Made by a program: the position numbers and the translations under genes. The notes below the pieces were generated by a model. The model worked only from the letters and a program-made list of their open reading frames with translations, made no database searches and was not told where the DNA came from. Shown piece after piece: positions 1 to 64,000 of a DNA stretch of 64,000 nt. Source of the DNA: Vitreimonas flagellata (GTDB taxonomy: Bacteria > Pseudomonadota > Alphaproteobacteria > Caulobacterales > Aquidulcibacteraceae); NCBI RefSeq assembly GCF_004634425.1, contig NZ_SBJL01000001.1:1151001-1215000 (forward strand), read 5' to 3'. The stretch's first letter is position 1. Each line of letters begins with the position of its first letter.

Positions 1-661
1 GCGACGACTACGCCCGCGCGCAACTCGATGTACTCTCCGGGGACCTCGATACCTTATTGCAGCCGCCCAAGATGGAGCGCATTCACGACTCATCATCCGT
101 GTTTGTCTGCCGAGGCTTCGCGCCACCGGCCATTTGCGATTGGCTTATACAGCGTGCGCAGCCGCGCCTGCGTCCCGCGCTCGTCCACAATGCCAAGCTA
201 GGACGTCTGGAGGAGGATTCTTCACGCACCAACACCACTAGCGTTATCGAAGTCGATATGATCAATGCAGTCATGCAGGAGCGTGCGGCAAGACTAACCC
301 GCGTTCCGAAGGTGCAGCATGAACCGCCGACAATCTCTCCTATGAAGTCGGCCAAAAGTTCGACCATCATTACGACTACATCAACCCGGATCAGCCGGGT
401 GCGTTGACTGAACTGATCGCCAAAGGACAGAGAACGATCACGATCGTTACCTACCTGAACACCGACTTCGAGGGCGCTTGGACGGATTTTCCGCTGCTCG
501 ACATTCAGTTCAAGGGTGGAAAAGGCGACGCCATCCTTTTCTCGAACGTGCTCGCCAACGGCGCGCCCGATAAGAGCACTTTGCACGCAGGACTGGCGCC
601 CACCGCAGGGCGCAAATGGGTTCTGTCGCAGTGGATCCGCAATCAGCGCCAGTCTCACTGA
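1..661 (+). pseudogene. 2OG-Fe(II) oxygenase (prolyl 4-hydroxylase-like), 5'-partial and frameshifted
   Basis: The frame is open from the left edge, so the start lies outside the window. The first part reads as the region before the catalytic domain of Sel1/TPR-prolyl-hydroxylase proteins (RGFAPPAICDWL). Near base 330, after EPPTI, the frame breaks. The next frame continues with YEVGQKFDHHYDYINP, which carries the iron-binding HxD, then [18 protein letters not shown] and STLHAGLAP with the distal histidine, ending at 661. One missing base around 325-335 would restore the frame. Family members are Fe(II)/2-oxoglutarate dioxygenases. Both halves are well conserved, so this is either a recent frameshift or a sequencing error. 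Confidence 0.75.
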
Positions 662-662
662 C

Positions 663-2495
663 GTGGTCGACCTCACCACCGCCCGCGAAACGCTGCGTCA
701 CGTATTTGGCCATGAAGATTTTCGCGGGTTGCAAGCGGATGTGATCGCCGAAGTGCTTGAAGGCCGCGATGTGATGGCGGTGCTGCCGACGGGCGGGGGC
801 AAAAGCTTTTGCTATCAGATACCGGCGATGCTGCGTCCTGGGGTGGGCTTGGTGGTCTCGCCGCTCATTGCGCTGATGCAAGATCAAGTGGCGAGCTTGC
901 GTGCAGCGGGCGTCGCGGCGGGGCGGCTGGATTCAACGCTCGATCGCGATGCGCGGCGCGAATGCCTGAATGCGGCGCGCGATGGGAAGCTTGATCTACT
1001 CTACGTATCGCCCGAAGCCTTGTTCGCGCAGGGCTTCCTCGACTTTCTCGAACAATGCCCCATCGCGCTGTTCGCCATCGACGAAGCGCACTGCGTTAGC
1101 CAATGGGGCCACGATTTCCGTCCGGACTATCGCGCGCTGGGACGGCTGGCTGAGCTCTTCCCCAACGTACCGCGTATGGCGGTAACGGCGACAGCTGATT
1201 TGAAGACGCAGGCCGATATTCGCACACAGCTCAGACTGGAGCACGCCAAGAGCTTCATCGCCTCATTCGATCGTTCGAACCTCGTGCTGTCGGCGGAGCG
1301 CAAATCAGCCAAGCCGCAAGACCGCATTGTTGATCTCGTCCGCGCGCGGCGTGGCAAGTCCGGCATCATCTATGCGGCGACGCGCGATAACGTCGATAAG
1401 CTCGCAGCGTCGCTACAAAACCTCAACGTGCCAGCGCTCGCCTACCATGCCGGCCTCGACGCCAGCTTACGCGCGGAGCGACAGCACAAGTTCCAGGAAG
1501 AAGACGACGTGGTGATGGTCGCGACCATCGCCTTCGGCATGGGCGTCGATAAGCCGGACGTGCGCTACGTGATCCACGCGGATTCGCCGAAGAGCATCGA
1601 GGCGTATTGGCAGGAAGTCGGCCGCGGCGGGCGCGATGGCGAAACGGCTGAGGGGTTCTGCATTTATTCGGCGTCGGACCTACGCCGCTCCGTGATGTTC
1701 GCGAGCCAATCGGGCGCGAGCGAGCAGGTCAAAGCCGTGCAGGTGAAAAAAGCGCGCCAGCTCTTTGCATATCTCGACGGCCTCACCTGCCGTCGTGCGG
1801 GCGTGCGGCGCTATTTCGGCGAAGAAGGCGTCGAGCCGTGCGGTGTATGCGATATCTGCACCGATCCGCCGGTCTCGATCGATGCGACAGAACTTGCCGC
1901 CAAAGCGATCTCGGCAGTCATGCGGATGGATCAGCGTGTCGGGCGCGGGCGCGTCGTGAACCATTTGCTTGGCAAGGCCGGCGACGAGATCGATCAGCGC
2001 TATGCCTCCCGCACCACGTTCGGCATTGGCGCGGATCAGCACGAGAGTGTGTGGCGCAATGTGATCGAACATCTGCTGTTCGAAGGCGTGCTGAGCGAAG
2101 GCGAAGACGAGCGGCCAACCTTGAGCATCGGCGATGATGAGGCGGTACGCGAAATCTTCCGCAAGAAACGCATTGTGCGCATTCGCGAAGCCGCGAAATC
2201 GACACGGCGCAGCAAGCAAGAGCGCCGCGCCTCGCGGGACGCCAAAGGCGCCGCGAAATCTGGCTTCACAGGGACGGACGCGACGCTGTTTGAAGCGCTG
2301 CGCTCGTGGCGGCGCGATGCTGCGCAGACGCAAGGCGTGCCCCCTTACGTGATCCTACACGACGCGACATTGGCTGCGATTGTGAGCGCGAAGCCTTCGG
2401 ACCTCGGTGAGCTCGGAAAAGTTCCAGGCATCGGCGAGGCAAAGCTCAAGAAATACGGCGCCGAAGTGCTCGCCGTTGTGATCGCAGGCTGCTGA
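663..2495 (+). CDS. recQ: ATP-dependent DNA helicase RecQ
   Basis: 3'-5' DNA helicase of recombination and repair, 610 residues. Seen: Walker [13 protein letters not shown], Walker B with [20 protein letters not shown], motif [11 protein letters not shown], the arginine-finger motif [10 protein letters not shown], a four-cysteine zinc module (CRRAG...CGVCDIC), a winged-helix region and a C-terminal HRDC domain ([13 protein letters not shown]). I start at GTG 663, two bases after the upstream stop. The open frame extends further upstream, but that part overlaps the oxygenase gene and has no RecQ similarity. The length is usual for bacterial RecQ. Confidence 0.95.
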
Positions 2496-2553
2496 GCAAA
2501 GCGTAAGTTGACCTCCCGCTTCTGCGCTCCAGATTTAAGCCAGGAGGACGCAT

Positions 2554-2721
2554 ATGTCTGACCAAAATACAGCCAAACTTCGTGAACGCGCCGCGCGCGA
2601 AGTTGCCATCGCACAAGCCGCCGGCTCGAAAGCGTATGCGAGCCCGGACTTCCGGCAGATCTTTATCGAGCGCCGTGATGGCACGCGCGAAACGGTGCGG
2701 CTCGCGCCGCGCCCGCATTAA
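2554..2721 (+). CDS. small hypothetical protein (55 aa)
   Basis: A short ORF starting MSDQNTAKLRERAAREVA and ending LAPRPH. A strong ribosome binding site (AGGAGG at 2542-2547, six bases before the ATG) decides the start. The protein is basic and predicted helical, with no signal peptide or membrane segment. It lies 58 bases after recQ on the same strand and five bases before the end of the convergent coiled-coil gene. I do not recognise the family. The Shine-Dalgarno site and reading-frame composition argue that it is translated. Confidence 0.7.
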   Translation: MSDQNTAKLRERAAREVAIAQAAGSKAYASPDFRQIFIERRDGTRETVRLAPRPH

Positions 2722-2726
2722 GCGCC

Positions 2727-4055
2727 TCAGGCGTCCTCATGTTCCAGGATGCGGCGCGCTGCGGCTACGCCGTGGCGCGCAAGCTCAGCCGCCTGCTCGA
2801 CCCATTCTTCCTGCACGATGCGGCCACGCAGTCGGAAATAGCGGTCAATCCAGGCGACGTGCTCCGGCGCCCAGGCCGCGATTTGATCGAAGTGGAAGAT
2901 TCCAATTGCGTTGAGCGTGCTTTGCTGAAGCGCGCTGACGTTTTCGATCAATGTGAAATCATCCGGCGCGCCGTTGCGGGCAGCGGTGAGTACGGGCGGC
3001 TTGCGCGGCGTGGTGGTTGGGACGGGAGTCGGCGGCGGTTCTTCTTCCACATCGGCCGCGATCGGCGCTGCAATGGTTTGCACCACGACTTGCGGCGGCC
3101 GTTGTTCGAGGTGGCGTAGGCGCGCCTCAAGATAGCGCGCCCGCCATTTCCAGCGATCTGGATCGGGCCCCGCTTCAAGTACGGGTTGGGGCTCCGGTTC
3201 AGGTTTCGGCGCAGGCATGGCTGCGAGTTCGGCGGCGCGCGCTGCATCAGCTTGGAGATATCCGACGCGGCGCTCGAGATAGAGCAAGCGCCAGCGCAGC
3301 AGAATATCTACGTCCGCATTGGCCGCGAACGGCGCGGCCTCCTCGGCTGGCGGCTCCTGCGTCTCCTCGGGGAGCACCGGCTCGGACATTTCACGCACGT
3401 GTTGCTCAAGATATGCCGCGCGCGCCTCGGCATCGCGCGCGCGCCATTCAGCGAGCGCTGGCGCGGGCTCTTCTGCAACGACGACATCCGCCACTGACTG
3501 GATCGCAGGCGCGGTCGGCGCCTCAGTGGCGCGGCGTTCAAGATATTTCACCCGCTGTTCGAAATAGCGCAGACGCCAGGATTGCAGCGCCAGCGTTTCT
3601 TCATCGATCATAGGCTCGACCGACTCGGCGATCACTTCGACTTCTCGCGAACGCTCCTCTTCATGGCTCGCCACCAGAGCGCGCAGGCGCTCCATTTCGG
3701 AATTGTCCTCTCGCTGATCGGTGAGGACGCGCTGCATCTGTGCGAACTGGGCGGCGTGTTCGTCCGCGCGACTACGTGCGTCGCCGAGAAGCCCTTCGAG
3801 TTCAACGATGCGGCTATTGCGCACTTCGAGCTGGCGGCGGAGCGCATCCAGTTCCACGCTCAAGCCCATGTCGTCGTTGGCGCTCGGTTCACCGGCGGCC
3901 AAGCGCGCAAGGTCCCGCACGAGAGCTTCGCGGTCACGGCGGAGCTTTGCATCCACGGATGCAGCGCGCTGGCTGGCATAGGCCCATCCGGCCAGGGCGG
4001 AGAATGCGGCCGTTAGGAAAAGCCAGAGTGACAATTGTCCGATCAAATAGATCAT
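2727..4055 (-). CDS. membrane-anchored coiled-coil repeat protein with degenerate helix-hairpin-helix end
   Basis: 442 residues. An N-terminal membrane helix (about 5-27) is followed by a charged coiled coil (about 35-140). Four copies of an aromatic/charged motif of about 20 residues follow, cores WRLRYFEQRVKYLE, WRARDAEARAAYLE, WRLLYLERRVGYLQ and WKWRARYLEARLRHLE, separated by Pro/Glu/Ala-rich linkers. The last about 80 residues resemble the helix-hairpin-helix tail of COG3743-type proteins (LNAIGIFHFDQIAAW), but the usual glycine-rich hairpin is replaced by LIENVSALQQ. The start lies four bases after the OmpA-like gene stop, so the two are probably co-transcribed. Function unknown, probably envelope-associated. 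Confidence 0.8.
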   Translation of the reverse strand: MIYLIGQLSLWLFLTAAFSALAGWAYASQRAASVDAKLRRDREALVRDLARLAAGEPSANDDMGLSVELDALRRQLEVRNSRIVELEGLLGDARSRADEHAAQFAQMQRVLTDQREDNSEMERLRALVASHEEERSREVEVIAESVEPMIDEETLALQSWRLRYFEQRVKYLERRATEAPTAPAIQSVADVVVAEEPAPALAEWRARDAEARAAYLEQHVREMSEPVLPEETQEPPAEEAAPFAANADVDILLRWRLLYLERRVGYLQADAARAAELAAMPAPKPEPEPQPVLEAGPDPDRWKWRARYLEARLRHLEQRPPQVVVQTIAAPIAADVEEEPPPTPVPTTTPRKPPVLTAARNGAPDDFTLIENVSALQQSTLNAIGIFHFDQIAAWAPEHVAWIDRYFRLRGRIVQEEWVEQAAELARHGVAAARRILEHEDA

Positions 4056-4059
4056 CGCG

Positions 4060-5184
4060 TCACCCGCTCACGTAAAATTCGATGCGACGGTTGGAAGCTT
4101 GGCCCGCTGGCGTCGCGTTGCTCGCACGCGGACGGTCGGGTCCGTAACCCCGCGCGGTCAAGCGCGAGCGCGCCACACCTTGGCCGGCGAGATAGTTCGC
4201 GACGGCGTCCGACCGCATCTGCGACAAGCTCATATTGAGATCGCGTGCGCCAGTGTTGTCGGTGTGACCGGCGACTTCGATCGAGAACCGATCGCAACGC
4301 AGCGCCACCGACGCCAGTGAGTCCAGCACTCGCCGACTTGAGGGATCAATCGCCGATGAACCCGGCGCGAAATTGATCACATTGCGCTCCATCAACCGAT
4401 CGAACGCGCGCTCACAGGTTTCAGCGTCGCCGTTTGAAAGATTGAGCCCTTGGAGTTCAGGATGGTCGACGTCTAGGCCATCGATCGTCACCGCCAAGCG
4501 CGAGCGGAATGGCGCGGGCGGTTCGTCGAACGCGGCGCGCAATGCGTCCACCGCCGCCTGCCCGCCATCGCCGATGACGACAAGCTGATTGTCCACAATG
4601 CGCGCCTCGCCCGTGTTCATATCAGCTAATAAGCGAATGGCGTCACGCGCGACGGACGTAAACGCCGGCGACGGCGCGCCGCCCGCAACATGCATGTCGT
4701 CGACCGCTTCAGCCGTCGGGAATTCCTGCGCGGCGGCCGCCAGCAGATCGGCGCGTGCGTTTTCGCTGGGCGCGGCGCCGGAGAGCACGACACGCGAGCC
4801 ATCGCGGCGCACGCTCCACGCATACGGCCGCTCGAAAGCGCCGAGCGTAACCTCCGAAGTGTCCACACTGGTGACGCCGCCGCTCCATGCGCCGCCGTGA
4901 CCTGCGGAGGTCAGCGCCGCGCGTGCAGCGGTTGCGATGTCGGCTTCGTCCTCAACGATACCGCTGAGCACGGCTTGCTGACCTTCCATGCGCACAGCGA
5001 GCCCAGGATAACCTGCCGCGAGCAGCGCCGTCTCCACTCGCTCTTCGAGCACGCCAGGCATCCGCCACACGGCGCCCGCGTGCGGCGAGAGCATGCCAAG
5101 CAAAGCGGCCAGGCCAGCGCCCGCGAGGCCAACCCACAGCAGCGGGCGATCCTTGTTCGGCTTGTCCGGATCGAAACTGGTCAT
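4060..5184 (-). CDS. OmpA-family protein with BON-like repeats
   Basis: 374 residues. A short cytoplasmic N-terminus precedes one membrane segment (about 14-36, LLWVGLAGAGLAALLGML). Then come BON-like modules (LEERVETALLAAGYPG; VVLSGAAPSENARADLL) and a C-terminal OmpA peptidoglycan-binding domain with INFAPGSSAID, EVAGHTDNTG and ASNRRIEFYV. The start is ATG 5184, which overlaps the stop of the small upstream membrane gene in an ATGA. Longer readings have no domain similarity. The architecture resembles inner-membrane-anchored OmpA/BON proteins such as mycobacterial ArfA. The OmpA domain is certain; the cellular role is not. Confidence 0.88.
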   Translation of the reverse strand: MTSFDPDKPNKDRPLLWVGLAGAGLAALLGMLSPHAGAVWRMPGVLEERVETALLAAGYPGLAVRMEGQQAVLSGIVEDEADIATAARAALTSAGHGGAWSGGVTSVDTSEVTLGAFERPYAWSVRRDGSRVVLSGAAPSENARADLLAAAAQEFPTAEAVDDMHVAGGAPSPAFTSVARDAIRLLADMNTGEARIVDNQLVVIGDGGQAAVDALRAAFDEPPAPFRSRLAVTIDGLDVDHPELQGLNLSNGDAETCERAFDRLMERNVINFAPGSSAIDPSSRRVLDSLASVALRCDRFSIEVAGHTDNTGARDLNMSLSQMRSDAVANYLAGQGVARSRLTARGYGPDRPRASNATPAGQASNRRIEFYVSG

Positions 5185-5357
5185 CGGGCGCGTCGCACCT
5201 GGGCTTCGCTCAGCGCGCTGCGCAACTGATCGATCTCGCGTTGTTCGGTGCGACGCCGTTGGCTGGCCAGAAATGCATACAGGCGCCAGCCCAGCGCGAA
5301 GCCAATCAGGCCCGCCGCCGCGAACAAGATCACCTGGGACAAGAGCAGACCGATCAT
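5181..5357 (-). CDS. small single-pass membrane protein (58 aa)
   Basis: Starts MIGLLLSQVILFAAAG with a hydrophobic helix to about residue 30, then a basic, coiled-coil-prone tail (RRRTEQREIDQLRSALSEAQ). Its stop overlaps the OmpA-family start by four bases, so the two are very likely translationally coupled. It is first in a three-gene minus-strand operon with the OmpA and coiled-coil repeat proteins. All three have one N-terminal membrane helix. I do not recognise the family. Confidence 0.7.
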   Translation of the reverse strand: MIGLLLSQVILFAAAGLIGFALGWRLYAFLASQRRRTEQREIDQLRSALSEAQVRRAR

Positions 5358-5463
5358 AATTCTCGCGCCACGCGCACAAGAGCGCACTTAACGCCCTTCT
5401 AATGCCTGGCGATCTAGGCGAAAACCTGAAACACCCCGGCGGGCGAACGCCCGAAAGAGACCT

Positions 5464-6270
5464 ATGGCGCACCAGATTACCAGCGCGTCCAATCCCCTGA
5501 TCAAGACGCTTAAAACGCTGCATATGAAGAAGGGTCGCGCCGAGACCGGCCTCTTCCTTGCCGAAGGCGCAAGGTTGGCGGTCGAGGCGTCCGAACTGGG
5601 CGTCTGGCCGGACATCATGGTTTATGCGCCGGCCGCTATGGAGCGGCCGCAGGTGCGTGCGCTGATTGCGGAGGCCGAGAACCGCCGCGTGCGCGTGATC
5701 GAGACCAATGAGAGTATTCTCGGCCAGATCAGCAAGCGCGACAATCCGCAGACGGTGATCGGCGCCTACAAGCAGAATTTGGCAACGCTAGACTCGCTTG
5801 AAGGCGAGACGATCGTGGCGCTCGAAGGTATTCGCGATCCGGGCAATCTGGGTACGATTTTGCGCACGGCGGATTCGACGGGCGCGGGCGGCGTCGTGCT
5901 GATCGGCGAGACGTGCGATCCGTTTTCGGTAGAGGCCGTGCGCGCGAGCATGGGCTCGCTGTTTGCAATGCCGTTGGCGCGAGCTTCATTCGAAGACTTG
6001 ATGCGCTACAAGATCGCGCGGGGCGCCGAAATGTCTGGCTTGTCCTTGAAGGGCGCGATGGCCGACGCGAATGCGCCAGCGCCGAAGCGTTCGATAATCC
6101 TGATGGGCAACGAGCAATCGGGCCTGCCGCCGCATATGGAAGCGGCCTGCGATGTGTTGGTGAAGCTGCCCATGCGCGGGCGGGCGGATAGTTTGAATCT
6201 AGCGATCGCGACTGGCGTGATGCTGTATGATGTGTGGCGGAGACGCGGATATGACGGCGCGCGCGCCTGA
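5464..6270 (+). CDS. TrmH/SpoU-family RNA 2'-O-methyltransferase
   Basis: 268 residues. The N-terminal RNA-binding domain (SNPLIKTLKTLHMKKGR) is followed by the SpoU trefoil-knot methyltransferase domain with its three motifs: GIRDPGNLGTILRTAD, IILMGNEQSGLPP and LPMRGRADSLNLAIATGVML. The family methylates ribose 2'-OH in rRNA or tRNA; which nucleotide cannot be told from this sequence. The next gene starts 20 bases before this stop, so the two probably form an operon of RNA-modification genes. Confidence 0.92.
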   Translation: MAHQITSASNPLIKTLKTLHMKKGRAETGLFLAEGARLAVEASELGVWPDIMVYAPAAMERPQVRALIAEAENRRVRVIETNESILGQISKRDNPQTVIGAYKQNLATLDSLEGETIVALEGIRDPGNLGTILRTADSTGAGGVVLIGETCDPFSVEAVRASMGSLFAMPLARASFEDLMRYKIARGAEMSGLSLKGAMADANAPAPKRSIILMGNEQSGLPPHMEAACDVLVKLPMRGRADSLNLAIATGVMLYDVWRRRGYDGARA

Positions 6271-7159
6271 GATTTTGATCGCTGACGATTGGCAAGACTA
6301 CCGCGTGCTGGATTCCGGCAATGGCGGTAAGCTTGAACAGGTCGGCCCCTATCGCTTCGTGCGACCGGAACCGCAAGCGCTGTGGGCGCCGGCGCTGAGC
6401 GCTGCGGAATGGGATTCAGCGGACGCGATTTTCTCGCCCTCCTCGGCGGACGACGATGAAGCTGGTCGCTGGCGCTTCAATCGCGAGCTGCCGCAGAATT
6501 GGACGTTGCGCTGGGACGATCTCTCCTTTGTGTCGCGCCCAACGCCGTTTCGGCACTTGGCTTTCTTTCCAGAGCACTCGGTGCATTGGCGCTACGCGCG
6601 CGAGTGCTTGAAGGCGTATCGCGGGCCGCAGCCGGAGGTGCTGAACCTATTCGGATATACAGGGCTTGCTTCGCTCGCGTGCGCGATAGCGGGCGCTAAG
6701 GTCACGCACGTGGATGCGTCGAAGAAGGCGATTGGCTTTGCGCGTGAGAACCAGACAGCCGCGGGCTTGGCCGATGCGCCGATCCGTTGGATCTGCGACG
6801 ATGCGTTGGGCTTCGTGAAGCGCGAGATCAGGCGCGGGCGTCGTTATGACGGCGTGATCCTCGATCCGCCGAAATTCGGTCGTGGGCCGGATGGCGAGAC
6901 CTGGCGGCTGGAAGAAAACCTGCCGGAATTGCTCGACGCCTGCCAGACGTTGCTGCGCACCGATTCCAACGATCGCGCGAGCGCCAAGGGCTTCATGATC
7001 GCGACGGTATACGCGGTGCGGCTTTCCTATTTGGCATTGGCGCAGACGGCGCAGCAGATGTTCGTCGGCGGCGAATGGCAGACCGGCGAAATGGCGCTGC
7101 CGCATGCGAACCGCGATTTGCTATTGCCGACAGCGATCTTTGCGCGCTGGAGAGGCTAG
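6251..7159 (+). CDS. class I SAM-dependent methyltransferase (RlmI/RlmK-like)
   Basis: 302 residues. A Rossmann-fold methyltransferase of the Methyltrans_SAM type. Seen: the SAM-binding segment EVLNLFGYTGLASLACAIAGAK, acidic strand THVDASKKAIGFAREN, and the catalytic-side motif GVILDPPKFGRG, typical of rRNA cytosine-C5 or guanine-N2 methyltransferases. I choose ATG 6251; the alternative further upstream lies deeper inside the preceding gene. It overlaps the SpoU gene by 20 bases and its stop shares a G with the next start. Confidence 0.88.
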   Translation: MTARAPEILIADDWQDYRVLDSGNGGKLEQVGPYRFVRPEPQALWAPALSAAEWDSADAIFSPSSADDDEAGRWRFNRELPQNWTLRWDDLSFVSRPTPFRHLAFFPEHSVHWRYARECLKAYRGPQPEVLNLFGYTGLASLACAIAGAKVTHVDASKKAIGFARENQTAAGLADAPIRWICDDALGFVKREIRRGRRYDGVILDPPKFGRGPDGETWRLEENLPELLDACQTLLRTDSNDRASAKGFMIATVYAVRLSYLALAQTAQQMFVGGEWQTGEMALPHANRDLLLPTAIFARWRG

Positions 7160-7407
7160 TGCCCGTCTCCGCGGAAGACATTCGCCTCGCCTTTCGCGCT
7201 GGATTGAAGAGCCTTTCGTGCCCGCATTGCGAGATCGGCTACTCCGATTATGCGGTCGATTGGAGCGAAGCTTGGCTGCATGGGCGGCGAGACGCCATGC
7301 ACGATTTAGGCAAAGAAGAACGCGACGGCCCGGTGAAACTTAAGTGCGAACTCTGCGATGGTTTTGCGTTTACAGATGCATTTCTCTCGCCGCCCAAGAA
7401 GGCTTAG
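7159..7407 (+). CDS. small CxxC (zinc-ribbon-like) protein, 82 aa
   Basis: Starts at GTG 7159, overlapping the methyltransferase stop by one base (TAGTG), which suggests coupling. Two cysteine pairs, CPHCE and CELCD, are about 50 residues apart and could bind one zinc ion. Between them is an acidic/aromatic segment (DYAVDWSEAWLHGRRDAMHDLG). It ends in a four-base stop overlap with convergent dnaE2. Family not recognised; by position it may assist RNA modification, but that is only inference. Confidence 0.7.
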   Translation: MPVSAEDIRLAFRAGLKSLSCPHCEIGYSDYAVDWSEAWLHGRRDAMHDLGKEERDGPVKLKCELCDGFAFTDAFLSPPKKA

Positions 7408-10400
7408 TGAAAATTCCGCCCCTTCGGCATGACGTTCGCGGCGGGAGCCACATCTAAGCTGATGCGCACGTTGCGTGGGTGGCGTTGACGTGGATCGTCG
7501 CCCGTGCCGCGACGCGGTTCGTCCGTGGGTCCGCGTGGATCGATATTGGCGCCTGCGCTGGAGAGCGCGGCCAGCATGGGCGTGTAGTCGTAGATGCGCT
7601 CGGCGACCACATGGATCACGCCGCTTTCGCTCTGCACCGGCCCATCCACCGCGACGAGCCGGCCCGCCAGCACTTGGCGGCGGAATTCCTCGAACACTTT
7701 GGGCCAGACGACGATATTGGCGATGCCGGTTTCGTCCTCAAGCGTCATGAAGATCACGCCAGACGCCGTGCCTGGGCGCTGGCGCACAAGCACGAGCCCG
7801 GCCACACGTGTGCGCTGACCATTCGGCATCTGCCGTAATGTCTCTGCTTTGATCACGCGGCGGTCGGTCAGATCATCTCGGATCAAAGCAACTGGATGCG
7901 TTTTCAGCGAAAGCCCGAGCGTGCGATAATCTTCCACCACGTGCTCTCCGAGCGGCATCGACGGAAGATCAAAATCCGGCTCCCGCGTTGGATCATGCGC
8001 CTGCGCAAACAGTGGCAAATCCTCCTGTCCGCCCACACGATTAAGCCCGCGCGCCGCCCACAGAGCTTCGCGGCGATCCAGACCAAGCGAGCGGAATGCG
8101 TCAATGTCGGCGAGGTGTTCGATGGTCGAGATCGACAAGCCGCTACGCAGCCAGACATCGCGCACTGAATCGTAGCCGGCTCTCCTGTTGGAGACGAGCG
8201 CTTCGATCTCGCTCTGATCTAGCCCCTTGGCTTGACGAAACCCCATGCGCATTGCGTGCGTGGTGCGAATGTCGCCAACCATCTCCGTATGATTGCGATG
8301 CACACGCTTGGCCGCCTCAGGGCCAGGCTCAAGCGTGTTGTCCCAATCGGAATGATTGATGTCGATCGGGCGGATTTCCACGCCATGATCGGCGGCGTCG
8401 CGGATGATCTGCGCCGGCGCGTAAAAGCCCATCGGCTGCGCATTGAGAAGTGCCGCCGCGAACACGTCGGGATAATAGCATTTCAGCCAAGACGAGGCGT
8501 ACACGAGGATGGCGAAGCTCGCCGCATGGCTTTCGGGAAAGCCGTATTCGCCGAAACCTTCGATTTGCGAGAACGACGCTTCGGCGAAGGCGCGCTCATA
8601 GCCATTGTCGATCATGCCGCTGATAAACTTGTCCTTGAGCGCCCCAATCGTGCCGACACGCCGAAACGTCGCCATGGCGCGGCGGAGCTTGTCGGCTTCG
8701 GGCGGACTGAACCCGGCGGCGACGATGGCGATCTGCATGGCTTGTTCTTGGAATAGCGGGACACCGAGCGTCCGCTTCAAAACCTCGCGTAGCGCCTCTG
8801 ATGGATACGTCACCTTCTCGATACCCTGGCGCCGCTTCAGATAAGGATGCACCATACCGCCTTGGATCGGCCCCGGTCGCACGATCGCGACTTCGATCAC
8901 GAGATCGTAGAAATCTTTCGGCTGAAGCCGCGGCAGCATCGACATTTGCGCGCGGCTCTCCACCTGGAATACGCCGATCGAATCCGCGCGGTGCAGCATT
9001 TTATAAACGCGCTCGTCGTCTGTTCGCGACGTCAGCGTGACGTGCTCTTCACCTGGATAATACTTGGCGCAGAGATCGAACGCCTTCTGCAAGCAGGTGA
9101 GCATACCGAGGCCGAGCACGTCGACCTTTAGGATACCCAAATCCTCCAGATCGTCCTTATTCCATTCCACGACCGTGCGATCATCCATCGCCGCATTTTG
9201 GATTGGCACGACGTCGTGCAGTTGTTCGCGCGTGATGACGAATCCGCCGACATGCTGCGAAAGATGGCGTGGAAAGCCTTGTAACTCGTTCGAGAGCGCC
9301 ATGCATTGCATGAGCCGTTTATCGTTTACGTCGAAGCCGTTCTCGCGCAAATCCTTCTCATCTACGCCGCGCGACCACCAATGCAGCATCTTTGAGAGCG
9401 AGGTGATGGCGTCCTCGGAATAGCCGAACACCTTGGCGACCTCACGCACGGCGCTACGGCCGCGATAGCAGATCAAGGTGGCGGCAAGCCCAGCGCGTTC
9501 GCGGGTGTATTTCTTGTAGATATATTGGATCACCTCTTCGCGGCGTTCGTGTTCGAAATCGACGTCGATGTCTGGCGGTTCGTTACGCTCTTCGGAGACG
9601 AAGCGATCGAACAGGAGCTGGTTCTTGGCGGGATCGACTGAGGTGACACCGAGGCAATAGCAGATCGCGGAATTGGCGGCGGAGCCTCGGCCTTGGCAGA
9701 GGATCGGCTTCACCGGCCTCCCGTCCTTGTCGAAGCCAGAGCGCGCGAATTCAACGATATCCGCCACCGTTAGAAAATATGGTGCGTATTGCTTACGGCC
9801 AACAATGCCGAGTTCGCGTACGAGCGCATCGCGTACTTTCTGGGGAACGCCTTCCGGATAGCGCTTCTCCGCACCCGCCCAGGTGCGCGCCTCAAGCGCT
9901 TGCTGTGGGTTAGCATAGCCCGCTGACGTCTCCTCTGGATACTCATAGCGCAGCTGATCCATGGAGAAACTCACGCCTTCCAGAAAGCGCGCGCTTTCTG
10001 CGACAGCTTCCGGGGCGTCTCTGTAAAGCCGCAACATCTCCTGCTCGGGCTTTAGATAACGCTCAGCGTTCTTCGACAAAAACGCACCAGCGTCAGTGAG
10101 GCGCTTCTTTTCGCGAATACAGGTCACGACATCGAGCAGCGGCCGCCGATCGGGGTGATGCATGAGCGGCTCGGTGGTGGCGATGAGGCGCGCACCGGTT
10201 TGCATGGCGAGTGCTTTAAGCCGACGAATACGGCGGCGATCTTCGCCGTTGAATTGGAAGGACGCGGCAAGCCATGCCGCGCCAGTCGCTTGTTTAATCT
10301 GGGTGAGATATGCAGCCATCGCCTCAGGCGTTTCGCCAAGATCAAATGCCGGGATCAGGATTGTCTGCAGCCCCTCCGCGTGCGTCAGATAATCCGCGAA

Positions 10401-10742
10401 ATCGAGCCAGCATTCGCCTTTCGGCGCGCGGCGATTGCCGATCGTGAGCAAGCGCGTGAGGTTTGCATAGGCGGCGCGATCTTTGGGATAGACGATCAGA
10501 TCAGGTGTACCACCACGAAACACCAAACGCGTGCCGACGATTAGGCGGATATCGCCCTTTCCCTCTTCCTTCAGCGATTTTACCTTCACGTGCGCGCGCA
10601 CGACGCCCGCGAGCGTGTTGCGATCGGCGACGCCAATGCCGACAAGCCCCAGCGCGCACGCCTGCTCCACCATTTCCTCCGGGTGCGAGCCTGAGCGAAG
10701 GAAGGAAAAGTTCGTGGTGACGCAGAGTTCGGCGAAGCTCAT
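7404..10742 (-). CDS. dnaE2: error-prone DNA polymerase DnaE2 (ImuC)
   Basis: 1112 residues, usual for DnaE2. The catalytic alpha subunit of the SOS-induced translesion mutasome. Seen: an N-terminal PHP domain (AELCVTTNFSFLRSGSHPEE), polymerase active-site motif PPDIDVDFEHERREEV, the GRGSAANSAICYCLG motif, a helix-hairpin-helix region and a C-terminal OB fold (MTLEDETGIANIVVWPKVFE). ATG 10742 overlaps the imuB stop by four bases (ATGA). It is the last gene of an SOS-controlled imuA-imuB-dnaE2 operon and converges on the CxxC gene. Confidence 0.96.
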   Translation of the reverse strand: MSFAELCVTTNFSFLRSGSHPEEMVEQACALGLVGIGVADRNTLAGVVRAHVKVKSLKEEGKGDIRLIVGTRLVFRGGTPDLIVYPKDRAAYANLTRLLTIGNRRAPKGECWLDFADYLTHAEGLQTILIPAFDLGETPEAMAAYLTQIKQATGAAWLAASFQFNGEDRRRIRRLKALAMQTGARLIATTEPLMHHPDRRPLLDVVTCIREKKRLTDAGAFLSKNAERYLKPEQEMLRLYRDAPEAVAESARFLEGVSFSMDQLRYEYPEETSAGYANPQQALEARTWAGAEKRYPEGVPQKVRDALVRELGIVGRKQYAPYFLTVADIVEFARSGFDKDGRPVKPILCQGRGSAANSAICYCLGVTSVDPAKNQLLFDRFVSEERNEPPDIDVDFEHERREEVIQYIYKKYTRERAGLAATLICYRGRSAVREVAKVFGYSEDAITSLSKMLHWWSRGVDEKDLRENGFDVNDKRLMQCMALSNELQGFPRHLSQHVGGFVITREQLHDVVPIQNAAMDDRTVVEWNKDDLEDLGILKVDVLGLGMLTCLQKAFDLCAKYYPGEEHVTLTSRTDDERVYKMLHRADSIGVFQVESRAQMSMLPRLQPKDFYDLVIEVAIVRPGPIQGGMVHPYLKRRQGIEKVTYPSEALREVLKRTLGVPLFQEQAMQIAIVAAGFSPPEADKLRRAMATFRRVGTIGALKDKFISGMIDNGYERAFAEASFSQIEGFGEYGFPESHAASFAILVYASSWLKCYYPDVFAAALLNAQPMGFYAPAQIIRDAADHGVEIRPIDINHSDWDNTLEPGPEAAKRVHRNHTEMVGDIRTTHAMRMGFRQAKGLDQSEIEALVSNRRAGYDSVRDVWLRSGLSISTIEHLADIDAFRSLGLDRREALWAARGLNRVGGQEDLPLFAQAHDPTREPDFDLPSMPLGEHVVEDYRTLGLSLKTHPVALIRDDLTDRRVIKAETLRQMPNGQRTRVAGLVLVRQRPGTASGVIFMTLEDETGIANIVVWPKVFEEFRRQVLAGRLVAVDGPVQSESGVIHVVAERIYDYTPMLAALSSAGANIDPRGPTDEPRRGTGDDPRQRHPRNVRISLDVAPAANVMPKGRNFH

Positions 10743-12271
10743 GCGAAAAGCCCATGCACATACCAGCGCGGCGTATCGGCTTCGCCATAGAGGCCTTCAC
10801 GGTAGAGCCAATAGCGCCGCCCTTCGCGATCTTCGATGCGATAATAATCGCGCGTGGCGTCGCCTTCCGTCCAATCGCCACCAATCCGCTCCGGCCCTTC
10901 TGCGCGCGCGACTTCGCGCAGCACACGCCGCCAACGAAAACGGATCGGCGGACCATCAGGCACAGTGGCAAGCGCTTCGATCGGTTGCGCGGGCGAGAAC
11001 AAACGGATGGGTCGGCGCTGCACGCCGTCTGCTGGCGGCTTCAGCGCTTGCGCATCCTTCGTTTCACTCAACGCAGAGCGCCAACCGCTTGCTCGCTCTG
11101 GCGCGTGCAATTCATGCACTTGCGGTCGCAGCACGCGCTTGGCGCCAAGGCGAACGCTCAAAATGTCGGCGATGCCGCTGATTTGCTCCGGCGTCGCACA
11201 TCCTTCTTCGCTAACAACGAGTTCGCGCGCGGCTTCAGCGATGGGCGCCAGATGGACGACATCGAGCCGCGCGGCTTCGATGCCGAACTCCGCGTCGATA
11301 TTCTCGGCGACGACATTGAGCTTCTCACGGAAAAGCCGGATCAGCGCCTTCACCTCGCGCTCGGGTCGCGACACGCCAACCGAAATCACCCGATCGCGAC
11401 CATCGACACCGAACAGCACCAATGCCAAACGTCGCGCGCCGGCGCCGCGAATGTCGAGTTTTTCGACTACGTCCGCGCACAGATCCTGCATGACATGCAA
11501 GATCGCATCCGTGGTGAAAATCGGCTCAAGAAAGCGGCGCAGTGCAAAAACAGGCGGCGGCGGGCGGCGCGGCGTCAGCGCTTCACGCGCGCGACCATAT
11601 GCTTGATCGAGCCGCAACATGGCGCGCTCGCCGGCGCGTGCAGTGAAGGCGCTGCGCGGCGCGTCCTTCAATTGGCCGATCGTTTTCATGCCGAGACGGC
11701 GCAACAGCGCGGCCGCTTGCGGATCGAGACGCAGAGCTTCCACAGGCAAAGCGGCGAGCGCTTCTAGATCGGCATTTGGCTTGCGAACGTAGCGCGCAAA
11801 GGCCCACGCCGCGCCAGGACTTGGCGCAACAGCCGCGCGGGCGCCAAAGCCTTGCGCATACAAACGTGCGACGATCATATCGCGCAGCGCGTCTTCACCC
11901 CCAAACAGATGCGCACAGCCGGTAATATCGAGAAACAGCCCTTCCGGCGGATCGATCACGACAATCGGCGTAAAGCGTTCGCACCAAGCCGCGATGGCAT
12001 CCAAGGCGCGCGCGTCTTCTTCTGGCTCGGCCTCAACGGCTTCCAGTTTCGGTTGGATCGCACGCGCATCAGCGAGCGACATCGCCAAGTGCAAGCCCAA
12101 CTCGCTCGCACGCTTATCGACGCCCGTCAGCTGATAGGCGTTGGCTTGCTTGGCATAGATCGCAAGCGGACGATCATCGCCCGGCGCGCGCCCGGACCGC
12201 TTCAAACGATCCGTCGCGAGTCGCGGCAGATAAATCGCCAGCCAGCGCGCGTTCTGCGAGAGCGCGGGCAT
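10739..12271 (-). CDS. imuB: ImuB, Y-family polymerase-like mutasome protein
   Basis: 510 residues. A catalytically inactive Y-family polymerase relative that bridges ImuA, DnaE2 and the beta clamp. Seen: ARWLAIYLPRLATDRL at the start, the palm segment GLFLDITGCAHLFGGE and a little-finger-like C-terminal half. ATG 12271 has GGA six bases upstream; an ATG two codons earlier is possible. The 5' end overlaps imuA by about 100 bases, so the two are tightly coupled. Confidence 0.93.
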   Translation of the reverse strand: MPALSQNARWLAIYLPRLATDRLKRSGRAPGDDRPLAIYAKQANAYQLTGVDKRASELGLHLAMSLADARAIQPKLEAVEAEPEEDARALDAIAAWCERFTPIVVIDPPEGLFLDITGCAHLFGGEDALRDMIVARLYAQGFGARAAVAPSPGAAWAFARYVRKPNADLEALAALPVEALRLDPQAAALLRRLGMKTIGQLKDAPRSAFTARAGERAMLRLDQAYGRAREALTPRRPPPPVFALRRFLEPIFTTDAILHVMQDLCADVVEKLDIRGAGARRLALVLFGVDGRDRVISVGVSRPEREVKALIRLFREKLNVVAENIDAEFGIEAARLDVVHLAPIAEAARELVVSEEGCATPEQISGIADILSVRLGAKRVLRPQVHELHAPERASGWRSALSETKDAQALKPPADGVQRRPIRLFSPAQPIEALATVPDGPPIRFRWRRVLREVARAEGPERIGGDWTEGDATRDYYRIEDREGRRYWLYREGLYGEADTPRWYVHGLFA

Positions 12272-12887
12272 GAGCATTCCAATCAAGAAGGAAAGTTTGG
12301 CCGGAAGGGCCTGCGCGGCTGCGTGCGAGTTCAGCGCGGAAGGCAGGAGCCCCGAGTTCGTGGTCAATTCCATCGCTTTCCGCCGATGCGATGCGCCAGC
12401 GCGTCCACGCAGCACTTGGCCCGGCTTCGGGCTGCAGCAACAAACAGCGCGAACGATTGCGTTCGGCGAACAGCAAGAGACGGCGGCTGGCTTTAAGGTC
12501 GAGCGCTTTGCCGCGTGCGCCGAGCGCGCAGAGGACGACAGCGCCGGGCGCTGCGAGCCCCTGTTCGGCCGCCCACAATGTCTCTTCGCGTTTTTTAGCG
12601 CGGATCACGATCAGCCGACTAAGGTCGATCCCGTATTGGGCAAGCCCCACCGGGTAAGGCGCGCCTTCTTCAGAGAAGGCAGCCTCTTCACCCGCCCAGA
12701 AGATCGCTGGCGGGTTCCAGGAAGCGGTGAGCGCGAGGGCAAACCCCATCGCGGCAGCCTCAGCGCCAGGCCCGGCAGGGCCAATCTCGTGCAAAGCCGC
12801 CTTGGCCATGCGCCCGGCCTGGGCGGCAAAGCCGGTTTCGAGCGTGGAACCCGAAACGAGATGCGGGAGGGCTGGACGCGGACTCAT
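12174..12887 (-). CDS. imuA: ImuA, RecA-like SOS mutagenesis protein
   Basis: 237 residues, a RecA-superfamily-like accessory of the DnaE2 mutasome. Seen: GPGAEAAAMGFALALTASW, the strand IFWAGEEAAF, YGIDLSRLIVIRAKKREETLWAAEQGL and the C-terminal SGQTFLLDWNAHARAL. ATG 12887 is chosen because the sequence upstream is the operator and the divergent ogt gene. The LexA box abuts the start codon, leaving no room for a Shine-Dalgarno site, so the transcript may be leaderless. Confidence 0.9.
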   Translation of the reverse strand: MSPRPALPHLVSGSTLETGFAAQAGRMAKAALHEIGPAGPGAEAAAMGFALALTASWNPPAIFWAGEEAAFSEEGAPYPVGLAQYGIDLSRLIVIRAKKREETLWAAEQGLAAPGAVVLCALGARGKALDLKASRRLLLFAERNRSRCLLLQPEAGPSAAWTRWRIASAESDGIDHELGAPAFRAELARSRAGPSGQTFLLDWNAHARALAERALAGDLSAATRDGSFEAVRARAGR

Positions 12888-12902
12888 GTTCTCTATATGT
12901 TC
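12888..12902. promoter_or_regulatory. LexA (SOS) box, GTTC-N7-GTTC
   Basis: The bases read GTTC TCTATAT GTTC, a perfect match to the direct-repeat LexA operator of Alphaproteobacteria. It lies directly against the imuA start codon and 33 bases upstream of ogt. On the imuA strand the box contains TATAGA, a possible -10 element, so LexA would cover the core promoter. The imuABC operon is a classical LexA target; effect on ogt is only possible. Confidence 0.88.
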
Positions 12903-12935
12903 TAATCCTTCGAGTCGCTTTCGGCAAGGGTCGCC

Positions 12936-13478
12936 ATGTACGCCTATGCGCTGTTCGACACTTCGATTGGCCGCTGCGGCCTTGCTTGGGGGCCACGCGG
13001 GATTGTCGGCGTGCAATTGCCCGAACGCAGCGAGGGCACAACGCGCACGCGGCTGATGCGCCATTGCCCGAACGCTGACGAGGTCGATCCACCGAAACAG
13101 ATCGCGCGTGCGATTGAGGAGATTGCTGGTCTGCTGCGCGGCGAGAAGAAAGGCCTGCGCACGCTACAGCTCGATATGAGCCGCGTGCCGGCCTTCAACG
13201 CGCGCGTCTATGAAACCGCCCGCGCCATCGCGCCAGGCAAGACACGCACCTATGGCGAGATCGCACGCGCCATCGGCGACCCAAGTGCGGCGCGCGCTGT
13301 CGGCCAAGCACTAGGTCGCAATCCGTTCGCAATCGTGGTGCCCTGCCACCGCGTCGTCGGGGCGAATGATCGGCTTGTTGGATTCTCCGCCAGCGGCGGC
13401 ATCGCGACGAAGCTTAAGCTTTTGGAAATCGAGGGCTGGCGCGCGGAAGAGCAGCTGCTGTTTGAAGAATTGGCTTAG
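12936..13478 (+). CDS. ogt: methylated-DNA--protein-cysteine methyltransferase
   Basis: 180 residues. Suicide repair of O6-alkylguanine by alkyl transfer to a cysteine. Seen: the helix-turn-helix DNA-binding segment GKTRTYGEIARAIGDPSAARAVGQAL, the active site VVPCHRVVG with acceptor Cys at about residue 137, and the C-terminal GFSASGGIATKLKLLEIEG. A short ribonuclease-H-like N-terminal domain precedes it. It is divergent from imuA and 33 bases from the LexA box, so it may share SOS control. The stop overlaps the next minus-strand gene (TTAG). Confidence 0.93.
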   Translation: MYAYALFDTSIGRCGLAWGPRGIVGVQLPERSEGTTRTRLMRHCPNADEVDPPKQIARAIEEIAGLLRGEKKGLRTLQLDMSRVPAFNARVYETARAIAPGKTRTYGEIARAIGDPSAARAVGQALGRNPFAIVVPCHRVVGANDRLVGFSASGGIATKLKLLEIEGWRAEEQLLFEELA

Positions 13479-14395
13479 ATCGCGGCACGCTCTGCATCAT
13501 AATTCGCGTAAGAATGCTTCAGCGTCGCGTGATTGAGAAGCATTTCCGCGACTTGGCGCTTGCCTGTCGCATCGAAGATGCGCGTGCGCACCCAGAAAGA
13601 TTCCGTGCGCTTGCTCTCCGACAAAGCGACGATCTCGCGGCGCAAGATGTAATCCTCGCCGACGAAGAGCGGTCCCTCGACCATGCGAATTTCTTGATCC
13701 GCGAAGAGGCCAACAGCCGGCCCTTTCGTCGGGAATGCTGCCTGTGCGCTTGTGTACTCGGCCAACACGCTGACCATTTCGAGCGGAATGATCGGCCGGC
13801 CCCATGGCGATGCGGCGGCGTCCGAATACCAAGGCGAATTCTCGGTGATGGCAGCCAGTTTCTGCTTCAAACTGAACGGATAGAGCGCGCCCATGTGCTG
13901 GTCTGCGTCCATACGCACGCGTTCTTCGACAGCGCCCCGCATGCCGACGTGCAGCTTCGACAGGATGACCAATTTCTCCGGCGGCTTCAGCGCGGCCATG
14001 CGCTCGTCCAGCAATGTGCGCCCAGGGCCGACGCTCGCGCTCGCTTCAAGCACAGGCGTTCCATCCGCCTTCTCCGCCCATACGCGGGTGGATGTTGCGC
14101 CATCAGCAGGAACGGCGGCGAAGGCGCGCACGGCTTCGCCTTCGACCACCATGTTCTGATAATGCGCGGAGAAGCACCCGCGCTCGAACCATTCCTTGCC
14201 CCAGAGCTTGCCTAGCAATGGGGCGAACTGGCTGAAATGCGTGGGCCCTTCGATCGGCCCGGCCTTGAACCCGAGCTTTTCCGCCATCGCATCATCGTGC
14301 AGCGAGCTATGCCCGCCGTATTCTTGATCAGCCAACATTTGCCGCGGCTTGCGCAACGGCCCTGCGAGCGCGAGGGCTGCGTCGAAACCCGACAT
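13475..14395 (-). CDS. hot-dog-fold (MaoC/FAS1A-like) protein
   Basis: 306 residues. The N-terminal half has a MaoC-like helix (DDAMAEKLGFKAGPIEGPTHFSQF) and the C-terminal half resembles a second hot-dog module (GPAVGLFADQEIRMVEGPLFVGEDYILRRE). This fits a double hot-dog protein of the hydratase/thioesterase superfamily. It starts one base after the stop of an acyl-CoA dehydrogenase gene and is third in a minus-strand operon with two such genes. An enoyl-CoA hydratase-like step is a reasonable inference; the substrate is unknown. Confidence 0.7.
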   Translation of the reverse strand: MSGFDAALALAGPLRKPRQMLADQEYGGHSSLHDDAMAEKLGFKAGPIEGPTHFSQFAPLLGKLWGKEWFERGCFSAHYQNMVVEGEAVRAFAAVPADGATSTRVWAEKADGTPVLEASASVGPGRTLLDERMAALKPPEKLVILSKLHVGMRGAVEERVRMDADQHMGALYPFSLKQKLAAITENSPWYSDAAASPWGRPIIPLEMVSVLAEYTSAQAAFPTKGPAVGLFADQEIRMVEGPLFVGEDYILRREIVALSESKRTESFWVRTRIFDATGKRQVAEMLLNHATLKHSYANYDAERAAI

Positions 14396-14396
14396 C

Positions 14397-15632
14397 CTAG
14401 CGCCCGCTCGGCAGATCCTTGAACGCAACGCCTTTGTCGACGCGCACGTCTTGTGGCAGACCAAGCACGCGTTCGGCGATGATGTTCTTCAGGATCTCAT
14501 CCGTACCGCCCGCGATACGCAGGCCTGGCGCCCACATATAGCCTTGGTGAAACGCAGCCTCCATCGGCGCCAACTCACCGTCATTGATGATGCCGTAATG
14601 GTCCATCGACTCGATGGCCGTGTTGCAGATATCCATCAGATGGTTGGCGTTGATCACTTTGCCGATCGAACTTTCCGGCCCTGGCGTTTGGCCGCGCGAG
14701 AGCGCCGTCATGGTGCGGAACTTCGAGAGCTTGTAGCCCTCAGCCTTCACGATCCAATCGGCGAGCTTTTGGCGGAAAGCCTCATCTTGCGCGAGCGTGC
14801 CTTGGCCTGTTGGCCCCGGCATGTTGCGCGCGAGTTCGAAAATTTCCGCGTAGTCCGGACCAGTTGAACCACCGACGGCGAGGCGCTCGTTCATCAACGT
14901 GACGAGCGCGACGTTCCAGCCCATGCCCGGTTCGCCGAGGCGATTTTTATCCGGCACGCGCACATCGGTGAAATAAACCTCGTTGAATTCGCGCCCGCCC
15001 GATGCTTGGTGGATCGGGCGCACTTCAACGCCGGGCGCTTTCATGTCCACGATGAACATGGTGAGGCCCTTGTGCTTCTCCACGTCCGGGTTCGTGCGCA
15101 CGAGCACGATGCCGAAATCGCAAAAATGCGCGCCAGTCGTCCAAACCTTCTGGCCGTTGATCACCCAATCGTCGCCATCGCGCACGGCTTTGGTCTTCGA
15201 CGCGGCAACGTCCGAGCCTGCACCCGGCTCCGAGAAGAGCTGGCACCAGATTTCTTCGCCACGCAGCGCCTTCGCGACGTAGCGATCCTTCGTAGCGTCG
15301 TCAGAGAAAGCGATCACAGTCGGCACGCACATGCCGAGACCGATGGCGAACGGCTGCGAGGGAGCGTCGAACTTGGCTTCTTCCTGATTGAAGATGACGG
15401 CGTAAATCGGCGGCAGGCCACGGCCACCCTGCTCCTTAGCCCAGGTGATGCCAGCAAAACCGGCTTCGGCCTTCTTCTTCTGGTAGGCTTTGGCGGCCTT
15501 CACATATTCATCCGTCGAAAGGCGACGCGAGAGGCGTTCTTTGTCGGAGCCCTTCGGCGCGCAATTGGCGGCCAGGAACGCACGCGCTTCGGCGCGGAAC
15601 TTGGCTTCTTCAGCGGTATCGTTGAAATCCAT
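14397..15632 (-). CDS. acyl-CoA dehydrogenase (larger of a pair)
   Basis: 411 residues. An FAD-dependent acyl-CoA dehydrogenase. Seen: WAKEQGGRGLPPIYAVIF, the FAD/substrate-loop segment CQLFSEPGAGSDVAA, the beta-domain WVINGQKVWTTGAH and the C-terminal GGTDEILKNIIAERVLGLP. The position that carries the catalytic Glu in MCAD-type enzymes (YEGT) is glycine (AGGT), as in many bacterial paired dehydrogenases that use a different base or subunit. Start at ATG 15632, 11 bases after the partner gene. Substrate unknown. Confidence 0.88.
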   Translation of the reverse strand: MDFNDTAEEAKFRAEARAFLAANCAPKGSDKERLSRRLSTDEYVKAAKAYQKKKAEAGFAGITWAKEQGGRGLPPIYAVIFNQEEAKFDAPSQPFAIGLGMCVPTVIAFSDDATKDRYVAKALRGEEIWCQLFSEPGAGSDVAASKTKAVRDGDDWVINGQKVWTTGAHFCDFGIVLVRTNPDVEKHKGLTMFIVDMKAPGVEVRPIHQASGGREFNEVYFTDVRVPDKNRLGEPGMGWNVALVTLMNERLAVGGSTGPDYAEIFELARNMPGPTGQGTLAQDEAFRQKLADWIVKAEGYKLSKFRTMTALSRGQTPGPESSIGKVINANHLMDICNTAIESMDHYGIINDGELAPMEAAFHQGYMWAPGLRIAGGTDEILKNIIAERVLGLPQDVRVDKGVAFKDLPSGR

Positions 15633-15643
15633 CGTCCTAATCC

Positions 15644-16759
15644 TCAGGCTGCGTTGCGCTGTTCGAGACGCTTCACGAGTTTTTCTTTCCAAGCCGCCGG
15701 ACCGCCCGCTTGCAGCGCGAGCAATTTGGCACGGCGATAGAAGAGGTGGCAGTCGACTTCCCAGGTGAAGCCCATGCCGCCATGCGTTTGGATGTTTTCC
15801 TTGGCGCAGAGGTAATACGCATCGCTGCCAGCCGCGCGCGCGGCCGCAGCGGCGAAGGGCAATTCCGCCGCCTCGGTCGAGAGAGCCCAGGCGCCGTAAT
15901 AGGCGTTGGAGCGCGCGACCTCGATAGCGACGTACATGTCTGCGAGCTTATGCTTGATCGCTTGGAACGAACCGATCTGACGCGAGAAGGCGTAGCGGTT
16001 CTTCGCGTAGTCGGTCGCCATTTCCAGGCACGCTTGCGAGCCGCCGACTTGTTCGAACGCGAGCAGCACGGCCGCCCGATCCAGCACCGCCTCCGAAAGC
16101 TCCCAGCCCTGACCAGCCGCGCCCAAACGCTCGGCCTTTGCGTTCTTGAACTCAAGCTTGGCGTGGCCGCGCGTGGGATCGAGCGTCTTCAGCGTTTCGC
16201 GCGTCACCCCCGCTTGGTTGAGATCAACCAGCACCAGCGAAACGCCCGAGCCTTCCTTGGCGACGACGACAGCCCAGCCCGCAACATCACCATCCGTCAC
16301 CGGGATCTTCACGCCGTTCAGCGTCGAACCATCGAACTTGGCTTGAATGCTCGCCGCCGTCGGCGCGCCTGGCCCTTCGGACAGCGCAAAGCAGCCGATC
16401 GTCTCGCCGCTCGCGACCTTTGGCAGATGCGCCGCCTTCTGCGCATCGCTGCCCGCGAGCATCAAAGCTTCAGCGAAGAAATAAACGGTCGAAGAAAACG
16501 GGATCGGCGCCACCGCGCGGCCAAGCTCTTCAGCCAGCACGCAGAGTTCAAGTCGACCCAATCCGAGGCCGCCATGCTCCTCGGGGATCGCAGCGCCCAG
16601 CCAACCCATCTCGGCGACAGATTTCCACAAGGCCTTGTCATACGAGATCGCCGCATCGTTCAGTACGGTGCGTGTGACCTTGGCGCCGGCCTTGTCGGTG
16701 AGGAATTTTCGCGCCTCGTCCTTCAGGCTCTTTTGGTCGTCGGAAAAGTCAAAATTCAC
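15644..16759 (-). CDS. acyl-CoA dehydrogenase (smaller of a pair)
   Basis: 371 residues, first gene of the operon. Seen: FDFSDDQKSLKDEARKFL, MGWLGAAIPEEHGGLGLGRLEL, FALSEGPGAPTAAS, QIGSFQAIKHKLADMYVAIE and the C-terminal IQTHGGMGFTWEVDCHLFYRRAK. It differs strongly from the 411-residue neighbour, and such unlike adjacent pairs often form alpha2beta2 dehydrogenases, for example in actinobacterial sterol side-chain degradation. Here that is inference. FAD binding is likely in one or both subunits. Confidence 0.87.
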   Translation of the reverse strand: MNFDFSDDQKSLKDEARKFLTDKAGAKVTRTVLNDAAISYDKALWKSVAEMGWLGAAIPEEHGGLGLGRLELCVLAEELGRAVAPIPFSSTVYFFAEALMLAGSDAQKAAHLPKVASGETIGCFALSEGPGAPTAASIQAKFDGSTLNGVKIPVTDGDVAGWAVVVAKEGSGVSLVLVDLNQAGVTRETLKTLDPTRGHAKLEFKNAKAERLGAAGQGWELSEAVLDRAAVLLAFEQVGGSQACLEMATDYAKNRYAFSRQIGSFQAIKHKLADMYVAIEVARSNAYYGAWALSTEAAELPFAAAAARAAGSDAYYLCAKENIQTHGGMGFTWEVDCHLFYRRAKLLALQAGGPAAWKEKLVKRLEQRNAA

Positions 16760-16910
16760 GTCATGTCCTCCCGCGGACGGCGTTTCTTGGTTGCCGCCAG
16801 CTTAACGCGCCCGTCAGGTCCGACGAAAGAGTGTCTTGGCGTCAATCCCTGTTCACGAAGGCGAAAGCGCGTTGCGGTAGCATTGGCCAAAATTACGGGG
16901 TGAGTAACCA

Positions 16911-17477
16911 ATGGCGAAGGCGGTCTTTCATAAGGGCCAACGCGTGTTTGTGCGTCCGGTAGGCACCTGGGCGGCGATTGAGCGCGTCAACCCGCAATGG
17001 GTCAAAGGCGTCGAGGAACCTCTGCGCGTGACCTATGAAGTCGGCCTCGGTCGCGAATTCCAGGCGCACGAATTGGCCGCCGAAGAGCGCGAGGCCTCCA
17101 AGCCCGATCTGATCGCCACGGAAAACTGGCGCGTGCTGCGCGCCGTGAACCGCCTCTCGGCGGATTCCCGCGACCCGCGTCACCCAGAGCCCGGCACCTT
17201 CCCGGTCGTCGTGACCGATGAGAAAGACTGGGGCGGCTGGCGTGTGCCGATGGCTGAATATGACCGCGATCCAGCACGCGTCGAGCACCAAGCCCGCGTG
17301 ATGGCCAACGCGCAGCGTTTGATGCGCGTCGCCCGTGAATTGACGGAATTCGCGACTGATCATCCGCACGAGACACCCGCGCAATTGCAGGATCTTGCGA
17401 CGCAGGCCGAGATGGTGCTGGCGGCGATCTACAAGGACACCGCGCCGCGTACGACGACCGTGCTCGCGGCTGAATGA
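16911..17477 (+). CDS. conserved hypothetical protein (188 aa)
   Basis: A soluble protein without signal peptide or membrane segment. It starts MAKAVFHKGQRVFVRPVG, an SH3/beta-barrel-like opening, continues through YEVGLGREFQAHELAAEE, and has a helical C-terminal half (ARVMANAQRLMRVARELTEFA). I believe I recall similar proteins in Caulobacterales but cannot name a family. It is divergent from the acyl-CoA dehydrogenase operon across 151 bases and 61 bases upstream of pepN on the same strand. Confidence 0.75.
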   Translation: MAKAVFHKGQRVFVRPVGTWAAIERVNPQWVKGVEEPLRVTYEVGLGREFQAHELAAEEREASKPDLIATENWRVLRAVNRLSADSRDPRHPEPGTFPVVVTDEKDWGGWRVPMAEYDRDPARVEHQARVMANAQRLMRVARELTEFATDHPHETPAQLQDLATQAEMVLAAIYKDTAPRTTTVLAAE

Positions 17478-17538
17478 GCAACATTGATTTTCGCCGTTGC
17501 GGGGCTCATGTCAGGTCTTCCGTTAGGAGACCTCCCCG

Positions 17539-20142
17539 ATGCGCGACGCCGAACCTGTAACGATCCGTCTGTCTGAATATGCGCCGCCCGCGTATCAGAT
17601 CGATGAGATCGCTTTGGTGTTCTCGCTCGAACCGGAAGCCACGCTTGTCGCCGCGCGCAGCCATGTGCGCCGGTCTGGCGTAGCGCCTGCGCCTTTGGTG
17701 CTCAACGGCGAACGGCTTGAGCTGCAGAGCATCGCTATCGACGGCGCGCCGCTCACCACCGATCAATATCGCGAAGAGCCGGGCAAGCTGATCATCCTCG
17801 ATCCGCCACCGGAATTCCGGCTCGACATCGTCACCCGCATCAATCCGGCCGGCAACACGCACCTTGAAGGACTCTATATGTCCGGCGGCCGCTTCTGCAC
17901 GCAATGCGAAGCGGAAGGCTTCCGCGCCATTACTTATGCGCTCGATCGCCCCGACGTGCTCGCACGCTATGCCGTGCGCATCGAAGCGAACAAAGCCGCC
18001 TACCCAACACTTCTGGCGAACGGCAACCTCACCGAAAGCGGTGAGTTCGACGGCGATCGCCACTTCGCCGTTTGGGTCGATCCGCACCCAAAGCCCTCGT
18101 ATCTATTTGCGCTCTGCGCCGGCAAATACGAGTCGATCCACGACAGCTTCACCACCAAGAGCGGCCGCAATGTCGCGCTCGGCATCTATGTCGATCCAGG
18201 CGATTCCGAACGCGCACGTTACGCGATGGATGCGCTGAAGCGTTCGATGCAATGGGACGAGCAAGTCTTCCAGCGCGAATACGATCTCGACGTGTTCAAC
18301 ATCGTCGCTGTCCGCGATTTCAATTTCGGCGCGATGGAAAACAAGGGCCTCAACATCTTCAATTCGTCGCTGATCCTGGCTGACGCCGAGACTGCGACCG
18401 ATGCCGATTTCGAAGCGATCGAAGCCGTCGTCGGCCACGAATACTTCCACAATTGGACAGGCAACCGCATCACCTGCCGCGATTGGTTCCAGCTCTGCTT
18501 GAAGGAAGGGCTCACGGTTTATCGCGAACAGGAATTCAGCGCCGACCAACGCTCGCGCCCGACGCAACGCATCAAGGACGTAAAGCGCCTGCGCGGCCGC
18601 CAATTCTCCGAAGACGCCGGCCCGCTCGCGCACCCGGTGCGCCCGTCGAGCTATCAGAAGATCGACAATTTCTACACGGCCACAGTCTATGAAAAAGGCG
18701 GCGAAGTCATTCGCATGCTGAAGCGCGTGATTGGCGCTGAAGCGTTCGAACGCGGCATGCAGCTCTATTTCGAGCGCCGCGACGGCACAGCCTCCACTGT
18801 AGAGGATTTCGTCGCCTGCTTTGAGGAAGCTTCGGGCAAGAGCCTGAAGGACTTCATGGGCTGGTACGAGCAAGCCGGCACGCCGTCGCTCACGGTGCGC
18901 GGGACGTACGACGCTGCGGCGCGCACCTACACGCTCAAGCTCAGCCAACGCACGGCCCCCACGCCAGGCCAACCGACCAAGCAAGCGCTGCCGATCCCGC
19001 TGCAGATCGGCTTCATCGCCAAGGACGGCGCCATCATCGCTTCCAAGCTTGAGGGCGACACCATCTCACGCGTCGAACACAAGCTTGTCATCACAGGCGA
19101 AGAGACGACGTTGAAATTTTCCGACGTTCTGGAGCCGCCAATCCCCGCGGTGCTGCGGGGTTTCTCGGCGCCGGTCACGCTAGACGATGATCTCACGATC
19201 GATGAGCGCCTCGCACAAATGGCGCACGATCCCGATCCATTCACGCGCTGGGAGGCCGGACAATCGATTGCGCGCGCGATCATGCTCGGCGAGGCGCCCA
19301 ATGCAGCTCCCGCACTGGCGACCGCGCTCGGCCGCGAACTGGATCGCGCGCAGGAAGACCCAGCGTTCGCCGCACTCGCGCTGCGCCTGCCCGATCTGAA
19401 CGAGCTCTTGCTCACCGCGCAGAAGCCCGATCCCGAAGTGCTCTTTGCCGCACGCGAAGCGTTACGACGCACCGTCGCCACCACGCTCCGCGACAAGCTC
19501 ACGCCGCTCGCCACGGCGCCAAGCGAAACGCCCTTCTCGCCGGGCGCAGACGCCGCAGGCCGACGTTCACTCAAAGCCGCCGCACTCGACATGCTTTCCT
19601 CGCTCGGCGCCGAACAAGGCGATGCATTCCTCGAAGTTTTCGACACTGCGCGTAGCATGACGGAAGGCGCGGCAGCACTGGAGGCGCTTGGCGCCTCTGG
19701 CAGCGATGCGTTCGACGCCGCACTCGCGCGTTTCTACGAGCGCTGGAAGGCCAACCCGCTCGTCATCGACAAATGGTTCGCTATCCAGGCTTCGTCGCCA
19801 CGTGCTGATGCGTTGGCCCGCGCCGAGCGCCTGCGTGCGCATCCGGACTTCAATCTGAAGAATCCAAACCGCGTGCGCGCGCTGGCGGCGGCGTTCGCGA
19901 TGCGCAACCCGCGCGTTTTCCACAGCTCTGATGGGGGCGGTTACCGTTTCCTGGCGTCGCTTGTGGAACAGATCGATCCGCTCAACCCCGCGCTTGCAGC
20001 ACGCCTATTGACACCATTCGAATCATGGAAACGCTTCGACGCACCACGACAAAGCCATGCGCGCGCCGCGTTGGAACAGCTCGCCGCGTTAACAAATCTC
20101 TCGAAGAACACGCGAGAAATGGTGGAACGCACCCTGGCGTAA
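17539..20142 (+). CDS. pepN: aminopeptidase N (M1 metallopeptidase)
   Basis: 867 residues, typical for PepN. A zinc aminopeptidase removing N-terminal residues from peptides in the cytoplasm. Seen: the exopeptidase motif GAMENKG (about 264-270), the zinc motif VVGHEYFHNWTGNR (HEXXH at about 300-304) with the distal Glu in KEGLTVYREQEF, and the C-terminal helical domain. GGAGACCT-like sequence (TTAGGAGACC) about ten bases upstream supports ATG 17539. No signal peptide. Confidence 0.96.
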   Translation: MRDAEPVTIRLSEYAPPAYQIDEIALVFSLEPEATLVAARSHVRRSGVAPAPLVLNGERLELQSIAIDGAPLTTDQYREEPGKLIILDPPPEFRLDIVTRINPAGNTHLEGLYMSGGRFCTQCEAEGFRAITYALDRPDVLARYAVRIEANKAAYPTLLANGNLTESGEFDGDRHFAVWVDPHPKPSYLFALCAGKYESIHDSFTTKSGRNVALGIYVDPGDSERARYAMDALKRSMQWDEQVFQREYDLDVFNIVAVRDFNFGAMENKGLNIFNSSLILADAETATDADFEAIEAVVGHEYFHNWTGNRITCRDWFQLCLKEGLTVYREQEFSADQRSRPTQRIKDVKRLRGRQFSEDAGPLAHPVRPSSYQKIDNFYTATVYEKGGEVIRMLKRVIGAEAFERGMQLYFERRDGTASTVEDFVACFEEASGKSLKDFMGWYEQAGTPSLTVRGTYDAAARTYTLKLSQRTAPTPGQPTKQALPIPLQIGFIAKDGAIIASKLEGDTISRVEHKLVITGEETTLKFSDVLEPPIPAVLRGFSAPVTLDDDLTIDERLAQMAHDPDPFTRWEAGQSIARAIMLGEAPNAAPALATALGRELDRAQEDPAFAALALRLPDLNELLLTAQKPDPEVLFAAREALRRTVATTLRDKLTPLATAPSETPFSPGADAAGRRSLKAAALDMLSSLGAEQGDAFLEVFDTARSMTEGAAALEALGASGSDAFDAALARFYERWKANPLVIDKWFAIQASSPRADALARAERLRAHPDFNLKNPNRVRALAAAFAMRNPRVFHSSDGGGYRFLASLVEQIDPLNPALAARLLTPFESWKRFDAPRQSHARAALEQLAALTNLSKNTREMVERTLA

Positions 20143-20283
20143 TCGATGTGACGCTTTCGGGCGACACTTTCCGAGCTGGTGGAGTAGAACGCCCAGCCGG
20201 CTCGACAGAACGTTTACGCCTTCTATACGATTTGCGCTCTTCAGAATTCCGAACGGCGATTCGGGGCGGCCGAAGGAAGTCTT

Positions 20284-22740
<2,457 letters not shown>

Positions 22741-23376
22741 TTACGGCGTCGCGTTCTGCTGCTGGCGGCGCTCTTCACGCCGCTCGCGGATACGATCGCG
22801 GAAGCGCTCGCGCCGCTCTTCCGGGCTCATGTTCTGAAGTTCCTGCACGCGCTCACGCGTCTCGGGCGAAAGCGCGGGGCGGGGCGTCGCGTCATCATCG
22901 TCCGTAATCGACTGGCGCGTCGCAGGCGCGGCGTTGCGCAATGCGTCCAAAGCAGCGGCGCGCTCGTCCGGAGAAAGCTCCGCGAACGCATCGATCATGT
23001 TGTCATGGAAGACGCCAATTGCGGCTTGATCCGCCGCACGCAGCCGCGCGAACGCAGCTTTCACGCGCACGCCATCGAACGGCTCTTCGGCGGCAGCCGC
23101 AAACGCCGCGCGCCGCGCTTCACGCGCTTCAATGCGCGCCTGGCGGGTCTCCACCCACGAATCCACCAGCTCAGCACGAAGCTTCACACGCGTCTCCGCC
23201 GGCAACGCCGCCATGAACGCGCGCGGTCCAGGCATGCGCGCAACGATCGCTTCGGGATCGTTGCGTTGCACCCGCACGCCCGACGCCAGCGCGCCGGCGA
23301 TGCCGCCGATCACCAGCAGGTTCACGGCGACGGAAACAAACAGAAGCGTGCGCCAAGGAAAACGCTGTTCGCTCAT
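22741..23376 (-). CDS. periplasmic Spy/CpxP-like (heavy-metal-sensor-type) protein
   Basis: 211 residues. A membrane anchor (about 9-32, TLLFVSVAVNLLVIGGIAGALASG) is followed by a helical, Arg/Glu/Ala-rich periplasmic domain (LPAETRVKLRAELVDSW; LSPDERAAALDALRNA) and a basic C-terminal tail (SPEERRERFRDRIRERREE). It overlaps the putative anti-sigma gene by four bases (ATGA) and is third in the sigma operon. Its layout resembles small periplasmic sensors that tune ECF or Cpx systems. Its stop abuts that of the PleC-like kinase. Confidence 0.75.
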   Translation of the reverse strand: MSEQRFPWRTLLFVSVAVNLLVIGGIAGALASGVRVQRNDPEAIVARMPGPRAFMAALPAETRVKLRAELVDSWVETRQARIEAREARRAAFAAAAEEPFDGVRVKAAFARLRAADQAAIGVFHDNMIDAFAELSPDERAAALDALRNAAPATRQSITDDDDATPRPALSPETRERVQELQNMSPEERRERFRDRIRERREERRQQQNATP

Positions 23377-23756
23377 CCTTCCTCTCCCGGCGCTTCGAAC
23401 GCCATCGCGAAATAGGAATCGTCCTCAAGCGGCGCAGGCGCCAGCAAGCCGCCACCATAGCCAAGCACAACGCCAAACACCGCGCATGCCGCTAAGGCCA
23501 AAAGCGCGCGGCGATCAAACACCTCTGCGCGCCTGGGCGCTGCAGCGAGAATGCGCGCGGCGAGCGCATCAGTGTTCGGAGCCACAGAAGCGTGCGCAAG
23601 CATATCGTCGATCTCACGCGCCTCTTCGCGCAAGTCGCTCACCTCACCCCCATGCGCTGCGACGAACGCCTGAGCATCCGCGCGTTCGCTCTCCGGCCAG
23701 CGGCTCACGTCCGCGCCGTAAGCCGCCAGCAATGCCTCGAACCGTGTACGGTCCAT
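23373..23756 (-). CDS. single-pass membrane protein, putative anti-sigma factor
   Basis: 127 residues. The cytoplasmic N-terminal domain (MDRTRFEALLAAYGADVSRWPESE) is followed by one membrane helix (about 88-108, ALLALAACAVFGVVLGYGGG) and a short periplasmic end. ATG 23756 has AAGGA eight bases upstream; an alternative GTG at 23774 overlaps the sigma stop (GTGA). Position directly after an ECF sigma gene and one-helix topology suggest an anti-sigma role, although no zinc-binding ZAS motif is seen. Related proteins are common in Caulobacterales behind ECF sigma genes. Confidence 0.72.
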   Translation of the reverse strand: MDRTRFEALLAAYGADVSRWPESERADAQAFVAAHGGEVSDLREEAREIDDMLAHASVAPNTDALAARILAAAPRRAEVFDRRALLALAACAVFGVVLGYGGGLLAPAPLEDDSYFAMAFEAPGEEG

Positions 23757-23770
23757 CGCTCTATCCTTCG

Positions 23771-24349
23771 TCACATCCGCGAGACGCCATCCGCGTCGCC
23801 AATCAAATCCGCCGCGACGTCCGCCAGAGCCGCCTTCAGCGCGCGTCGCCCGCGCGCCAGAAGCGATTCAAGAGCTTCAACGCTGATCTCCAGCATTTCC
23901 GCCGCCGCAATGTTGCTGAGTTCCTGAAAATGCACCAGCACGAGCGCTGCGCGCTGCCGCTCCGGCAGATCCGCGAGGGCCGCATGCACCTTGGTTTCGC
24001 GCTGCCGCGCCAGCCACAGATCGCTCGCCATCGGCTTATTGTCGGCTACGTAGAGTCCGGCGTCCGGATCGGATTTTTCGCGTTTGCGACGCAAGCGATC
24101 GTAGCAAAGATTGAGTGCTACGCGGTGCATCCAAGTTTCGAATTTTGCCGCACCCGGCTTCCAGCGCGGCGCTTCGCGCCACACGCGCAAGAAAACTTCT
24201 TGCGCCACATCCTCGGCCTCGGCGCCGTCGTTCAACATGCGCCGCGCAAGGCCAACCATTCTCGGCAAATGACGGCGCACGAGCGCTTCCGCGGCCCGGG
24301 CGTCTCCAGCCCCCGCGTTCCGGACGAGTTCTGCGTCCGGATCGATCAT
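23771..24349 (-). CDS. ECF (RpoE-like) RNA polymerase sigma factor
   Basis: 192 residues. Region 2 has LARRMLNDGAEAEDVAQEVFLRVWREAPRW and region 4 has LPERQRAALVLVHFQELSNIAAAEMLEISVEALESLLARGRRAL. There is no region 1.1 or 3, as expected for ECF factors. It heads a three-gene overlapping operon with a one-helix membrane protein and a Spy/CpxP-like protein, which suggests release upon an envelope or metal stress. The target promoter cannot be read from the window. Confidence 0.92.
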   Translation of the reverse strand: MIDPDAELVRNAGAGDARAAEALVRRHLPRMVGLARRMLNDGAEAEDVAQEVFLRVWREAPRWKPGAAKFETWMHRVALNLCYDRLRRKREKSDPDAGLYVADNKPMASDLWLARQRETKVHAALADLPERQRAALVLVHFQELSNIAAAEMLEISVEALESLLARGRRALKAALADVAADLIGDADGVSRM

Positions 24350-24374
24350 CCGCGATCAGCCCTCCTTCGCTCCA

Positions 24375-24761
24375 TCAGCCGCCGAAGCGCCGCACCGCCT
24401 GCATTTCCTGGCTGCTGATCACGCCATCATTGTTGGCATCGAGTCGATCGAAGCCGCGATAGGGCGCGGCAAGCGCCTCGTCGCGGCCGACGCGACCGTC
24501 GTTATTCGTATCAGCGGCGCCCAAACCTTGGCGCATCCCATTGTTGCCGCCCGCGTTACGTTCCGCCTCGCTGAGATAGCCATCGTTGTTAGCGTCGGCC
24601 CGTGTGAAAGCCGCAAGACGCGCCTCACGCGCCTCCGCGCGCGTGATCGAGCCGTCGCGGTTAAGATCAAGCGCCGATAGCCGTTCGGCCATGCCGCCCG
24701 CTTGCGCATAGGCCGGGCTCGCCGTGAGCCCGATGGCCAAGAGCACGTACTTTACCTGCAT
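24375..24761 (-). CDS. secreted EF-hand calcium-binding protein
   Basis: 128 residues. A signal peptide (MQVKYVLLAIGLTASPAYAQA) is followed by four EF-hand loops: DLNRDGSITRAE, DANNDGYLSEAE, DTNNDGRVGRDE and DANNDGVISSQE. All have Asp at positions 1, 3 or 5 and Glu at position 12, so four Ca sites are likely. ATG 24761 has GGAG upstream; the TTG codon just before it is rejected. It lies 25 bases upstream of the ECF sigma start and could be in its operon. Confidence 0.88.
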   Translation of the reverse strand: MQVKYVLLAIGLTASPAYAQAGGMAERLSALDLNRDGSITRAEAREARLAAFTRADANNDGYLSEAERNAGGNNGMRQGLGAADTNNDGRVGRDEALAAPYRGFDRLDANNDGVISSQEMQAVRRFGG

Positions 24762-24782
24762 CAAAAACTCCGTTCGCCCGAT

Positions 24783-27641
24783 CTAACGGCTGAGCGGCTG
24801 GCTTCCGTCGCCCAGCGGCCCCACGATCTGCACAAAGACGGCACGCACCGCAGCCTGGGTGGTGCGAATGGCATCTTCCAAGGCATTGAGGTCGTTAACG
24901 CCCACGATTGTCATGAGCCGCGGCGCGACTTCTGCCTCGAACTCGCCCGAGACGCAGATGCGCAGCACCTGCTGTAAATCGCTCCACAGCCGCCAGGAAT
25001 CGATCAAGTCTTTGTAGGCTTTGTCCGAAAGCACGCCGGCCTTAGCCAAGCCGATCAGCGCATCACCCGTGTTCGCGGCCAGCACCTCACGATGCAAGGC
25101 GGCGTGCGTGAGTTGCAGCGCTTGGGCGATGAACTCGATATCGACGAAGCCGCCGGGAGCGAGCTTCAAATCCCACACGCTGCGCCCGGCGCGCTCGCGC
25201 TCCATCAATCCACGCATATTGGCGACATCGGCGCGCACCTTGGCCGCATCCCGCTCTTGCGCCAGCGTGTTCTGCGTCGCCGTAACCACGCGCGTGGCGA
25301 GCGCATCGTCGCCGGCCACGACACGCAGTCGCGTCAACGCCTGCAATTCCCAGGTCCACGCCTCTTCTGCGTAGTAGCGCTCAAACGAAGAGAAGCGCAC
25401 AGCCACCGGGCCCTTCGATCCCGATGGGCGCAGCTTGGTGTCGATCTCGTAGAGCGAACCTTCTTCCGTTGGCGCCGACAGCGCGCTGATCAGGCGCTGC
25501 GTGAGACGCGCATAGAACTCACCGGCGGTAAGCTTCGCGTCGCCGGACTCCTGCGGCGCATCATAGACGAGCATGATGTCGAGATCGGAGCCTTCGGCAA
25601 GTTCGCGACCACCGAACTTGCCAAGCGCCAGCACAACGAACGCGCCCGGCTGCGGCCCGTACATGCGCTCCACCTCGCTCAATGCCGCATCGGCCATCGC
25701 GCGTACGCACGCCTCAGCCAGATCGGCGTAAGCCGCACCGGCATCCTGAGCGTTGGCGATGTTCTCCAGCACCTGCACACCGATACGGAACGCCTCCTCG
25801 CGCTGGAAGCGACGCGCGGCATTCAGCTTGGCCTCGAAACTGTCCGCGTCGTGCAAACGATCCTGCAGCTGCCGTGCCAGCGCGCCCGGTTCGTCCTGGG
25901 CCAAGGGAATTGCGAAACGCGGTTCGATCAGCGCATCGAGCAAAGCCGGGCGCCGCGCCAACGCTTCCGCCAAACGCGGCGCGAGCGTGAGAATGCGCGC
26001 CAACAGATCAAGGAAGGACGGCCGCGCTTCCAGCAGAGAGAGCACCTGGACGCCGGCGATGAGCCCGGAGAAGAAGGTCTCGAACCGCGCGAAGGTTTGA
26101 TCTGGATCGCCGGACGCGGCCAACGCACGCAACAAGCGCGGCGTGAGACGCGTCAACACCTCACGCGCGCGTTCCGAGCGCATCGCGCGGATGCGGCCGT
26201 GGTGCCAGCCACGGATGGTTTGGCTCACATAATCGGGGCGCTTAAAGCCGAGCTTCTCAATCGTCTTCAGCGTTTCGGGATGATCCTCGACGCCCGTGAA
26301 GATGAGGCTGCCCATCGGATCGGCGAGGCTCTCGCCGCGGCCGAACAATTGATGGTCGATGTCGGAGACGATCTTGCGCCGCTCGACCAATGCCATCTCG
26401 AACGCGGCCAGTGTTTCGAAGCCCGCCAGAGCCGCCACGCGCGCGCGCGCGTCTTCATCACGTGGGACGTGATGTGTCTGCGCATCCTCCAGCATCTGGA
26501 TGCGATGCTCGATCTCTCGATAGAAGATATAGGCCTCGTGCAACGCGTCGCGCGCCGAAGGTGCAATCGCCCCAGCCTCCACTAAGGCATCCAGCGCCGC
26601 AAGCGTGCCTTGCGCGCGGAGTTTACGATTGCGACCGCCGAGAATGAGCTGCTGTGTCTGCGCGAACAATTCGATGTCACGAATGCCGCCGCGCCCGAGC
26701 TTCACATCGAACACCGGCTCGCCGAGCTCGGCGCTTTTATGCGCGGATAGGATCTGGCGCTTGATCGAATGGACGTCCTCGACAGCGGCGAAATCCAGAT
26801 GCTTGCGCCAGATGAAGGGCTCCAGCGAGGCAAGGAAATCGCGACCGGACTTGCGATCACCAGCCGCGGCGCGCGCTTTGATGAACGCCGCGCGCTCCCA
26901 GTTTTGTCCGAGATTCTGGTAATAGTGTTCGGCGGACGCGACCGACACCGCGACAGGCGTTGAGCCCGGATCAGGCCGCAAGCGTAGGTCAGTGCGGAAA
27001 ACGTAACCATCGACCGTCACCTCCTCCAGCGTGCGCACCAGCGGCGCAACCAAGCGCACCGCCGCGACGCGTGGCTCGCGCGCATTGGTGGTGCGGAGCA
27101 ATTCGGCATCGAAGAAAACGGAAAAATCGATGTCGCTTGAATAATTGAGCTCGCCCGCCCCCATCTTGCCCATCGCAACAAGAATGAGCCCCGGCACAGG
27201 GCCTTCGTCGCCGTCAAAGCTGGAGAGCGTGAGGTCGCCGCGTTGCTCGCTTTCGCGACCGGCCACAGCGAGCGCCGCGCGCAAAGCGGCGTCGGCGAAA
27301 TCGGTAATGGCGCCCGTGACTCGCATGAGCGGCCACGTGCGCGAGAGATCAGCGAGCGCCGTCGCCAGGTGCACGGCATCCTTGGCGCGGCGCAGGATGC
27401 GCATTGCGTCTTCGATCGGTGGCGGCGCCAGCGCAATCTCATGCGCCTGTGCAAGCGCTTCGCGAAGCAAGCGTTCGGCCCATTCCGCATCGGCGCCTTC
27501 AAGCAAGTCCGGGCGGCGCTCCATGATGCGGCGCAGATAGGGCGCATTTTGCGCAGCGGATGCCGCCGCTTGCGCCCAAGGTGTATCGGCGAATGGCGTG
27601 GGCGGCGCGATGTTCGCCAGAGCGGGTGACACCGAACGCAT
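24783..27641 (-). CDS. glnE: bifunctional glutamine synthetase adenylyltransferase/adenylyl-removing enzyme
   Basis: 952 residues, usual for GlnE. It attaches or removes AMP on glutamine synthetase under PII control. Two nucleotidyltransferase halves are seen: the N-terminal one with MGKMGAGELNYSSDIDFSVF and the C-terminal one with GKFGGRELAEGSDLDIMLVYD, each followed by a helical GlnD-PII-uridylyltransferase-like domain. Its start overlaps the kinase stop at 27641, placing it last in the degP-regulator-kinase-glnE operon. An Ala-rich N-terminus is normal for the family in Alphaproteobacteria. Confidence 0.95.
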   Translation of the reverse strand: MRSVSPALANIAPPTPFADTPWAQAAASAAQNAPYLRRIMERRPDLLEGADAEWAERLLREALAQAHEIALAPPPIEDAMRILRRAKDAVHLATALADLSRTWPLMRVTGAITDFADAALRAALAVAGRESEQRGDLTLSSFDGDEGPVPGLILVAMGKMGAGELNYSSDIDFSVFFDAELLRTTNAREPRVAAVRLVAPLVRTLEEVTVDGYVFRTDLRLRPDPGSTPVAVSVASAEHYYQNLGQNWERAAFIKARAAAGDRKSGRDFLASLEPFIWRKHLDFAAVEDVHSIKRQILSAHKSAELGEPVFDVKLGRGGIRDIELFAQTQQLILGGRNRKLRAQGTLAALDALVEAGAIAPSARDALHEAYIFYREIEHRIQMLEDAQTHHVPRDEDARARVAALAGFETLAAFEMALVERRKIVSDIDHQLFGRGESLADPMGSLIFTGVEDHPETLKTIEKLGFKRPDYVSQTIRGWHHGRIRAMRSERAREVLTRLTPRLLRALAASGDPDQTFARFETFFSGLIAGVQVLSLLEARPSFLDLLARILTLAPRLAEALARRPALLDALIEPRFAIPLAQDEPGALARQLQDRLHDADSFEAKLNAARRFQREEAFRIGVQVLENIANAQDAGAAYADLAEACVRAMADAALSEVERMYGPQPGAFVVLALGKFGGRELAEGSDLDIMLVYDAPQESGDAKLTAGEFYARLTQRLISALSAPTEEGSLYEIDTKLRPSGSKGPVAVRFSSFERYYAEEAWTWELQALTRLRVVAGDDALATRVVTATQNTLAQERDAAKVRADVANMRGLMERERAGRSVWDLKLAPGGFVDIEFIAQALQLTHAALHREVLAANTGDALIGLAKAGVLSDKAYKDLIDSWRLWSDLQQVLRICVSGEFEAEVAPRLMTIVGVNDLNALEDAIRTTQAAVRAVFVQIVGPLGDGSQPLSR

Positions 27642-29050
27642 CAGCGCGCCGCCGCTGCGTCGATGGCCGGCAGCACGAGCGCTGCGCCTAGACCGCGATG
27701 ATTGTCGTCGCCCAGGCCATCGCGCAGATGCAGACCGCCGCGATGCAGACGCGCAACTGCCGCGACAAGGCTCAAGCCAAGGCCCGCGCCCGGCGTGGAG
27801 CGCGCACTTTCGAGCCGCACGAAGCGCTCCAGCACGCGCTCGCGATCCGCTAGCGGAATGCCTGGGCCGTCATCCGACACCGTGATCTCTATGCGGCCAT
27901 CCTGGCGGCGCACGGCGCGAATTTCGATTCGCCCGCCTTCTGGCGTATATTTGAGTGCATTCTCGATCAAATTCGACACCGCCTGCGCAAAGAGCCCCGG
28001 TTCACCATTCAGCACCAAACCGTCCGCGACCTCACCACGCAGGGTGCGACCTTGCTCCTCAGCGGCGGGCTCATAGAAGTCGACAAGCTCGCGCAATTGC
28101 TCGGTCGCGTCGATCCGCTGGAAGCGCCAATCCGGGTTGGATTCCACGCGCGCCAGCTTCAACACCGCCGCGAACATATCGAGCAAGCGATCGGCCTCTT
28201 CCAACGCTTTGCGCAAGGCTTCGCGATCGGCATCGGTGTCCGGTTCAGCGTCGAGCGCGGATTCGAGGCGATGGCGGAAGCGGGTCAACGGCGAACGCAG
28301 ATCGTGCGCGATCGCATCGCCGGCCGTGCGCGAGATATGCATCAAGCGCTCAAGCCGATCGAGCATGGCGTTGATCGCGTGCCCTAGTTCATCCCATTCG
28401 TCGTCATCGCCGCGCACCGGCGCGCGACGCGTGAGATCGCCGGCCATGACGTCCCGCGTCGTATTCGTGAGCGCTTCGACACGGCGCGACGCGAGCCAAG
28501 CGCCGATGAGGCCGATCGCCAGCGATGAAATCAGACCAAGCGCCGCCACCGTCCACAGCGCGCGCGTGATCCGCCCCGCGATCAGCGCGGTGTCGCCGAG
28601 ATCGCGCGCCACGAGCAGGATCGGCCCGTTGAGCAAACGGCCCACTTGCCCGCGCGCGCGACCGCGCTCCCCGCCACCGCCTTCATCGGTGCGCTCGAAA
28701 CTGAAATCGACCTGTTCGATCGCTTCGCCCACGGGCACGGTGGGAAGCTGCGGAAAGTCGCCGGTGATGACCGTGCCGTTGCTTTCGGCCAGCACGTAGA
28801 GCAGCGGCCCCTGGCGGGCAGCGCGCTCCACCACTTCCTGGTTCAAGCGGCGCATGCCGCCTTCGCCGTACGCGCTCTCAAGCGCTGCATATTCCTGTTC
28901 GGCGAGTACATCAGAGTCAGCGTTGAGCTGACCAATGGTCGCCACATAGAGGTAAATCAGCAGCGCTACCACGAACAGCAGCACGATGCCGGCTTGCACC
29001 AGGGCAAGCCGGAAGGTCGTGGTCCGGAGAAGCGCGAGGCTTGGCCTCAT
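27641..29050 (-). CDS. HAMP sensor histidine kinase (OmpR-partner type)
   Basis: 469 residues. Membrane helices at about 15-38 and 165-188 bracket a periplasmic sensor. HAMP follows, then HisKA with AIAHDLRSPLTRFRHRLESA (His about 249; DLRSPL replaces the common ELRTPL) and HATPase with NLIENALKYT, DDGPGIP and GAGLGLSL. Its start overlaps the response regulator stop by four bases, so the pair is coupled. Linkage to a DegP protease suggests envelope-stress sensing, an inference. Confidence 0.92.
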   Translation of the reverse strand: MRPSLALLRTTTFRLALVQAGIVLLFVVALLIYLYVATIGQLNADSDVLAEQEYAALESAYGEGGMRRLNQEVVERAARQGPLLYVLAESNGTVITGDFPQLPTVPVGEAIEQVDFSFERTDEGGGGERGRARGQVGRLLNGPILLVARDLGDTALIAGRITRALWTVAALGLISSLAIGLIGAWLASRRVEALTNTTRDVMAGDLTRRAPVRGDDDEWDELGHAINAMLDRLERLMHISRTAGDAIAHDLRSPLTRFRHRLESALDAEPDTDADREALRKALEEADRLLDMFAAVLKLARVESNPDWRFQRIDATEQLRELVDFYEPAAEEQGRTLRGEVADGLVLNGEPGLFAQAVSNLIENALKYTPEGGRIEIRAVRRQDGRIEITVSDDGPGIPLADRERVLERFVRLESARSTPGAGLGLSLVAAVARLHRGGLHLRDGLGDDNHRGLGAALVLPAIDAAAAR

Positions 29051-29715
29051 GCCTCCAGTCGATAACCTGAACCTCGCACCGTGTGCAGCAGAGATTGCCC
29101 GAAATCGCGGTCAATCTTCGAGCGCAAACGCGAAATGTGCACGTCGATCACGTTCGTTTGCGGGTCGAAATGATAATCCCACACGTTTTCGAGCAGCATC
29201 TTGCGCGTCACCGTCTGACCGGAATTGCGCATGAGGTACTCAAGCAGGCGGAACTCGCGCGGCTGAAGATCAAGCTTCTTGCCGCCACGCTTCACGGTGC
29301 GCGCCAGCAAATCCATCTCGAGATCGCCGACCTGCAAACGCGTTTGGGCATCGCGATCGCGGCCATTCCAGAGCGCCTTCACGCGCGCCAGCAATTCGCG
29401 CGTCGAATACGGCTTGCCGAGATAATCATTGGCGCCAGCCTCAAGGCCTTCAACACGATGATCTTCGTCATGCAACGCCGACAGCATCAGCACCGGCGTC
29501 GACAAGCCTTGTTCGCGCAGATCCTTGATCACGTCCGTGCCGATTTTCTTCGGCAGCATGCGATCCAGCACAATCACGTCGAAGCCGCCGTTCAGCGCCA
29601 TCGACTCGCCGAGTTCACCGTCGCCGGCGATTTCGACATCATGTTCATCGGCCGTCAGCGAAGCCTTCAGGCTGGCCGCCATATCGGCGTCGTCTTCTAC
29701 GAGAAGTACCCGCAT
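29047..29715 (-). CDS. OmpR/PhoB-family response regulator
   Basis: 222 residues. Receiver domain with the acidic pair EDD at 7-9, phospho-acceptor Asp51 in VIVLDRMLP, the conserved Thr/Ser (LMLSA) and Lys102 (GKPYS). The C-terminal winged helix carries LQPREFRLLEYLMRNSGQTVTRKMLLENVW and VDVHISRLRSKID. It lies 17 bases after the DegP-like gene and overlaps the kinase start, so it is probably the kinase's partner. Confidence 0.94.
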   Translation of the reverse strand: MRVLLVEDDADMAASLKASLTADEHDVEIAGDGELGESMALNGGFDVIVLDRMLPKKIGTDVIKDLREQGLSTPVLMLSALHDEDHRVEGLEAGANDYLGKPYSTRELLARVKALWNGRDRDAQTRLQVGDLEMDLLARTVKRGGKKLDLQPREFRLLEYLMRNSGQTVTRKMLLENVWDYHFDPQTNVIDVHISRLRSKIDRDFGQSLLHTVRGSGYRLEA

Positions 29716-29732
29716 ACGTTCTCCCTCACCCT

Positions 29733-31253
29733 TTACTCGGCGACTTCCGCCGCGATGAAGCGACGACCCGCACGACCATCCACCTGCAAGAGCAGCGGAC
29801 GGCTCGCGCGACGCGCCGCGTCGACGGCAGTGGAGAGCTCCGCAGCGGTGCGCACGCTGCGGCCACCGGCCTGCAGAATGATATCCCCGACGCGGATGCC
29901 CTTGCTCGCGGCATCACTGTCCGGCTCGACAGCGGTGACGACGAGGCCTGCTTCGTTCGCGCCAAGTTCATAGCGCGTACGATCTTCTGAGGTCGCCGGG
30001 CGCACAGAGAGACCCAACGAGCTTTGCGCCACACCTGGCGCGCCATCCGGCGTTTCAGGCGGTGTCGCGTTCGGCGCAGGGTTTGCCGCGGCGAGCGTTT
30101 GCTCGGATGGGCGTTCCTGCAGACGCAGATTCAGCGTACGACGATTGCCGCCGCGCAGAATTTCTACGCGCGAATTGTTGCCGATGGCCGTGGCGCCCAC
30201 GCGTTGTGTGAGGTCGCGGCTATCCTCGATGCGCTGACCATTGAAGGTCAGGATCACGTCGCCTTGCTGCAAGCCAGCGCGCGCCGCCGGGCCATCCGGC
30301 ACCACGCTTGCGATCAGCGCGCCGCGCGGCTCGTCGAGACCGAGGCTGCGGGCGATGTCTTCATCGAGCGGTTGGATCGAGACGCCGATCCAGCCGCGCG
30401 AGACGCGGCCGTTCTGCAGAATTTGCTGGACGATGCTGTTGGCGGTTTGCGCCGGAATGGCAAAGCCAATCCCAACGTTGCCGCCCGTCGGTGAAAAGAT
30501 CGCGCTGTTCACGCCGATGACGTTGCCGGCAAGATCGAAGGTCGGGCCGCCCGAATTGCCCCGGTTAATCGGCGCGTCGATCTGCATGTAATCGACATAG
30601 GCGGACGAACCCGCGTCGCGACGGCCCATCGCCGAGACGATACCGGCCGTGGCCGTGCCATCGAGGCCGAATGGATTGCCGACAGCGACGACCCAATCGC
30701 CCACGCGTACATGGCGCGCGTCGTCGAAGGTCACATACGGGAAGCGCCCGCCGCCGCGCACGCGCAGCACGGCGATGTCGGTGGCTTCGTCGGAGCCGAC
30801 AATATCGGCCTGGATGTCGCGGCCGTCGCTGGTGCGGATGGTGATCTCTTCCGCGCCCTCGATGACGTGGTGGTTGGTGACGATTACGCCGCTCTGGTCG
30901 ATGAAGAAACCGGAGCCGAGCGCGGTCGGCGCGGGGCCGCCCGGACGACCCGGCCGGCCACGGAAGAATTCCTCAAAGCCCGGCGGCAGGCCTTCTACCT
31001 GCGGGCCGGTCGCGGCGTCCGGGCGCTGGCGCACGGAAATAGAGACGACCGCCGGGCGCACGCGTTCGATCAGGTCGGCGAAGCTCATCGGCGCGCCGTT
31101 GGGCGGGGCGATGGCGGTGGGATTTATCTCTTGGGCGTTGGCGCCGTTGGAGAAAACCATCGGCGCGGCGGCGAAGCCCGCGAAAAGAGCAAGAGTGCTC
31201 CCGCCGGCGATCAGTGTGCGGCGGAGAAACTTCACGGTACCTGCTTCAATCAT
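29733..31253 (-). CDS. DegP/Do-family periplasmic serine protease
   Basis: 506 residues. A signal peptide near the N-terminus ends about residue 40 (SNGANAQ). The trypsin-like domain has the triad His129 (VTNHHVIEG), Asp159 (EATDIAVLRV) and Ser234 (NRGNSGGP). Two PDZ domains follow (GWIGVSIQPL...; LGLSVRPATSED...). A GTG at 31235 would give a more typical signal peptide (MKFLRRTLIAGG) and could be the real start. First in an operon with a two-component pair and glnE; it probably degrades misfolded envelope proteins. Confidence 0.93.
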   Translation of the reverse strand: MIEAGTVKFLRRTLIAGGSTLALFAGFAAAPMVFSNGANAQEINPTAIAPPNGAPMSFADLIERVRPAVVSISVRQRPDAATGPQVEGLPPGFEEFFRGRPGRPGGPAPTALGSGFFIDQSGVIVTNHHVIEGAEEITIRTSDGRDIQADIVGSDEATDIAVLRVRGGGRFPYVTFDDARHVRVGDWVVAVGNPFGLDGTATAGIVSAMGRRDAGSSAYVDYMQIDAPINRGNSGGPTFDLAGNVIGVNSAIFSPTGGNVGIGFAIPAQTANSIVQQILQNGRVSRGWIGVSIQPLDEDIARSLGLDEPRGALIASVVPDGPAARAGLQQGDVILTFNGQRIEDSRDLTQRVGATAIGNNSRVEILRGGNRRTLNLRLQERPSEQTLAAANPAPNATPPETPDGAPGVAQSSLGLSVRPATSEDRTRYELGANEAGLVVTAVEPDSDAASKGIRVGDIILQAGGRSVRTAAELSTAVDAARRASRPLLLQVDGRAGRRFIAAEVAE

Positions 31254-31378
31254 GGAGACCCTCGAAAGGACGTCAAAAGAGCTTAGCCCAAAGCCGGCCC
31301 AAGGCCCGCTCCGAGCTTCAACATAGGCTCAACTCTCGGTCCCGTAAGGGTGGTTTTGGGCGAAGTTGCGATCAATTG

Positions 31379-31401
31379 AGGCGAGGACAGGCGCCTTTTT
31401 T
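31379..31401 (+). terminator. possible rho-independent terminator (+ strand)
   Basis: AGGCG (31379-31383) can pair with CGCCT (31392-31396) across an eight-base loop, followed by a run of six T. It lies in the gap between ccmH and the DegP gene, both on the minus strand, so no plus-strand gene that it would end is evident. It may serve an unannotated transcript or be fortuitous. Confidence 0.3.
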
Positions 31402-31449
31402 GCGGCCGAACGACGCCGGGCGCGACGAACACGCCCTCAAATACGACGT

Positions 31450-31845
31450 TTACCGTTCACCCTCTTCGGGCGTCAGCACCGCGGCGTCTGGCTGCGCGCG
31501 GCTCCGGGTCGAGAAAATTGCCCACAGGCCGATGAGCAAAAGGAGGATCGGCGCCCCCCAAAGCGCCCAGGTGCGCGCGTCCACAGGCGGGCGGAAGAGG
31601 ACAAAGTCACCGTAGCGCTCACGGAAGAATGCGCGGATTTCGCTGTCGCTATCCCCAGCAGCGACGCGCTCACGCACCAGCGTACGCATGTCGGCGGCGA
31701 TCTCGGACGTGGATTGCGCGATCGGCTCGTTCTGACACTGGACGCAGCGGATCTCCATTTCGAGCGCATGCGCCCGCGCCTCTTGCGCCGGGTTCCCCAG
31801 AACGACAGGCGCAGCGATGGCAAAAAGGATGGCCGCGAAGCTCAT
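31450..31845 (-). CDS. ccmH: cytochrome c maturation protein CcmH
   Basis: 131 residues. Signal/anchor helix at the N-terminus, then the redox motif RCVQCQNEPIAQS (Cys34 and Cys37), and a C-terminal membrane helix (WALWGAPILLLLIGLWAIF). CcmH reduces apocytochrome CxxCH thiols and works with CcmF and CcmI in haem ligation. Its start overlaps the ccmF stop by four bases. No ccmG lies between ccmF and ccmH, which is unusual. Confidence 0.92.
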   Translation of the reverse strand: MSFAAILFAIAAPVVLGNPAQEARAHALEMEIRCVQCQNEPIAQSTSEIAADMRTLVRERVAAGDSDSEIRAFFRERYGDFVLFRPPVDARTWALWGAPILLLLIGLWAIFSTRSRAQPDAAVLTPEEGER

Positions 31846-33773
31846 GACGGCATCAGTTTCCTTCGCCGCGCCAAGGCGAGCAAGCTCAACGCGCCGCCGA
31901 TCCCCATCATGGTCACGCCAATGAAGATGAGATGCACAAGCGGGTTATAGTAGAGCCGCACCGTCCAGCCGGAATTGTCGCGTCCTGCATCGCCGAGCGC
32001 CACATAGAGATCGCCATCGAGGCCGCTTAGGATGCCGACTTCCGACGTTGGCATCGGCGAGGTCGGATAGAAGCGCCGCTCGGCTGACATGCGTTGCACT
32101 TCGCCGGGGCGTTCGACGCGGAAATTCGCGCGCGTGGCGGCATAGTTCGCGCCCTCGATTTCACCTACTTCGAGAAGCGTCACGCGCCGGCCGATAAAAT
32201 CCACGCTCTCGCCCGGATTGAGCACAGCCGCCTGCTCCTTGCGAAACGCTGTCTCTGCAATCGCGCCAAGCGTGAGTACGCCCGCACCAACATGCGCGAT
32301 GCTCATGGACCACACGGCGAGCGGCAGCAGCGCCAGCTTGCGCAGCGCCTGCCCTTCGCCGCGTTGCACGCGCGTCCAGAGATAGATCAAGCCACCGGCG
32401 ATCAGCCACACACCGAGCGCCAACCCAATAGCCGGAATGGCGCGACCGCTCGCGAACACGAGCGCACCGACAAGCGTGAGCATCGCAAGGATCGCCGCTG
32501 GCGCGAGCTTCTTTGCAGACTCGCGGAAATCACCAACGCGCCACGACAGCATCGGCCCGAACGGGAGCAGTAAGAACAATGCGCCGAGCAATGGCGCGAC
32601 CGTCAAGTTGAAGAAGGGCGGACCGACCGAGATCAGCCCGCCGCCCATTGCTTCCACAAGCAGCGGATAAAGCGTGCCAATCAGCACCACGCCCGCCGCC
32701 ACCGCGAGGCCGAAATTATTCCAAACCAGCATGCTCTCGCGGCTCACGGCCGCAAAACCCGAGGGCTGCGCCAATTTCGGCGCGCGCCAGGCGTAGAGCG
32801 TGAATCCAATGCCCAGCGCGATCGCCAACAACACGAGCACGGCAATGCCGCGACGCGGATCGACGGCGAATGCGTGCACGGAGGTCAGCACGCCAGAGCG
32901 CACGAGGAATGTGCCGAGCAACGCCAAGCCAAAGCCCATGATCGCAAGGAGGATCGTCCAACTCGCGATCGAACCACGGCGCTCGGTCACGATTGCGGAG
33001 TGCACTAAGGCGCAGGCGATGAGCCACGGCATGAAGCTCGCGTTCTCAACGGGATCCCAGAACCACCAACCGCCCCAGCCGAGTTCATAATAGGCCCAGT
33101 ACGAACCCAAGCCGATGCCAAGCGTCAGAAACGTCCACGCCGCAAGCGTCCACGGGCGCAACGCTTTCGCCCAGGCTTGATCCACGCGGCCTTCAATCAA
33201 CGCCGCGATCGCCAGCGAGAACGGCACGCTCAAACCGACATAGCCGAGATACAAAAGTGGCGGGTGCGCCGCGAGCGCGGGGTCTTGCAGCAGCGGATTA
33301 AGCCCGCTGCCCTGCATGGGCGCCGGATCAAGCCGCGCGAACGGGTTTGAGAGGAAGAGCGTGTAGATGAGCGCGCCAGCGGTGACGAAGCCCTGCACGC
33401 CAATCGCGCGCGACCAAAGCCCAAAGCTCTGCTCGCCGCGGCGCATCGCCAGGATCGCGCCGAACAAGGCGGAGACGAAACACCACAGGAGCATCGAGCC
33501 CTCGTGGTTTCCCCAGGTGCCGGCGATTTTGTAGATCAGCGGCTTATCGATGTGCGAATTCGCGGCGACGGCGCTGACGGAAAAGTCTGACGTCACGAAC
33601 GCATACATCAGGCACGCAAACGACAGCGCGCACGCGAACGCGGCCGCTTGCGCGATCGCCGCCGCAGCAGCCCCGCGTTCATTGTGGCCGGTCGAGACCA
33701 GCCCCAGCGCGCCTTGCGCCAGGCTCAGCGCCAGCGTCAGCGCCGCCGCGAATGCGCCAATCTCAGCGATCAT
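31842..33773 (-). CDS. ccmF: cytochrome c haem lyase subunit CcmF
   Basis: 643 residues. A polytopic membrane protein with many helices and the tryptophan-rich haem-handling signature GWGGWWFWDPVENASFMPWL. Other family marks are WGNHEGSMLLWCFV and SGLNPLLQDPALAAHPPLLYLGYVG. ATG 33773 overlaps the ccmE stop (ATGA); longer upstream readings are basic, non-membrane sequence. CcmF takes haem from holo-CcmE and attaches it to apocytochromes. Confidence 0.94.
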   Translation of the reverse strand: MIAEIGAFAAALTLALSLAQGALGLVSTGHNERGAAAAAIAQAAAFACALSFACLMYAFVTSDFSVSAVAANSHIDKPLIYKIAGTWGNHEGSMLLWCFVSALFGAILAMRRGEQSFGLWSRAIGVQGFVTAGALIYTLFLSNPFARLDPAPMQGSGLNPLLQDPALAAHPPLLYLGYVGLSVPFSLAIAALIEGRVDQAWAKALRPWTLAAWTFLTLGIGLGSYWAYYELGWGGWWFWDPVENASFMPWLIACALVHSAIVTERRGSIASWTILLAIMGFGLALLGTFLVRSGVLTSVHAFAVDPRRGIAVLVLLAIALGIGFTLYAWRAPKLAQPSGFAAVSRESMLVWNNFGLAVAAGVVLIGTLYPLLVEAMGGGLISVGPPFFNLTVAPLLGALFLLLPFGPMLSWRVGDFRESAKKLAPAAILAMLTLVGALVFASGRAIPAIGLALGVWLIAGGLIYLWTRVQRGEGQALRKLALLPLAVWSMSIAHVGAGVLTLGAIAETAFRKEQAAVLNPGESVDFIGRRVTLLEVGEIEGANYAATRANFRVERPGEVQRMSAERRFYPTSPMPTSEVGILSGLDGDLYVALGDAGRDNSGWTVRLYYNPLVHLIFIGVTMMGIGGALSLLALARRRKLMPS

Positions 33774-34210
33774 TGCGGCGTGTCGCCTTTCCACTCGCCG
33801 CGCTCTTTCAGCGCTTCGGCGACTTCGCGCGGCATATAGGTTTCGTCGTGCTTGGCCAGCACACGCTCGGCTTCGAAGGGCTGCCCCGGCGACCAAGTGC
33901 CTTCCGCAACCACGCCTTGGCCTTCGCGGAATAGATCAGGAAGGATGCCATCGTAACGCACCTCAACGGCGGCGCCGCCATCGGTGACGGTGAACATATT
34001 CGCTCCGTCCGGCGCCCGGCGCACCGTGCCTTCCACCACTAAGCCACCCAAGCGCACGCGCTGGCCCGGCTGCGCGCGCTCCGCCAGCTCTGAGGGGGCT
34101 ACGAAGAACGTCACAGAGTCCCGCAAACCCACAAACGTCAGCGTCATCGCGCCGACCAGCAGAGCGCCTGCGGCGGCGATCATCATCAAGCGTTGATCAC
34201 GACGGCGCAT
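33770..34210 (-). CDS. ccmE: cytochrome c maturation haem chaperone CcmE
   Basis: 146 residues. One N-terminal membrane helix (about 9-29), then the periplasmic OB fold (GGLVVEGTVRRAPDGANMFTV; YDGILPDLFREGQGVVAEG) and the haem-binding motif LAKHDETYMP, with His121 attaching haem covalently and Tyr125 as axial ligand. Start and the ccmI stop share bases (TAATG), indicating coupling. Confidence 0.95.
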   Translation of the reverse strand: MRRRDQRLMMIAAAGALLVGAMTLTFVGLRDSVTFFVAPSELAERAQPGQRVRLGGLVVEGTVRRAPDGANMFTVTDGGAAVEVRYDGILPDLFREGQGVVAEGTWSPGQPFEAERVLAKHDETYMPREVAEALKERGEWKGDTPQ

Positions 34211-34881
34211 TATTCCGCTCCCTCGCCGCTGCTCATGCGACGCGCCATTTCGCGACGCGGATCATCTTCATTCATGCGCACGTACGCTTCGCTCCAAAAC
34301 GTGCGCGCATCGCGACCTTCTTCCATCGCCGCCATCGCCTGATAAATCCAGGGCGCTGGATCATTGGTGAGCGCGCCAGCCTGTTGAAACGCCGCCAACG
34401 CTTCCGGCGTCACGCGACCTTCGATACCGACAAGCGCGCGTCCAAGCCCGAGCAACGCCTCGGCCATCAAAGGGTCGCGCCGCAGCGCCATATCGAATGC
34501 GCGCGCCGCTTCTTCGGCGCGCCCCTGATCGAGCAAGAGTTGGCCTGTGTAAAAATATGGAAGTGGGTCGTTGGCGTTTTCGCGCGACGCCTCATTCAGG
34601 ATCGCAAGCGCCTCATCGACTGTATAGCTGCGAGGGTCGCGATCCTTCAGCGCTTCAAGGCGCGCCGCGTACGGTGCGTCGGGTAGTTCGGGGCGACCGA
34701 GGAAAAGATAAGTGCCGAGCGCAGCAACTGCGACCGCGCCGCACACCACCAGGGCCGGTATCGGCGAAGCCACGCCGCCGCCCGCACGGCGGTAGGCGCG
34801 CAGCGCCCAAAAAGCCGCACCAGCCGTCAGCACGGCTGCAATCGCCAGAACTGCAATCTGTGTCCACACAAGGAGCGTCAC
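34210..34881 (-). CDS. ccmI: cytochrome c biogenesis protein CcmI (TPR)
   Basis: 223 residues. Two membrane helices (about 5-28 and 42-62) precede a periplasmic domain with TPR repeats (LPYFYTGQLLLDQGRAEEAARAFDMAL; ALLGLGRALVGIEG). CcmI proteins hold apocytochrome c for ligation. GTG start at 34881 with AAGGAG-like sequence downstream only, so the ribosome site is weak. It lies 54 bases after the sensor kinase stop, so the ccm genes may be read from the two-component operon. Confidence 0.82.
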   Translation of the reverse strand: MTLLVWTQIAVLAIAAVLTAGAAFWALRAYRRAGGGVASPIPALVVCGAVAVAALGTYLFLGRPELPDAPYAARLEALKDRDPRSYTVDEALAILNEASRENANDPLPYFYTGQLLLDQGRAEEAARAFDMALRRDPLMAEALLGLGRALVGIEGRVTPEALAAFQQAGALTNDPAPWIYQAMAAMEEGRDARTFWSEAYVRMNEDDPRREMARRMSSGEGAE

Positions 34882-34935
34882 TAGCCTTGTTTGCCCGCGC
34901 GCGAAATCCGTTCGGACGCCGCAGGCTGCTTCAGC

Positions 34936-36513
34936 CTAGTCTGTAGCCGGCAACCTCAGGCGCGCTTTGAGCCCGCCCAATTGCCCGCGCTCAAAAAGCA
35001 GTTCCCCAGCATAGAGATCGACGGTTTCTTTGAGGATCGAGAGGCCGAGGCCCTGTCCGGGTGCGGCCTCATCCAGCCGCGCGCCCCGCGCCATCGCGCG
35101 CGCGAGCTCCTCGTCCGATAGGCCAGGGCCATCGTCCTCGACCACGATCTCGAACAGGCCGTTGCTTTCGAACGCCGGCAGCAGACGCAAGATCACCTGG
35201 CTCTTGCCGTACTTGCAGGCGTTATCGACAAGGTTGGCGACCATTTCGAGCAAATCTTCGCGCTCGCCACGGAAAGTCACGTCGCCTTCGGCTTCGATGG
35301 AAATATCGACCGCTTTCAGATGGTCGTATTTCTGCTCCATCATGAAGACGAGGTCTTCGAGGTTTTGGAGGACCGGCGTGCGGTACGCGATCGTCGGCGC
35401 CTGCGCGCCCGCCCGCGCCTCAGCCCGCGCCGCGACACGCGCACGGCGAAGTTGGCGTTCTACGAACGCTTCCATCTCCTCGATCGACTGGCGCATGACG
35501 CCGTCGGCCGATTGCCCTTCGCTCGCGGCGTTCTTCAGCACCGCGATCGGCGTCTTCAGCGCATGCGCCAGATTGCCGACGTGGCGGCGCGCACGCTCCA
35601 CGACTTCACGATTGTGATCGACCAGCGCGTTGAGTTCTTGGGCGACAGGCTGGAGTTCGGCGGGATAGTTATTTCCGAGACGCTCCGCATCCCCACGCCG
35701 CACACTGGCGATGTCGCGCTGCAAAGCGTGCAAAGGCTCAAGCCCAACGCGCACTTGGATCAGCGACACCACCGCAACCATGATCGCGCAGAACGCCACG
35801 AACAGCGCGAATGCAAACCCCACAACGCCGGCCGCTGGCGCCAGGATCGCATCAGGCGTCACGCCGACAAGAAAGAGATAGCGCCCTTCCAGCTGCGGGA
35901 TTTGCTCCACGCGCGCGACGATGCGCAGCTTCTCTTGGTCCGGGCCCTCAATGGTGAGGAATTGCGCCGTGCGTGGCGCATCCGGTGCGATGAGATTGGC
36001 TTGGACTTTGGGATCGAGCGGGATCGCTACGTCAAACAGCGACGGCGAAATCACCTGCACTTCGAGCAAGCCGTCATCGTGGATGCGCGCGACCTGGTAA
36101 TAGCGCCCGCTCAGCGGCTGAAGATAGCGCGGGTCATACGGCAAATCCTGCAACGCCAATTCGCCGGCGAGACCAGGCCCAGCATTGCCGACGAGATTGT
36201 TGGCGACGCTCTCAAGCTCTGGATCAATCAGCAGCCGCAGCATCTGCGCATTGAATTGCGCGTACGCCACCCAGCCCATGCCGACGAGGCCGATCACGCT
36301 GACGAAAGCAATCGTAATCAGCCGCGCCGCCAGCGATCGGCGGATCAGCTCGCGGAAGCGCCTAACTGCTCCTCCGCTTGCGGGGGAGCTGTCAGCACGC
36401 GGAGCGTGCTGGCTGAGGGGGGATGCGCCGTCGTGTGACAGACTTTCCCCCTCCGGCTCGCTTCGCTCGCCACCTCCCCCGCGAGCGGGTGAGGAGTTTG
36501 CGCTTTGCGTCAC
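34936..36513 (-). CDS. sensor histidine kinase with repeat-derived N-terminal insert
   Basis: 525 residues. Two membrane helices (about 63-85 and 228-252) bracket a periplasmic sensor. HAMP follows, then the H-box NLAHALKTPIAVLKNA (His about 318) and HATPase with NLVDNACKYG, DDGPGLS and GQGLGLSIL. The N-terminus (about residues 7-50, SSPARGGGGERSEPEGE and SPASGGAVRRF) is not kinase sequence: it is translated from a palindromic repeat inserted just behind the start. GTG 36513 overlaps the regulator stop (GTGA), so the old start is kept. PhoQ-like class by its PhoP-like neighbour. Confidence 0.9.
   Translation of the reverse strand: MTQSANSSPARGGGGERSEPEGESLSHDGASPLSQHAPRADSSPASGGAVRRFRELIRRSLAARLITIAFVSVIGLVGMGWVAYAQFNAQMLRLLIDPELESVANNLVGNAGPGLAGELALQDLPYDPRYLQPLSGRYYQVARIHDDGLLEVQVISPSLFDVAIPLDPKVQANLIAPDAPRTAQFLTIEGPDQEKLRIVARVEQIPQLEGRYLFLVGVTPDAILAPAAGVVGFAFALFVAFCAIMVAVVSLIQVRVGLEPLHALQRDIASVRRGDAERLGNNYPAELQPVAQELNALVDHNREVVERARRHVGNLAHALKTPIAVLKNAASEGQSADGVMRQSIEEMEAFVERQLRRARVAARAEARAGAQAPTIAYRTPVLQNLEDLVFMMEQKYDHLKAVDISIEAEGDVTFRGEREDLLEMVANLVDNACKYGKSQVILRLLPAFESNGLFEIVVEDDGPGLSDEELARAMARGARLDEAAPGQGLGLSILKETVDLYAGELLFERGQLGGLKARLRLPATD
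36369..36496. repeat. REP/MITE-like palindromic element inside a coding frame
   Basis: About 128 bases with imperfect terminal inverted repeats: CTCCTCCGCTTGCGGGGGAG at 36369-36388 against the complement of 36474-36496, differing by one base and three extra bases. Internal palindromes include AGCACGC/GCGTGCT (36394-36410), GAGGGGG/CCCCCTC (about 36415-36453) and a GGCTCGCTTCGCTCGCC hairpin (36455-36471). The whole can fold as a cruciform. It is read in frame on the minus strand as part of the kinase N-terminus. No second copy is evident in this window. Confidence 0.8.
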
Positions 36514-37181
36514 TGCTGGTCCGCGGGATCGATCAGCCTGTAGCCCAGACCTTTTTCCGTGATGATGCGATCGGTGCCGATCTTGCGGCGCAGAATGCCG
36601 ATGAACACTTCGATCGTGTTCGAGTCGCGCTCGTGATCCTGGCTGTAGATTTTCTCAGTGAGTTCAGCACGCGAGACGATACGGCCAGCGTGGTGCATCA
36701 GGTAATCAAGCACCTTGTACTGGTAGGCGGTGAGCTTCACCGGCGCGCCGTTCACCGTCACTTGGCCCGTCGCTGCGTTGAGGCGCAGATCGCCGACTTC
36801 AAGCACGGCCGATTGATGATCCGTCGTGCGGCGCACATTGGCGCGCACGCGCGCCAGCAGCTCCGCCATATGGAAGGGCTTGGTCACATAATCATTGGCG
36901 CCGAGATCCAGGCCCTCGACCTTCTCGCTCCAGCGATCGCGCGCGGAGAGGATCAGCACCGGCATGGAGCGCCCCTCTTTGCGCCATGCCTTGAGCACCG
37001 TGAGCCCGTCCACCTTCGGTAGGCCGAGATCGAGGATCGCCAAATCATAGGGTTCGGTTTCGCCGAGGAACTGGCCGTCTTCGCCATTGTCCGCGGTATC
37101 CACCGTATAGCCGGCGTCACCTAACGCAGATGCAAGCTGCTCCCGCAGGTTCTTGTCGTCCTCGACCACCAGCAACCGCAT
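36510..37181 (-). CDS. OmpR/PhoP-family response regulator
   Basis: 223 residues. Receiver with acidic pocket EDD (7-9), phospho-acceptor Asp51 (LAILDLGLP) and Lys (TKPFHM). The winged helix has LTAYQYKVLDYLMHHAGRIVSRAELTEKIY and NTIEVFIGILRRKIG. It overlaps the kinase start by GTGA and is preceded by a PepSY-type gene 12 bases away, an arrangement seen with PhoPQ-like systems. Confidence 0.93.
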   Translation of the reverse strand: MRLLVVEDDKNLREQLASALGDAGYTVDTADNGEDGQFLGETEPYDLAILDLGLPKVDGLTVLKAWRKEGRSMPVLILSARDRWSEKVEGLDLGANDYVTKPFHMAELLARVRANVRRTTDHQSAVLEVGDLRLNAATGQVTVNGAPVKLTAYQYKVLDYLMHHAGRIVSRAELTEKIYSQDHERDSNTIEVFIGILRRKIGTDRIITEKGLGYRLIDPADQQ

Positions 37182-37193
37182 GCGCGTCTTTCC

Positions 37194-37490
37194 CTATCGG
37201 GCGGCGTTCACGCGGAAATCGCGCACCTGGCCGTCCGGCATTCGCCAACGCAGCACATAAATTGGCCGGCCGCCGTCCTCAAGGCGAGCCGAGATCAACT
37301 CACCGCCATATTGGGAGCGGATTTCGTCGACGACTTCGCGCAGAGAGCGAATATCTTGCTGGCCGCCGCCGCGCTGTTGCACGGGCATGACCATTTGCGG
37401 CTGCACGAATTGCGCATGCTGGGCGCTTACGGGCGCAGCGATGGCGCCGGTCGCGACGAACGCGGAAAGGAGGAGTGATTTAGCCCACAT
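37194..37490 (-). CDS. secreted PepSY-like protein
   Basis: 98 residues. A signal peptide (MWAKSLLLSAFVATGAIAAPVSAQ) then a small domain (LREVVDEIRSQYGGELISARLED; YVLRWRMPDGQVRDFRVNA) that matches the PepSY pattern of an amphipathic helix plus beta strands. It is first in the operon with the response regulator and kinase and may modulate the sensor. ATG 37490 is chosen because it opens the signal peptide directly. Confidence 0.78.
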   Translation of the reverse strand: MWAKSLLLSAFVATGAIAAPVSAQHAQFVQPQMVMPVQQRGGGQQDIRSLREVVDEIRSQYGGELISARLEDGGRPIYVLRWRMPDGQVRDFRVNAAR

Positions 37491-37550
37491 GGCGCGACCC
37501 GTGTACGGGAGCCGCACTGAATGCCCCCTGAATGTAACGGGTACTTCACA

Positions 37551-38477
37551 TTAACCAGCAGGCCGGGTCGGCGTGTAGTCCCGCTTGGGCCACTTCTTGA
37601 CGAACTTCTTCAGGTCGTCGTCCACATTCTCCGGCAGCACGACTTGCAGGCGGACGAACTGATCCCCTTGACCTGCAACACCTTTTCCCTTCAGCCGAAG
37701 CGTCTTGCCGGTATTGGAGCCGGCTGGGATGGTGAGCGTCACCGGGCCACCCGGCGTGGGCGCTTGGATCTTCGCGCCTTCGACAGCCTCGGTCAGCGAG
37801 ATGTTCAGATCCATGTGAACATCCTGCCCTTCGCGGCGGAAAAAGGCGTGCGGGCGGACGTTGAGTTCCACCAGCGCGTCACCCGCAGGGCCACCCTGGA
37901 CGCCGGGACCACCTTGGTTCTTGAGACGCAGCACCTGCCCGGTCTCGACGCCAGCCGGAATAGCAACGTCGAGCGTGCGGCCTTCCGCCAGCGAAATGCG
38001 CCGGCGTGCGCCATTGATAGAGTCGAGGAAATCGATTTCGAGCGTGAAGCGCATGTCGCGCCCGCGCATGCGGCCATAGCCGCCGCGGCCGGCGCCGCCA
38101 AAGCCGGGCCCAAAAAGATCAGAGAAGATATCGCCGAGATCGAACGCATCCGCGCCGGGTCCCGCCCCAGCGCCAGCCCCCGGACCAGCGCCGGCGCCCG
38201 CGTGTTGCCGCGCGCCTTGTTGTCTTGGCCGCGAGTTGAACGCCATGCGTTCGTTGCCGTCGGCGTCGATCTCGCCGCGGTCGAAACGCTGCTTGGTCAC
38301 CGGGTCTGAAAGCAGATTAAACGCCGCCGTGGCGCGCTTGAACTTGTCTTCCGCGACCTTGTCGTTCGGGCGCACGTCCGGGTGCAATTCTTTGGCGAGC
38401 GAGCGGTACGCGCGACGAATTTCGTCGGCGGTGGCGGTTCGGCTGACGCCCAGGGATGCGTACGGGTCCCAACTCAC
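37551..38477 (-). CDS. DnaJ-family co-chaperone (CbpA-like)
   Basis: 308 residues. J domain with DPYASLGVSRTATADEIRRAYRSLAKELHPDVRPND (HPD present), then a Gly/Ala/Pro-rich linker with repeated GAGAGP, a GF-type segment DIFSDLFGPGFGG, and two C-terminal beta-sandwich substrate domains (LAEGRTLDVAIPAGVETGQVLRLKNQG; GPVTLTIPAGSNTGKTLRLKGKG). The cysteine zinc finger of classical DnaJ is absent, which fits the CbpA/DjlA-like class. It stimulates DnaK ATPase. Confidence 0.93.
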   Translation of the reverse strand: MSWDPYASLGVSRTATADEIRRAYRSLAKELHPDVRPNDKVAEDKFKRATAAFNLLSDPVTKQRFDRGEIDADGNERMAFNSRPRQQGARQHAGAGAGPGAGAGAGPGADAFDLGDIFSDLFGPGFGGAGRGGYGRMRGRDMRFTLEIDFLDSINGARRRISLAEGRTLDVAIPAGVETGQVLRLKNQGGPGVQGGPAGDALVELNVRPHAFFRREGQDVHMDLNISLTEAVEGAKIQAPTPGGPVTLTIPAGSNTGKTLRLKGKGVAGQGDQFVRLQVVLPENVDDDLKKFVKKWPKRDYTPTRPAG

Positions 38478-38546
38478 GATGACAGACTGCGCTCCGGCTT
38501 CCGCAGAATGATGGCAGCGGCGCAGCCAATTCCAAGCAGGGAATCA

Positions 38547-38574
38547 GAGTGCCGGCCTTCTGGCCTGCCGCACT
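38547..38574. terminator. hairpin at the end of the GTA remnant
   Basis: AGTGC-CGGCC and GGCC-TGCCG-CACT form an interrupted stem around a TTCT loop, starting at the stop of the gp15 remnant and before dnaJ-family transcription continues on the same strand. No T run follows on either side, so it may be a weak terminator or the old end of the cluster. Confidence 0.3.
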
Positions 38575-39394
38575 ATAGGGGTATGGTTAACTCCTTATTC
38601 AACCCTGGCGCCCCGGAAGACGCCAATTGAGCGATCCGAATCCGCAACGAGGCGGGCGGCGTACCGAAATCGGCGCTCTGCTGGGCGGCTGTATAAATAA
38701 ACGGAGAGCTTAACGCCCCGGCGGTGCGGACGACCGCGCCGCCGCCATCCAGAACCTCCAGCAGGTACGTTTCCGCGGGCTCCCCGAGCGGCGGCTCGCC
38801 CGCTCCCCAAGAATCGCCCCCAACGCGCGCACACCGCACCCACGAGATCGCGATATCGCCCGCACATGCGCGGGCGCCCACGGGCGCAGCGCCGCGTGCG
38901 GCAGCGTCACTGCAAAGCGCGCGGCGCGATTGTGTGTCGAAGCACCGCCGGCTGGCGGCGCCACAATCTCCAGCGCCTCGCCCCCTTCGTGCGCGCGCTT
39001 CCACTGCTGTCTCTTGCGCATCGCCACGCTGGGCGTACGGCTCGCCGATGCTCGCCGCGGACATATCGTTAGCGTCGATCTCAACGGCATCGCGCGCTTC
39101 ACGATGAAAGAAACTCACGCGCCCTTCGCGCTCGGCCGCGGTGAAATCATACGCCGCCATCAAGGGCTCAAGCGCGTCGCGCGCACTCATCAGTGCATCG
39201 ACCACATAGCCGCTCACGGCGCCCCGCAATGTTGTCAGATCCACGTCAGTGAAGCCGGCGCGCGCGCAGACATCCAGCACGACCTCGCCCAAGCCGGAAA
39301 GCCCTGCGCGACCATTCAGCCAATGCCCCAAACGCCACGATGCGCCATCGGCCCACACATCCGCACGCGCTGGAAACGCCGGATGCGGCCGCGC
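38573..39394 (-). pseudogene. GTA gp15 (baseplate/tail tip) C-terminal remnant
   Basis: Matches, from memory of the family, the region after the TIM-barrel of Rhodobacter GTA gp15: ADVWADGASWRLGHWLNGRAG, a phage-tail domain (SARDALEPLMAAYDF; RVSFFHREARDAVEIDAND) and the C-terminal part (ISWVRCARVGGDSW; YTAAQQSADFGTPPASLRIRIAQL). Between about 38860 and 38995 the matching frame switches: ALEIVAPPAGG and LPHAALRPWAPAHVRA are in another frame, so there is at least one internal deletion and two frameshifts. The N-terminal TIM-barrel is missing. Non-functional. Confidence 0.82.
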
Positions 39395-39478
39395 ATCCAT
39401 TGGATTGAAGATTTTCAAATGAAAGATCGGCGCACCACCACTCACCGGGTCGCGCTCGAACCGGCGAACGCTGCCGCC
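39395..39478 (-). pseudogene. GTA portal protein (gp3) fragment
   Basis: A piece of about 28 residues, GSVRRFERDPVSGGAPIFHL then KIFNPMD, matches the HK97-type GTA portal segment that normally continues DDxYGL. Here it breaks off after NPMD and is joined in the same frame to gp15-type sequence at about 39394. It marks a deletion that removed everything from mid-portal to mid-gp15. Confidence 0.7.
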
Positions 39479-39906
39479 ACCACATGCTCGTACGGTCCGT
39501 CACTTCGCTCGCGTAGCGCTTCCAAATCCGCGCGACGCCACAAGGCGCCCTCAACATCCTCGATTAGTTCGCCATCCAATTCCTGACGCTGCCGCGCAGC
39601 GCCCGCCCAACGCTGCCGCAGCGCGTTGATAAAGTCCGGCGCGACATTCGCTTGGTTCTCCCAAATGCTCGAGCGCGTCACGACCGTATCGGGCGCCACG
39701 ATCAAGCGCTTCAGCGCTTGGATCGGGCGTGGCGTCGTCGTCACCAACATACGCGGACGCTCACCCAGCCGCAGCGCGTGCTCCAATGTCTCCAAAGTTT
39801 GCTCCGGGTAGGACCAGAAGCACAATTCATCACACCCCGCCGCGTCGAATTGCGGCCCACGCAAACTCGCGGGATCTTCCGCCGAGAACGCAAATGCCTG
39901 CGCGCC
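39475..39906 (-). pseudogene. GTA large terminase (gp2) internal fragment
   Basis: About 144 residues: GAQAFAFSAEDPASLRGPQF, DELCFWSYPEQTLETLEHALR, the motif LGERPRMLVTTTPRPIQALK, TVVTRSSIWENQANVAPDF and QELDGELIEDVEGALWRRADLE. These are the ATPase/linker regions of GTA-type TerL. The Walker A part and most of the nuclease domain are missing. It ends at HVVAA, where the nuclease domain normally begins, and joins the portal fragment in another frame. Confidence 0.83.
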
Positions 39907-39988
39907 GCTCGGCCTCCGCCGCCTCGCCATCGCGCATCGCGGCGTAGGCCTCATCCAGCAGCGCGCGCAGCGCCTGTGCGCCGCCCAT
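39899..39988 (-). pseudogene. GTA small-terminase-like (gp1) N-terminal fragment
   Basis: Thirty residues from ATG 39988: ALRALLDEAYAAMRDGEAAE then AERRA. This looks like the N-terminal helix pair of the short protein encoded before TerL in GTA clusters. It runs directly into TerL sequence in another frame near 39903. The fragment is short and the assignment rests on pattern and order. Confidence 0.55.
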
Positions 39989-40194
39989 TGTTCCGCGTCC
40001 CGTTCTCAAACCCGATTTTCTCGACGATGGCCAAAACGAACGCAGCGCCGTGTCGGTCGAATAGAGTTCGCAAAAACGAACGATTCCAACGCGCGCGGTC
40101 GCCATCCGCGTGGATGGCGGGCGCCCAAATCCCCCATTCCCCCTGGCCAGAATTCGGCCATACCTCTATTGGACACACCCTTCCGGAGACGCAC
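39989..40194 (+). other. intergenic region between GTA remnant and PBP gene
   Basis: About 206 bases with no supported gene. Frames are open through it on both strands but translate to basic, low-similarity sequence. It presumably holds the promoter of the downstream penicillin-binding protein and the lost GTA promoter; no clear -35/-10 pair can be named. Confidence 0.5.
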
Positions 40195-42219
40195 TTGTCC
40201 GACACAGGTCCAAACGGTCCAGATTTTCGCCGCGGCATCGACTGGGCGAAGCTGCGCGCGGCCGCCGCGCAGCAGCACATCGCGGACATGGTCGCCGGAC
40301 GGCGCAAGATCACGTGGCGCACAGTCGCGAGCATCGCCGCGGGCGGCGCGTTGGCGTTCGTGTTGGGCCTGTGGGTTTGGATCTATTGGGGCCTGCCCCG
40401 TGTGCCGGACGCAGAATCGATCTGGGCGCTCAATCGCCAGAACTCGATCATGTTCGTCGATCGCGAAGGCGACATTCTCGGCATGCGCGGGCCGTACTAC
40501 GCGCGGCGCACGCCGCTCAGCGAAATGCCCGAGCACGTGCCGCAAGCTTTCCTCGCCATCGAGGACCGCCGTTTCTATTCGCACGAGGGCGTGGACCGTA
40601 TGGCGGTGATCCGCGCACTGCTCGCCAACGTACAGGCGGGCGAAACCGTGCAGGGCGGCTCGACGATCTCGCAGCAGCTCGCGCGCAATCTTTTCCTCAC
40701 GCAGCGCCAAACGATCAATCGCAAGCTCCGCGAAATGGTGCTCGCGTCGCGCATCGAGCGGCGGCTGACGAAAGACGAGATTCTCGAACTCTATCTGAAC
40801 CGCGTCTATCTCGGCGATCAGGCCTACGGCGTTGATGCTGCCTCGCGCCGCTATTTCGGCCATCCCGCGACCGAACTCACGCTCGCTGAAGCGGCGTTGC
40901 TGGCTGGCTTGCCGAAAGCGCCCTCGGATCTTGCGCCCTCATCACACCTCGAAGACGCCATCGCGCGTCAGCACGTTGTTCTGCAAGCGATGGTCGATGC
41001 CGGCTTCATCACCGAGGCGCAGCGCGACGAAGCGCGCGAAGCGCGTATCCGCATCATCGACCGCCCGAACTTCGAACGCACGATGGGCTACGCGTTCGAC
41101 CTTGCCGTCGAAGAAGCCCGCGCCGCTGTCGGCCGCGAAGTGCCCGACCTCGTCATCCAGATGACGATCAACAACGAGGTGCAGACCGCCGCTTCGGATT
41201 CGATCCGCCGTCGCCTCGGCAATCGCGCTTTCGGCCGCCGCCCGCTGCAGGCCTCCTACATGGCCGTCGATCGCCAAGGCGGCATCGTCGCTCTCGTCGG
41301 CGGCACCGACTACAGCGCGTCGAAGTTCAATCGCGTTACGCAGGCTGAACGTCAGCCGGGCTCGACCTTCAAGACGTTCGTTTACACAGCGGCGCTCGAA
41401 AGCGGGCTCAGCACCGAGGACGTGCGCTACGACGAACCCGTCGTCATCGATGGCTGGCGGCCTCGCAATTACGACGAAGGATATCGCGGCGCCGTGACAC
41501 TCCGCACCGCTTTCGCGCAATCGATCAACACGGTTGCAGCCGAAGTCGGCTACGAAGTGGGCCCCCAACGTGTTGCCGATGTCGCCCGCCGCCTCGGCGT
41601 GCGCGGCATGCCGGAGCGCAACGCCTTCGTGCCGCCCTCAATCGCGCTCGGCTCAGTTGAGACGACGCTGTGGGATATGACGTCAGCCTTCGCTGTGTTC
41701 ATGAACAATGGCGTGCGCATCGACCCGCACATCATCACACGCGTAACGAACTCGTCGGGCCAAGAACTTTACGTGCGCCCCGCCTACGAAGGCCAACGCG
41801 TGCTCGATGCAGCGATCGTGCATCAGATGAATTCGATGATGGGCGCCGTCGTGCTACGCGGTACGGGCACAGGCGCGCGCATCGGCGATCGCGACATTGC
41901 CGGCAAAACCGGCACCAGCTCGGATTGGCGCGACGCCTGGTTCGTCGGCTACAGCGCCGACTTCACCGCCGGCGTCTGGGTCGGCCACGACGATTTCACG
42001 TCGATGGGCCGCACCACAGGCGGCACGCTGCCGGCGCAGATTTGGTCCGACACGATGCGTGTTGCGCACAACGGCGTCGAAGACCACCCGCTCCCCGGCA
42101 TAGAACAACCCGTGCGTTCGCCCCGTGAAGTGGAGATGTCCAGCTTCTTCGATGATCTGGCCAGCGCGTTCGGCGATTCCGGCGTCGACTTTCCTAGCCT
42201 TGAAGACATCTTCAACTAA
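40195..42219 (+). CDS. class A penicillin-binding protein (PBP1A-type)
   Basis: 674 residues. A bifunctional peptidoglycan synthase. A cytoplasmic N-terminus and one membrane helix (about 47-67) precede the glycosyltransferase GT51 domain (catalytic Glu123 in EDRRFYSHEG; GGSTISQQLARN; RKLREMVLASRIER). The transpeptidase domain follows with Ser390 in RQPGSTFK, SIN (FAQSINTVAAE) and KTGTSSDWRDAWFVG. I choose TTG 40195, with GGAG nine bases upstream, because it gives a normal short cytoplasmic tail. Longer frames run into the GTA remnant. The ABC-F gene starts five bases after its stop. Confidence 0.93.
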   Translation: MSDTGPNGPDFRRGIDWAKLRAAAAQQHIADMVAGRRKITWRTVASIAAGGALAFVLGLWVWIYWGLPRVPDAESIWALNRQNSIMFVDREGDILGMRGPYYARRTPLSEMPEHVPQAFLAIEDRRFYSHEGVDRMAVIRALLANVQAGETVQGGSTISQQLARNLFLTQRQTINRKLREMVLASRIERRLTKDEILELYLNRVYLGDQAYGVDAASRRYFGHPATELTLAEAALLAGLPKAPSDLAPSSHLEDAIARQHVVLQAMVDAGFITEAQRDEAREARIRIIDRPNFERTMGYAFDLAVEEARAAVGREVPDLVIQMTINNEVQTAASDSIRRRLGNRAFGRRPLQASYMAVDRQGGIVALVGGTDYSASKFNRVTQAERQPGSTFKTFVYTAALESGLSTEDVRYDEPVVIDGWRPRNYDEGYRGAVTLRTAFAQSINTVAAEVGYEVGPQRVADVARRLGVRGMPERNAFVPPSIALGSVETTLWDMTSAFAVFMNNGVRIDPHIITRVTNSSGQELYVRPAYEGQRVLDAAIVHQMNSMMGAVVLRGTGTGARIGDRDIAGKTGTSSDWRDAWFVGYSADFTAGVWVGHDDFTSMGRTTGGTLPAQIWSDTMRVAHNGVEDHPLPGIEQPVRSPREVEMSSFFDDLASAFGDSGVDFPSLEDIFN

Positions 42220-42224
42220 ACACC

Positions 42225-44057
42225 ATGGCCGCTACAGGACCAGCGCTCGCGCACGTCAAAGACTTGCGCCTAAGCCTCGGCGCAGCGCCGTTGTTCGACG
42301 GTGCGGAATTCGTGCTGCACAAGGGCGAGCGCGTCGCATTCATCGGCGCGAATGGCGCGGGCAAATCTACGTTGATGCGGATGCTCGCGGGCGTTGCCGA
42401 ACCGGACGCTGGCGAAATTGGCTACGCATCAGGCGTCAAGCTTGCGATGGCGCCGCAGGACTCCAAGTTCGACGGCTTCACCACGTTGCGCGACTATGCG
42501 TGCGCGCCGTCGGTAAGCTTACGCGGCAGCACACTGCCGACGCCGGCGCACGCCGCCGAATCCGCACTCGAAAGCTTCGGTCTTGATCCAGACCGAGCGC
42601 CCACTCGCCTGTCCGGCGGCGAAGCCCGCCGCGCCACACTCGCCCGCGCGCTTGCCGCAGATCCCGACGTGCTGCTGCTGGACGAGCCCACCAACCACCT
42701 CGACATCGCAGCGATCGAAGACCTCGAAAAACGTATCGCGCAATTCCGAGGCGCGGCCCTCATCATCAGCCACGATCGCCGCTTCCTCGAACGCGTCTCG
42801 ACAGCAACCCTCTGGCTGCGCCAACGCCGCCTCATCAAGCTTGATCGTGGCTATACCGCGTTCGAACAATGGGCCGAGGCCGTAGAACAAGAAGAAGCGC
42901 GCGCTTTGGCGCGGCTCGAAACGCACTTGCGCGCCGAGGAGCATTGGCTGCAGCGCGGCGTCACCGCGCGCCGCTCGCGCAACGAAGGCCGTCGCCGCAA
43001 GCTCCTGGCGATGCGCGCCGAGCGCCGTGAACGCAAATCCGAAATCGGCGGCGCATCCGCCGCGATTCAAGCGGAACGCGGCGGCGAATCTGCGCGTCTC
43101 GTGATCGATATGAAGAAGATCAGCAAGACCTACGGCGAGAAGGTCGTCATCAGCGATCTCAGTTTACGCCTTATGCGCGGCGATCGCCTCGGCGTCGTCG
43201 GCCCGAACGGCGCCGGCAAGACGACGCTGCTAGAAATTCTTCTTGGCCGTCGCGAGCCTGACAGCGGCAGCGTGAAACTCGGCGAGAATTTGCGCATCGC
43301 GTACGTCGATCAAGCGCGCGCACTGATCGATAACAACGCCACACTTTGGGATACGCTCGTGCCGCAAGGCGGCGACCAAGTGATAGTGCACACCAAACCG
43401 CGCCACGTCGCCGCTTACGCCAAAGACTTTCTCTTCGGCCCCGAACAATTACGCCAGCCCGTCTCTGCGCTTTCGGGCGGCGAACGCAATCGCGTCGCCT
43501 TGGCCGTCGCGCTGGCGCAGCCCGCCAACGTTCTGGTGCTCGACGAACCGACCAACGATCTCGACATGGATACGCTCGACGCGTTGGAGGACATGCTTGC
43601 CGGCTACGACGGCACTGTGATCCTCGTCAGCCACGACCGCGCCTTCCTCGACGGGGTCGCCACCCAAGTGATCGGTCCGCTCGGCAATGGCCGTTGGGCG
43701 GAGACGCCGGGCGGCTGGGCTGATTTCGAGCGCGAATACGGCGGCGTCACGCCCAAGCGCCAAGCCCCCGCAGCCAAACCGCAAGCCGCCGCGCCAGCAC
43801 AGCCCAAGCGCCAAACCAAACTCAGCTACAAAGACGAGCGTCGCGCCGCGGAGATCGATGCGTTGCTGCCTAAGCTCAGCCAAGAAATCGAAACCCTCGA
43901 ACAGCAAATGGCCGATCCCGAGCTATTCGCACGCGACCCGAAAAAATTCGAGCAAACGATCGCCCGCATCGAGGCGACCCGCACCCAGCGGGACGCCATC
44001 GAGGCCGAATGGCTCGAAATTGAGCTCAAGCGCGAGGCGCTTTCAGCTGAGGAGTGA
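42225..44057 (+). CDS. ABC-F family ATPase (Uup-like)
   Basis: 610 residues, no membrane segments. Two ABC modules: Walker A GANGAGKST and GPNGAGKTT, signatures LSGGEARR and LSGGERNR, Walker B LLLDEPTNHLD and LVLDEPTNDLD. A linker of about 80 residues (arm-like, RNEGRRRKLLAMRAERRERK) joins them, and a C-terminal coiled coil (LPKLSQEIETLEQQMADP) resembles the Uup DNA-binding tail. ABC-F proteins act on ribosomes or DNA. The gene is five bases after the PBP stop. Confidence 0.93.
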   Translation: MAATGPALAHVKDLRLSLGAAPLFDGAEFVLHKGERVAFIGANGAGKSTLMRMLAGVAEPDAGEIGYASGVKLAMAPQDSKFDGFTTLRDYACAPSVSLRGSTLPTPAHAAESALESFGLDPDRAPTRLSGGEARRATLARALAADPDVLLLDEPTNHLDIAAIEDLEKRIAQFRGAALIISHDRRFLERVSTATLWLRQRRLIKLDRGYTAFEQWAEAVEQEEARALARLETHLRAEEHWLQRGVTARRSRNEGRRRKLLAMRAERRERKSEIGGASAAIQAERGGESARLVIDMKKISKTYGEKVVISDLSLRLMRGDRLGVVGPNGAGKTTLLEILLGRREPDSGSVKLGENLRIAYVDQARALIDNNATLWDTLVPQGGDQVIVHTKPRHVAAYAKDFLFGPEQLRQPVSALSGGERNRVALAVALAQPANVLVLDEPTNDLDMDTLDALEDMLAGYDGTVILVSHDRAFLDGVATQVIGPLGNGRWAETPGGWADFEREYGGVTPKRQAPAAKPQAAAPAQPKRQTKLSYKDERRAAEIDALLPKLSQEIETLEQQMADPELFARDPKKFEQTIARIEATRTQRDAIEAEWLEIELKREALSAEE

Positions 44058-44093
44058 ATCCTCTGTTAACCAAAGCGGCGCGAACATTGCGCC

Positions 44094-44501
44094 ATGCGCC
44101 TTGTATCAATTGTCGCCGCGATGGCGGCCGCCCTCACCCTCGCCGCCTTCGACGCGCCACGCGCGGCGGGCGCCTATTCGTCGCTTCCGACAGCAAATGG
44201 CGAAGCCTGCGCCCGCATGTGCGCGGCCGATACGCTCTGTATGTCGTGGTCCTACGCGGAAAATCTCTGCGCGCTCCGCGCCAACGTCCCGCAAAATATG
44301 TCGCCTGTTTCGGGCCTAAGCGCCCGCGCGCCGCAGATTCTGCGCCAAGCCGTCACCTCCGCGCCGAGCGAGCCAATTCCGGCTGCGCCTGCCGTCTTGT
44401 CCGCTTCGCCGCCATCGCCGCGCGCCGCTGAACCCGTTGAAACGGCAATGCTTCTCCTCGGCGGGCCGGACGAAAAATTCGACACAACTGTCCGACGTTA
44501 A
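44094..44501 (+). CDS. secreted PAN/Apple-domain protein
   Basis: 135 residues. A signal peptide (MRLVSIVAAMAAALTLAAFDAPRAAG cut into about 26 residues) is followed by one PAN-like module with paired cysteines (GEACARMCAADTLCMSW; ENLCALRANVP) and a Pro/Ala/Ser-rich tail. PAN modules bind protein or carbohydrate. It lies in a short run of plus-strand genes between the ABC-F and DUF2336 genes. No partner is obvious. Confidence 0.75.
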   Translation: MRLVSIVAAMAAALTLAAFDAPRAAGAYSSLPTANGEACARMCAADTLCMSWSYAENLCALRANVPQNMSPVSGLSARAPQILRQAVTSAPSEPIPAAPAVLSASPPSPRAAEPVETAMLLLGGPDEKFDTTVRR

Positions 44502-44535
44502 TCGCCTCAGTAAGGTTTGTTTACGCTAGCGCCTT

Positions 44536-45657
44536 ATGGTGCCCGCGATTCAGGACTTTCGACCCATGACGCAATCGCGGTTCGCCAAATTGATCGATCT
44601 GGCCAAGACGCCGGACAGTAATCAACGTCGCGAGCTTCTGCGCGAGGTCACCGACCTCTTTTTTGCGACCTCGGATACGCGGACGGATCGCGAATCCGCC
44701 CTCTTCGACGATGTGATGCAGCTGGTCGCCGCCGAGATGCAGGACGAAGTGCTGGCCGAACTCTCGCAGCGTTTCGCCAACGCCGACGACGCCCCGACCG
44801 GTCTCATGCGCGATCTCGCCAACCATTCTTATGAGATTGCAGGGCCGGTTCTGCGCAACAGCAAAGCGCTCGACGAGCAGACGCTTCTGCATGTGGTCAA
44901 TTATCAGAGCCAGAACCACATCAAAGCCGTCGCCCAACGCGAGGGAGTCAGCGAAAAAATCTCCGACGCGATCGTCCGCTTTGGCGATGACAATGCGCTC
45001 GACACGCTCATCCGCAACGACAGCGCCCGCATTTCCCGCACCAGCATGGAAGCAGCCGTTGATCGCGCGCGCAAGAACGAGCGCTTGCATGAAGGCGTCG
45101 TGAGACGCGCCGACATGCCGCTCGATCTGCTCAACGAAATGTATTTCGTGGTCGAGACCCGTCTGCGCGATCAAATCATGGAGCGCAACGCCAAGGTCGA
45201 TCCCGCGACGCTCGATGCGGCCCTTGCCAAAGCGCGCGAGCGTATGCGCACGAGCGCTGCCGATTTGAGCGCCGAAGCCAAGAACGCGATGAACTTCATT
45301 ATGTCGAAGAAGAACGCCGGCGAGCTCAATGCGCGCCTTTTGGTTTCGCTCTATCGCGAGGCCAAGCAGATGCACTTCCTCTACGGTCTGGCCGAGATCA
45401 CCAGCATCGACCACCAGACCATCGCCGATCTGCTTGAGCGCAAAGACATCGACGGGCTCGCCATGATCTGCCGCGCCTCGAACATCGAGCGTCCGCTCTT
45501 CGTGACCCTCGCGGTGCTGACCTGCGGCGGCGATGAAGCCATGGCCAAGGCCGAGGAATTCGGCAAAATGTATAATTCGGTGCCGGTCGAGGCCGCGCAG
45601 CGCGCATTGCGCTTCTTCAAGGTCCGCAAGGGCGCAGACGGCGCGCGCGCCGCCTAA
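44536..45657 (+). CDS. DUF2336 protein
   Basis: 373 residues, fully helical, no membrane segment. Family marks: RRELLREVTDLFFATSDTRT, LANHSYEIAGPVLRNSKALDE and the C-terminal MICRASNIERPLFVTLAVL. DUF2336 proteins occur widely in Caulobacterales and Rhizobiales and have no settled function. Several start codons are possible; ATG 44536 gives MVPAIQDF, and ATG 44566 gives MTQSRFAKLIDL, closer to the family start. It ends in a four-base stop overlap with prfC. Confidence 0.85.
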   Translation: MVPAIQDFRPMTQSRFAKLIDLAKTPDSNQRRELLREVTDLFFATSDTRTDRESALFDDVMQLVAAEMQDEVLAELSQRFANADDAPTGLMRDLANHSYEIAGPVLRNSKALDEQTLLHVVNYQSQNHIKAVAQREGVSEKISDAIVRFGDDNALDTLIRNDSARISRTSMEAAVDRARKNERLHEGVVRRADMPLDLLNEMYFVVETRLRDQIMERNAKVDPATLDAALAKARERMRTSAADLSAEAKNAMNFIMSKKNAGELNARLLVSLYREAKQMHFLYGLAEITSIDHQTIADLLERKDIDGLAMICRASNIERPLFVTLAVLTCGGDEAMAKAEEFGKMYNSVPVEAAQRALRFFKVRKGADGARAA

Positions 45658-47255
45658 GTCCGTTCTTTGCGCGTGGCGAAACGGATATTTGGGTTCTTGT
45701 CGAGCACGTAGCCGATTTCCCAATCGCTCTTGCCCAGAAACACCGGCGAGCCGTCCACATCTTCGGCCATCTGCATCTTGGATTTCTCCATGAACGCATC
45801 GAGATCGGCGCGGCTATCCGCACTGATCCAGCGCGCGGCCTGGTAAGGCGAGGTCTCGAACATCACTTCAAGACCGTATTCGGCCTTCATCCGTTCATCG
45901 AGCACTTCGAATTGCAGCTGACCAACGGCGCCAACCACCAGATCACCACCCGTGACAGGTCTAAATACCTGCGTCACGCCCTCTTCGCCCAGCGACTCCA
46001 ACGCCTTGCGCAAATGCTTTTGCTTCAGCGGATCGCGTACGCGCACCCGCTTTAGGATTTCCGGCGCAAAGTTCGGAATGCCTTTGAACGACACGTCACC
46101 GTTTTCAGAAAGCGAATCCCCCACGCGCAAGCCGCCATGACTCGGGATGCCGATCACATCGCCTGGAAACGCTTCGTCCGCGATTTCGCGCTCTTGCGCC
46201 ATGAACATCAGCGGATTGTGCACGTTCAGCGATTTGCCGATGGCACTCTTCAGCGTCATGCCGCGCTTGAAGCGTCCGGAGACGACGCGGAAGAAACCCA
46301 CGCGGTCGCGGTGCTTCGGGTCCATGTTCGCTTGGATCTTGAACACAAAGCCCGTCACGCGATCGTCGCCGGGCTCGATGTCGGTATCCACGCCTTTCGC
46401 GATAGCCTTCTGCGCCGCAGGCGCCGGTGCATGCGCGCCAATGCCGGCGAGCAATTCCAACACGCCAAAACGGCGCAGCGCCGAACCGAAATACACCGGC
46501 GTCAGATGCCCTTCTCGGAAGGCCTGCAGATCGAACTTTGGCAGACCGTCGCGCGCCAGCTCCGCTGTCTCCGCCAGTTCCACGCGCACGTCGTCACTGA
46601 CGCCTTCAAGGAAATCCGCGCTGCCGCGTTTTTGTCGCTCTTGGCTCGCAAAACCCTGCTCGCCCGCTTCCAATCGCTTGAACGGCACGAACTCATCGGT
46701 CGTCAGATCGAGCATGCCGGCGAAACGCTGACCGGACGCCGCCGGCCAATACATCGGCGCCGTATCCATCGCGAGCTTGGAGTGGATTTCGTCCAGCAAC
46801 GCGAACGGATCCTGCGCTTCGCGGTCCATCTTGTTGATGAAGGTTGTGATCGGGATGTCGCGCAGGCGGCAGACTTCGAACAGCTTCAGCGTCTGCGGCT
46901 CGATGCCCTTCGCCGCGTCCAGCACCATGATCGCGGAGTCAGCGGCGGTCAGCGTGCGATAGGTGTCTTCCGAAAAGTCTTCGTGGCCCGGCGTGTCGAG
47001 CAGGTTGAACACCATGCCATCGTGCTCGAACATCATCACCGAGCTCGATACCGAGATGCCGCGCTCGCGCTCGATCTTCATCCAGTCTGATTTCGTGCGC
47101 CGAGCCTGACCGCGCGCAGCCACGGCGCCAGCCAAGTGGATAGCCCCGCCTGCAAGCAGCAGCGTTTCAGTGAGCGTCGTTTTGCCGGCGTCGGGGTGCG
47201 AGATGATCGCGAAAGTGCGGCGGCGGGCGGCCTCGGTGGCGGGGTCGGCGGACAT
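45654..47255 (-). CDS. prfC: peptide chain release factor 3
   Basis: 533 residues. The GTPase that recycles RF1/RF2. Seen: G1 SHPDAGKTTLTE, the switch segment RGISVSSSVMMF, G3 LLDTPGHEDFSED, G4 INKMDRE and domains II/III with GFVFKIQANMDPKHRDRVGF and TQVFRPVTGGDLVVGAVGQLQ. The start is clean (MSADPATEAARRRTF). It is 65 bases downstream of the DUF1491 gene start region on the same strand. Confidence 0.96.
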   Translation of the reverse strand: MSADPATEAARRRTFAIISHPDAGKTTLTETLLLAGGAIHLAGAVAARGQARRTKSDWMKIERERGISVSSSVMMFEHDGMVFNLLDTPGHEDFSEDTYRTLTAADSAIMVLDAAKGIEPQTLKLFEVCRLRDIPITTFINKMDREAQDPFALLDEIHSKLAMDTAPMYWPAASGQRFAGMLDLTTDEFVPFKRLEAGEQGFASQERQKRGSADFLEGVSDDVRVELAETAELARDGLPKFDLQAFREGHLTPVYFGSALRRFGVLELLAGIGAHAPAPAAQKAIAKGVDTDIEPGDDRVTGFVFKIQANMDPKHRDRVGFFRVVSGRFKRGMTLKSAIGKSLNVHNPLMFMAQEREIADEAFPGDVIGIPSHGGLRVGDSLSENGDVSFKGIPNFAPEILKRVRVRDPLKQKHLRKALESLGEEGVTQVFRPVTGGDLVVGAVGQLQFEVLDERMKAEYGLEVMFETSPYQAARWISADSRADLDAFMEKSKMQMAEDVDGSPVFLGKSDWEIGYVLDKNPNIRFATRKERT

Positions 47256-47321
47256 GAATCTCGGTCTAAAAGTGAAGCGGCGCGTTTACGCCGAAGGGCT
47301 GGGAGGGGCAACCCGGCGAGG

Positions 47322-47666
47322 TCAGGCCTTAGAATCCACCGGCTCCTGCAGAAAATGCCGGCCGTGCTTGTCCTCGACCTCGATCACCCAGAGGTCCGGA
47401 TCGGTATCGGCGCGCTTGCGGATATGGGCGTCCACGTCTGCCTCGACATCTCCCAGCGGCCCGGCCGAGAGATCGAGCCAAATCCGCTCGCCCTCGCCAT
47501 TGCGCGCCGGCCCATAGAGCCGCGCTTTACCGTCCATTGTCGCCACTTTGACCATCACAGCGCCCGCGTCCGTGTCGCCCTTGCGCACCACGCCCGCGAA
47601 CGCGCCGCCAATTTGGGCGCGACGGATGAGCGCGCTGGCCCAAAAGTCCGTCTTTAGCTCGTCCAT
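47322..47666 (-). CDS. DUF1491 protein
   Basis: 114 residues. Matches the DUF1491 pattern: LKTDFWASALIRRAQIGGAF, AGAVMVKVATMDGKARLYGPA and DPDLWVIEVEDKHGRHFLQEPV. Small cytoplasmic protein of unknown function found in Alphaproteobacteria, often beside prfC or peptidoglycan genes. It lies upstream of prfC on the same strand. Confidence 0.87.
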   Translation of the reverse strand: MDELKTDFWASALIRRAQIGGAFAGVVRKGDTDAGAVMVKVATMDGKARLYGPARNGEGERIWLDLSAGPLGDVEADVDAHIRKRADTDPDLWVIEVEDKHGRHFLQEPVDSKA

Positions 47667-47720
47667 GCGGCACCTCGTTCACTCGAACGCAACGAGCTTC
47701 CTTTAACCTCTTTCACTCTC

Positions 47721-48566
47721 ATGCGCGCCCTGCTTCTTGCCGCCGCCTTAACGGCCACGCTCACCGCCGCCGCCTCGGCGCAGACGGGGCCGAACGCACG
47801 CGAAGCTTATGTTGAGCGCCGCGGCCTGATCGAGATCGACAATCAATGCCGCGTACTGGAGCGCTCTATCCGCGATGCGTTGCAAGTCGGCCTCACCCAA
47901 GCGCGCGGCTCGTTGCTGCGCGAGGGCTGGTCGACGGCGCAAGTCCGACAGCTTGAGCAGAGCGTTGTCGCCGCCGCGCAATCGCGCCAGTGCAACGACG
48001 CGCGCTCGCGCGAAGCGGTCGCGAACGCCAACCGCTCCTTCGCCTCCTGGGCCAATGCGGGCACGATGCAATTCCCCGGCTGGCAGCGCGACTGGACCGC
48101 GCGCCGTGGCAATGAAGGCTGGCGCATCAGCCAAAGCATCGACGCACCGCTCGCCGCCACCTTCGGCGTACGCCAGCAAGCCGCCGCGCAGCGCCTTACG
48201 CTTACCATCCCCGTCGCACGTGGCGCGCCGGCGCCAACGTCCGCGCGCCTCATCATGCGCGACCAATCACGCGCCCGCGCCACCGAGATCAGCTTGCCGC
48301 AGCGCGTCGCCTATGGATTGTCAGCAGGCGAAGCGCCGGAAACAGCGCAACGAGAAATCCCATCGACACGCAGCATCGAGCGCCTCGACGCCAATCGCAG
48401 CCAAGCGGCGTTTTCGTTCCCCGACGAAGCCTTTCGCGACCTGCTTACGCTTGATCCGCGCGAAACCGTAGCGATTGAAGTTCAAAACGGCCGCGCCACG
48501 CAGCGTTTGCTGGTGGAAGTCGGCGATATCGCCGCCGCGCGCGCATTCCTTACGCTTCGCCGCTAG
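47721..48566 (+). CDS. secreted hypothetical protein (281 aa)
   Basis: A signal peptide (MRALLLAAALTATLTAAASAQ) precedes a helical region with two cysteines (DNQCRVLERSIRDALQVG; QSRQCNDARSREA) and a C-terminal beta-rich half (PDEAFRDLLTLDPRETVAIEVQNG). I do not recognise a family. Its stop overlaps the end of the convergent DivJ-like kinase by 17 bases. Confidence 0.72.
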   Translation: MRALLLAAALTATLTAAASAQTGPNAREAYVERRGLIEIDNQCRVLERSIRDALQVGLTQARGSLLREGWSTAQVRQLEQSVVAAAQSRQCNDARSREAVANANRSFASWANAGTMQFPGWQRDWTARRGNEGWRISQSIDAPLAATFGVRQQAAAQRLTLTIPVARGAPAPTSARLIMRDQSRARATEISLPQRVAYGLSAGEAPETAQREIPSTRSIERLDANRSQAAFSFPDEAFRDLLTLDPRETVAIEVQNGRATQRLLVEVGDIAAARAFLTLRR

Positions 48567-49773
48567 AGCGCAGCACAGGCAGCGTTACCCGCACCAAGGC
48601 GCCGCCGCCCGGCGCATCGTGAAAGCTCAGCGTGCCGCGATGCAAAGTCGCCAGCGCCCGCACCAGCGCTAGGCCAAGGCCCGTGCCTTCCGCCCGCGCG
48701 CCGCCTGAACCGCGCTCATAAGCCTGCCCAAGCTTCTCGCGATCTTCCTCCGGAATCCCCGGCCCATTATCGATCGTGTCCAGCACCAGCGCACCATCAC
48801 GCGCTTCGGCCACCACCATCACGCGCCCGCCCTCCGGTGTGAACTTAATCGCATTGCCTACCGTGTTGATCAGTATGCGCCTCACCGCGCGCGCATCAGC
48901 GTGCACCAAGAGCGGCGCCTCGGGCGTCACCATGCCGAGTTGAATTTGCTTCTTCTCCGCGCCGTCAATCGAAAGCCGCACGACATCTTCGACCACGCCG
49001 CGCACGTCGAAATCGCCCGTCTCAATTTCGTACCGACCCGCATCGATCCGCGAGAGGTCGAGCAGATCGTTTACGAGCCCCAGCAGGTGTGTGCCGCTCT
49101 TGCGAATGAGCCCTGCGTACTCGACGTAGCGCGTGCTCAGCTCGCCGAAGATCTGGCGCTCGATCATCTCGGAGAAACCGAGAATGTGCGTCAGCGGCGT
49201 GCGCAATTCGTGCGACACCTCCGCGATCCGCTCGCCCATCGCTTGCGCCCGCGCCGGGGCTGGCGACTGACGGCTCAGCGCCATCAACCCCACCGCCAGA
49301 GCGATCGCGACCACGGCCAAGGTCTCAGGGAATGGCCCCAGCTCGGGGCGGACTTCCATGCCGGCCAGGAACGCCGCCAGGGCAAAGCCCAAAACCGCCG
49401 CCGCCCCCGCCTCAGGCGCCCAGGGCCGCCCCAAGGCCAGAGCCGCCGCAGGCGCGATCAAAAGCATCACCGTCAGCGGCGATCCGGCGCCACCGGTTCC
49501 AGAAATCAGACCAATCGCGGTTAACAGCCAAACCCAGACAAAGCTCAGCGCGCCCCACCGGCTCCCCAGTCGCGGCAGCAAAATGAAACCTGTGAAAGAT
49601 GGCGCGAGCGCCAATGCGCATGCCGTCGCCAATGGCCCTATTTTCGCGCCATTCAGTCCCGAAACGATGCCCACGAAGACAACACCAATCGCCCAGGCCC
49701 AAAGAGCCAGGGCGATCCCAAATGGGCGCGGCGCTGCTTTTGCAGGAATGGTTACTGCTGATTTCGTTGACAC
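48550..49773 (-). CDS. membrane histidine kinase, DivJ-like
   Basis: 407 residues. Five or six membrane helices (about 18-165) without a large periplasmic loop precede HisKA with the H-box EVSHELRTPLTHILGFSEM (His188) and the segment FGELSTRYVEYAGLIRKSGTHLLGLVNDLLDLSRIDA, close to Caulobacter DivJ. HATPase has NTVGNAIKFT, DNGPGIP and GTGLGLALV. GTG 49773 has a weak ribosome site. In Caulobacter DivJ phosphorylates DivK and PleD; that role here is inference. Confidence 0.82.
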   Translation of the reverse strand: MSTKSAVTIPAKAAPRPFGIALALWAWAIGVVFVGIVSGLNGAKIGPLATACALALAPSFTGFILLPRLGSRWGALSFVWVWLLTAIGLISGTGGAGSPLTVMLLIAPAAALALGRPWAPEAGAAAVLGFALAAFLAGMEVRPELGPFPETLAVVAIALAVGLMALSRQSPAPARAQAMGERIAEVSHELRTPLTHILGFSEMIERQIFGELSTRYVEYAGLIRKSGTHLLGLVNDLLDLSRIDAGRYEIETGDFDVRGVVEDVVRLSIDGAEKKQIQLGMVTPEAPLLVHADARAVRRILINTVGNAIKFTPEGGRVMVVAEARDGALVLDTIDNGPGIPEEDREKLGQAYERGSGGARAEGTGLGLALVRALATLHRGTLSFHDAPGGGALVRVTLPVLRSSGEA

Positions 49774-49885
49774 CGAAAGGCGGCTCGCGAGTAAAAGTCT
49801 TCTTAACGCGCTGGGGGACAGGATGCCCGCTACGAGTCGATGTCGGAAGCGGACTCACCATTTCAGGATTAGGGGAGCACAGCCG

Positions 49886-50941
49886 ATGCGCAGCTTTGCG
49901 GCTTGGACAACCACCGCGGCCGTCGCCCTTCTAGGCGTCGCCAATGCTCAGACGCCGTCGAACGATACGACGGCTAACGTCGATCTGCAGACGGCGATCG
50001 CCGGCTACGCGGCCTATCATAGCGACGTCTCGGAACTTCGCGCCACGACGCCGCGCGACGCCAACGCGCTAGAAACGGCGCTCGATCGCGTCGCCCGTCA
50101 CAATCGCGATGAGTTGACGCGCGGATGGATCGCCTACGGCGCTCAGACTGCAGCTCAATCGCCAGCCTTCGTGCAGGGAGTCCGCGACGCCGCCGCGTAT
50201 TACGGCCGTGACGCGGTAATCTGGGCGGTCAGCGTTGATCCCTCGTACGCGCGCGGCCTGCGCGGCGGCCCGGAAGCGACGCGCATGCTGCTCGACTCCG
50301 CCAATGCTGACGCGGCGCGCATTACCGCCGTCGCCGATCGCTACCAGGAATTCGCCTATTCGGTGCAACGTCAGCGTTGGGGCAACCAAGTTGCGCCTGG
50401 CCAGCCTGCCCGCCTGCAGCGCATCCGCTCGCTCGGCCGCGAAGGCGCCCCGGACAACGCCGTGCCCGCCGATTACGCGCCACGCCTTGCTGTTGCGCCG
50501 CTTTCGATTACGCCCGGCAGCGATCCGAACGCCTATGGCGGCCGCCGCTTCTGGGACTCGCTGCGTGGCGGCGATCAAGTCGTAGAAGTTGCCTCGACGC
50601 CCGCCGCCCGCTCTTTCCGCGTGAACGTCACGCGCGGTGAAGCGCTTGACCGCATGGCTGCTGTCGCCGCCCTCCAAGCGCTGGAAGCGACCGAAACCAA
50701 CCAAAGCGCGGTAACGCGGCTCATCAACGATCCGCGTTCGCGCGATTGCTTCGAGATGGCCCAGCTGCAACTCTATCAATGCATGTCCGCCGCGCGCTTC
50801 CGTTATGAAAATGCGTTCTGCCTTGGCCAGCACGGTCTGCGCGACATCGGCACCTGCATCGGCGCCGTCGCCCAGCCGGACAGCGGCTCGGCCATGATGA
50901 CACCCATGCCGATGACGGCGGGCCGCAACGAGCGCGGCTAG
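49886..50941 (+). CDS. secreted hypothetical protein with C-terminal cysteines
   Basis: 351 residues. ATG 49886 follows AGGGGAG and opens a signal peptide (MRSFAAWTTTAAVALLGVANAQ). The body is helical (DAAAYYGRDAVIWAVSVDPSYARGL broken around 120-145) and the end has four cysteines in DCFEMAQLQLYQCMSA, NAFCLGQHGL and GTCIGA, which may form two disulfides. Probably periplasmic; family not named. It is followed 35 bases later by sufE. Confidence 0.75.
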   Translation: MRSFAAWTTTAAVALLGVANAQTPSNDTTANVDLQTAIAGYAAYHSDVSELRATTPRDANALETALDRVARHNRDELTRGWIAYGAQTAAQSPAFVQGVRDAAAYYGRDAVIWAVSVDPSYARGLRGGPEATRMLLDSANADAARITAVADRYQEFAYSVQRQRWGNQVAPGQPARLQRIRSLGREGAPDNAVPADYAPRLAVAPLSITPGSDPNAYGGRRFWDSLRGGDQVVEVASTPAARSFRVNVTRGEALDRMAAVAALQALEATETNQSAVTRLINDPRSRDCFEMAQLQLYQCMSAARFRYENAFCLGQHGLRDIGTCIGAVAQPDSGSAMMTPMPMTAGRNERG

Positions 50942-50976
50942 CAGCACTTGCCCACGGAGGCGCGAAGGCGCATTTC

Positions 50977-51408
50977 GTGGCCATGGCCGGCATCGACCAA
51001 ACCATCAACGACCTTGCGGACGATTTCGCGCTCCTCCCGGACTGGGAGGAGCGCATTTCGCATGTGATCGAGCTCGCACGCTCGCTTGAGCCGATCAGCG
51101 ATGCTGAGCGCACCGAGGAGAACCGCGTGCGCGGGTGCATCAGCCGCGTGTGGCTGGTCAGCGAACGCCGCACCGACGCACCGGACAAGCTGTATTTCCG
51201 CGGCGATTCCGACGCGCACCTTGTGCGCGGCGAGATCGCTATGCTCCTGCGCATCTTCTCCGGCCGCACGCCGCAGGAAATTCTCTCGATCGATCCGAAG
51301 GCCGTGTTCGAACGCCTTGGTTTGAAAGAAGCGCTGACAGCGCAGCGCTCCAACGGCCTCTTCTCGATGATGAACCGCATCCAGCAAGAAGCGCGCGACG
51401 CCGCTTAG
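50977..51408 (+). CDS. sufE: SufE sulfur-acceptor protein
   Basis: 143 residues. Accepts persulfide from SufS for Fe-S cluster assembly. Seen: the catalytic cysteine in VRGCISRVWLV (Cys54), the LPDWEERISHVIELAR start, GEIAMLLRIFSGRTPQEIL and LTAQRSNGLFSMMNRI. GTG 50977 has GAAGG eight bases upstream; ATG 50983 is the alternative. Its stop is shared (TTAG) with the convergent HTH gene. Confidence 0.93.
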   Translation: MAMAGIDQTINDLADDFALLPDWEERISHVIELARSLEPISDAERTEENRVRGCISRVWLVSERRTDAPDKLYFRGDSDAHLVRGEIAMLLRIFSGRTPQEILSIDPKAVFERLGLKEALTAQRSNGLFSMMNRIQQEARDAA

Positions 51409-51767
51409 CGCGCCGCCAATTGCGCCAACGCCATCTTCAGCGCCAACTTGCCCGAACGCGCCGGCCAACCTTCCGCGCGCTCTAAAGCTTCAAGCCCATC
51501 CTCATTGAAGCACACACGCTTCACCACGCGCCGCAGCGGCGGGGCCGTCGAGCGATCACGGCGAAACGCAACGGCCAGGCGCGATAAGCTCAACTCAAAG
51601 CCAACATGGCAGAGATACATCGCCACTTGCCGCGCGGAACGCGATCTCGGACGAGCCCCGCCATTTCCGATCAGCCGCGCCTCCGGCACATCAAGCGCAT
51701 AGGCCACGACCCCGGGCGTGAGACGCGCAGCGGCTTCATCGTCCGCGCGCCGTCCAGACACCCTCAT
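51405..51767 (-). CDS. DnaA-domain-IV-like HTH protein
   Basis: 120 residues. The centre resembles the DnaA C-terminal DNA-binding domain: ARQVAMYLCHVGFELSLSRLAVAFRRDRST. After the RST the usual TVxHA signature, which contacts the DnaA box, is replaced by TAPPLRRVVKR. ATG 51767 has AAGGAG eight bases upstream. It converges on sufE and lies 3' of mucR, an order I associate with Caulobacterales. A DNA-binding role is likely, the target unknown. Confidence 0.72.
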   Translation of the reverse strand: MRVSGRRADDEAAARLTPGVVAYALDVPEARLIGNGGARPRSRSARQVAMYLCHVGFELSLSRLAVAFRRDRSTAPPLRRVVKRVCFNEDGLEALERAEGWPARSGKLALKMALAQLAAR

Positions 51768-51859
51768 CAACCCAACTCCTTGCTTCGCCGGTACAATTTC
51801 AGCGAACGCGCAGCCTAAACCTGCCCGCGCGGGGGGATAGGATTTTTTCCTGCGCCTCG

Positions 51860-52264
51860 TTACGCGCCTTTGCGGCTGGTGCCGAGGCCCATGCGCTTGG
51901 CGAGCGTCGAGCGCTCCTTGGCGTAGTTGGGGGCGACCATCGGATAATCGTGCGGCAGACCCCATTTGGTCCGGTATTCGTCAGGCGTCATGCCGTAGCG
52001 CGTGCGCAAATGGCGCTTCAAGGATTTGAATTTCTTGCCGTCTTCGAGGCAGATGATGAAATCGGGCGTCACCGACTTCTTCACCGCGACCGCCGGCTCG
52101 AGCGCATGGTCAGCGGCCAATGCTGGCGCGCCCGAGACTTCCAGCAGCGCTGTATGCACGGTGCGGATGATCGCCGGCAGCTCCTGCGCGGGGATCTGAT
52201 TGGCGGATACGTACGCTGAGACGATCTCGGCGACCATGCCGACCAAGTCGCGTTGCTGATCCAT
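51860..52264 (-). CDS. mucR: MucR/Ros-family transcriptional regulator
   Basis: 134 residues. N-terminal helical oligomerisation part (MDQQRDLVGMVAEIVSAYV) and C-terminal zinc-finger domain FIICLEDGKKFKSLKRHLRTRYGMTPDEYR with the conserved PHDYPMVAPNYAKERS tail. MucR proteins bind AT-rich DNA with TpA steps and often repress themselves and cell-surface genes. ATG 52264 is the conserved start. The upstream gap is AT-rich and fits autoregulation. Confidence 0.92.
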   Translation of the reverse strand: MDQQRDLVGMVAEIVSAYVSANQIPAQELPAIIRTVHTALLEVSGAPALAADHALEPAVAVKKSVTPDFIICLEDGKKFKSLKRHLRTRYGMTPDEYRTKWGLPHDYPMVAPNYAKERSTLAKRMGLGTSRKGA

Positions 52265-52334
52265 ACCCAATCCGCCGCCGGCCAAGTCAATTTAGGTCTA
52301 GTACAGGAAAGGCGCCCCCTCTTGCAAGCCATTC

Positions 52335-52420
52335 GCGACGCCAATATTCAAGTTTTATAGTACCGCCTACTATTTGGTTTCTGATTACTAAAAACAATAA
52401 AGAACAGGGAAAACATGTGG
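52335..52420. promoter_or_regulatory. AT-rich region upstream of mucR
   Basis: Around 52345-52410 the sequence is strikingly AT-rich for this genome (AAGTTTTATAGTACCGCC; ACTATTTGG; TACTAAAAACAATAAAG) with repeated TA steps. It lies between the end of the Mrp-like operon and mucR on the same strand. MucR-type proteins prefer such DNA, so it may be the mucR promoter and an autoregulatory site; no exact operator can be read. Confidence 0.5.
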
Positions 52421-54115
52421 CTAGTGCAGAAGCAGCATGAGACCTAACGCTGCGCCAATCGAGGCGAGTTGGACGAAACTGGAGATTGAAGCCGCGTACG
52501 GCCGATCACACCGGCTCACCCAGGCTTGGGCCGCATTCGCCACCGCGCGCGCGATCCGGCGCGACACATCCTGCCACGCCCCATAGATGCGCAGCATCAG
52601 CACCCCACCCCAGCGCCCTGCGCCGGCCAGCGGCCCGCGATAGAGCGCATCGATGTCGTAGAGCTGGATCGGCAAGTCGCGCGGAGCGATCGCAAAAACG
52701 CGGAACGCGATCGCCGCCAGGCCCGCGACCCCCAAGAGCTCCAATTGCGGCGCGACGCGATCAAGCGCGAATGCTTCGAACGTCAATTGCGCTGGCATCA
52801 AATCGTAGAGCCAACGCGGCGCCATGCCGACGGACGCGCAGAAGAACGTCGCCAATCCCGCGCCCAGCAACATCGAGAACGGCGCCTCGCTCATGCGCAA
52901 CGGGCGCGGCAACGGCCGATAGATCGACAGCATCGGTCGCAGCGCCAAGCAGATGAACAACATTGCCGGCGTGACAGCCGCGAGCGCCCAGAGCGCAATC
53001 GTGTCCCATTGGGCAAAAGCGTCGAGCGCAACCGCGTGCGTGGCGTAAAGCGCAAAGCCCGGCACGGCCGACACCGCGAGCCCCGCGCCAAGCAACAAGA
53101 ACGACGTGATCGGCATCGCGCGCGAGAGACCAGTGAACGTCGAAATGCGCGCCGTGCCTGTGCGATCCACGATCGAGCCGAGCGTCGCTTGATAGGCCAC
53201 GAACGCGAAGATCGCGGAGAACGCCGTGCCCTCAGCCGCCGCCATCGCCAGCGGCGAACCAAAACCGATCAGCGCCACGCAGATGCCGGTTTGCGCCGTC
53301 AGGCCATACGACGCGGCGCGCCGCAGATCATCCTCGGCCGCCAAATAGAAGAGGCCAATGACGATCATCGCGGCGCCGATATAGATCAGCGCGGGCTCGG
53401 CCGGAAACAATCGCGCCAAGGCATAGACGCCGAGCATCGTCGTTGTGGCCGACAGCGCGGCGCCGCCGGCGGGCGAGGCATGCGACACCGAATCCTTCAG
53501 CCACACATGCGCCAATGGCGCGCCCACGCGGATCAGCAACGCCGCGAAAATGAACACCCCGCCGAGGCTCGATGCGTCCATGCGCGCGAACACGGACGCC
53601 TCCGCCCCCGCGGAGATATGCAGCGCCACGCCGACCAGGAACAACATCCCCTCGATGCCGTGCCAGATCAGCAGCCGCGAGGCGGCGCGTCCTGCATCCT
53701 CCATCGTCGAACAGAATGTCACCCAAGACGCCGCCAGCCCCGCCAGCGACGCCGCCGCCACAAAGCTAATCAAATCGCCGACGAACAACGCAGACACCGC
53801 GCCGCCAAACATCAGCAGGATCGCGGAATCCTCGTAGCGATTGGGCCGCGCGCTCGCATAGATCGCAATCGGGATCAGCGCGATTAGCAGCGCAATGCCA
53901 AAGATGCGGTTGAGCGCGTCGAGATTGAGCAACACGACGGGCAAGCCCATCTGCGCCATCGCCGACGCCGCGCCGAATTCGTGATCAAGCAGAAGCCACA
54001 GCGCCAGGATCGCAGCGCCCGCCATCGTCGGCGCACGAAATCCGCGCGGCGTCGCAAGCAGCACAAATGCCGCCAAGATCAGCACGAAGCCGGGATTAAG
54101 GGTGAGCGCCAGCAT
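52421..54115 (-). CDS. Mrp/NuoM-N-like antiporter-type subunit D3 (charge-poor)
   Basis: 564 residues, about 14 membrane helices plus a longer C-terminal tail. The fold marks of the proton-conducting subunit family are present (LLIRVGAPLAHVWLKDSVSHASP; LSATTTMLGVYALARLF; DLRRAASYGL). Against canonical MrpD the helix-5 Glu segment (FWEGM) reads AASLAG, the helix-7 Lys (IKAA) is Arg (IRVG), and TTK is TTM. The His/Lys helix (AHAFAH, YKALLF) is also neutral. Last gene of the operon; it overlaps the small membrane gene by 20 bases. Not a pseudogene by frame. Confidence 0.85.
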   Translation of the reverse strand: MLALTLNPGFVLILAAFVLLATPRGFRAPTMAGAAILALWLLLDHEFGAASAMAQMGLPVVLLNLDALNRIFGIALLIALIPIAIYASARPNRYEDSAILLMFGGAVSALFVGDLISFVAAASLAGLAASWVTFCSTMEDAGRAASRLLIWHGIEGMLFLVGVALHISAGAEASVFARMDASSLGGVFIFAALLIRVGAPLAHVWLKDSVSHASPAGGAALSATTTMLGVYALARLFPAEPALIYIGAAMIVIGLFYLAAEDDLRRAASYGLTAQTGICVALIGFGSPLAMAAAEGTAFSAIFAFVAYQATLGSIVDRTGTARISTFTGLSRAMPITSFLLLGAGLAVSAVPGFALYATHAVALDAFAQWDTIALWALAAVTPAMLFICLALRPMLSIYRPLPRPLRMSEAPFSMLLGAGLATFFCASVGMAPRWLYDLMPAQLTFEAFALDRVAPQLELLGVAGLAAIAFRVFAIAPRDLPIQLYDIDALYRGPLAGAGRWGGVLMLRIYGAWQDVSRRIARAVANAAQAWVSRCDRPYAASISSFVQLASIGAALGLMLLLH

Positions 54116-54380
54116 CTTGCGCCTCCTCGTGTTCTGCGGACGTTACAGGCTGCGACTTGCGCGCCAGCAACCAGCGTGCGCCACGCGCGGCCAGCACGGC
54201 AAAGATGGCAGCACTGGCGCCGAGCGCCGCCATCCCGCCCGGCTGCGCGCCGATCCAAAATCCGTCGCGCGCGCGCAACACGAAATCGAACGCAAGCCCT
54301 GCCGCGGCCGCGACCGCGCAGAATAGCGTCGCCACGCCCAGCAATCCGCCCTGAGATGGCGCGCGCGGCGTCTTCGTCAT
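54096..54380 (-). CDS. small two-helix membrane protein of the Mrp-like operon
   Basis: 94 residues. Two hydrophobic helices (about 12-34, LLGVATLFCAVAAAAGLAF; about 48-66, MAALGASAAIFAVLAARG) with a basic loop RARDG and an acidic tail. Both gene boundaries overlap neighbours (four bases with D2, 20 with D3), so it is made with the complex. I know no named Mrp counterpart; it may be an accessory subunit. Confidence 0.7.
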   Translation of the reverse strand: MTKTPRAPSQGGLLGVATLFCAVAAAAGLAFDFVLRARDGFWIGAQPGGMAALGASAAIFAVLAARGARWLLARKSQPVTSAEHEEAQDAGAHP

Positions 54381-55843
54381 GAGGCGGGCGTCCAGATCGG
54401 CGAAAGGAACGAAGCGAGCGGGTCAGCGAACAACAGCAACAGCAAGGTCGCCGCGGCGCCAAGCACGACGGGTGCAGCCAGCAGAATCGATGCCCCATCC
54501 GGTCGCTTGAACGCATCGGTCGGCGCGCGCGCTGCAAGCGCATTCGCCGCGAGCGGCCCTAAATGGATGAAGGTCAGGATCGCGGCAATCCCGGCGAGTG
54601 CGGCGGCCCAGATCAAACCGGCGCCAGCCGACGCCGTGATGAGCCACAGCTTCGCCCAGGCGCCAGCAAAGGGCGGCAGCCCGATCATGCTCGCGGAGGC
54701 AATCGCGAAGCCTGCAAATGTCCAGGGCATCACACGGCCTAGCCCTGCATAGTCCGCCACCTTCTCGCGCGCCGTCACCGCCGCCGTCGTGCCAGCCGCC
54801 ATCATCAATGTCGCGGAGGCGCACGCGAACGCCACAACTTGCAAGGCCGCTGCGAACAATCCCGCCGGCAGCGCCAGCAACGCGCCCATCGCCACAGCAA
54901 GCACCTGCGCCATTGCTGAGTAAGCAAGCCGCTCTCGAATATCTTGCTTTGAAAGCGCGATCAGCGCCGCCGCGCACATGCCGGCGCCCACCAGCACAAT
55001 CAACGCTTGTGACGCGATCGCGGCTTCATGCAGCGCGGGGCCAAACACATAAGCCGTAATCTTCAACAGCCCGATCGCGCCAGCCGGCAACACCGCCAAC
55101 GCTTGGATCGACACTAATGCCGGATATGGCGCGCTGCTCGATGCAGCGAGCCAACGATGCAGCGGCGGCGTCGCCGCCATGGCAAGCCCCAGCACATAAA
55201 GCACCAGCAAAATGTTCGCCGTCACTGCATCGACGCGCCCGACAAGCATGCCGCCCGTCTGGAACTCGAGCGCGCCCGCGAGTGCGTACGTCCACACCAT
55301 CGCCGGCAAGAACAGGCCCACGGATGCCGTCAGCAACGTCGCCAAGAAATCTCGCGCCGCCTTGCGCGCTTCGTCATCGCCACGATGCGCCACAAGCGGA
55401 AACACAGCGAGGATGAGCGCCTGGTACGCCACGAAGAACGTGAACAGATTGGCCGAGTACGCGATCGCGATCGTCGCCGCCGACGCAAACGCCATAAACG
55501 CCATCAAGCGCGCCGGCGCTTTCTCGTGTGTGGCCCGCACGACGCCTGCCGAATGCGCTGCATGCAAAACGCCGAGCAACGAAAGCGTCGCCGCCATCAA
55601 CGCGCCGAGCGGTTCAACAACGAAAGCAAGTTCGACCTGCGGCAAAGGTCGCGCCAGCACAATCCGCGCCGTACCACCGTCGGCGACAACGCCAATCAGA
55701 TAGAATGCAGCGAGCGCCGTCACCAAAGCGCCCGTGACATGCGCGACGTCGCGCAAGCCCGGCGGACGCGCGAGCGCCACAACAAGCAGGCCCTGCGCCA
55801 CCGGCGCCACGAGCGCGATGAGGAGCGCGAGTTCGGCGGTCAT
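54377..55843 (-). CDS. Mrp/NuoL-like antiporter-type subunit D2 (proton path neutralised)
   Basis: 488 residues, about 14 helices. The alignment to canonical cation:proton antiporter subunit D is obvious (PLVAHRGDDEARKAARDF; PPLHRWLAAS; LSKQDIRERLAYS; IGLPPFAGAWAK), yet the key residues differ: YEL reads YQA, GKAALMPFHRW reads AMAATPPLHRW, LLHAVAVVKAG reads SIQALAVLPAG, and HAFGKITLF reads FACASATLM. So Glu, both Lys and the His are gone. ATG 55843 overlaps D1 by four bases. Confidence 0.87.
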   Translation of the reverse strand: MTAELALLIALVAPVAQGLLVVALARPPGLRDVAHVTGALVTALAAFYLIGVVADGGTARIVLARPLPQVELAFVVEPLGALMAATLSLLGVLHAAHSAGVVRATHEKAPARLMAFMAFASAATIAIAYSANLFTFFVAYQALILAVFPLVAHRGDDEARKAARDFLATLLTASVGLFLPAMVWTYALAGALEFQTGGMLVGRVDAVTANILLVLYVLGLAMAATPPLHRWLAASSSAPYPALVSIQALAVLPAGAIGLLKITAYVFGPALHEAAIASQALIVLVGAGMCAAALIALSKQDIRERLAYSAMAQVLAVAMGALLALPAGLFAAALQVVAFACASATLMMAAGTTAAVTAREKVADYAGLGRVMPWTFAGFAIASASMIGLPPFAGAWAKLWLITASAGAGLIWAAALAGIAAILTFIHLGPLAANALAARAPTDAFKRPDGASILLAAPVVLGAAATLLLLLFADPLASFLSPIWTPAS

Positions 55844-57303
55844 GGCGCTCCCGCCATCAAAGCCGCCGCGCCATCGGCCGCGCGCAGCAGCACACCAGGC
55901 GCCAAGCCCCAAACGATCGCGAGCATCGCCGCCAGCATCAGCGGCGCGCCGGCCAAGCGCCAGAGCTCGCTATCGACTTGCGCCTGTGTCGCCGTCACGC
56001 GCCGGAAATAGACGCGCTCCACCAAGCGCCCGCCATAGAACACACCCGCAAGCGAGGTCACGATCACCGCGCCCGCCGCCCACCACCAGCCGGCGCCGAC
56101 ACCAGCTTCCACCAAGCGCCAACGGCCAAGGAATCCAATCGTTAGCGGCGCACCCATCAGGCTGATCGCGGCCGCGGTGATCGCCGCACTCGCCAACGGC
56201 GCGCGCCGGCCCAAACCATCCAGCGCGTCGAACTTCTCAGCGCCGCCGGCGCCAAACGTGACACCACCAAGCAGCGCCAGCGTCGCGACCAGCATCGCAA
56301 ACATCTGCACCAGAGCCGCCGCAAAGCCAGCCGGCGAACCGAGTGCGGCGCACAGCAACGCCACGCCCGCTTGTGCAGCGCCTGCGTATGCCGCCAGCCG
56401 CAACACATTGCGAGCGCCCACGGCCTGCACCGAGCCAATAACGACGCTCACCGCACCCAAAGTCGCCAACGTAATCGAAACACCCTCGCCAATCGCCGGC
56501 GCAGGCAGCGCAAATGAGGCCAACCTCACCAGCACGGAAAGGCCCCCCACAGCGCCGATCGCGCCCAATACCAAAACCGCAAGACGCCCCGCTCTGCCGT
56601 ACGCCGGGCCGATCCAGAAATTGAGCGGCGCAATGCCAGCCTTCAGCGCCACGGAGAGCAGCACTAACCCCATACCCGCCGCGGCAAGTCCGGGTGCATC
56701 GATGTGTGCGCTCGGCAGGGTCGCCAAATCCGTGCCGCCGACGCCGCGATGCATAAGCGCCGCGCCCAAGAAGAAGAGCGCCGAAGACACACCGCCAGCA
56801 ACGAACATGCGCGAAGCGCCATTGAGCGCGCCGCGATCGGAGGAAAGCGCCAGCACGCCAACGCTCGCCAGCCAAGCGAACTCAATCGCAGCGAACACAC
56901 CGAGCAAATCGCGCGCAAACACCGCGCCGATCCACCCAGCGCCCGCGCATAGAACCAGCGCGATCGCCAAGCCAGCGATGGGCGCGGGGAAATCGCGCAC
57001 GAATGCGCCAGCGCCCATTATCAACAACGCCAATGCGACAGCGATCAGCGCCGCTGCGAAGATCGCGATCCCGTCCGCATAGAGCAGCACGCCTTCAATC
57101 GTGCCGGTGAGCGGCGTCACTTCGAGCAGCGCGCGCACGACGGCGTCGATACCGAGAAACGCAGTGGCGAATGCAGTGATCACGCCAACGCCCCACGCCA
57201 GGCGCCCCGGCAGCAGGAACGCAAGCGCAGCGCCGCAGAGCGGCACGAGCAGCGTCAGCAACGGTGCGTGTAGCCGCGCGAGATCGAGGTACGCGCCGAT
57301 CAC
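55840..57303 (-). CDS. Mrp/NuoM-like antiporter-type subunit D1
   Basis: 487 residues, about 14 helices. It keeps a helix-5 Glu (FAAIEFAWLAS) and the helix-7 Lys (LKAGIAPLNFWIGPAYG). The helix-8 Lys (LLTKVGVYAL) is replaced in GAIGAVGGLSVL, and the downstream His/Lys pair is replaced in LVQMFAMLVATLALL. Overlaps mrpC by four bases. It is the least altered of the three large subunits and therefore the best candidate for residual ion transport. Confidence 0.88.
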   Translation of the reverse strand: MIGAYLDLARLHAPLLTLLVPLCGAALAFLLPGRLAWGVGVITAFATAFLGIDAVVRALLEVTPLTGTIEGVLLYADGIAIFAAALIAVALALLIMGAGAFVRDFPAPIAGLAIALVLCAGAGWIGAVFARDLLGVFAAIEFAWLASVGVLALSSDRGALNGASRMFVAGGVSSALFFLGAALMHRGVGGTDLATLPSAHIDAPGLAAAGMGLVLLSVALKAGIAPLNFWIGPAYGRAGRLAVLVLGAIGAVGGLSVLVRLASFALPAPAIGEGVSITLATLGAVSVVIGSVQAVGARNVLRLAAYAGAAQAGVALLCAALGSPAGFAAALVQMFAMLVATLALLGGVTFGAGGAEKFDALDGLGRRAPLASAAITAAAISLMGAPLTIGFLGRWRLVEAGVGAGWWWAAGAVIVTSLAGVFYGGRLVERVYFRRVTATQAQVDSELWRLAGAPLMLAAMLAIVWGLAPGVLLRAADGAAALMAGAP

Positions 57304-57623
57304 GCCTTCGGCTCCGCTGGCTCGTTTGCCTCGTCCGCGACGTCAAACTCCGCCGCTTCCACGCCGCCATACGCTTCCTGCAGCCGCACGCCGAGCGCTG
57401 TGCCGATAGCCAATTGCGCAAACGCCGCGGCAATGCCCACCACGAGCAACGTCACCGGCGCACTCAGTGCAGCCGCACCCGCAAGCGCGCCCAGGCTCGC
57501 CACCAGCAGCCCAACCACGCGCTTGATAAAATTCGCCGATGTCCACGCCGTCACCGCGCCAAGCATCAGCATGGCGACGGCGACCGCGAGCACAAGTCGC
57601 GCGACGATGGGATCGATCACCAT
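57300..57623 (-). CDS. mrpC: MrpC/NuoK-like subunit
   Basis: 107 residues, three membrane helices (MVIDPIVARLVLAVAVAMLM; FIKRVVGLLVASLGALAGA; VTLLVVGIAAAFAQLAIGTALGV cut near residue 80) and a charged tail. Pattern fits MnhC/NuoK, which forms the linker between large subunits. ATG 57623 lies seven bases inside the end of mrpB. Confidence 0.85.
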   Translation of the reverse strand: MVIDPIVARLVLAVAVAMLMLGAVTAWTSANFIKRVVGLLVASLGALAGAAALSAPVTLLVVGIAAAFAQLAIGTALGVRLQEAYGGVEAAEFDVADEANEPAEPKA

Positions 57624-58003
57624 TCGCCGTCTCGCAATGTCGGCGCCCGACCAAACAACGCGACGATCACCAGCGCACAGGCGCCCTGCGTCAGCAGGAA
57701 CGCGCCCGCCTCAACGATGCGCGGCGCGAACGCCAAACCCGGAACGCCAACACTCACGCTTGCCGTCGCCAACCCGAGCGCCACAAACACGCGGCTGAGC
57801 CACGGCGGAAACGCGCGCGCAGAGGCCGCGGCGCCAAACACGAGCGCATGCAGCATCAGCGCCAAACCAGCAGCCAGCCCCGCGACAAAGCCAATCCCGC
57901 TTCCGGAAGGCGCCACCGCCAACAAGCTCAACGCAAACAGAACGATCAACGGCGCATAGAGACGCGCCGTCGCCGAAATCATGATGTGCGCGCCGGGCTT
58001 CAC
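57617..58003 (-). CDS. mrpB: MrpB (MnhB-domain) subunit
   Basis: 128 residues, four membrane helices. Family marks: ISATARLYAPLIVLFALSLL, GSGIGFVAGLAAGLALMLHAL and FLLTQGACALVIVALFG. Start ATG 58003 overlaps the previous stop (ATGA); ATG 57982 is possible. In Mbh/Mrp complexes this subunit sits next to the MbhD/E region. Confidence 0.87.
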   Translation of the reverse strand: MKPGAHIMISATARLYAPLIVLFALSLLAVAPSGSGIGFVAGLAAGLALMLHALVFGAAASARAFPPWLSRVFVALGLATASVSVGVPGLAFAPRIVEAGAFLLTQGACALVIVALFGRAPTLRDGEW

Positions 58004-58482
58004 AATTCGCCATCCATCGAATTGCGTTGCAGCGCGCCGCGCTCGCCATAGCCGAGCAACCCGATAAAGGCCGCGACCGCCACGAACACGATGGGCGCGA
58101 TCCAGGCGCTAATCGCTTCCGGCGGCGGCGCTTCCGCCGGCCCCGCAATGCCAAGTTCGGATGTGGACCACAGCACCACGAGTGCGACGACCACTGCCGC
58201 GCCCACACTCAGCCAAGGCCGCGCGCGCCGTTGCGCCTTCGTTGTGCGCGCGCTGAGTAAAATCAGGCCAAGCAGTGCAACTGGCGCAACGCCCGCAAAC
58301 ATCAACGCAACGCCAACCGCGCCGCCGCCATAGAGCAACGCAAAGGCGCCCGTCGCCAGCGCGCCCGCGGCGATGAGATACATGCACATGACGAACAACG
58401 CGCGCGCGAGCACCGCGCCGAGCGCGGCGGCGAATGCAGCGCACATCAAGGCGAGCGCCATCCACGGCGCGATCAGGCTCAT
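58000..58482 (-). CDS. NuoJ/MbhD-like subunit (replaces MrpA C-terminal part)
   Basis: 160 residues, five helices. The first half (MALALMCAAFAAALGAVLAR; GGAVGVALMFAGVAPVALLGLILLS) resembles the NuoJ/MbhD/DUF4040 module, the second half (WIAPIVFVAVAAFIGLLGYG) the MbhE end. In classical Mrp these modules are the C-terminus of the large MrpA; here they form a free small subunit between mrpG and mrpB, as in the Mbh membrane hydrogenase order. Overlaps both neighbours by four bases. Confidence 0.75.
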   Translation of the reverse strand: MSLIAPWMALALMCAAFAAALGAVLARALFVMCMYLIAAGALATGAFALLYGGGAVGVALMFAGVAPVALLGLILLSARTTKAQRRARPWLSVGAAVVVALVVLWSTSELGIAGPAEAPPPEAISAWIAPIVFVAVAAFIGLLGYGERGALQRNSMDGEL

Positions 58483-58838
58483 GTTGGCTCACCCGCGCCG
58501 GGACGCGGCGCTGTGTATTTGCCGGTCACTGGCGCCAGTCCGCCCGCATGCGCCGCACTTGCAAACACGTGCGACCAGAGCGGCCCTAGAGCGCCGAGCA
58601 GGAGCGCGAGGAGCAGCAGCTTCACAGCCATCGCCAAACTCGGCGCAGCGATCGCAAGTCCGGTCACGATAACAACCGCACCCAACGGATTGGCGGTCGT
58701 TGCGCCATGTACGCGCGTATAGATGTCAGGAAAGCGCAACAGCCCCACCGCGCCGCCGAGCAGAAACACCAGGCCAACCGCGACGAACGCGCCGCCTATC
58801 CCTAAGCGCATGATTTCGAGGATCGCATCGCCGCCCAT
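58479..58838 (-). CDS. mrpG: MrpG (MnhG) subunit
   Basis: 119 residues, three helices. Clear family motif GLLRFPDIYTRVHGATTANPLG. MrpG helps scaffold the cation module. Start ATG 58838 shares a base with the mrpF stop; its stop overlaps the NuoJ/MbhD-like start. Confidence 0.92.
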   Translation of the reverse strand: MGGDAILEIMRLGIGGAFVAVGLVFLLGGAVGLLRFPDIYTRVHGATTANPLGAVVIVTGLAIAAPSLAMAVKLLLLALLLGALGPLWSHVFASAAHAGGLAPVTGKYTAPRPGAGEPT

Positions 58839-59125
58839 CAGCTATCCTCGCCAGCGCGCACGAGCGCCGGTTGGAACGTACGCGCGCGGAAGAACTTCAG
58901 CACCGCTACGGCGGTCACAATCGCCACAAACACCAAAGCCAGCGCGACATCGACAATGGCGGCATCGCCCATGAACACCGCCGCGCCCGCAGCGATCAGC
59001 GCGAGTTCGATCAACACCAAAGTCGCCGCCAAGGCGCGGTCGTAGAGCGACGGCCCCGAAAACAGCCGAAGCAATGTCATGATCAAAGCAATCGACACGC
59101 CGGCGATGGCGACAATCCCGATCAT
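58838..59125 (-). CDS. mrpF: MrpF (MnhF) subunit
   Basis: 95 residues, three helices: IALIMTLLRLFSGPSLYDRALAA, LVLIELALIAAGAAVFMGD and VDVALALVFVAIVTAVAVLKFF (each cut to fit about 20 residues in the helix). Conserved SLYDR loop present. Start overlaps the mrpE stop by four bases. Confidence 0.9.
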   Translation of the reverse strand: MIGIVAIAGVSIALIMTLLRLFSGPSLYDRALAATLVLIELALIAAGAAVFMGDAAIVDVALALVFVAIVTAVAVLKFFRARTFQPALVRAGEDS

Positions 59126-59589
59126 GCCTCGCCCCCGCCAATCACTTGCGCTTCGAGACGCCCGAGGTCGTCGGCGTCCACCGCGTCTTCATTCAGCACG
59201 TGCACCAAGAGTCCATCGGGATCCACATCGACCACGGCCATGCCGGGCGTCGCGCTGATCATCGCACCAAACGCGGCGCGTTGGTTGGGACGCCGCGCCC
59301 GCGACTTCACGCGCACCAAAGCGGGCTTCAACGTCACGTCCGCCGCGATCGCAGCGCGCATGGTCGCGAACGCGCCGCTGAGCACGGCGCCGACGCGTGA
59401 AAGCGCGCGAAACGCTGCTGCCGGCGCACGCGACAGCGCGCCACTGACGCCGCCGGCACGCCAAGCGAACACCACGCAGCACATCGCCGCGAGGCCCGAA
59501 ATCGCGAGCTCTTCATTGGAGCGCCAGCCGCCCGTTGCGAGCAGCCAGATTATCCACAATCCCGTCAGCAAAGACGCGGCGTGAAGCAC
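59122..59589 (-). CDS. mrpE: MrpE (MnhE) subunit, first gene of the operon
   Basis: 155 residues. Two helices near the N-terminus then the soluble MnhE domain with TLKPALVRVKSR, MISATPGMAVVDVDPDG and LLVHVLNEDAV, all typical. GTG 59589 has AGGGAGG upstream, partly inside a stem-loop. It follows the DUF2336 gene by 88 bases on the same strand, so the two may be co-transcribed. Confidence 0.92.
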   Translation of the reverse strand: MLHAASLLTGLWIIWLLATGGWRSNEELAISGLAAMCCVVFAWRAGGVSGALSRAPAAAFRALSRVGAVLSGAFATMRAAIAADVTLKPALVRVKSRARRPNQRAAFGAMISATPGMAVVDVDPDGLLVHVLNEDAVDADDLGRLEAQVIGGGEA

Positions 59590-59594
59590 GTTAT

Positions 59595-59625
59595 GAGCCT
59601 CCCTGCGCCGCCGGCGCGAAGGCTC
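59595..59625 (-). promoter_or_regulatory. stem-loop overlapping the mrpE ribosome binding site
   Basis: GAGCCT (59595-59600) pairs with AGGCTC (59620-59625), and GCGCC with GGCGC inside. On the mRNA strand the 3' arm and loop include AGGGAGG, the mrpE Shine-Dalgarno site, five to ten bases before the GTG. It could hide the site, or be a leftover terminator of the DUF2336 gene; no T run follows. Confidence 0.4.
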
Positions 59626-59677
59626 AAACGATTAGCTGTTGGAGGACGGATTCGCCAGTTGCGACAGCGGCGAAGTC

Positions 59678-60898
59678 TCAGCCGTTGCGCCCGAACAATA
59701 ATGCGGCGTTGCGCCGCGCGAGCGAGAGGTCGAGCGTGTCGTCTTCGAAAGAAACGCGCTGCAATTCAACGGCGTCCGCCGTGAAGGACCAATTCCAGTA
59801 CCGCACGACCGTCTGCGCCTTCGCCGTCGCCAATGTGTCAAACACATAAGCCGCGCGCCCGAGCGGATTGTCAGTGCTGTCCGGATCGCCGTACGGGCGC
59901 CGCAACGCGCGCCACAAAGCGAGGAAGAGCGGGCGCTTTAAACCCACGGCTTTGCACAGCACGCCGATGGCTTCGCCACCAACGTCTGTGAATATCTGTT
60001 GCGCCGTCGTCGGCTTCACGCCGGCCAAGTGCGCGATCTCATGCAGCAAATTCCGATCGAGTCCATGCTCGGCCGCCGCAAGCGCGCCCTCGAGCGAGCC
60101 GTACGGACTTTGCGCGGCCGCAGCGCGGTTGCGCTGGCGACGTTCCACAACTTGCAGCGCCTTGCGCGTATCCGCATCGGCCCAGCCTTCGGCGGCCGCC
60201 ATTTTGAACACATCGCCGAGCTCAAGGATCAAAGCGGTGCGATCGACTGCGAAACGACGCAGGATTTGCACGCGCGATTCAAAGTTCGCCCACCAGAACA
60301 GAACCAGCGCCTGCGTTGGCCGCAATTCCGTTCGCGCAACGAGCAGCTTGGGCAAGCTCGCGGCCTGACGCGAGCGCGCCACCGCCACATCGACGCCTTG
60401 CATCGAAAGTTTCGCGAATTGATTGCGCAGCACTGCTTCGATGACCTGGACCTCGCCGGTTTGGATCAACCCATCCGTCACCGGCTCGCTTAACCCACGT
60501 CTCTTTGCAATCGCGACCCAATGCGGCGTGACGCCAGCGCGGATCGTGGCGATGAGATCGGAATCGTCGAAACCAACGCCATTCTCGAGCAGCGGCCCGG
60601 CGACGCTAATTTCATCGCGCGCGAGATAACGCAGCAGCGCTTTTGGCGCGTCGGAAATTCGCGCCAGGCCATGGGCGCAGCGCTGGCGCAATTCCAAGCT
60701 CGACGTGCGCAGCAGGCCAACAAGAATGTCCGCCGCCAATTGGCGCTCATACGCCGGGATACGGCTCTCCGGCCAAGACACGAGTTCGCACAGCCGCGAC
60801 ACAAGCGCGAGCCGCGCCTTTGGCGCATGCGGCTCGCTCAGTTCGAGCGGCGGCAGCTGGTCGGAAAAGTCCGACCGGGGCTGATTCGCGACGGGCAT
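59678..60898 (-). CDS. DUF2336 protein, second paralogue
   Basis: 406 residues, helical. Family marks: LRTSSLELRQRCAHGLARI, DEISVAGPLLENGVGFDDSDL and the C-terminal GVLCKAVGLKRPLFLALWRAL, parallel to IERPLFVTLAVL in the other DUF2336 protein of this window. ATG 60898 is chosen; GTG 60916 is an alternative. Upstream is a CtrA-like box shared with the divergent MFS gene. Downstream is the Mrp-like operon. Confidence 0.83.
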   Translation of the reverse strand: MPVANQPRSDFSDQLPPLELSEPHAPKARLALVSRLCELVSWPESRIPAYERQLAADILVGLLRTSSLELRQRCAHGLARISDAPKALLRYLARDEISVAGPLLENGVGFDDSDLIATIRAGVTPHWVAIAKRRGLSEPVTDGLIQTGEVQVIEAVLRNQFAKLSMQGVDVAVARSRQAASLPKLLVARTELRPTQALVLFWWANFESRVQILRRFAVDRTALILELGDVFKMAAAEGWADADTRKALQVVERRQRNRAAAAQSPYGSLEGALAAAEHGLDRNLLHEIAHLAGVKPTTAQQIFTDVGGEAIGVLCKAVGLKRPLFLALWRALRRPYGDPDSTDNPLGRAAYVFDTLATAKAQTVVRYWNWSFTADAVELQRVSFEDDTLDLSLARRNAALLFGRNG

Positions 60899-60924
60899 AT
60901 CACCCGGAGTCAGCACGCGCGCCG

Positions 60925-60939
60925 CTAACCACCCGTTAA
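60925..60939. promoter_or_regulatory. CtrA-like box (CTAA-N7-TTAA)
   Basis: CTAA CCACCCG TTAA, one base off the TTAA-N7-TTAA site of the cell-cycle regulator CtrA. It lies between divergent DUF2336 and MFS genes. Such a motif can arise by chance, and the -35/-10 context cannot be confirmed. Confidence 0.4.
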
Positions 60940-60995
60940 CAGACGCAAGCTGGCGCTGGACGCCGCAGCGTCCCGCCGCTTATTGCTTGTTTTCG

Positions 60996-62261
60996 ATGGA
61001 CCCCGCGCCCCACCCCGACCGCAAATCGCTTTTCGGGATCGTGCCGGAACTCCCGCTCTATTACGTGCTGGTCGGGCTCTACTTCTTCGCCTTCGGCATG
61101 CAATTCGTGTTGTTCCCGTCGCTTGTAGCGTTCTTTCTGGGCGCGACGCCGGCAGGCATTGGTGTCGCACAATCGGCGCTCTCGGCGCCGATGTTCTGTC
61201 TACTGCTCTTTGGCGGCCTGCTGGCTGAACGCGCCAAGGCCGGGCCGACATTAGCGAAGCTTCACCTCGCCTTCGCGCTCGCCTCAATGGCGCTCTACTT
61301 CATCATCGCCAACGGCGCGCTGACCTACATCATCCTCATCGGCTATGCGATTTTCGTTGGCGGGTGTGCGGCGTTCATGATGCCCGTACGCGATGCGGCG
61401 CTGAACGGCGTCATCGCGCGCGAAACCGAGCGCGGTCGACATATTCCCATCGCCACCGCAGCAGCAGCCGCGACCGCCGTGCAAATCGGCGCCCAGATCG
61501 CTGGCATTCTCGTCGCGCGCTTCGCCGGCGCGAACCCAGCGCCCTTCATTGCGCTCCAAGCATTTGTGCTCGCGCTGGGCGCAGCCGTGTCACTTGGTGT
61601 GCAAGCGCCCAAGCCAACCGGCCACGAGCGCTCGGTGATTGGCGCACTACGCGACGTGCGCGATGGCGTGATCTATTCGTTTCGCAATCCGATCATGTCG
61701 CCGATGCTGATCTCGGCCGCCTATATGGGCGTGTTCGTAATCGGCTCTTTTCAGGTGCTATTCCCGCTCATCGTGCGCGACGCGTATGGCGGCACGGCGC
61801 TGATGCAATCGAACCGGCTTGGGCTCTTGTTCGCGTGCTTCTGGGGCGCTTCGTTTGTGTCAGCGGTTTTGCTGAGCCGCTTGAAGCCGTTGCGGCGTCC
61901 AGGCCAAGCGATGATCGCCTCGCACCTCATTGGCGCGTTGGCGCTGATCAGCTTCGCGTTCGACAAGCCGTTTTATGTGTTCGGCATGATCGTTGCGGTT
62001 TGGGGCTTTGCCGCCGGCATCGCCATCTCCACCAGCCGCACCATCACACAAGGCGCAGCCGAACCGCGCTATCTGGGGCGCGTGCTTGCCGTGTACTCGA
62101 TGGGCTTTATGGGCGGCGCGCCGATCGGATCGATCGCTGTGGGCTACGCTGCGAGTGAGTTTGGGTCGCGGGCGGCGGCGCTTATTCCTGGGTTAGGATT
62201 AGCGCTCGCCGCCGTCGCGTTAGCTTTGCTGACGCCGCTCTGGCGCTACCGGGCCGATTAG
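60996..62261 (+). CDS. MFS transporter (enterobactin-exporter EntS-like group)
   Basis: 421 residues, about 12 helices. MFS marks: LLAERAKAG loop after helix 2, DAALNGVIARETERGRHIP in the central loop region, SRTITQGAAEPRYLGRVLAVYS and the symmetric second half. Resembles the MFS_3 exporter group; substrate unknown. ATG 60996 rather than TTG 60987. The stop overlaps the next minus-strand gene by four bases. Confidence 0.88.
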   Translation: MDPAPHPDRKSLFGIVPELPLYYVLVGLYFFAFGMQFVLFPSLVAFFLGATPAGIGVAQSALSAPMFCLLLFGGLLAERAKAGPTLAKLHLAFALASMALYFIIANGALTYIILIGYAIFVGGCAAFMMPVRDAALNGVIARETERGRHIPIATAAAAATAVQIGAQIAGILVARFAGANPAPFIALQAFVLALGAAVSLGVQAPKPTGHERSVIGALRDVRDGVIYSFRNPIMSPMLISAAYMGVFVIGSFQVLFPLIVRDAYGGTALMQSNRLGLLFACFWGASFVSAVLLSRLKPLRRPGQAMIASHLIGALALISFAFDKPFYVFGMIVAVWGFAAGIAISTSRTITQGAAEPRYLGRVLAVYSMGFMGGAPIGSIAVGYAASEFGSRAAALIPGLGLALAAVALALLTPLWRYRAD

Positions 62262-62629
62262 TTGCGGCCGCGGCGCGCCGGCGCGCGTGCGTTGTATTCG
62301 TCCACTTCAACTTGCCATGCGTCACGCGTGCCATTCAGCAGAGCAACGCCTGCGTTGTAAGCCGTTTCGGTCGCCGCGAGACGCGCACGCATCGCATCAA
62401 CTTCGGCGCGGCATTGCTGCAGCTTCGCAGTGCCTGCGCTGTGCCAAGCGCGGAATTCGGTGTCCATCGTCGACATTGCTTCCGGGGTCGCGGTGGCGCC
62501 ATCCGGAACAGTCGGTGCGGCGGCAAAGCCCACGCACACATCCGGTGCAGTCGCGGCAGTCGGCGTTTGGGCGAGAGCGGGCGACGCCATGAGCAGAGTG
62601 GCGGCGGCGACGCCGATCAGAAACTTCAT
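62258..62629 (-). CDS. small secreted helical protein (123 aa)
   Basis: A signal peptide (MKFLIGVAAATLLMASPALA) then a helical domain with one cysteine pair (DVCVGFAAAP; LQQCRAEVDAMRARL) and a basic end (ARAPARRGRN). No family recognised. It lies 101 bases downstream of the TonB-like gene on the same strand. Confidence 0.72.
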   Translation of the reverse strand: MKFLIGVAAATLLMASPALAQTPTAATAPDVCVGFAAAPTVPDGATATPEAMSTMDTEFRAWHSAGTAKLQQCRAEVDAMRARLAATETAYNAGVALLNGTRDAWQVEVDEYNARAPARRGRN

Positions 62630-62729
62630 ACCAGACCTCTCCTATTGGGGATCGTCTCTATAGCCCTCAATGGCCGCATGTGCGAGGCAAACGCGGCCAA
62701 AATGCGGTCAACGCCGGATCACGAAAATC

Positions 62730-63320
62730 TCATTCGATGCGGAATGGCGCCACCATGCGATAGCGTCCTTCGGTCGGCACGCCGTCGCGTTCGGCGGGAA
62801 CCATGCGGTAGTCGCGCGAAATGCGAAGCGCCGCTTCGGCAAAACCCCAATTGGCAGGCGTTTCTGACACCACGGCGCAACTGAGCGTGCCGGACGTCGT
62901 GACCAGGCAGTCCAACATAACCTGCCCTTCGACGCCCCGCAGCAGCGCCCGGCGGGGATAATAATCCTCAAGCCCACTCGGCCGTTGCAGCCAGCGTGGG
63001 TTGGTGATCATGGGCGGCGAATATGGCGCGCCGATCACCTCGGTCGACGCGATGGGCTCCAGCGGTGCGGCATCAGTCGTCGGGAGCACCGTCTCGATTT
63101 GCTGAAACTCACTCGTCGGCGGCAACGTCCGCGGCGGCGTGTTCGTCACCGGCGGAGGCGGGTCCTCCGGCCGCTCAAAGATGGTGTCGATGATCGGCAC
63201 ATCCGGCAGCCGAAAACTTACGCTCGTAAATGTGGCCGTGAGCGCCGCAATCGCCGCCGCACTCAACAATCCGGCGGAGATCGCGAAGGACGCTGCGCGT
63301 ACGCGCATTTCATTCTGCAT
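62730..63320 (-). CDS. TonB-like energy transducer
   Basis: 196 residues. One N-terminal membrane helix (about 8-30), a Pro-rich periplasmic stretch (RPEDPPPPVTNTPPRTLPP) and a C-terminal TonB domain (YYPRRALLRGVEGQVMLDCLV; ALRISRDYRMVPAERDG). GGGAGG six bases before ATG 63320 decides the start. It follows exbD on the same strand and probably couples ExbB/D to an outer-membrane receptor. Confidence 0.87.
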   Translation of the reverse strand: MQNEMRVRAASFAISAGLLSAAAIAALTATFTSVSFRLPDVPIIDTIFERPEDPPPPVTNTPPRTLPPTSEFQQIETVLPTTDAAPLEPIASTEVIGAPYSPPMITNPRWLQRPSGLEDYYPRRALLRGVEGQVMLDCLVTTSGTLSCAVVSETPANWGFAEAALRISRDYRMVPAERDGVPTEGRYRMVAPFRIE

Positions 63321-63431
63321 ATTGTGCCTCCCATCTTTGCGTCGATCGATCGTCGGCGCTTGATGAGAGGCTGATCCGCGTTTCTCCTTCTCACAATTCA
63401 CAGGCGCGAGAACGCGATCACGCTTTAGCGA

Positions 63432-63896
63432 TCAATCATCCGCCGATTGCGCGAAGACAGACACCTTCTCGAAGCCATCGCGCTGCAACGTGTCGATCGC
63501 CTCCACGACATGCGTGTACGCGAGATCCATATCGGCGCGCACATAGACGCGCGATTCCGCGAACATCGTCGCATCGTCCAAACCGGCATTTTGTGCGGAG
63601 ATATGCTGTAAAACCTCTACTGTCAGCGCATCCCACGCCACGTCTTGCCCGTCGACAAGCACGCGCGCATCGCCACCGGCGCCGCGCACGACATCGATGA
63701 TTGTCGGCGCGATATCGACCGCGATTGGCATGCCGTCGCTCGGCAGATCGAGACGCAAATCGGTTGTGGGTTTTGGTGATGTCACCATGAAGATGATGAG
63801 CAGCACGAGCAGCACATCGATGAACGGAATCATATTCGGCTCTGCAGCCGGATGCATGCGCTGCGCACGTGCGCGCGACGCAAAGGCGATCGCCAT
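63432..63896 (-). CDS. exbD: ExbD/TolR biopolymer transport protein
   Basis: 154 residues. One membrane helix with the essential Asp in NMIPFIDVLLVLLIIFMVTS and a periplasmic domain (ESRVYVRADMDLAYTHVVEAI). ExbD with ExbB makes the proton-driven motor that powers TonB. It stands before the TonB-like gene. Confidence 0.9.
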   Translation of the reverse strand: MAIAFASRARAQRMHPAAEPNMIPFIDVLLVLLIIFMVTSPKPTTDLRLDLPSDGMPIAVDIAPTIIDVVRGAGGDARVLVDGQDVAWDALTVEVLQHISAQNAGLDDATMFAESRVYVRADMDLAYTHVVEAIDTLQRDGFEKVSVFAQSADD

Positions 63897-63949
63897 GCCT
63901 GCCTCCCATGCGCCGCGTCATGGAACGCGCGGCGTCCATACACGAAGGC

Positions 63950-64000
63950 TCACATGCGTCGCGCCATGCGCCAATTCACGCGCGCGCGAGCGCGATCACA
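63950..64000 (-). CDS. possible C-terminal end of an upstream gene (exbB?)
   Basis: A frame open to the right edge ends at a TGA at 63950-63952, 53 bases before exbD, with terminal residues RARVNWRMARRM. ExbB often precedes ExbD, so this could be its end, but 16 residues cannot prove it. Confidence 0.25.
   Translation of the reverse strand, partial: CDRARARVNWRMARRM

Follow-up and report, generated by a model that had tools for sequence, protein, structure and literature searches.

Organization of the Operon

The window, a stretch of 64,000 nucleotides from the genome of Vitreimonas flagellata, carries on its minus strand, between positions 52421 and 59589, ten genes that encode an Mrp-type complex. 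As the initial annotation had described, these genes overlap end to end; all nine junctions overlap, by 1–20 bases, with the start of D2 set at 55843. The first gene encodes the MrpE-like E (59122–59589, 155 aa; Pfam MNHE, 54 bits, above cut-off), in which the NSITLTPGT motif of the orthologous operons in sister families (hereafter sisters) is changed to a SATPGM-like sequence. It is followed by the MrpF-like F (58838–59125, 95 aa), which matched MrpF-type NCBIfam models under the cut-off (best E 8e-8), and by the MrpG-like G (58479–58838, 119 aa; TIGR01300 above cut-off, Pfam PhaG_MnhG_YufB), the only one of the ten genes with an above-cut-off match among the NCBIfam models shown. The next gene, J (58000–58482, 160 aa), is NuoJ/MbhD-like and the counterpart of the C-terminal domain of MrpA. 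It was assigned by position: sequence searches with J gave nothing meaningful, and its Foldseek matches were weak (none at E ≤0.001), with a weak resemblance to NuoJ-type chains. Its place in the operon is that of the sister J, which aligns with MrpA and MbhD/MbhE. The MrpB-like B (57617–58003, 128 aa; Pfam MnhB above cut-off) precedes the MrpC/NuoK-like C (57300–57623, 107 aa), which lacks the PLPhVLILTAIVVG stretch of the sisters and was recognized by its position, by tblastn to the C genes of the genus and the sisters and by weak NCBIfam MrpC matches.

Three antiporter-type subunits complete the operon, namely the NuoN/MrpD-like D1 (55840–57303, 487 aa; PF00361, 97.6 bits), the MrpD-like D2 (54377–55843, 488 aa; PF00361, 99.2 bits) and the MrpA-N/NuoL-like D3 with a C-terminal lateral helix (52421–54115, 564 aa; PF00361, 43.3 bits). 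Between D2 and D3 lies S (54096–54380, 94 aa), a small hydrophobic protein with probably two membrane helices and no Pfam or NCBIfam family above cut-off. S is unlikely to be a new subunit of the neutralized form described below, because an ORF of similar size was present between D2 and D3 in all 11 sister loci inspected, matched by size and place. The assignments of E, G, B and D1–D3 are based on Pfam matches above cut-off, those of F, C and J on weaker matches, position and sister orthologues, and the Mrp/CPA3 subunit set (N- and C-terminal parts of MrpA, B, C, D, E, F, G) is represented in full. No redox family was detected among the ten genes or among ten neighbours scanned, where the neighbouring SufE is an Fe-S assembly factor.

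The AlphaFold model of D3 (pLDDT 85.1, pTM 0.83) contains a long helix (residues 488–536) and the broken helices 7 (184–197/204–212) and 12 (335–348/355–369), and resembles MrpA (7qru_A) with a query-normalized Foldseek TM of 0.77. The 14-helix antiporter-like fold of PF00361 was thus found in D3 by the model, and in D1 and D2 by sequence only.

Proton-Axis Residues of D1, D2, and D3

Six axis sites per antiporter-type subunit (helix-5 Glu, helix-7 Lys, helix-8 Lys, helix-11 His/Lys, and helix-12 Lys) were mapped by alignment to MrpD of 7QRU and other solved chains. In the window, 3 of these 18 residues are kept: two of six in D1, one in D2 and none in D3. D1 retains E141 and K221, with V252, M337, T341, and R394 at the other sites. 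D2 carries Q141, M222, P253, F339, S343, and K398, and D3 carries S123, R196, M227, A301, F305, and H360. This agrees with the losses reported by the initial annotation. The D2 motifs YQA, AMAA and SIQALAVLPAG are present, with E, K, H, and K in the same columns of the 18 sister D2 compared; the helix-5, -8, and -11 sites of D3 are uncharged and its helix-7 Lys is replaced by Arg; D1 keeps the Glu and the first Lys only. Overlooked in that annotation were the helix-12 Lys398 retained in D2, the Arg at the same site in D1, and two new charges of D3, E155 and E295, that are fixed in the genus. The short stretches compared around each site revealed no Lys, His, Glu, or Asp displaced by a few residues from the axis sites of the window D1–D3, except His360 at the helix-12 site of D3; the charges gained by D3 lie on other helices.

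Axis Loss in the Genus and the Family

The search of the family covered 60 genomes. Among distinct complexes with all three D subunits read, and with a helix-12 Glu scored as kept, which raises both sides, 27 family complexes retained 1–7 of the 18 axis residues (1–4 in 18 genus complexes, 1–7 in 9 further family complexes), versus 16–18 in 59 of 60 complexes outside the family. Fragments of ≤380 aa were omitted from these axis tables and fragments of ≤150 aa from the family comparison of axis stretches; D3 of genome G030 and several pieces from G070 are partial sequences. In the tree, the family complexes form one clade. Beside it was placed L110, the sole outside complex with a partly neutralized D3, possibly because of long-branch attraction; it was excluded from the 18 sisters. 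Since intact-charge relatives were found in other families only and the readable relatives within the family are neutralized, the operon of the window is not one decayed copy.

Columns, motifs and assembly residues were compared in 15 genus sequences (14 for E, F, and G) and 18 sisters (20 for motifs), hand-picked from 80 loci. The genus majority keeps 3 of the 18 axis columns of D1–D3; of the other charged columns that the sisters conserve, it keeps 23 of 35 (Fisher p = 0.0011, the columns not being independent of each other). A general loss of charged residues was rejected as an explanation: over nine subunits, the genus majority keeps 42 of 75 charged columns conserved in the sisters, besides 95 of 210 hydrophobic, 27 of 116 polar and 84 of 132 Gly/Pro columns. 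The axis columns alone stand out in residue loss. Some replacements recur throughout the genus, such as Lys to Arg in helix 12 of D1 (15/15 sequences) and in helix 7 of D3 (14/15), and Met at the helix-8 Lys site of D3 (11/15).

The Na+ Route and the Assembly Residues

The J subunits of the sisters contain the motifs DVAFTEAAVGAG and RGFDTLGE, which align with the Na+-route region of MrpA and are lost in the genus. The acidic Na+ route of the MrpA C-terminal domain (Asp678, Glu687, and Glu780; numbering as given in PMC9568556) was accordingly not found in genus J, where the equivalents were matched by motif and that of Glu687 is uncertain.

The mutants summarized in the review PMC5703873 distinguish two groups of Mrp residues. 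The exchanges MrpD-E137A, MrpD-K219A and MrpA-E780A abolish antiport while the complex is still present; MrpD-D75A, MrpD-R258A, MrpE-T113Y and MrpF-D32A abolish the complex itself. Moreover, K235M (middle Lys) or K385I (terminal Lys) is reported to stop proton conduction by isolated modules (PMC11496545). In the genus, the MrpD-D75 column is Asp/Glu in 44 of 45 D1–D3 sequences, the MrpD-R258 column is Arg/Lys in 45 of 45, and the MrpF D32/R33 columns hold the Asp-Arg pair in 14 of 14 F sequences; the MrpE-T113 column holds Thr in just 7 of 14. Judged by these columns, most Mrp assembly residues are kept and the activity residues mostly lost. In addition, loops are, relative to membrane segments, more conserved in the genus than in the sisters in 9 of 9 subunits, by a margin of 0.02 in D1 and D3.

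These data also bear on the view that the complex is an ordinary Na+/H+ antiporter that manages with a reduced set of residues, via Glu141/Lys221 of D1 or Lys398 of D2. The Glu/Lys pair is indeed kept in 14 of 20 distinct genus D1, and the helix-12 Lys of D2 is invariant in all genus sequences read. However, both D1 residues are lost in 5 of 20, four of which (L057, L061, L065, and L066) belong to operons with all ten genes and the fifth (L072) to a cut contig, so that the initial suggestion of a complex using D1 alone is not supported. Moreover, the single exchanges E137A or K219A in MrpD suffice to abolish antiport in Bacillus Mrp according to the review (PMC5703873), and the Na+-route motifs of J are gone. 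An ordinary antiporter is therefore very improbable.

Distribution, Selection, and Gene Integrity

D2 was found in 26 of 30 genus genomes, and in 20 of 20 of those that are at least 90% complete, which rules out a single decayed copy. It shares 61–79% identity with D2 of 17 genus relatives, with 131 invariant columns in the 18 sequences. The dN/dS ratios of the operon are low, 0.02–0.42 over seven pairs and 0.02–0.17 for D2 alone. In most genus members the reading frames are unbroken, as had been noted for the window. In G023 (L071/L085), D1 and D2 are split, and the neighbouring MFS gene is frame-broken too; a sequencing error is therefore likelier there than a pseudogene. D1 is in at least two pieces in L064/L092 and in L072/L091.

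A slow decay, in which the antiporter became useless after a move to low-salt habitats and now drifts to loss with its frames held by weak constraint, would explain why no such complex was detected in 19 of the 30 family genomes from other genera, where it is thus dispensable, and why each genus of the family retains its own subset of axis residues. The dN/dS values of 0.24–0.42 for E, F, G, J, B, C, and S in the pair WIN-L077 point the same way, as may the fragmented D1 genes. We nevertheless regard decay as improbable: D2 is present in every genus genome of high completeness, its dN/dS and invariant columns indicate constraint, new residues have been fixed, and the broken frames of G023 accompany a broken MFS frame.

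New Charges in D3

E155 of D3 is present in all 20 genus sequences and absent from all 30 others. The helix-5 acid E123 is lost in 19 of the 20 genus sequences carrying E155; the remaining D3 (L095) has both, as expected of an intermediate. E295 occurs in 19 of the 20 genus D3; the 29 outside sequences that reach this site all lack it. Along with H166, both new acids lie inside predicted helices of the AlphaFold model.

Such gains would be expected if the transporter had been rewired, its active charges relocated, and protons were moved by a new path or another ion or small solute were still carried. In D3, the helix-5 acid would have been replaced by E155 in helix 6, together with R196 in helix 7 and E295 in helix 11; candidate sites elsewhere would be the charges around helix 12 of D1 (R394, R396, and E399) and Q141, H94, H97, H427, and K398 of D2. 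The conservation of D2, with its invariant helix-12 Lys, is consistent with this. On the other hand, the acidic Na+-route motifs of J are gone, Arg is a poor proton relay, and E155 and E295 are absent from the other genera of the family, in which different subsets of axis residues are retained. Taken together, a rewired transporter appears rather unlikely, though it is the main rival of the reading preferred below.

Neighbouring Genes, NhaA, and Complex I

Directly upstream of the operon lies a DUF2336 gene (59678–60916, minus strand; Pfam DUF2336, 176.8 bits), a conserved neighbour and possibly a partner. A DUF2336 match was present in 16 of 21 loci of the genus, in 7 of the 14 other family loci and in 33 of the 75 loci outside the family, counts in which many loci are cut short, some genomes appear twice and not every match adjoins E. 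The gene directly downstream encodes a MucR-type regulator (51860–52285, minus strand; Pfam ROS_MUCR, 173.7 bits), likewise a conserved neighbour, which was matched in 20 of 21 loci of the genus, 10 of 14 loci from the rest of the family and 14 of 75 from outside it. The search for a conserved partner thus revealed none unique to the neutralized form among the neighbours compared, as both genes also occur near intact operons.

NhaA was found in 32 of 37 family genomes versus 8 of 18 genomes of sister families with intact Mrp (p = 0.003, uncorrected for kinship), and could take over Na+/H+ exchange. However, NhaA occurs in just 3 of 6 genomes of family f3, where both forms of the complex are absent, and so does not simply track the absence of Mrp. 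As a control, complex I is intact in 7 genus genomes, with the axis charges of NuoL/M/N kept.

Proposed Role of the Complex

Three proton-carrying subunits have lost nearly all the charges that Na+/H+ exchangers need, and this antiporter-shaped complex of soil and freshwater bacteria, which is maintained by strong selection, therefore probably has another job. Its subunits retain their fold and very probably still assemble. Our preferred reading, to which we give about an even chance, is an assembled pseudo-Mrp without Na+/H+ antiport, which the genus retains for some role other than antiport, most probably that of a membrane scaffold or regulatory platform; we infer the assembly, the absence of antiport and the scaffold role from the residue patterns. 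The initial interpretation, a scaffold that no longer moves protons in the normal way, is in line with the intact frames, the low dN/dS, and the fold and assembly residues that persist without a proton path; its proposal of D1 acting alone finds no support.

According to this pseudo-Mrp model, the ancestor would have been a ten-gene Mrp-type complex with three antiporter-like subunits, and Na+/H+ antiport would have been lost in one family of Caulobacterales. The relays (helix-5 Glu/helix-7 Lys, helix-8 Lys with helix-11 His/Lys, and helix-12 Lys) and likewise the acidic Na+ route in J have been replaced by neutral residues or Arg. Because the replacements are neutral or Arg, which is not readily deprotonated, the remaining buried positive charges may stabilize the structure as fixed salt bridges. 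It seems to us an evenly balanced proposition that the ten subunits and their assembly have stayed under selection while the axis and the Na+ route were dismantled stepwise, and that E155/E295 of D3 and the Lys to Arg exchanges were fixed for a function other than antiport in a family that moved out of the sea.

Several observations fit the pseudo-Mrp model less well. These are the helix-12 Lys of D2 and the Glu/Lys pair in most D1, the fixed E155, R196, and E295 of D3, which resemble a re-made site more than an empty scaffold, the half-conserved Thr of the MrpE-T113 column, the dispensability of the complex in other genera, and the lack of a unique partner among the neighbours compared.

Comparison With Known Systems

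No paper on this complex was found in the open-licence literature searched. Compared with Mrp (CPA3; 7QRU of Bacillus pseudofirmus and 6Z16 of Anoxybacillus flavithermus), it has counterparts of E, F, G, B, C, MrpD, and MrpA (D3 plus J), a D3 fold that matches MrpA and MrpD, and most assembly residues. It differs in having three antiporter-like subunits, an MrpA split into D3 and J, and axis and Na+-route motifs that are mostly lost. The Group 3 cluster mrpFGBCDDAE of Microbacterium sp. TS-1, described in the review PMC5703873 with two D and one A, also has three antiporter-type subunits and, as judged by gene order and not by sequence, a similar order of F, G, B, and C; unlike this cluster, the window operon has a split MrpA and E in first place. 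The complex also resembles three-antiporter operons of other Alpha- and Gammaproteobacteria (for example, Marinicaulis, Parvularcula, Sneathiella, Paraglaciecola, and Shewanella), whose orthologous genes follow the same order as far as the contigs reach, with a short ORF between D2 and D3, but which retain nearly the full axis (16–18 of 18 residues in 59 of 60 distinct complexes) and the acidic J motifs. The membrane arms of MBH and MBS (6CFW and 6U8Y) have homologous E-, F-, B-, D/J-, and H-type subunits; both carry a redox arm (PMC7684303), in contrast to the ten window genes. With NuoL/M/N/J/K of complex I, the complex shares the antiporter fold and a weakly NuoJ-like J, yet a separate complex I, its axis intact, is encoded in the same genome.

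The division between proton transfer and scaffolding in the complex I/Mrp superfamily is described as debated (PMC9568556). Here, the axis has been removed from all three antiporter subunits and the rest kept. For comparison, the same cell contains an intact complex I, and the orthologues of sister families are intact as well. This natural experiment would reveal which residues the structure needs once transport is removed, and the complex may be a pseudo-transporter on the scale of ten subunits. It is also a caution that function may be misjudged from family names like "monovalent cation/H+ antiporter subunit D".

The Operon and Its Genomic Setting

The operon occupies positions 52421-59589 of the window on the minus strand and comprises ten genes: E, F, G, J (NuoJ/MbhD-like, the counterpart of the MrpA C-terminal part), B, C, D1, D2, S (small hydrophobic protein) and D3. 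All nine gene junctions overlap by 1-20 bases, which bears out the end-to-end overlap reported in the initial annotation. E, G, B, D1, D2 and D3 were assigned to Mrp/complex I families with Pfam scores above the cut-offs, F and C were recognized only weakly by profile models, and profile searches recognized no family for J and S. The host genome (3.91 Mb, 16 contigs) encodes six PF00361 proteins, D1-D3 and three more that are clustered. Judged by their lengths and alignments, the latter are NuoL, NuoM and NuoN, so the ten-gene operon is the sole Mrp-type operon found in the genome.

The operon is flanked by genes for a DUF2336 protein (59678-60916) and a MucR-type regulator (51860-52285). A search for conserved neighbors returned both genes near the operon in many loci of the family Aquidulcibacteraceae and in some loci of other families (sisters). 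This is a long-lived neighborhood, and it fits operons that are orthologues in place and not a new import.

The AlphaFold model of D3 (mean pLDDT 85.1, pTM 0.83) predicts the antiporter-type breaks in helices 7 and 12, together with a long helix (residues 488-536) that would fit the lateral helix of MrpA/NuoL. Its top Foldseek matches were Mrp, complex I and formate hydrogenlyase chains, with a TM score of 0.77 (query-normalized) to 7qru_A. The model of J is less sure (pLDDT 72.4, pTM 0.54); no Foldseek match to it attained E 0.001 and rmsd was poor, but the top fifteen were all complex I or NDH-1 chains, and going by the chain letters we take them to be of the NuoJ/NdhG/ND6 kind.

D1, D2 and D3 Have Lost Most Proton-Axis Residues

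Alignments of D1-D3, of their orthologues and of NuoL/M/N from the same genome to structurally solved chains were used to read six axis residues per antiporter-type subunit (Glu137, Lys219, Lys250, His333, Lys337 and Lys392 in MrpD numbering, 7QRU), giving 18 per complex. Passages of PMC9568556 describe them as a Glu/Lys pair, a Lys-His-Lys triad and a helix-12 Lys. In the window these positions hold E, K, V, M, T, R in D1, Q, M, P, F, S, K in D2 and S, R, M, A, F, H in D3. The motif changes that the initial annotation had quoted for D1-D3 were correct; its account of charge loss in D2 overlooked that the helix-12 Lys is retained. No shifted charges were found near the axis sites of the three window subunits. 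Of the D1-D3 columns that carry a charge in the sisters, the majority of genus sequences retain 3 of 18 on the axis versus 23 of 35 elsewhere (Fisher p = 0.0011, the columns being non-independent). The NuoL, NuoM and NuoN proteins of seven genus genomes (74-94% identity), which served as a control, retain their axis charges; in five of these genomes one uncharged NuoN site has T in place of N.

These losses bear on whether the complex performs ordinary Mrp antiport. According to PMC5703873 and PMC11496545, respectively, single axis mutations abolish antiport of the Bacillus Mrp and isolated complex I modules no longer conduct protons after single Lys changes. On this evidence, ordinary antiport is unlikely.

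Neutralization Is Shared by the Readable Complexes of the Family

Genome contigs were scanned for the operon and the best 80 loci were kept. The same gene order with intact charges occurs outside the family, including records labeled Marinicaulis, Parvularcula, Sneathiella, Paraglaciecola and Shewanella. With Glu at helix 12 counted as retained, 59 of 60 distinct outside complexes in which all three D subunits were read score 16-18 of 18. The lone exception, locus L110, scores 13, with D3 as its only largely neutralized subunit. In this Candidatus Phaeomarinobacter MAG (L110:8145-9833), D3 is without most axis charges and D1 and D2 are intact. In the gammaproteobacterial sisters (e.g., L137, L147, L155), D3 has Asn at the helix-7 Lys and the operons are otherwise largely intact.

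The 18 distinct complexes of the genus retain 1-4 of 18 axis residues, and the nine distinct family complexes outside the genus, where readable, are all neutralized (1-7 of 18). The retained subset differs from genus to genus; D3 of L157 and L158 retains Glu, Lys, Lys and a helix-12 Glu, whereas the window D3 retains none. In a FastTree phylogeny of concatenated D1-D3 (43 operons, 1532 columns), the family formed one clade with a long stem (support 1.0); L110 was placed next to this clade, possibly through long-branch attraction. D3 of L110 possibly represents an independent beginning of the same neutralization.

Outside the genus, the complex was found in 11 of 30 family genomes, and no D2 orthologue was found in 14 genomes of two other genera, g6 and g21 (G034, G061-G068, G073-G077). 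Some branches of the family thus seem to have lost the whole complex.

The Complex Is Maintained in the Genus

A D2 orthologue is present in 26 of 30 genus genomes, including all 20 with a completeness of 90% or more, so the window does not hold a single decayed copy. Wherever the contig is long enough, the loci read share one gene order. D2 shares 61-79% identity with 17 relatives, with 131 invariant columns. The dN/dS ratios, proposed earlier as a check on the operon, were low (0.02-0.42 across seven pairs with at most ten genes each; 0.02-0.17 for D2), but the ratios (Nei-Gojobori, own script) are rough, many dS values being near or above 1. D1, D2 and a neighboring MFS gene are frameshifted in L085 (CP096134.1, a complete-chromosome MAG) and L071, probably through sequencing errors. 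In the L064/L092 and L072/L091 genomes, D1 matched as two or more pieces, which may reflect either error or damage.

New charges have become fixed. The helix-6 acid E155 of D3 occurs in 20/20 genus sequences and 0/30 outside, and the helix-5 Glu (E123) is lost in 19/20; L095 carries both. E123 thus seems to have been replaced by E155. Helix-11 E295 of D3 occurs in 19/20 genus sequences and in 0/29 outside sequences reaching that site. Around helix 12 of D1, R394 (15/15), R396 (14/15) and E399 (15/15) are conserved; Lys is replaced by Arg at D1 helix 12 and likewise at D3 helix 7 (14/15). These charges are compatible both with static salt bridges and with a site that has been rebuilt.

Slow decay would agree with the absence of the complex from many other family genomes, which indicates that it can be lost. 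However, mere decay is unlikely, because D2 dN/dS is low, all well-covered genus genomes have D2 and new residues have been fixed.

Losses and Retentions in Other Subunits

Genus J proteins are without the sister motifs DVAFTEAAVGAG and RGFDTLGE. Sister J aligns with the MrpA C-terminal domain across this region, and residues were matched to MrpA sites by motif; passages of PMC9568556 place Asp678, Thr682, Glu687 and Glu780 in that domain. Long sister-conserved stretches are also gone from B and C of the genus.

Mutagenesis described in PMC5703873 ties four positions to complex formation, three of which are retained: the MrpD-D75 column is Asp/Glu in 44/45 genus D sequences, the R258 column is Arg/Lys in 45/45 and the MrpF Asp-Arg pair is present in 14/14. 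The MrpE-T113 column holds Thr in only 7/14. Conservation of loops relative to membrane segments, the latter defined by a simple hydrophobicity rule, is higher in the genus than in the sisters in 9/9 subunits (sign test p = 0.004), a shift that is large in F and C but only 0.02 in D1 and D3.

With moderate confidence we lean toward a putative scaffold or regulator role; a rewired conduit is less favored and ranks below it.

Ecological Setting and Comparison With Known Mrp Systems

According to passages of PMC12700997, Terricaulis, Vitreimonas, Aquidulcibacter and Pseudaquidulcibacter make up the Aquidulcibacteraceae. Searches found NhaA in 32/37 family genomes versus 8/18 from three sister families with intact Mrp (p = 0.003, uncorrected for kinship), and in 3/6 genomes of a fourth family that is without the complex. 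It is plausible but unproven that the losses followed from leaving the sea, with NhaA assuming Na+/H+ exchange.

We coin the name pseudo-Mrp for this assembled-looking complex presumed to be without Na+/H+ antiport; titles, abstracts and passages of the literature yielded no published description of one. Three-antiporter Mrp-type operons in which a short ORF separates D2 from D3 are widespread in Alpha- and Gammaproteobacteria (loci L099-L156 and L039-L052). Among the published gene orders consulted, the one closest to the three-antiporter operon is that of Group 3, mrpFGBCDDAE.
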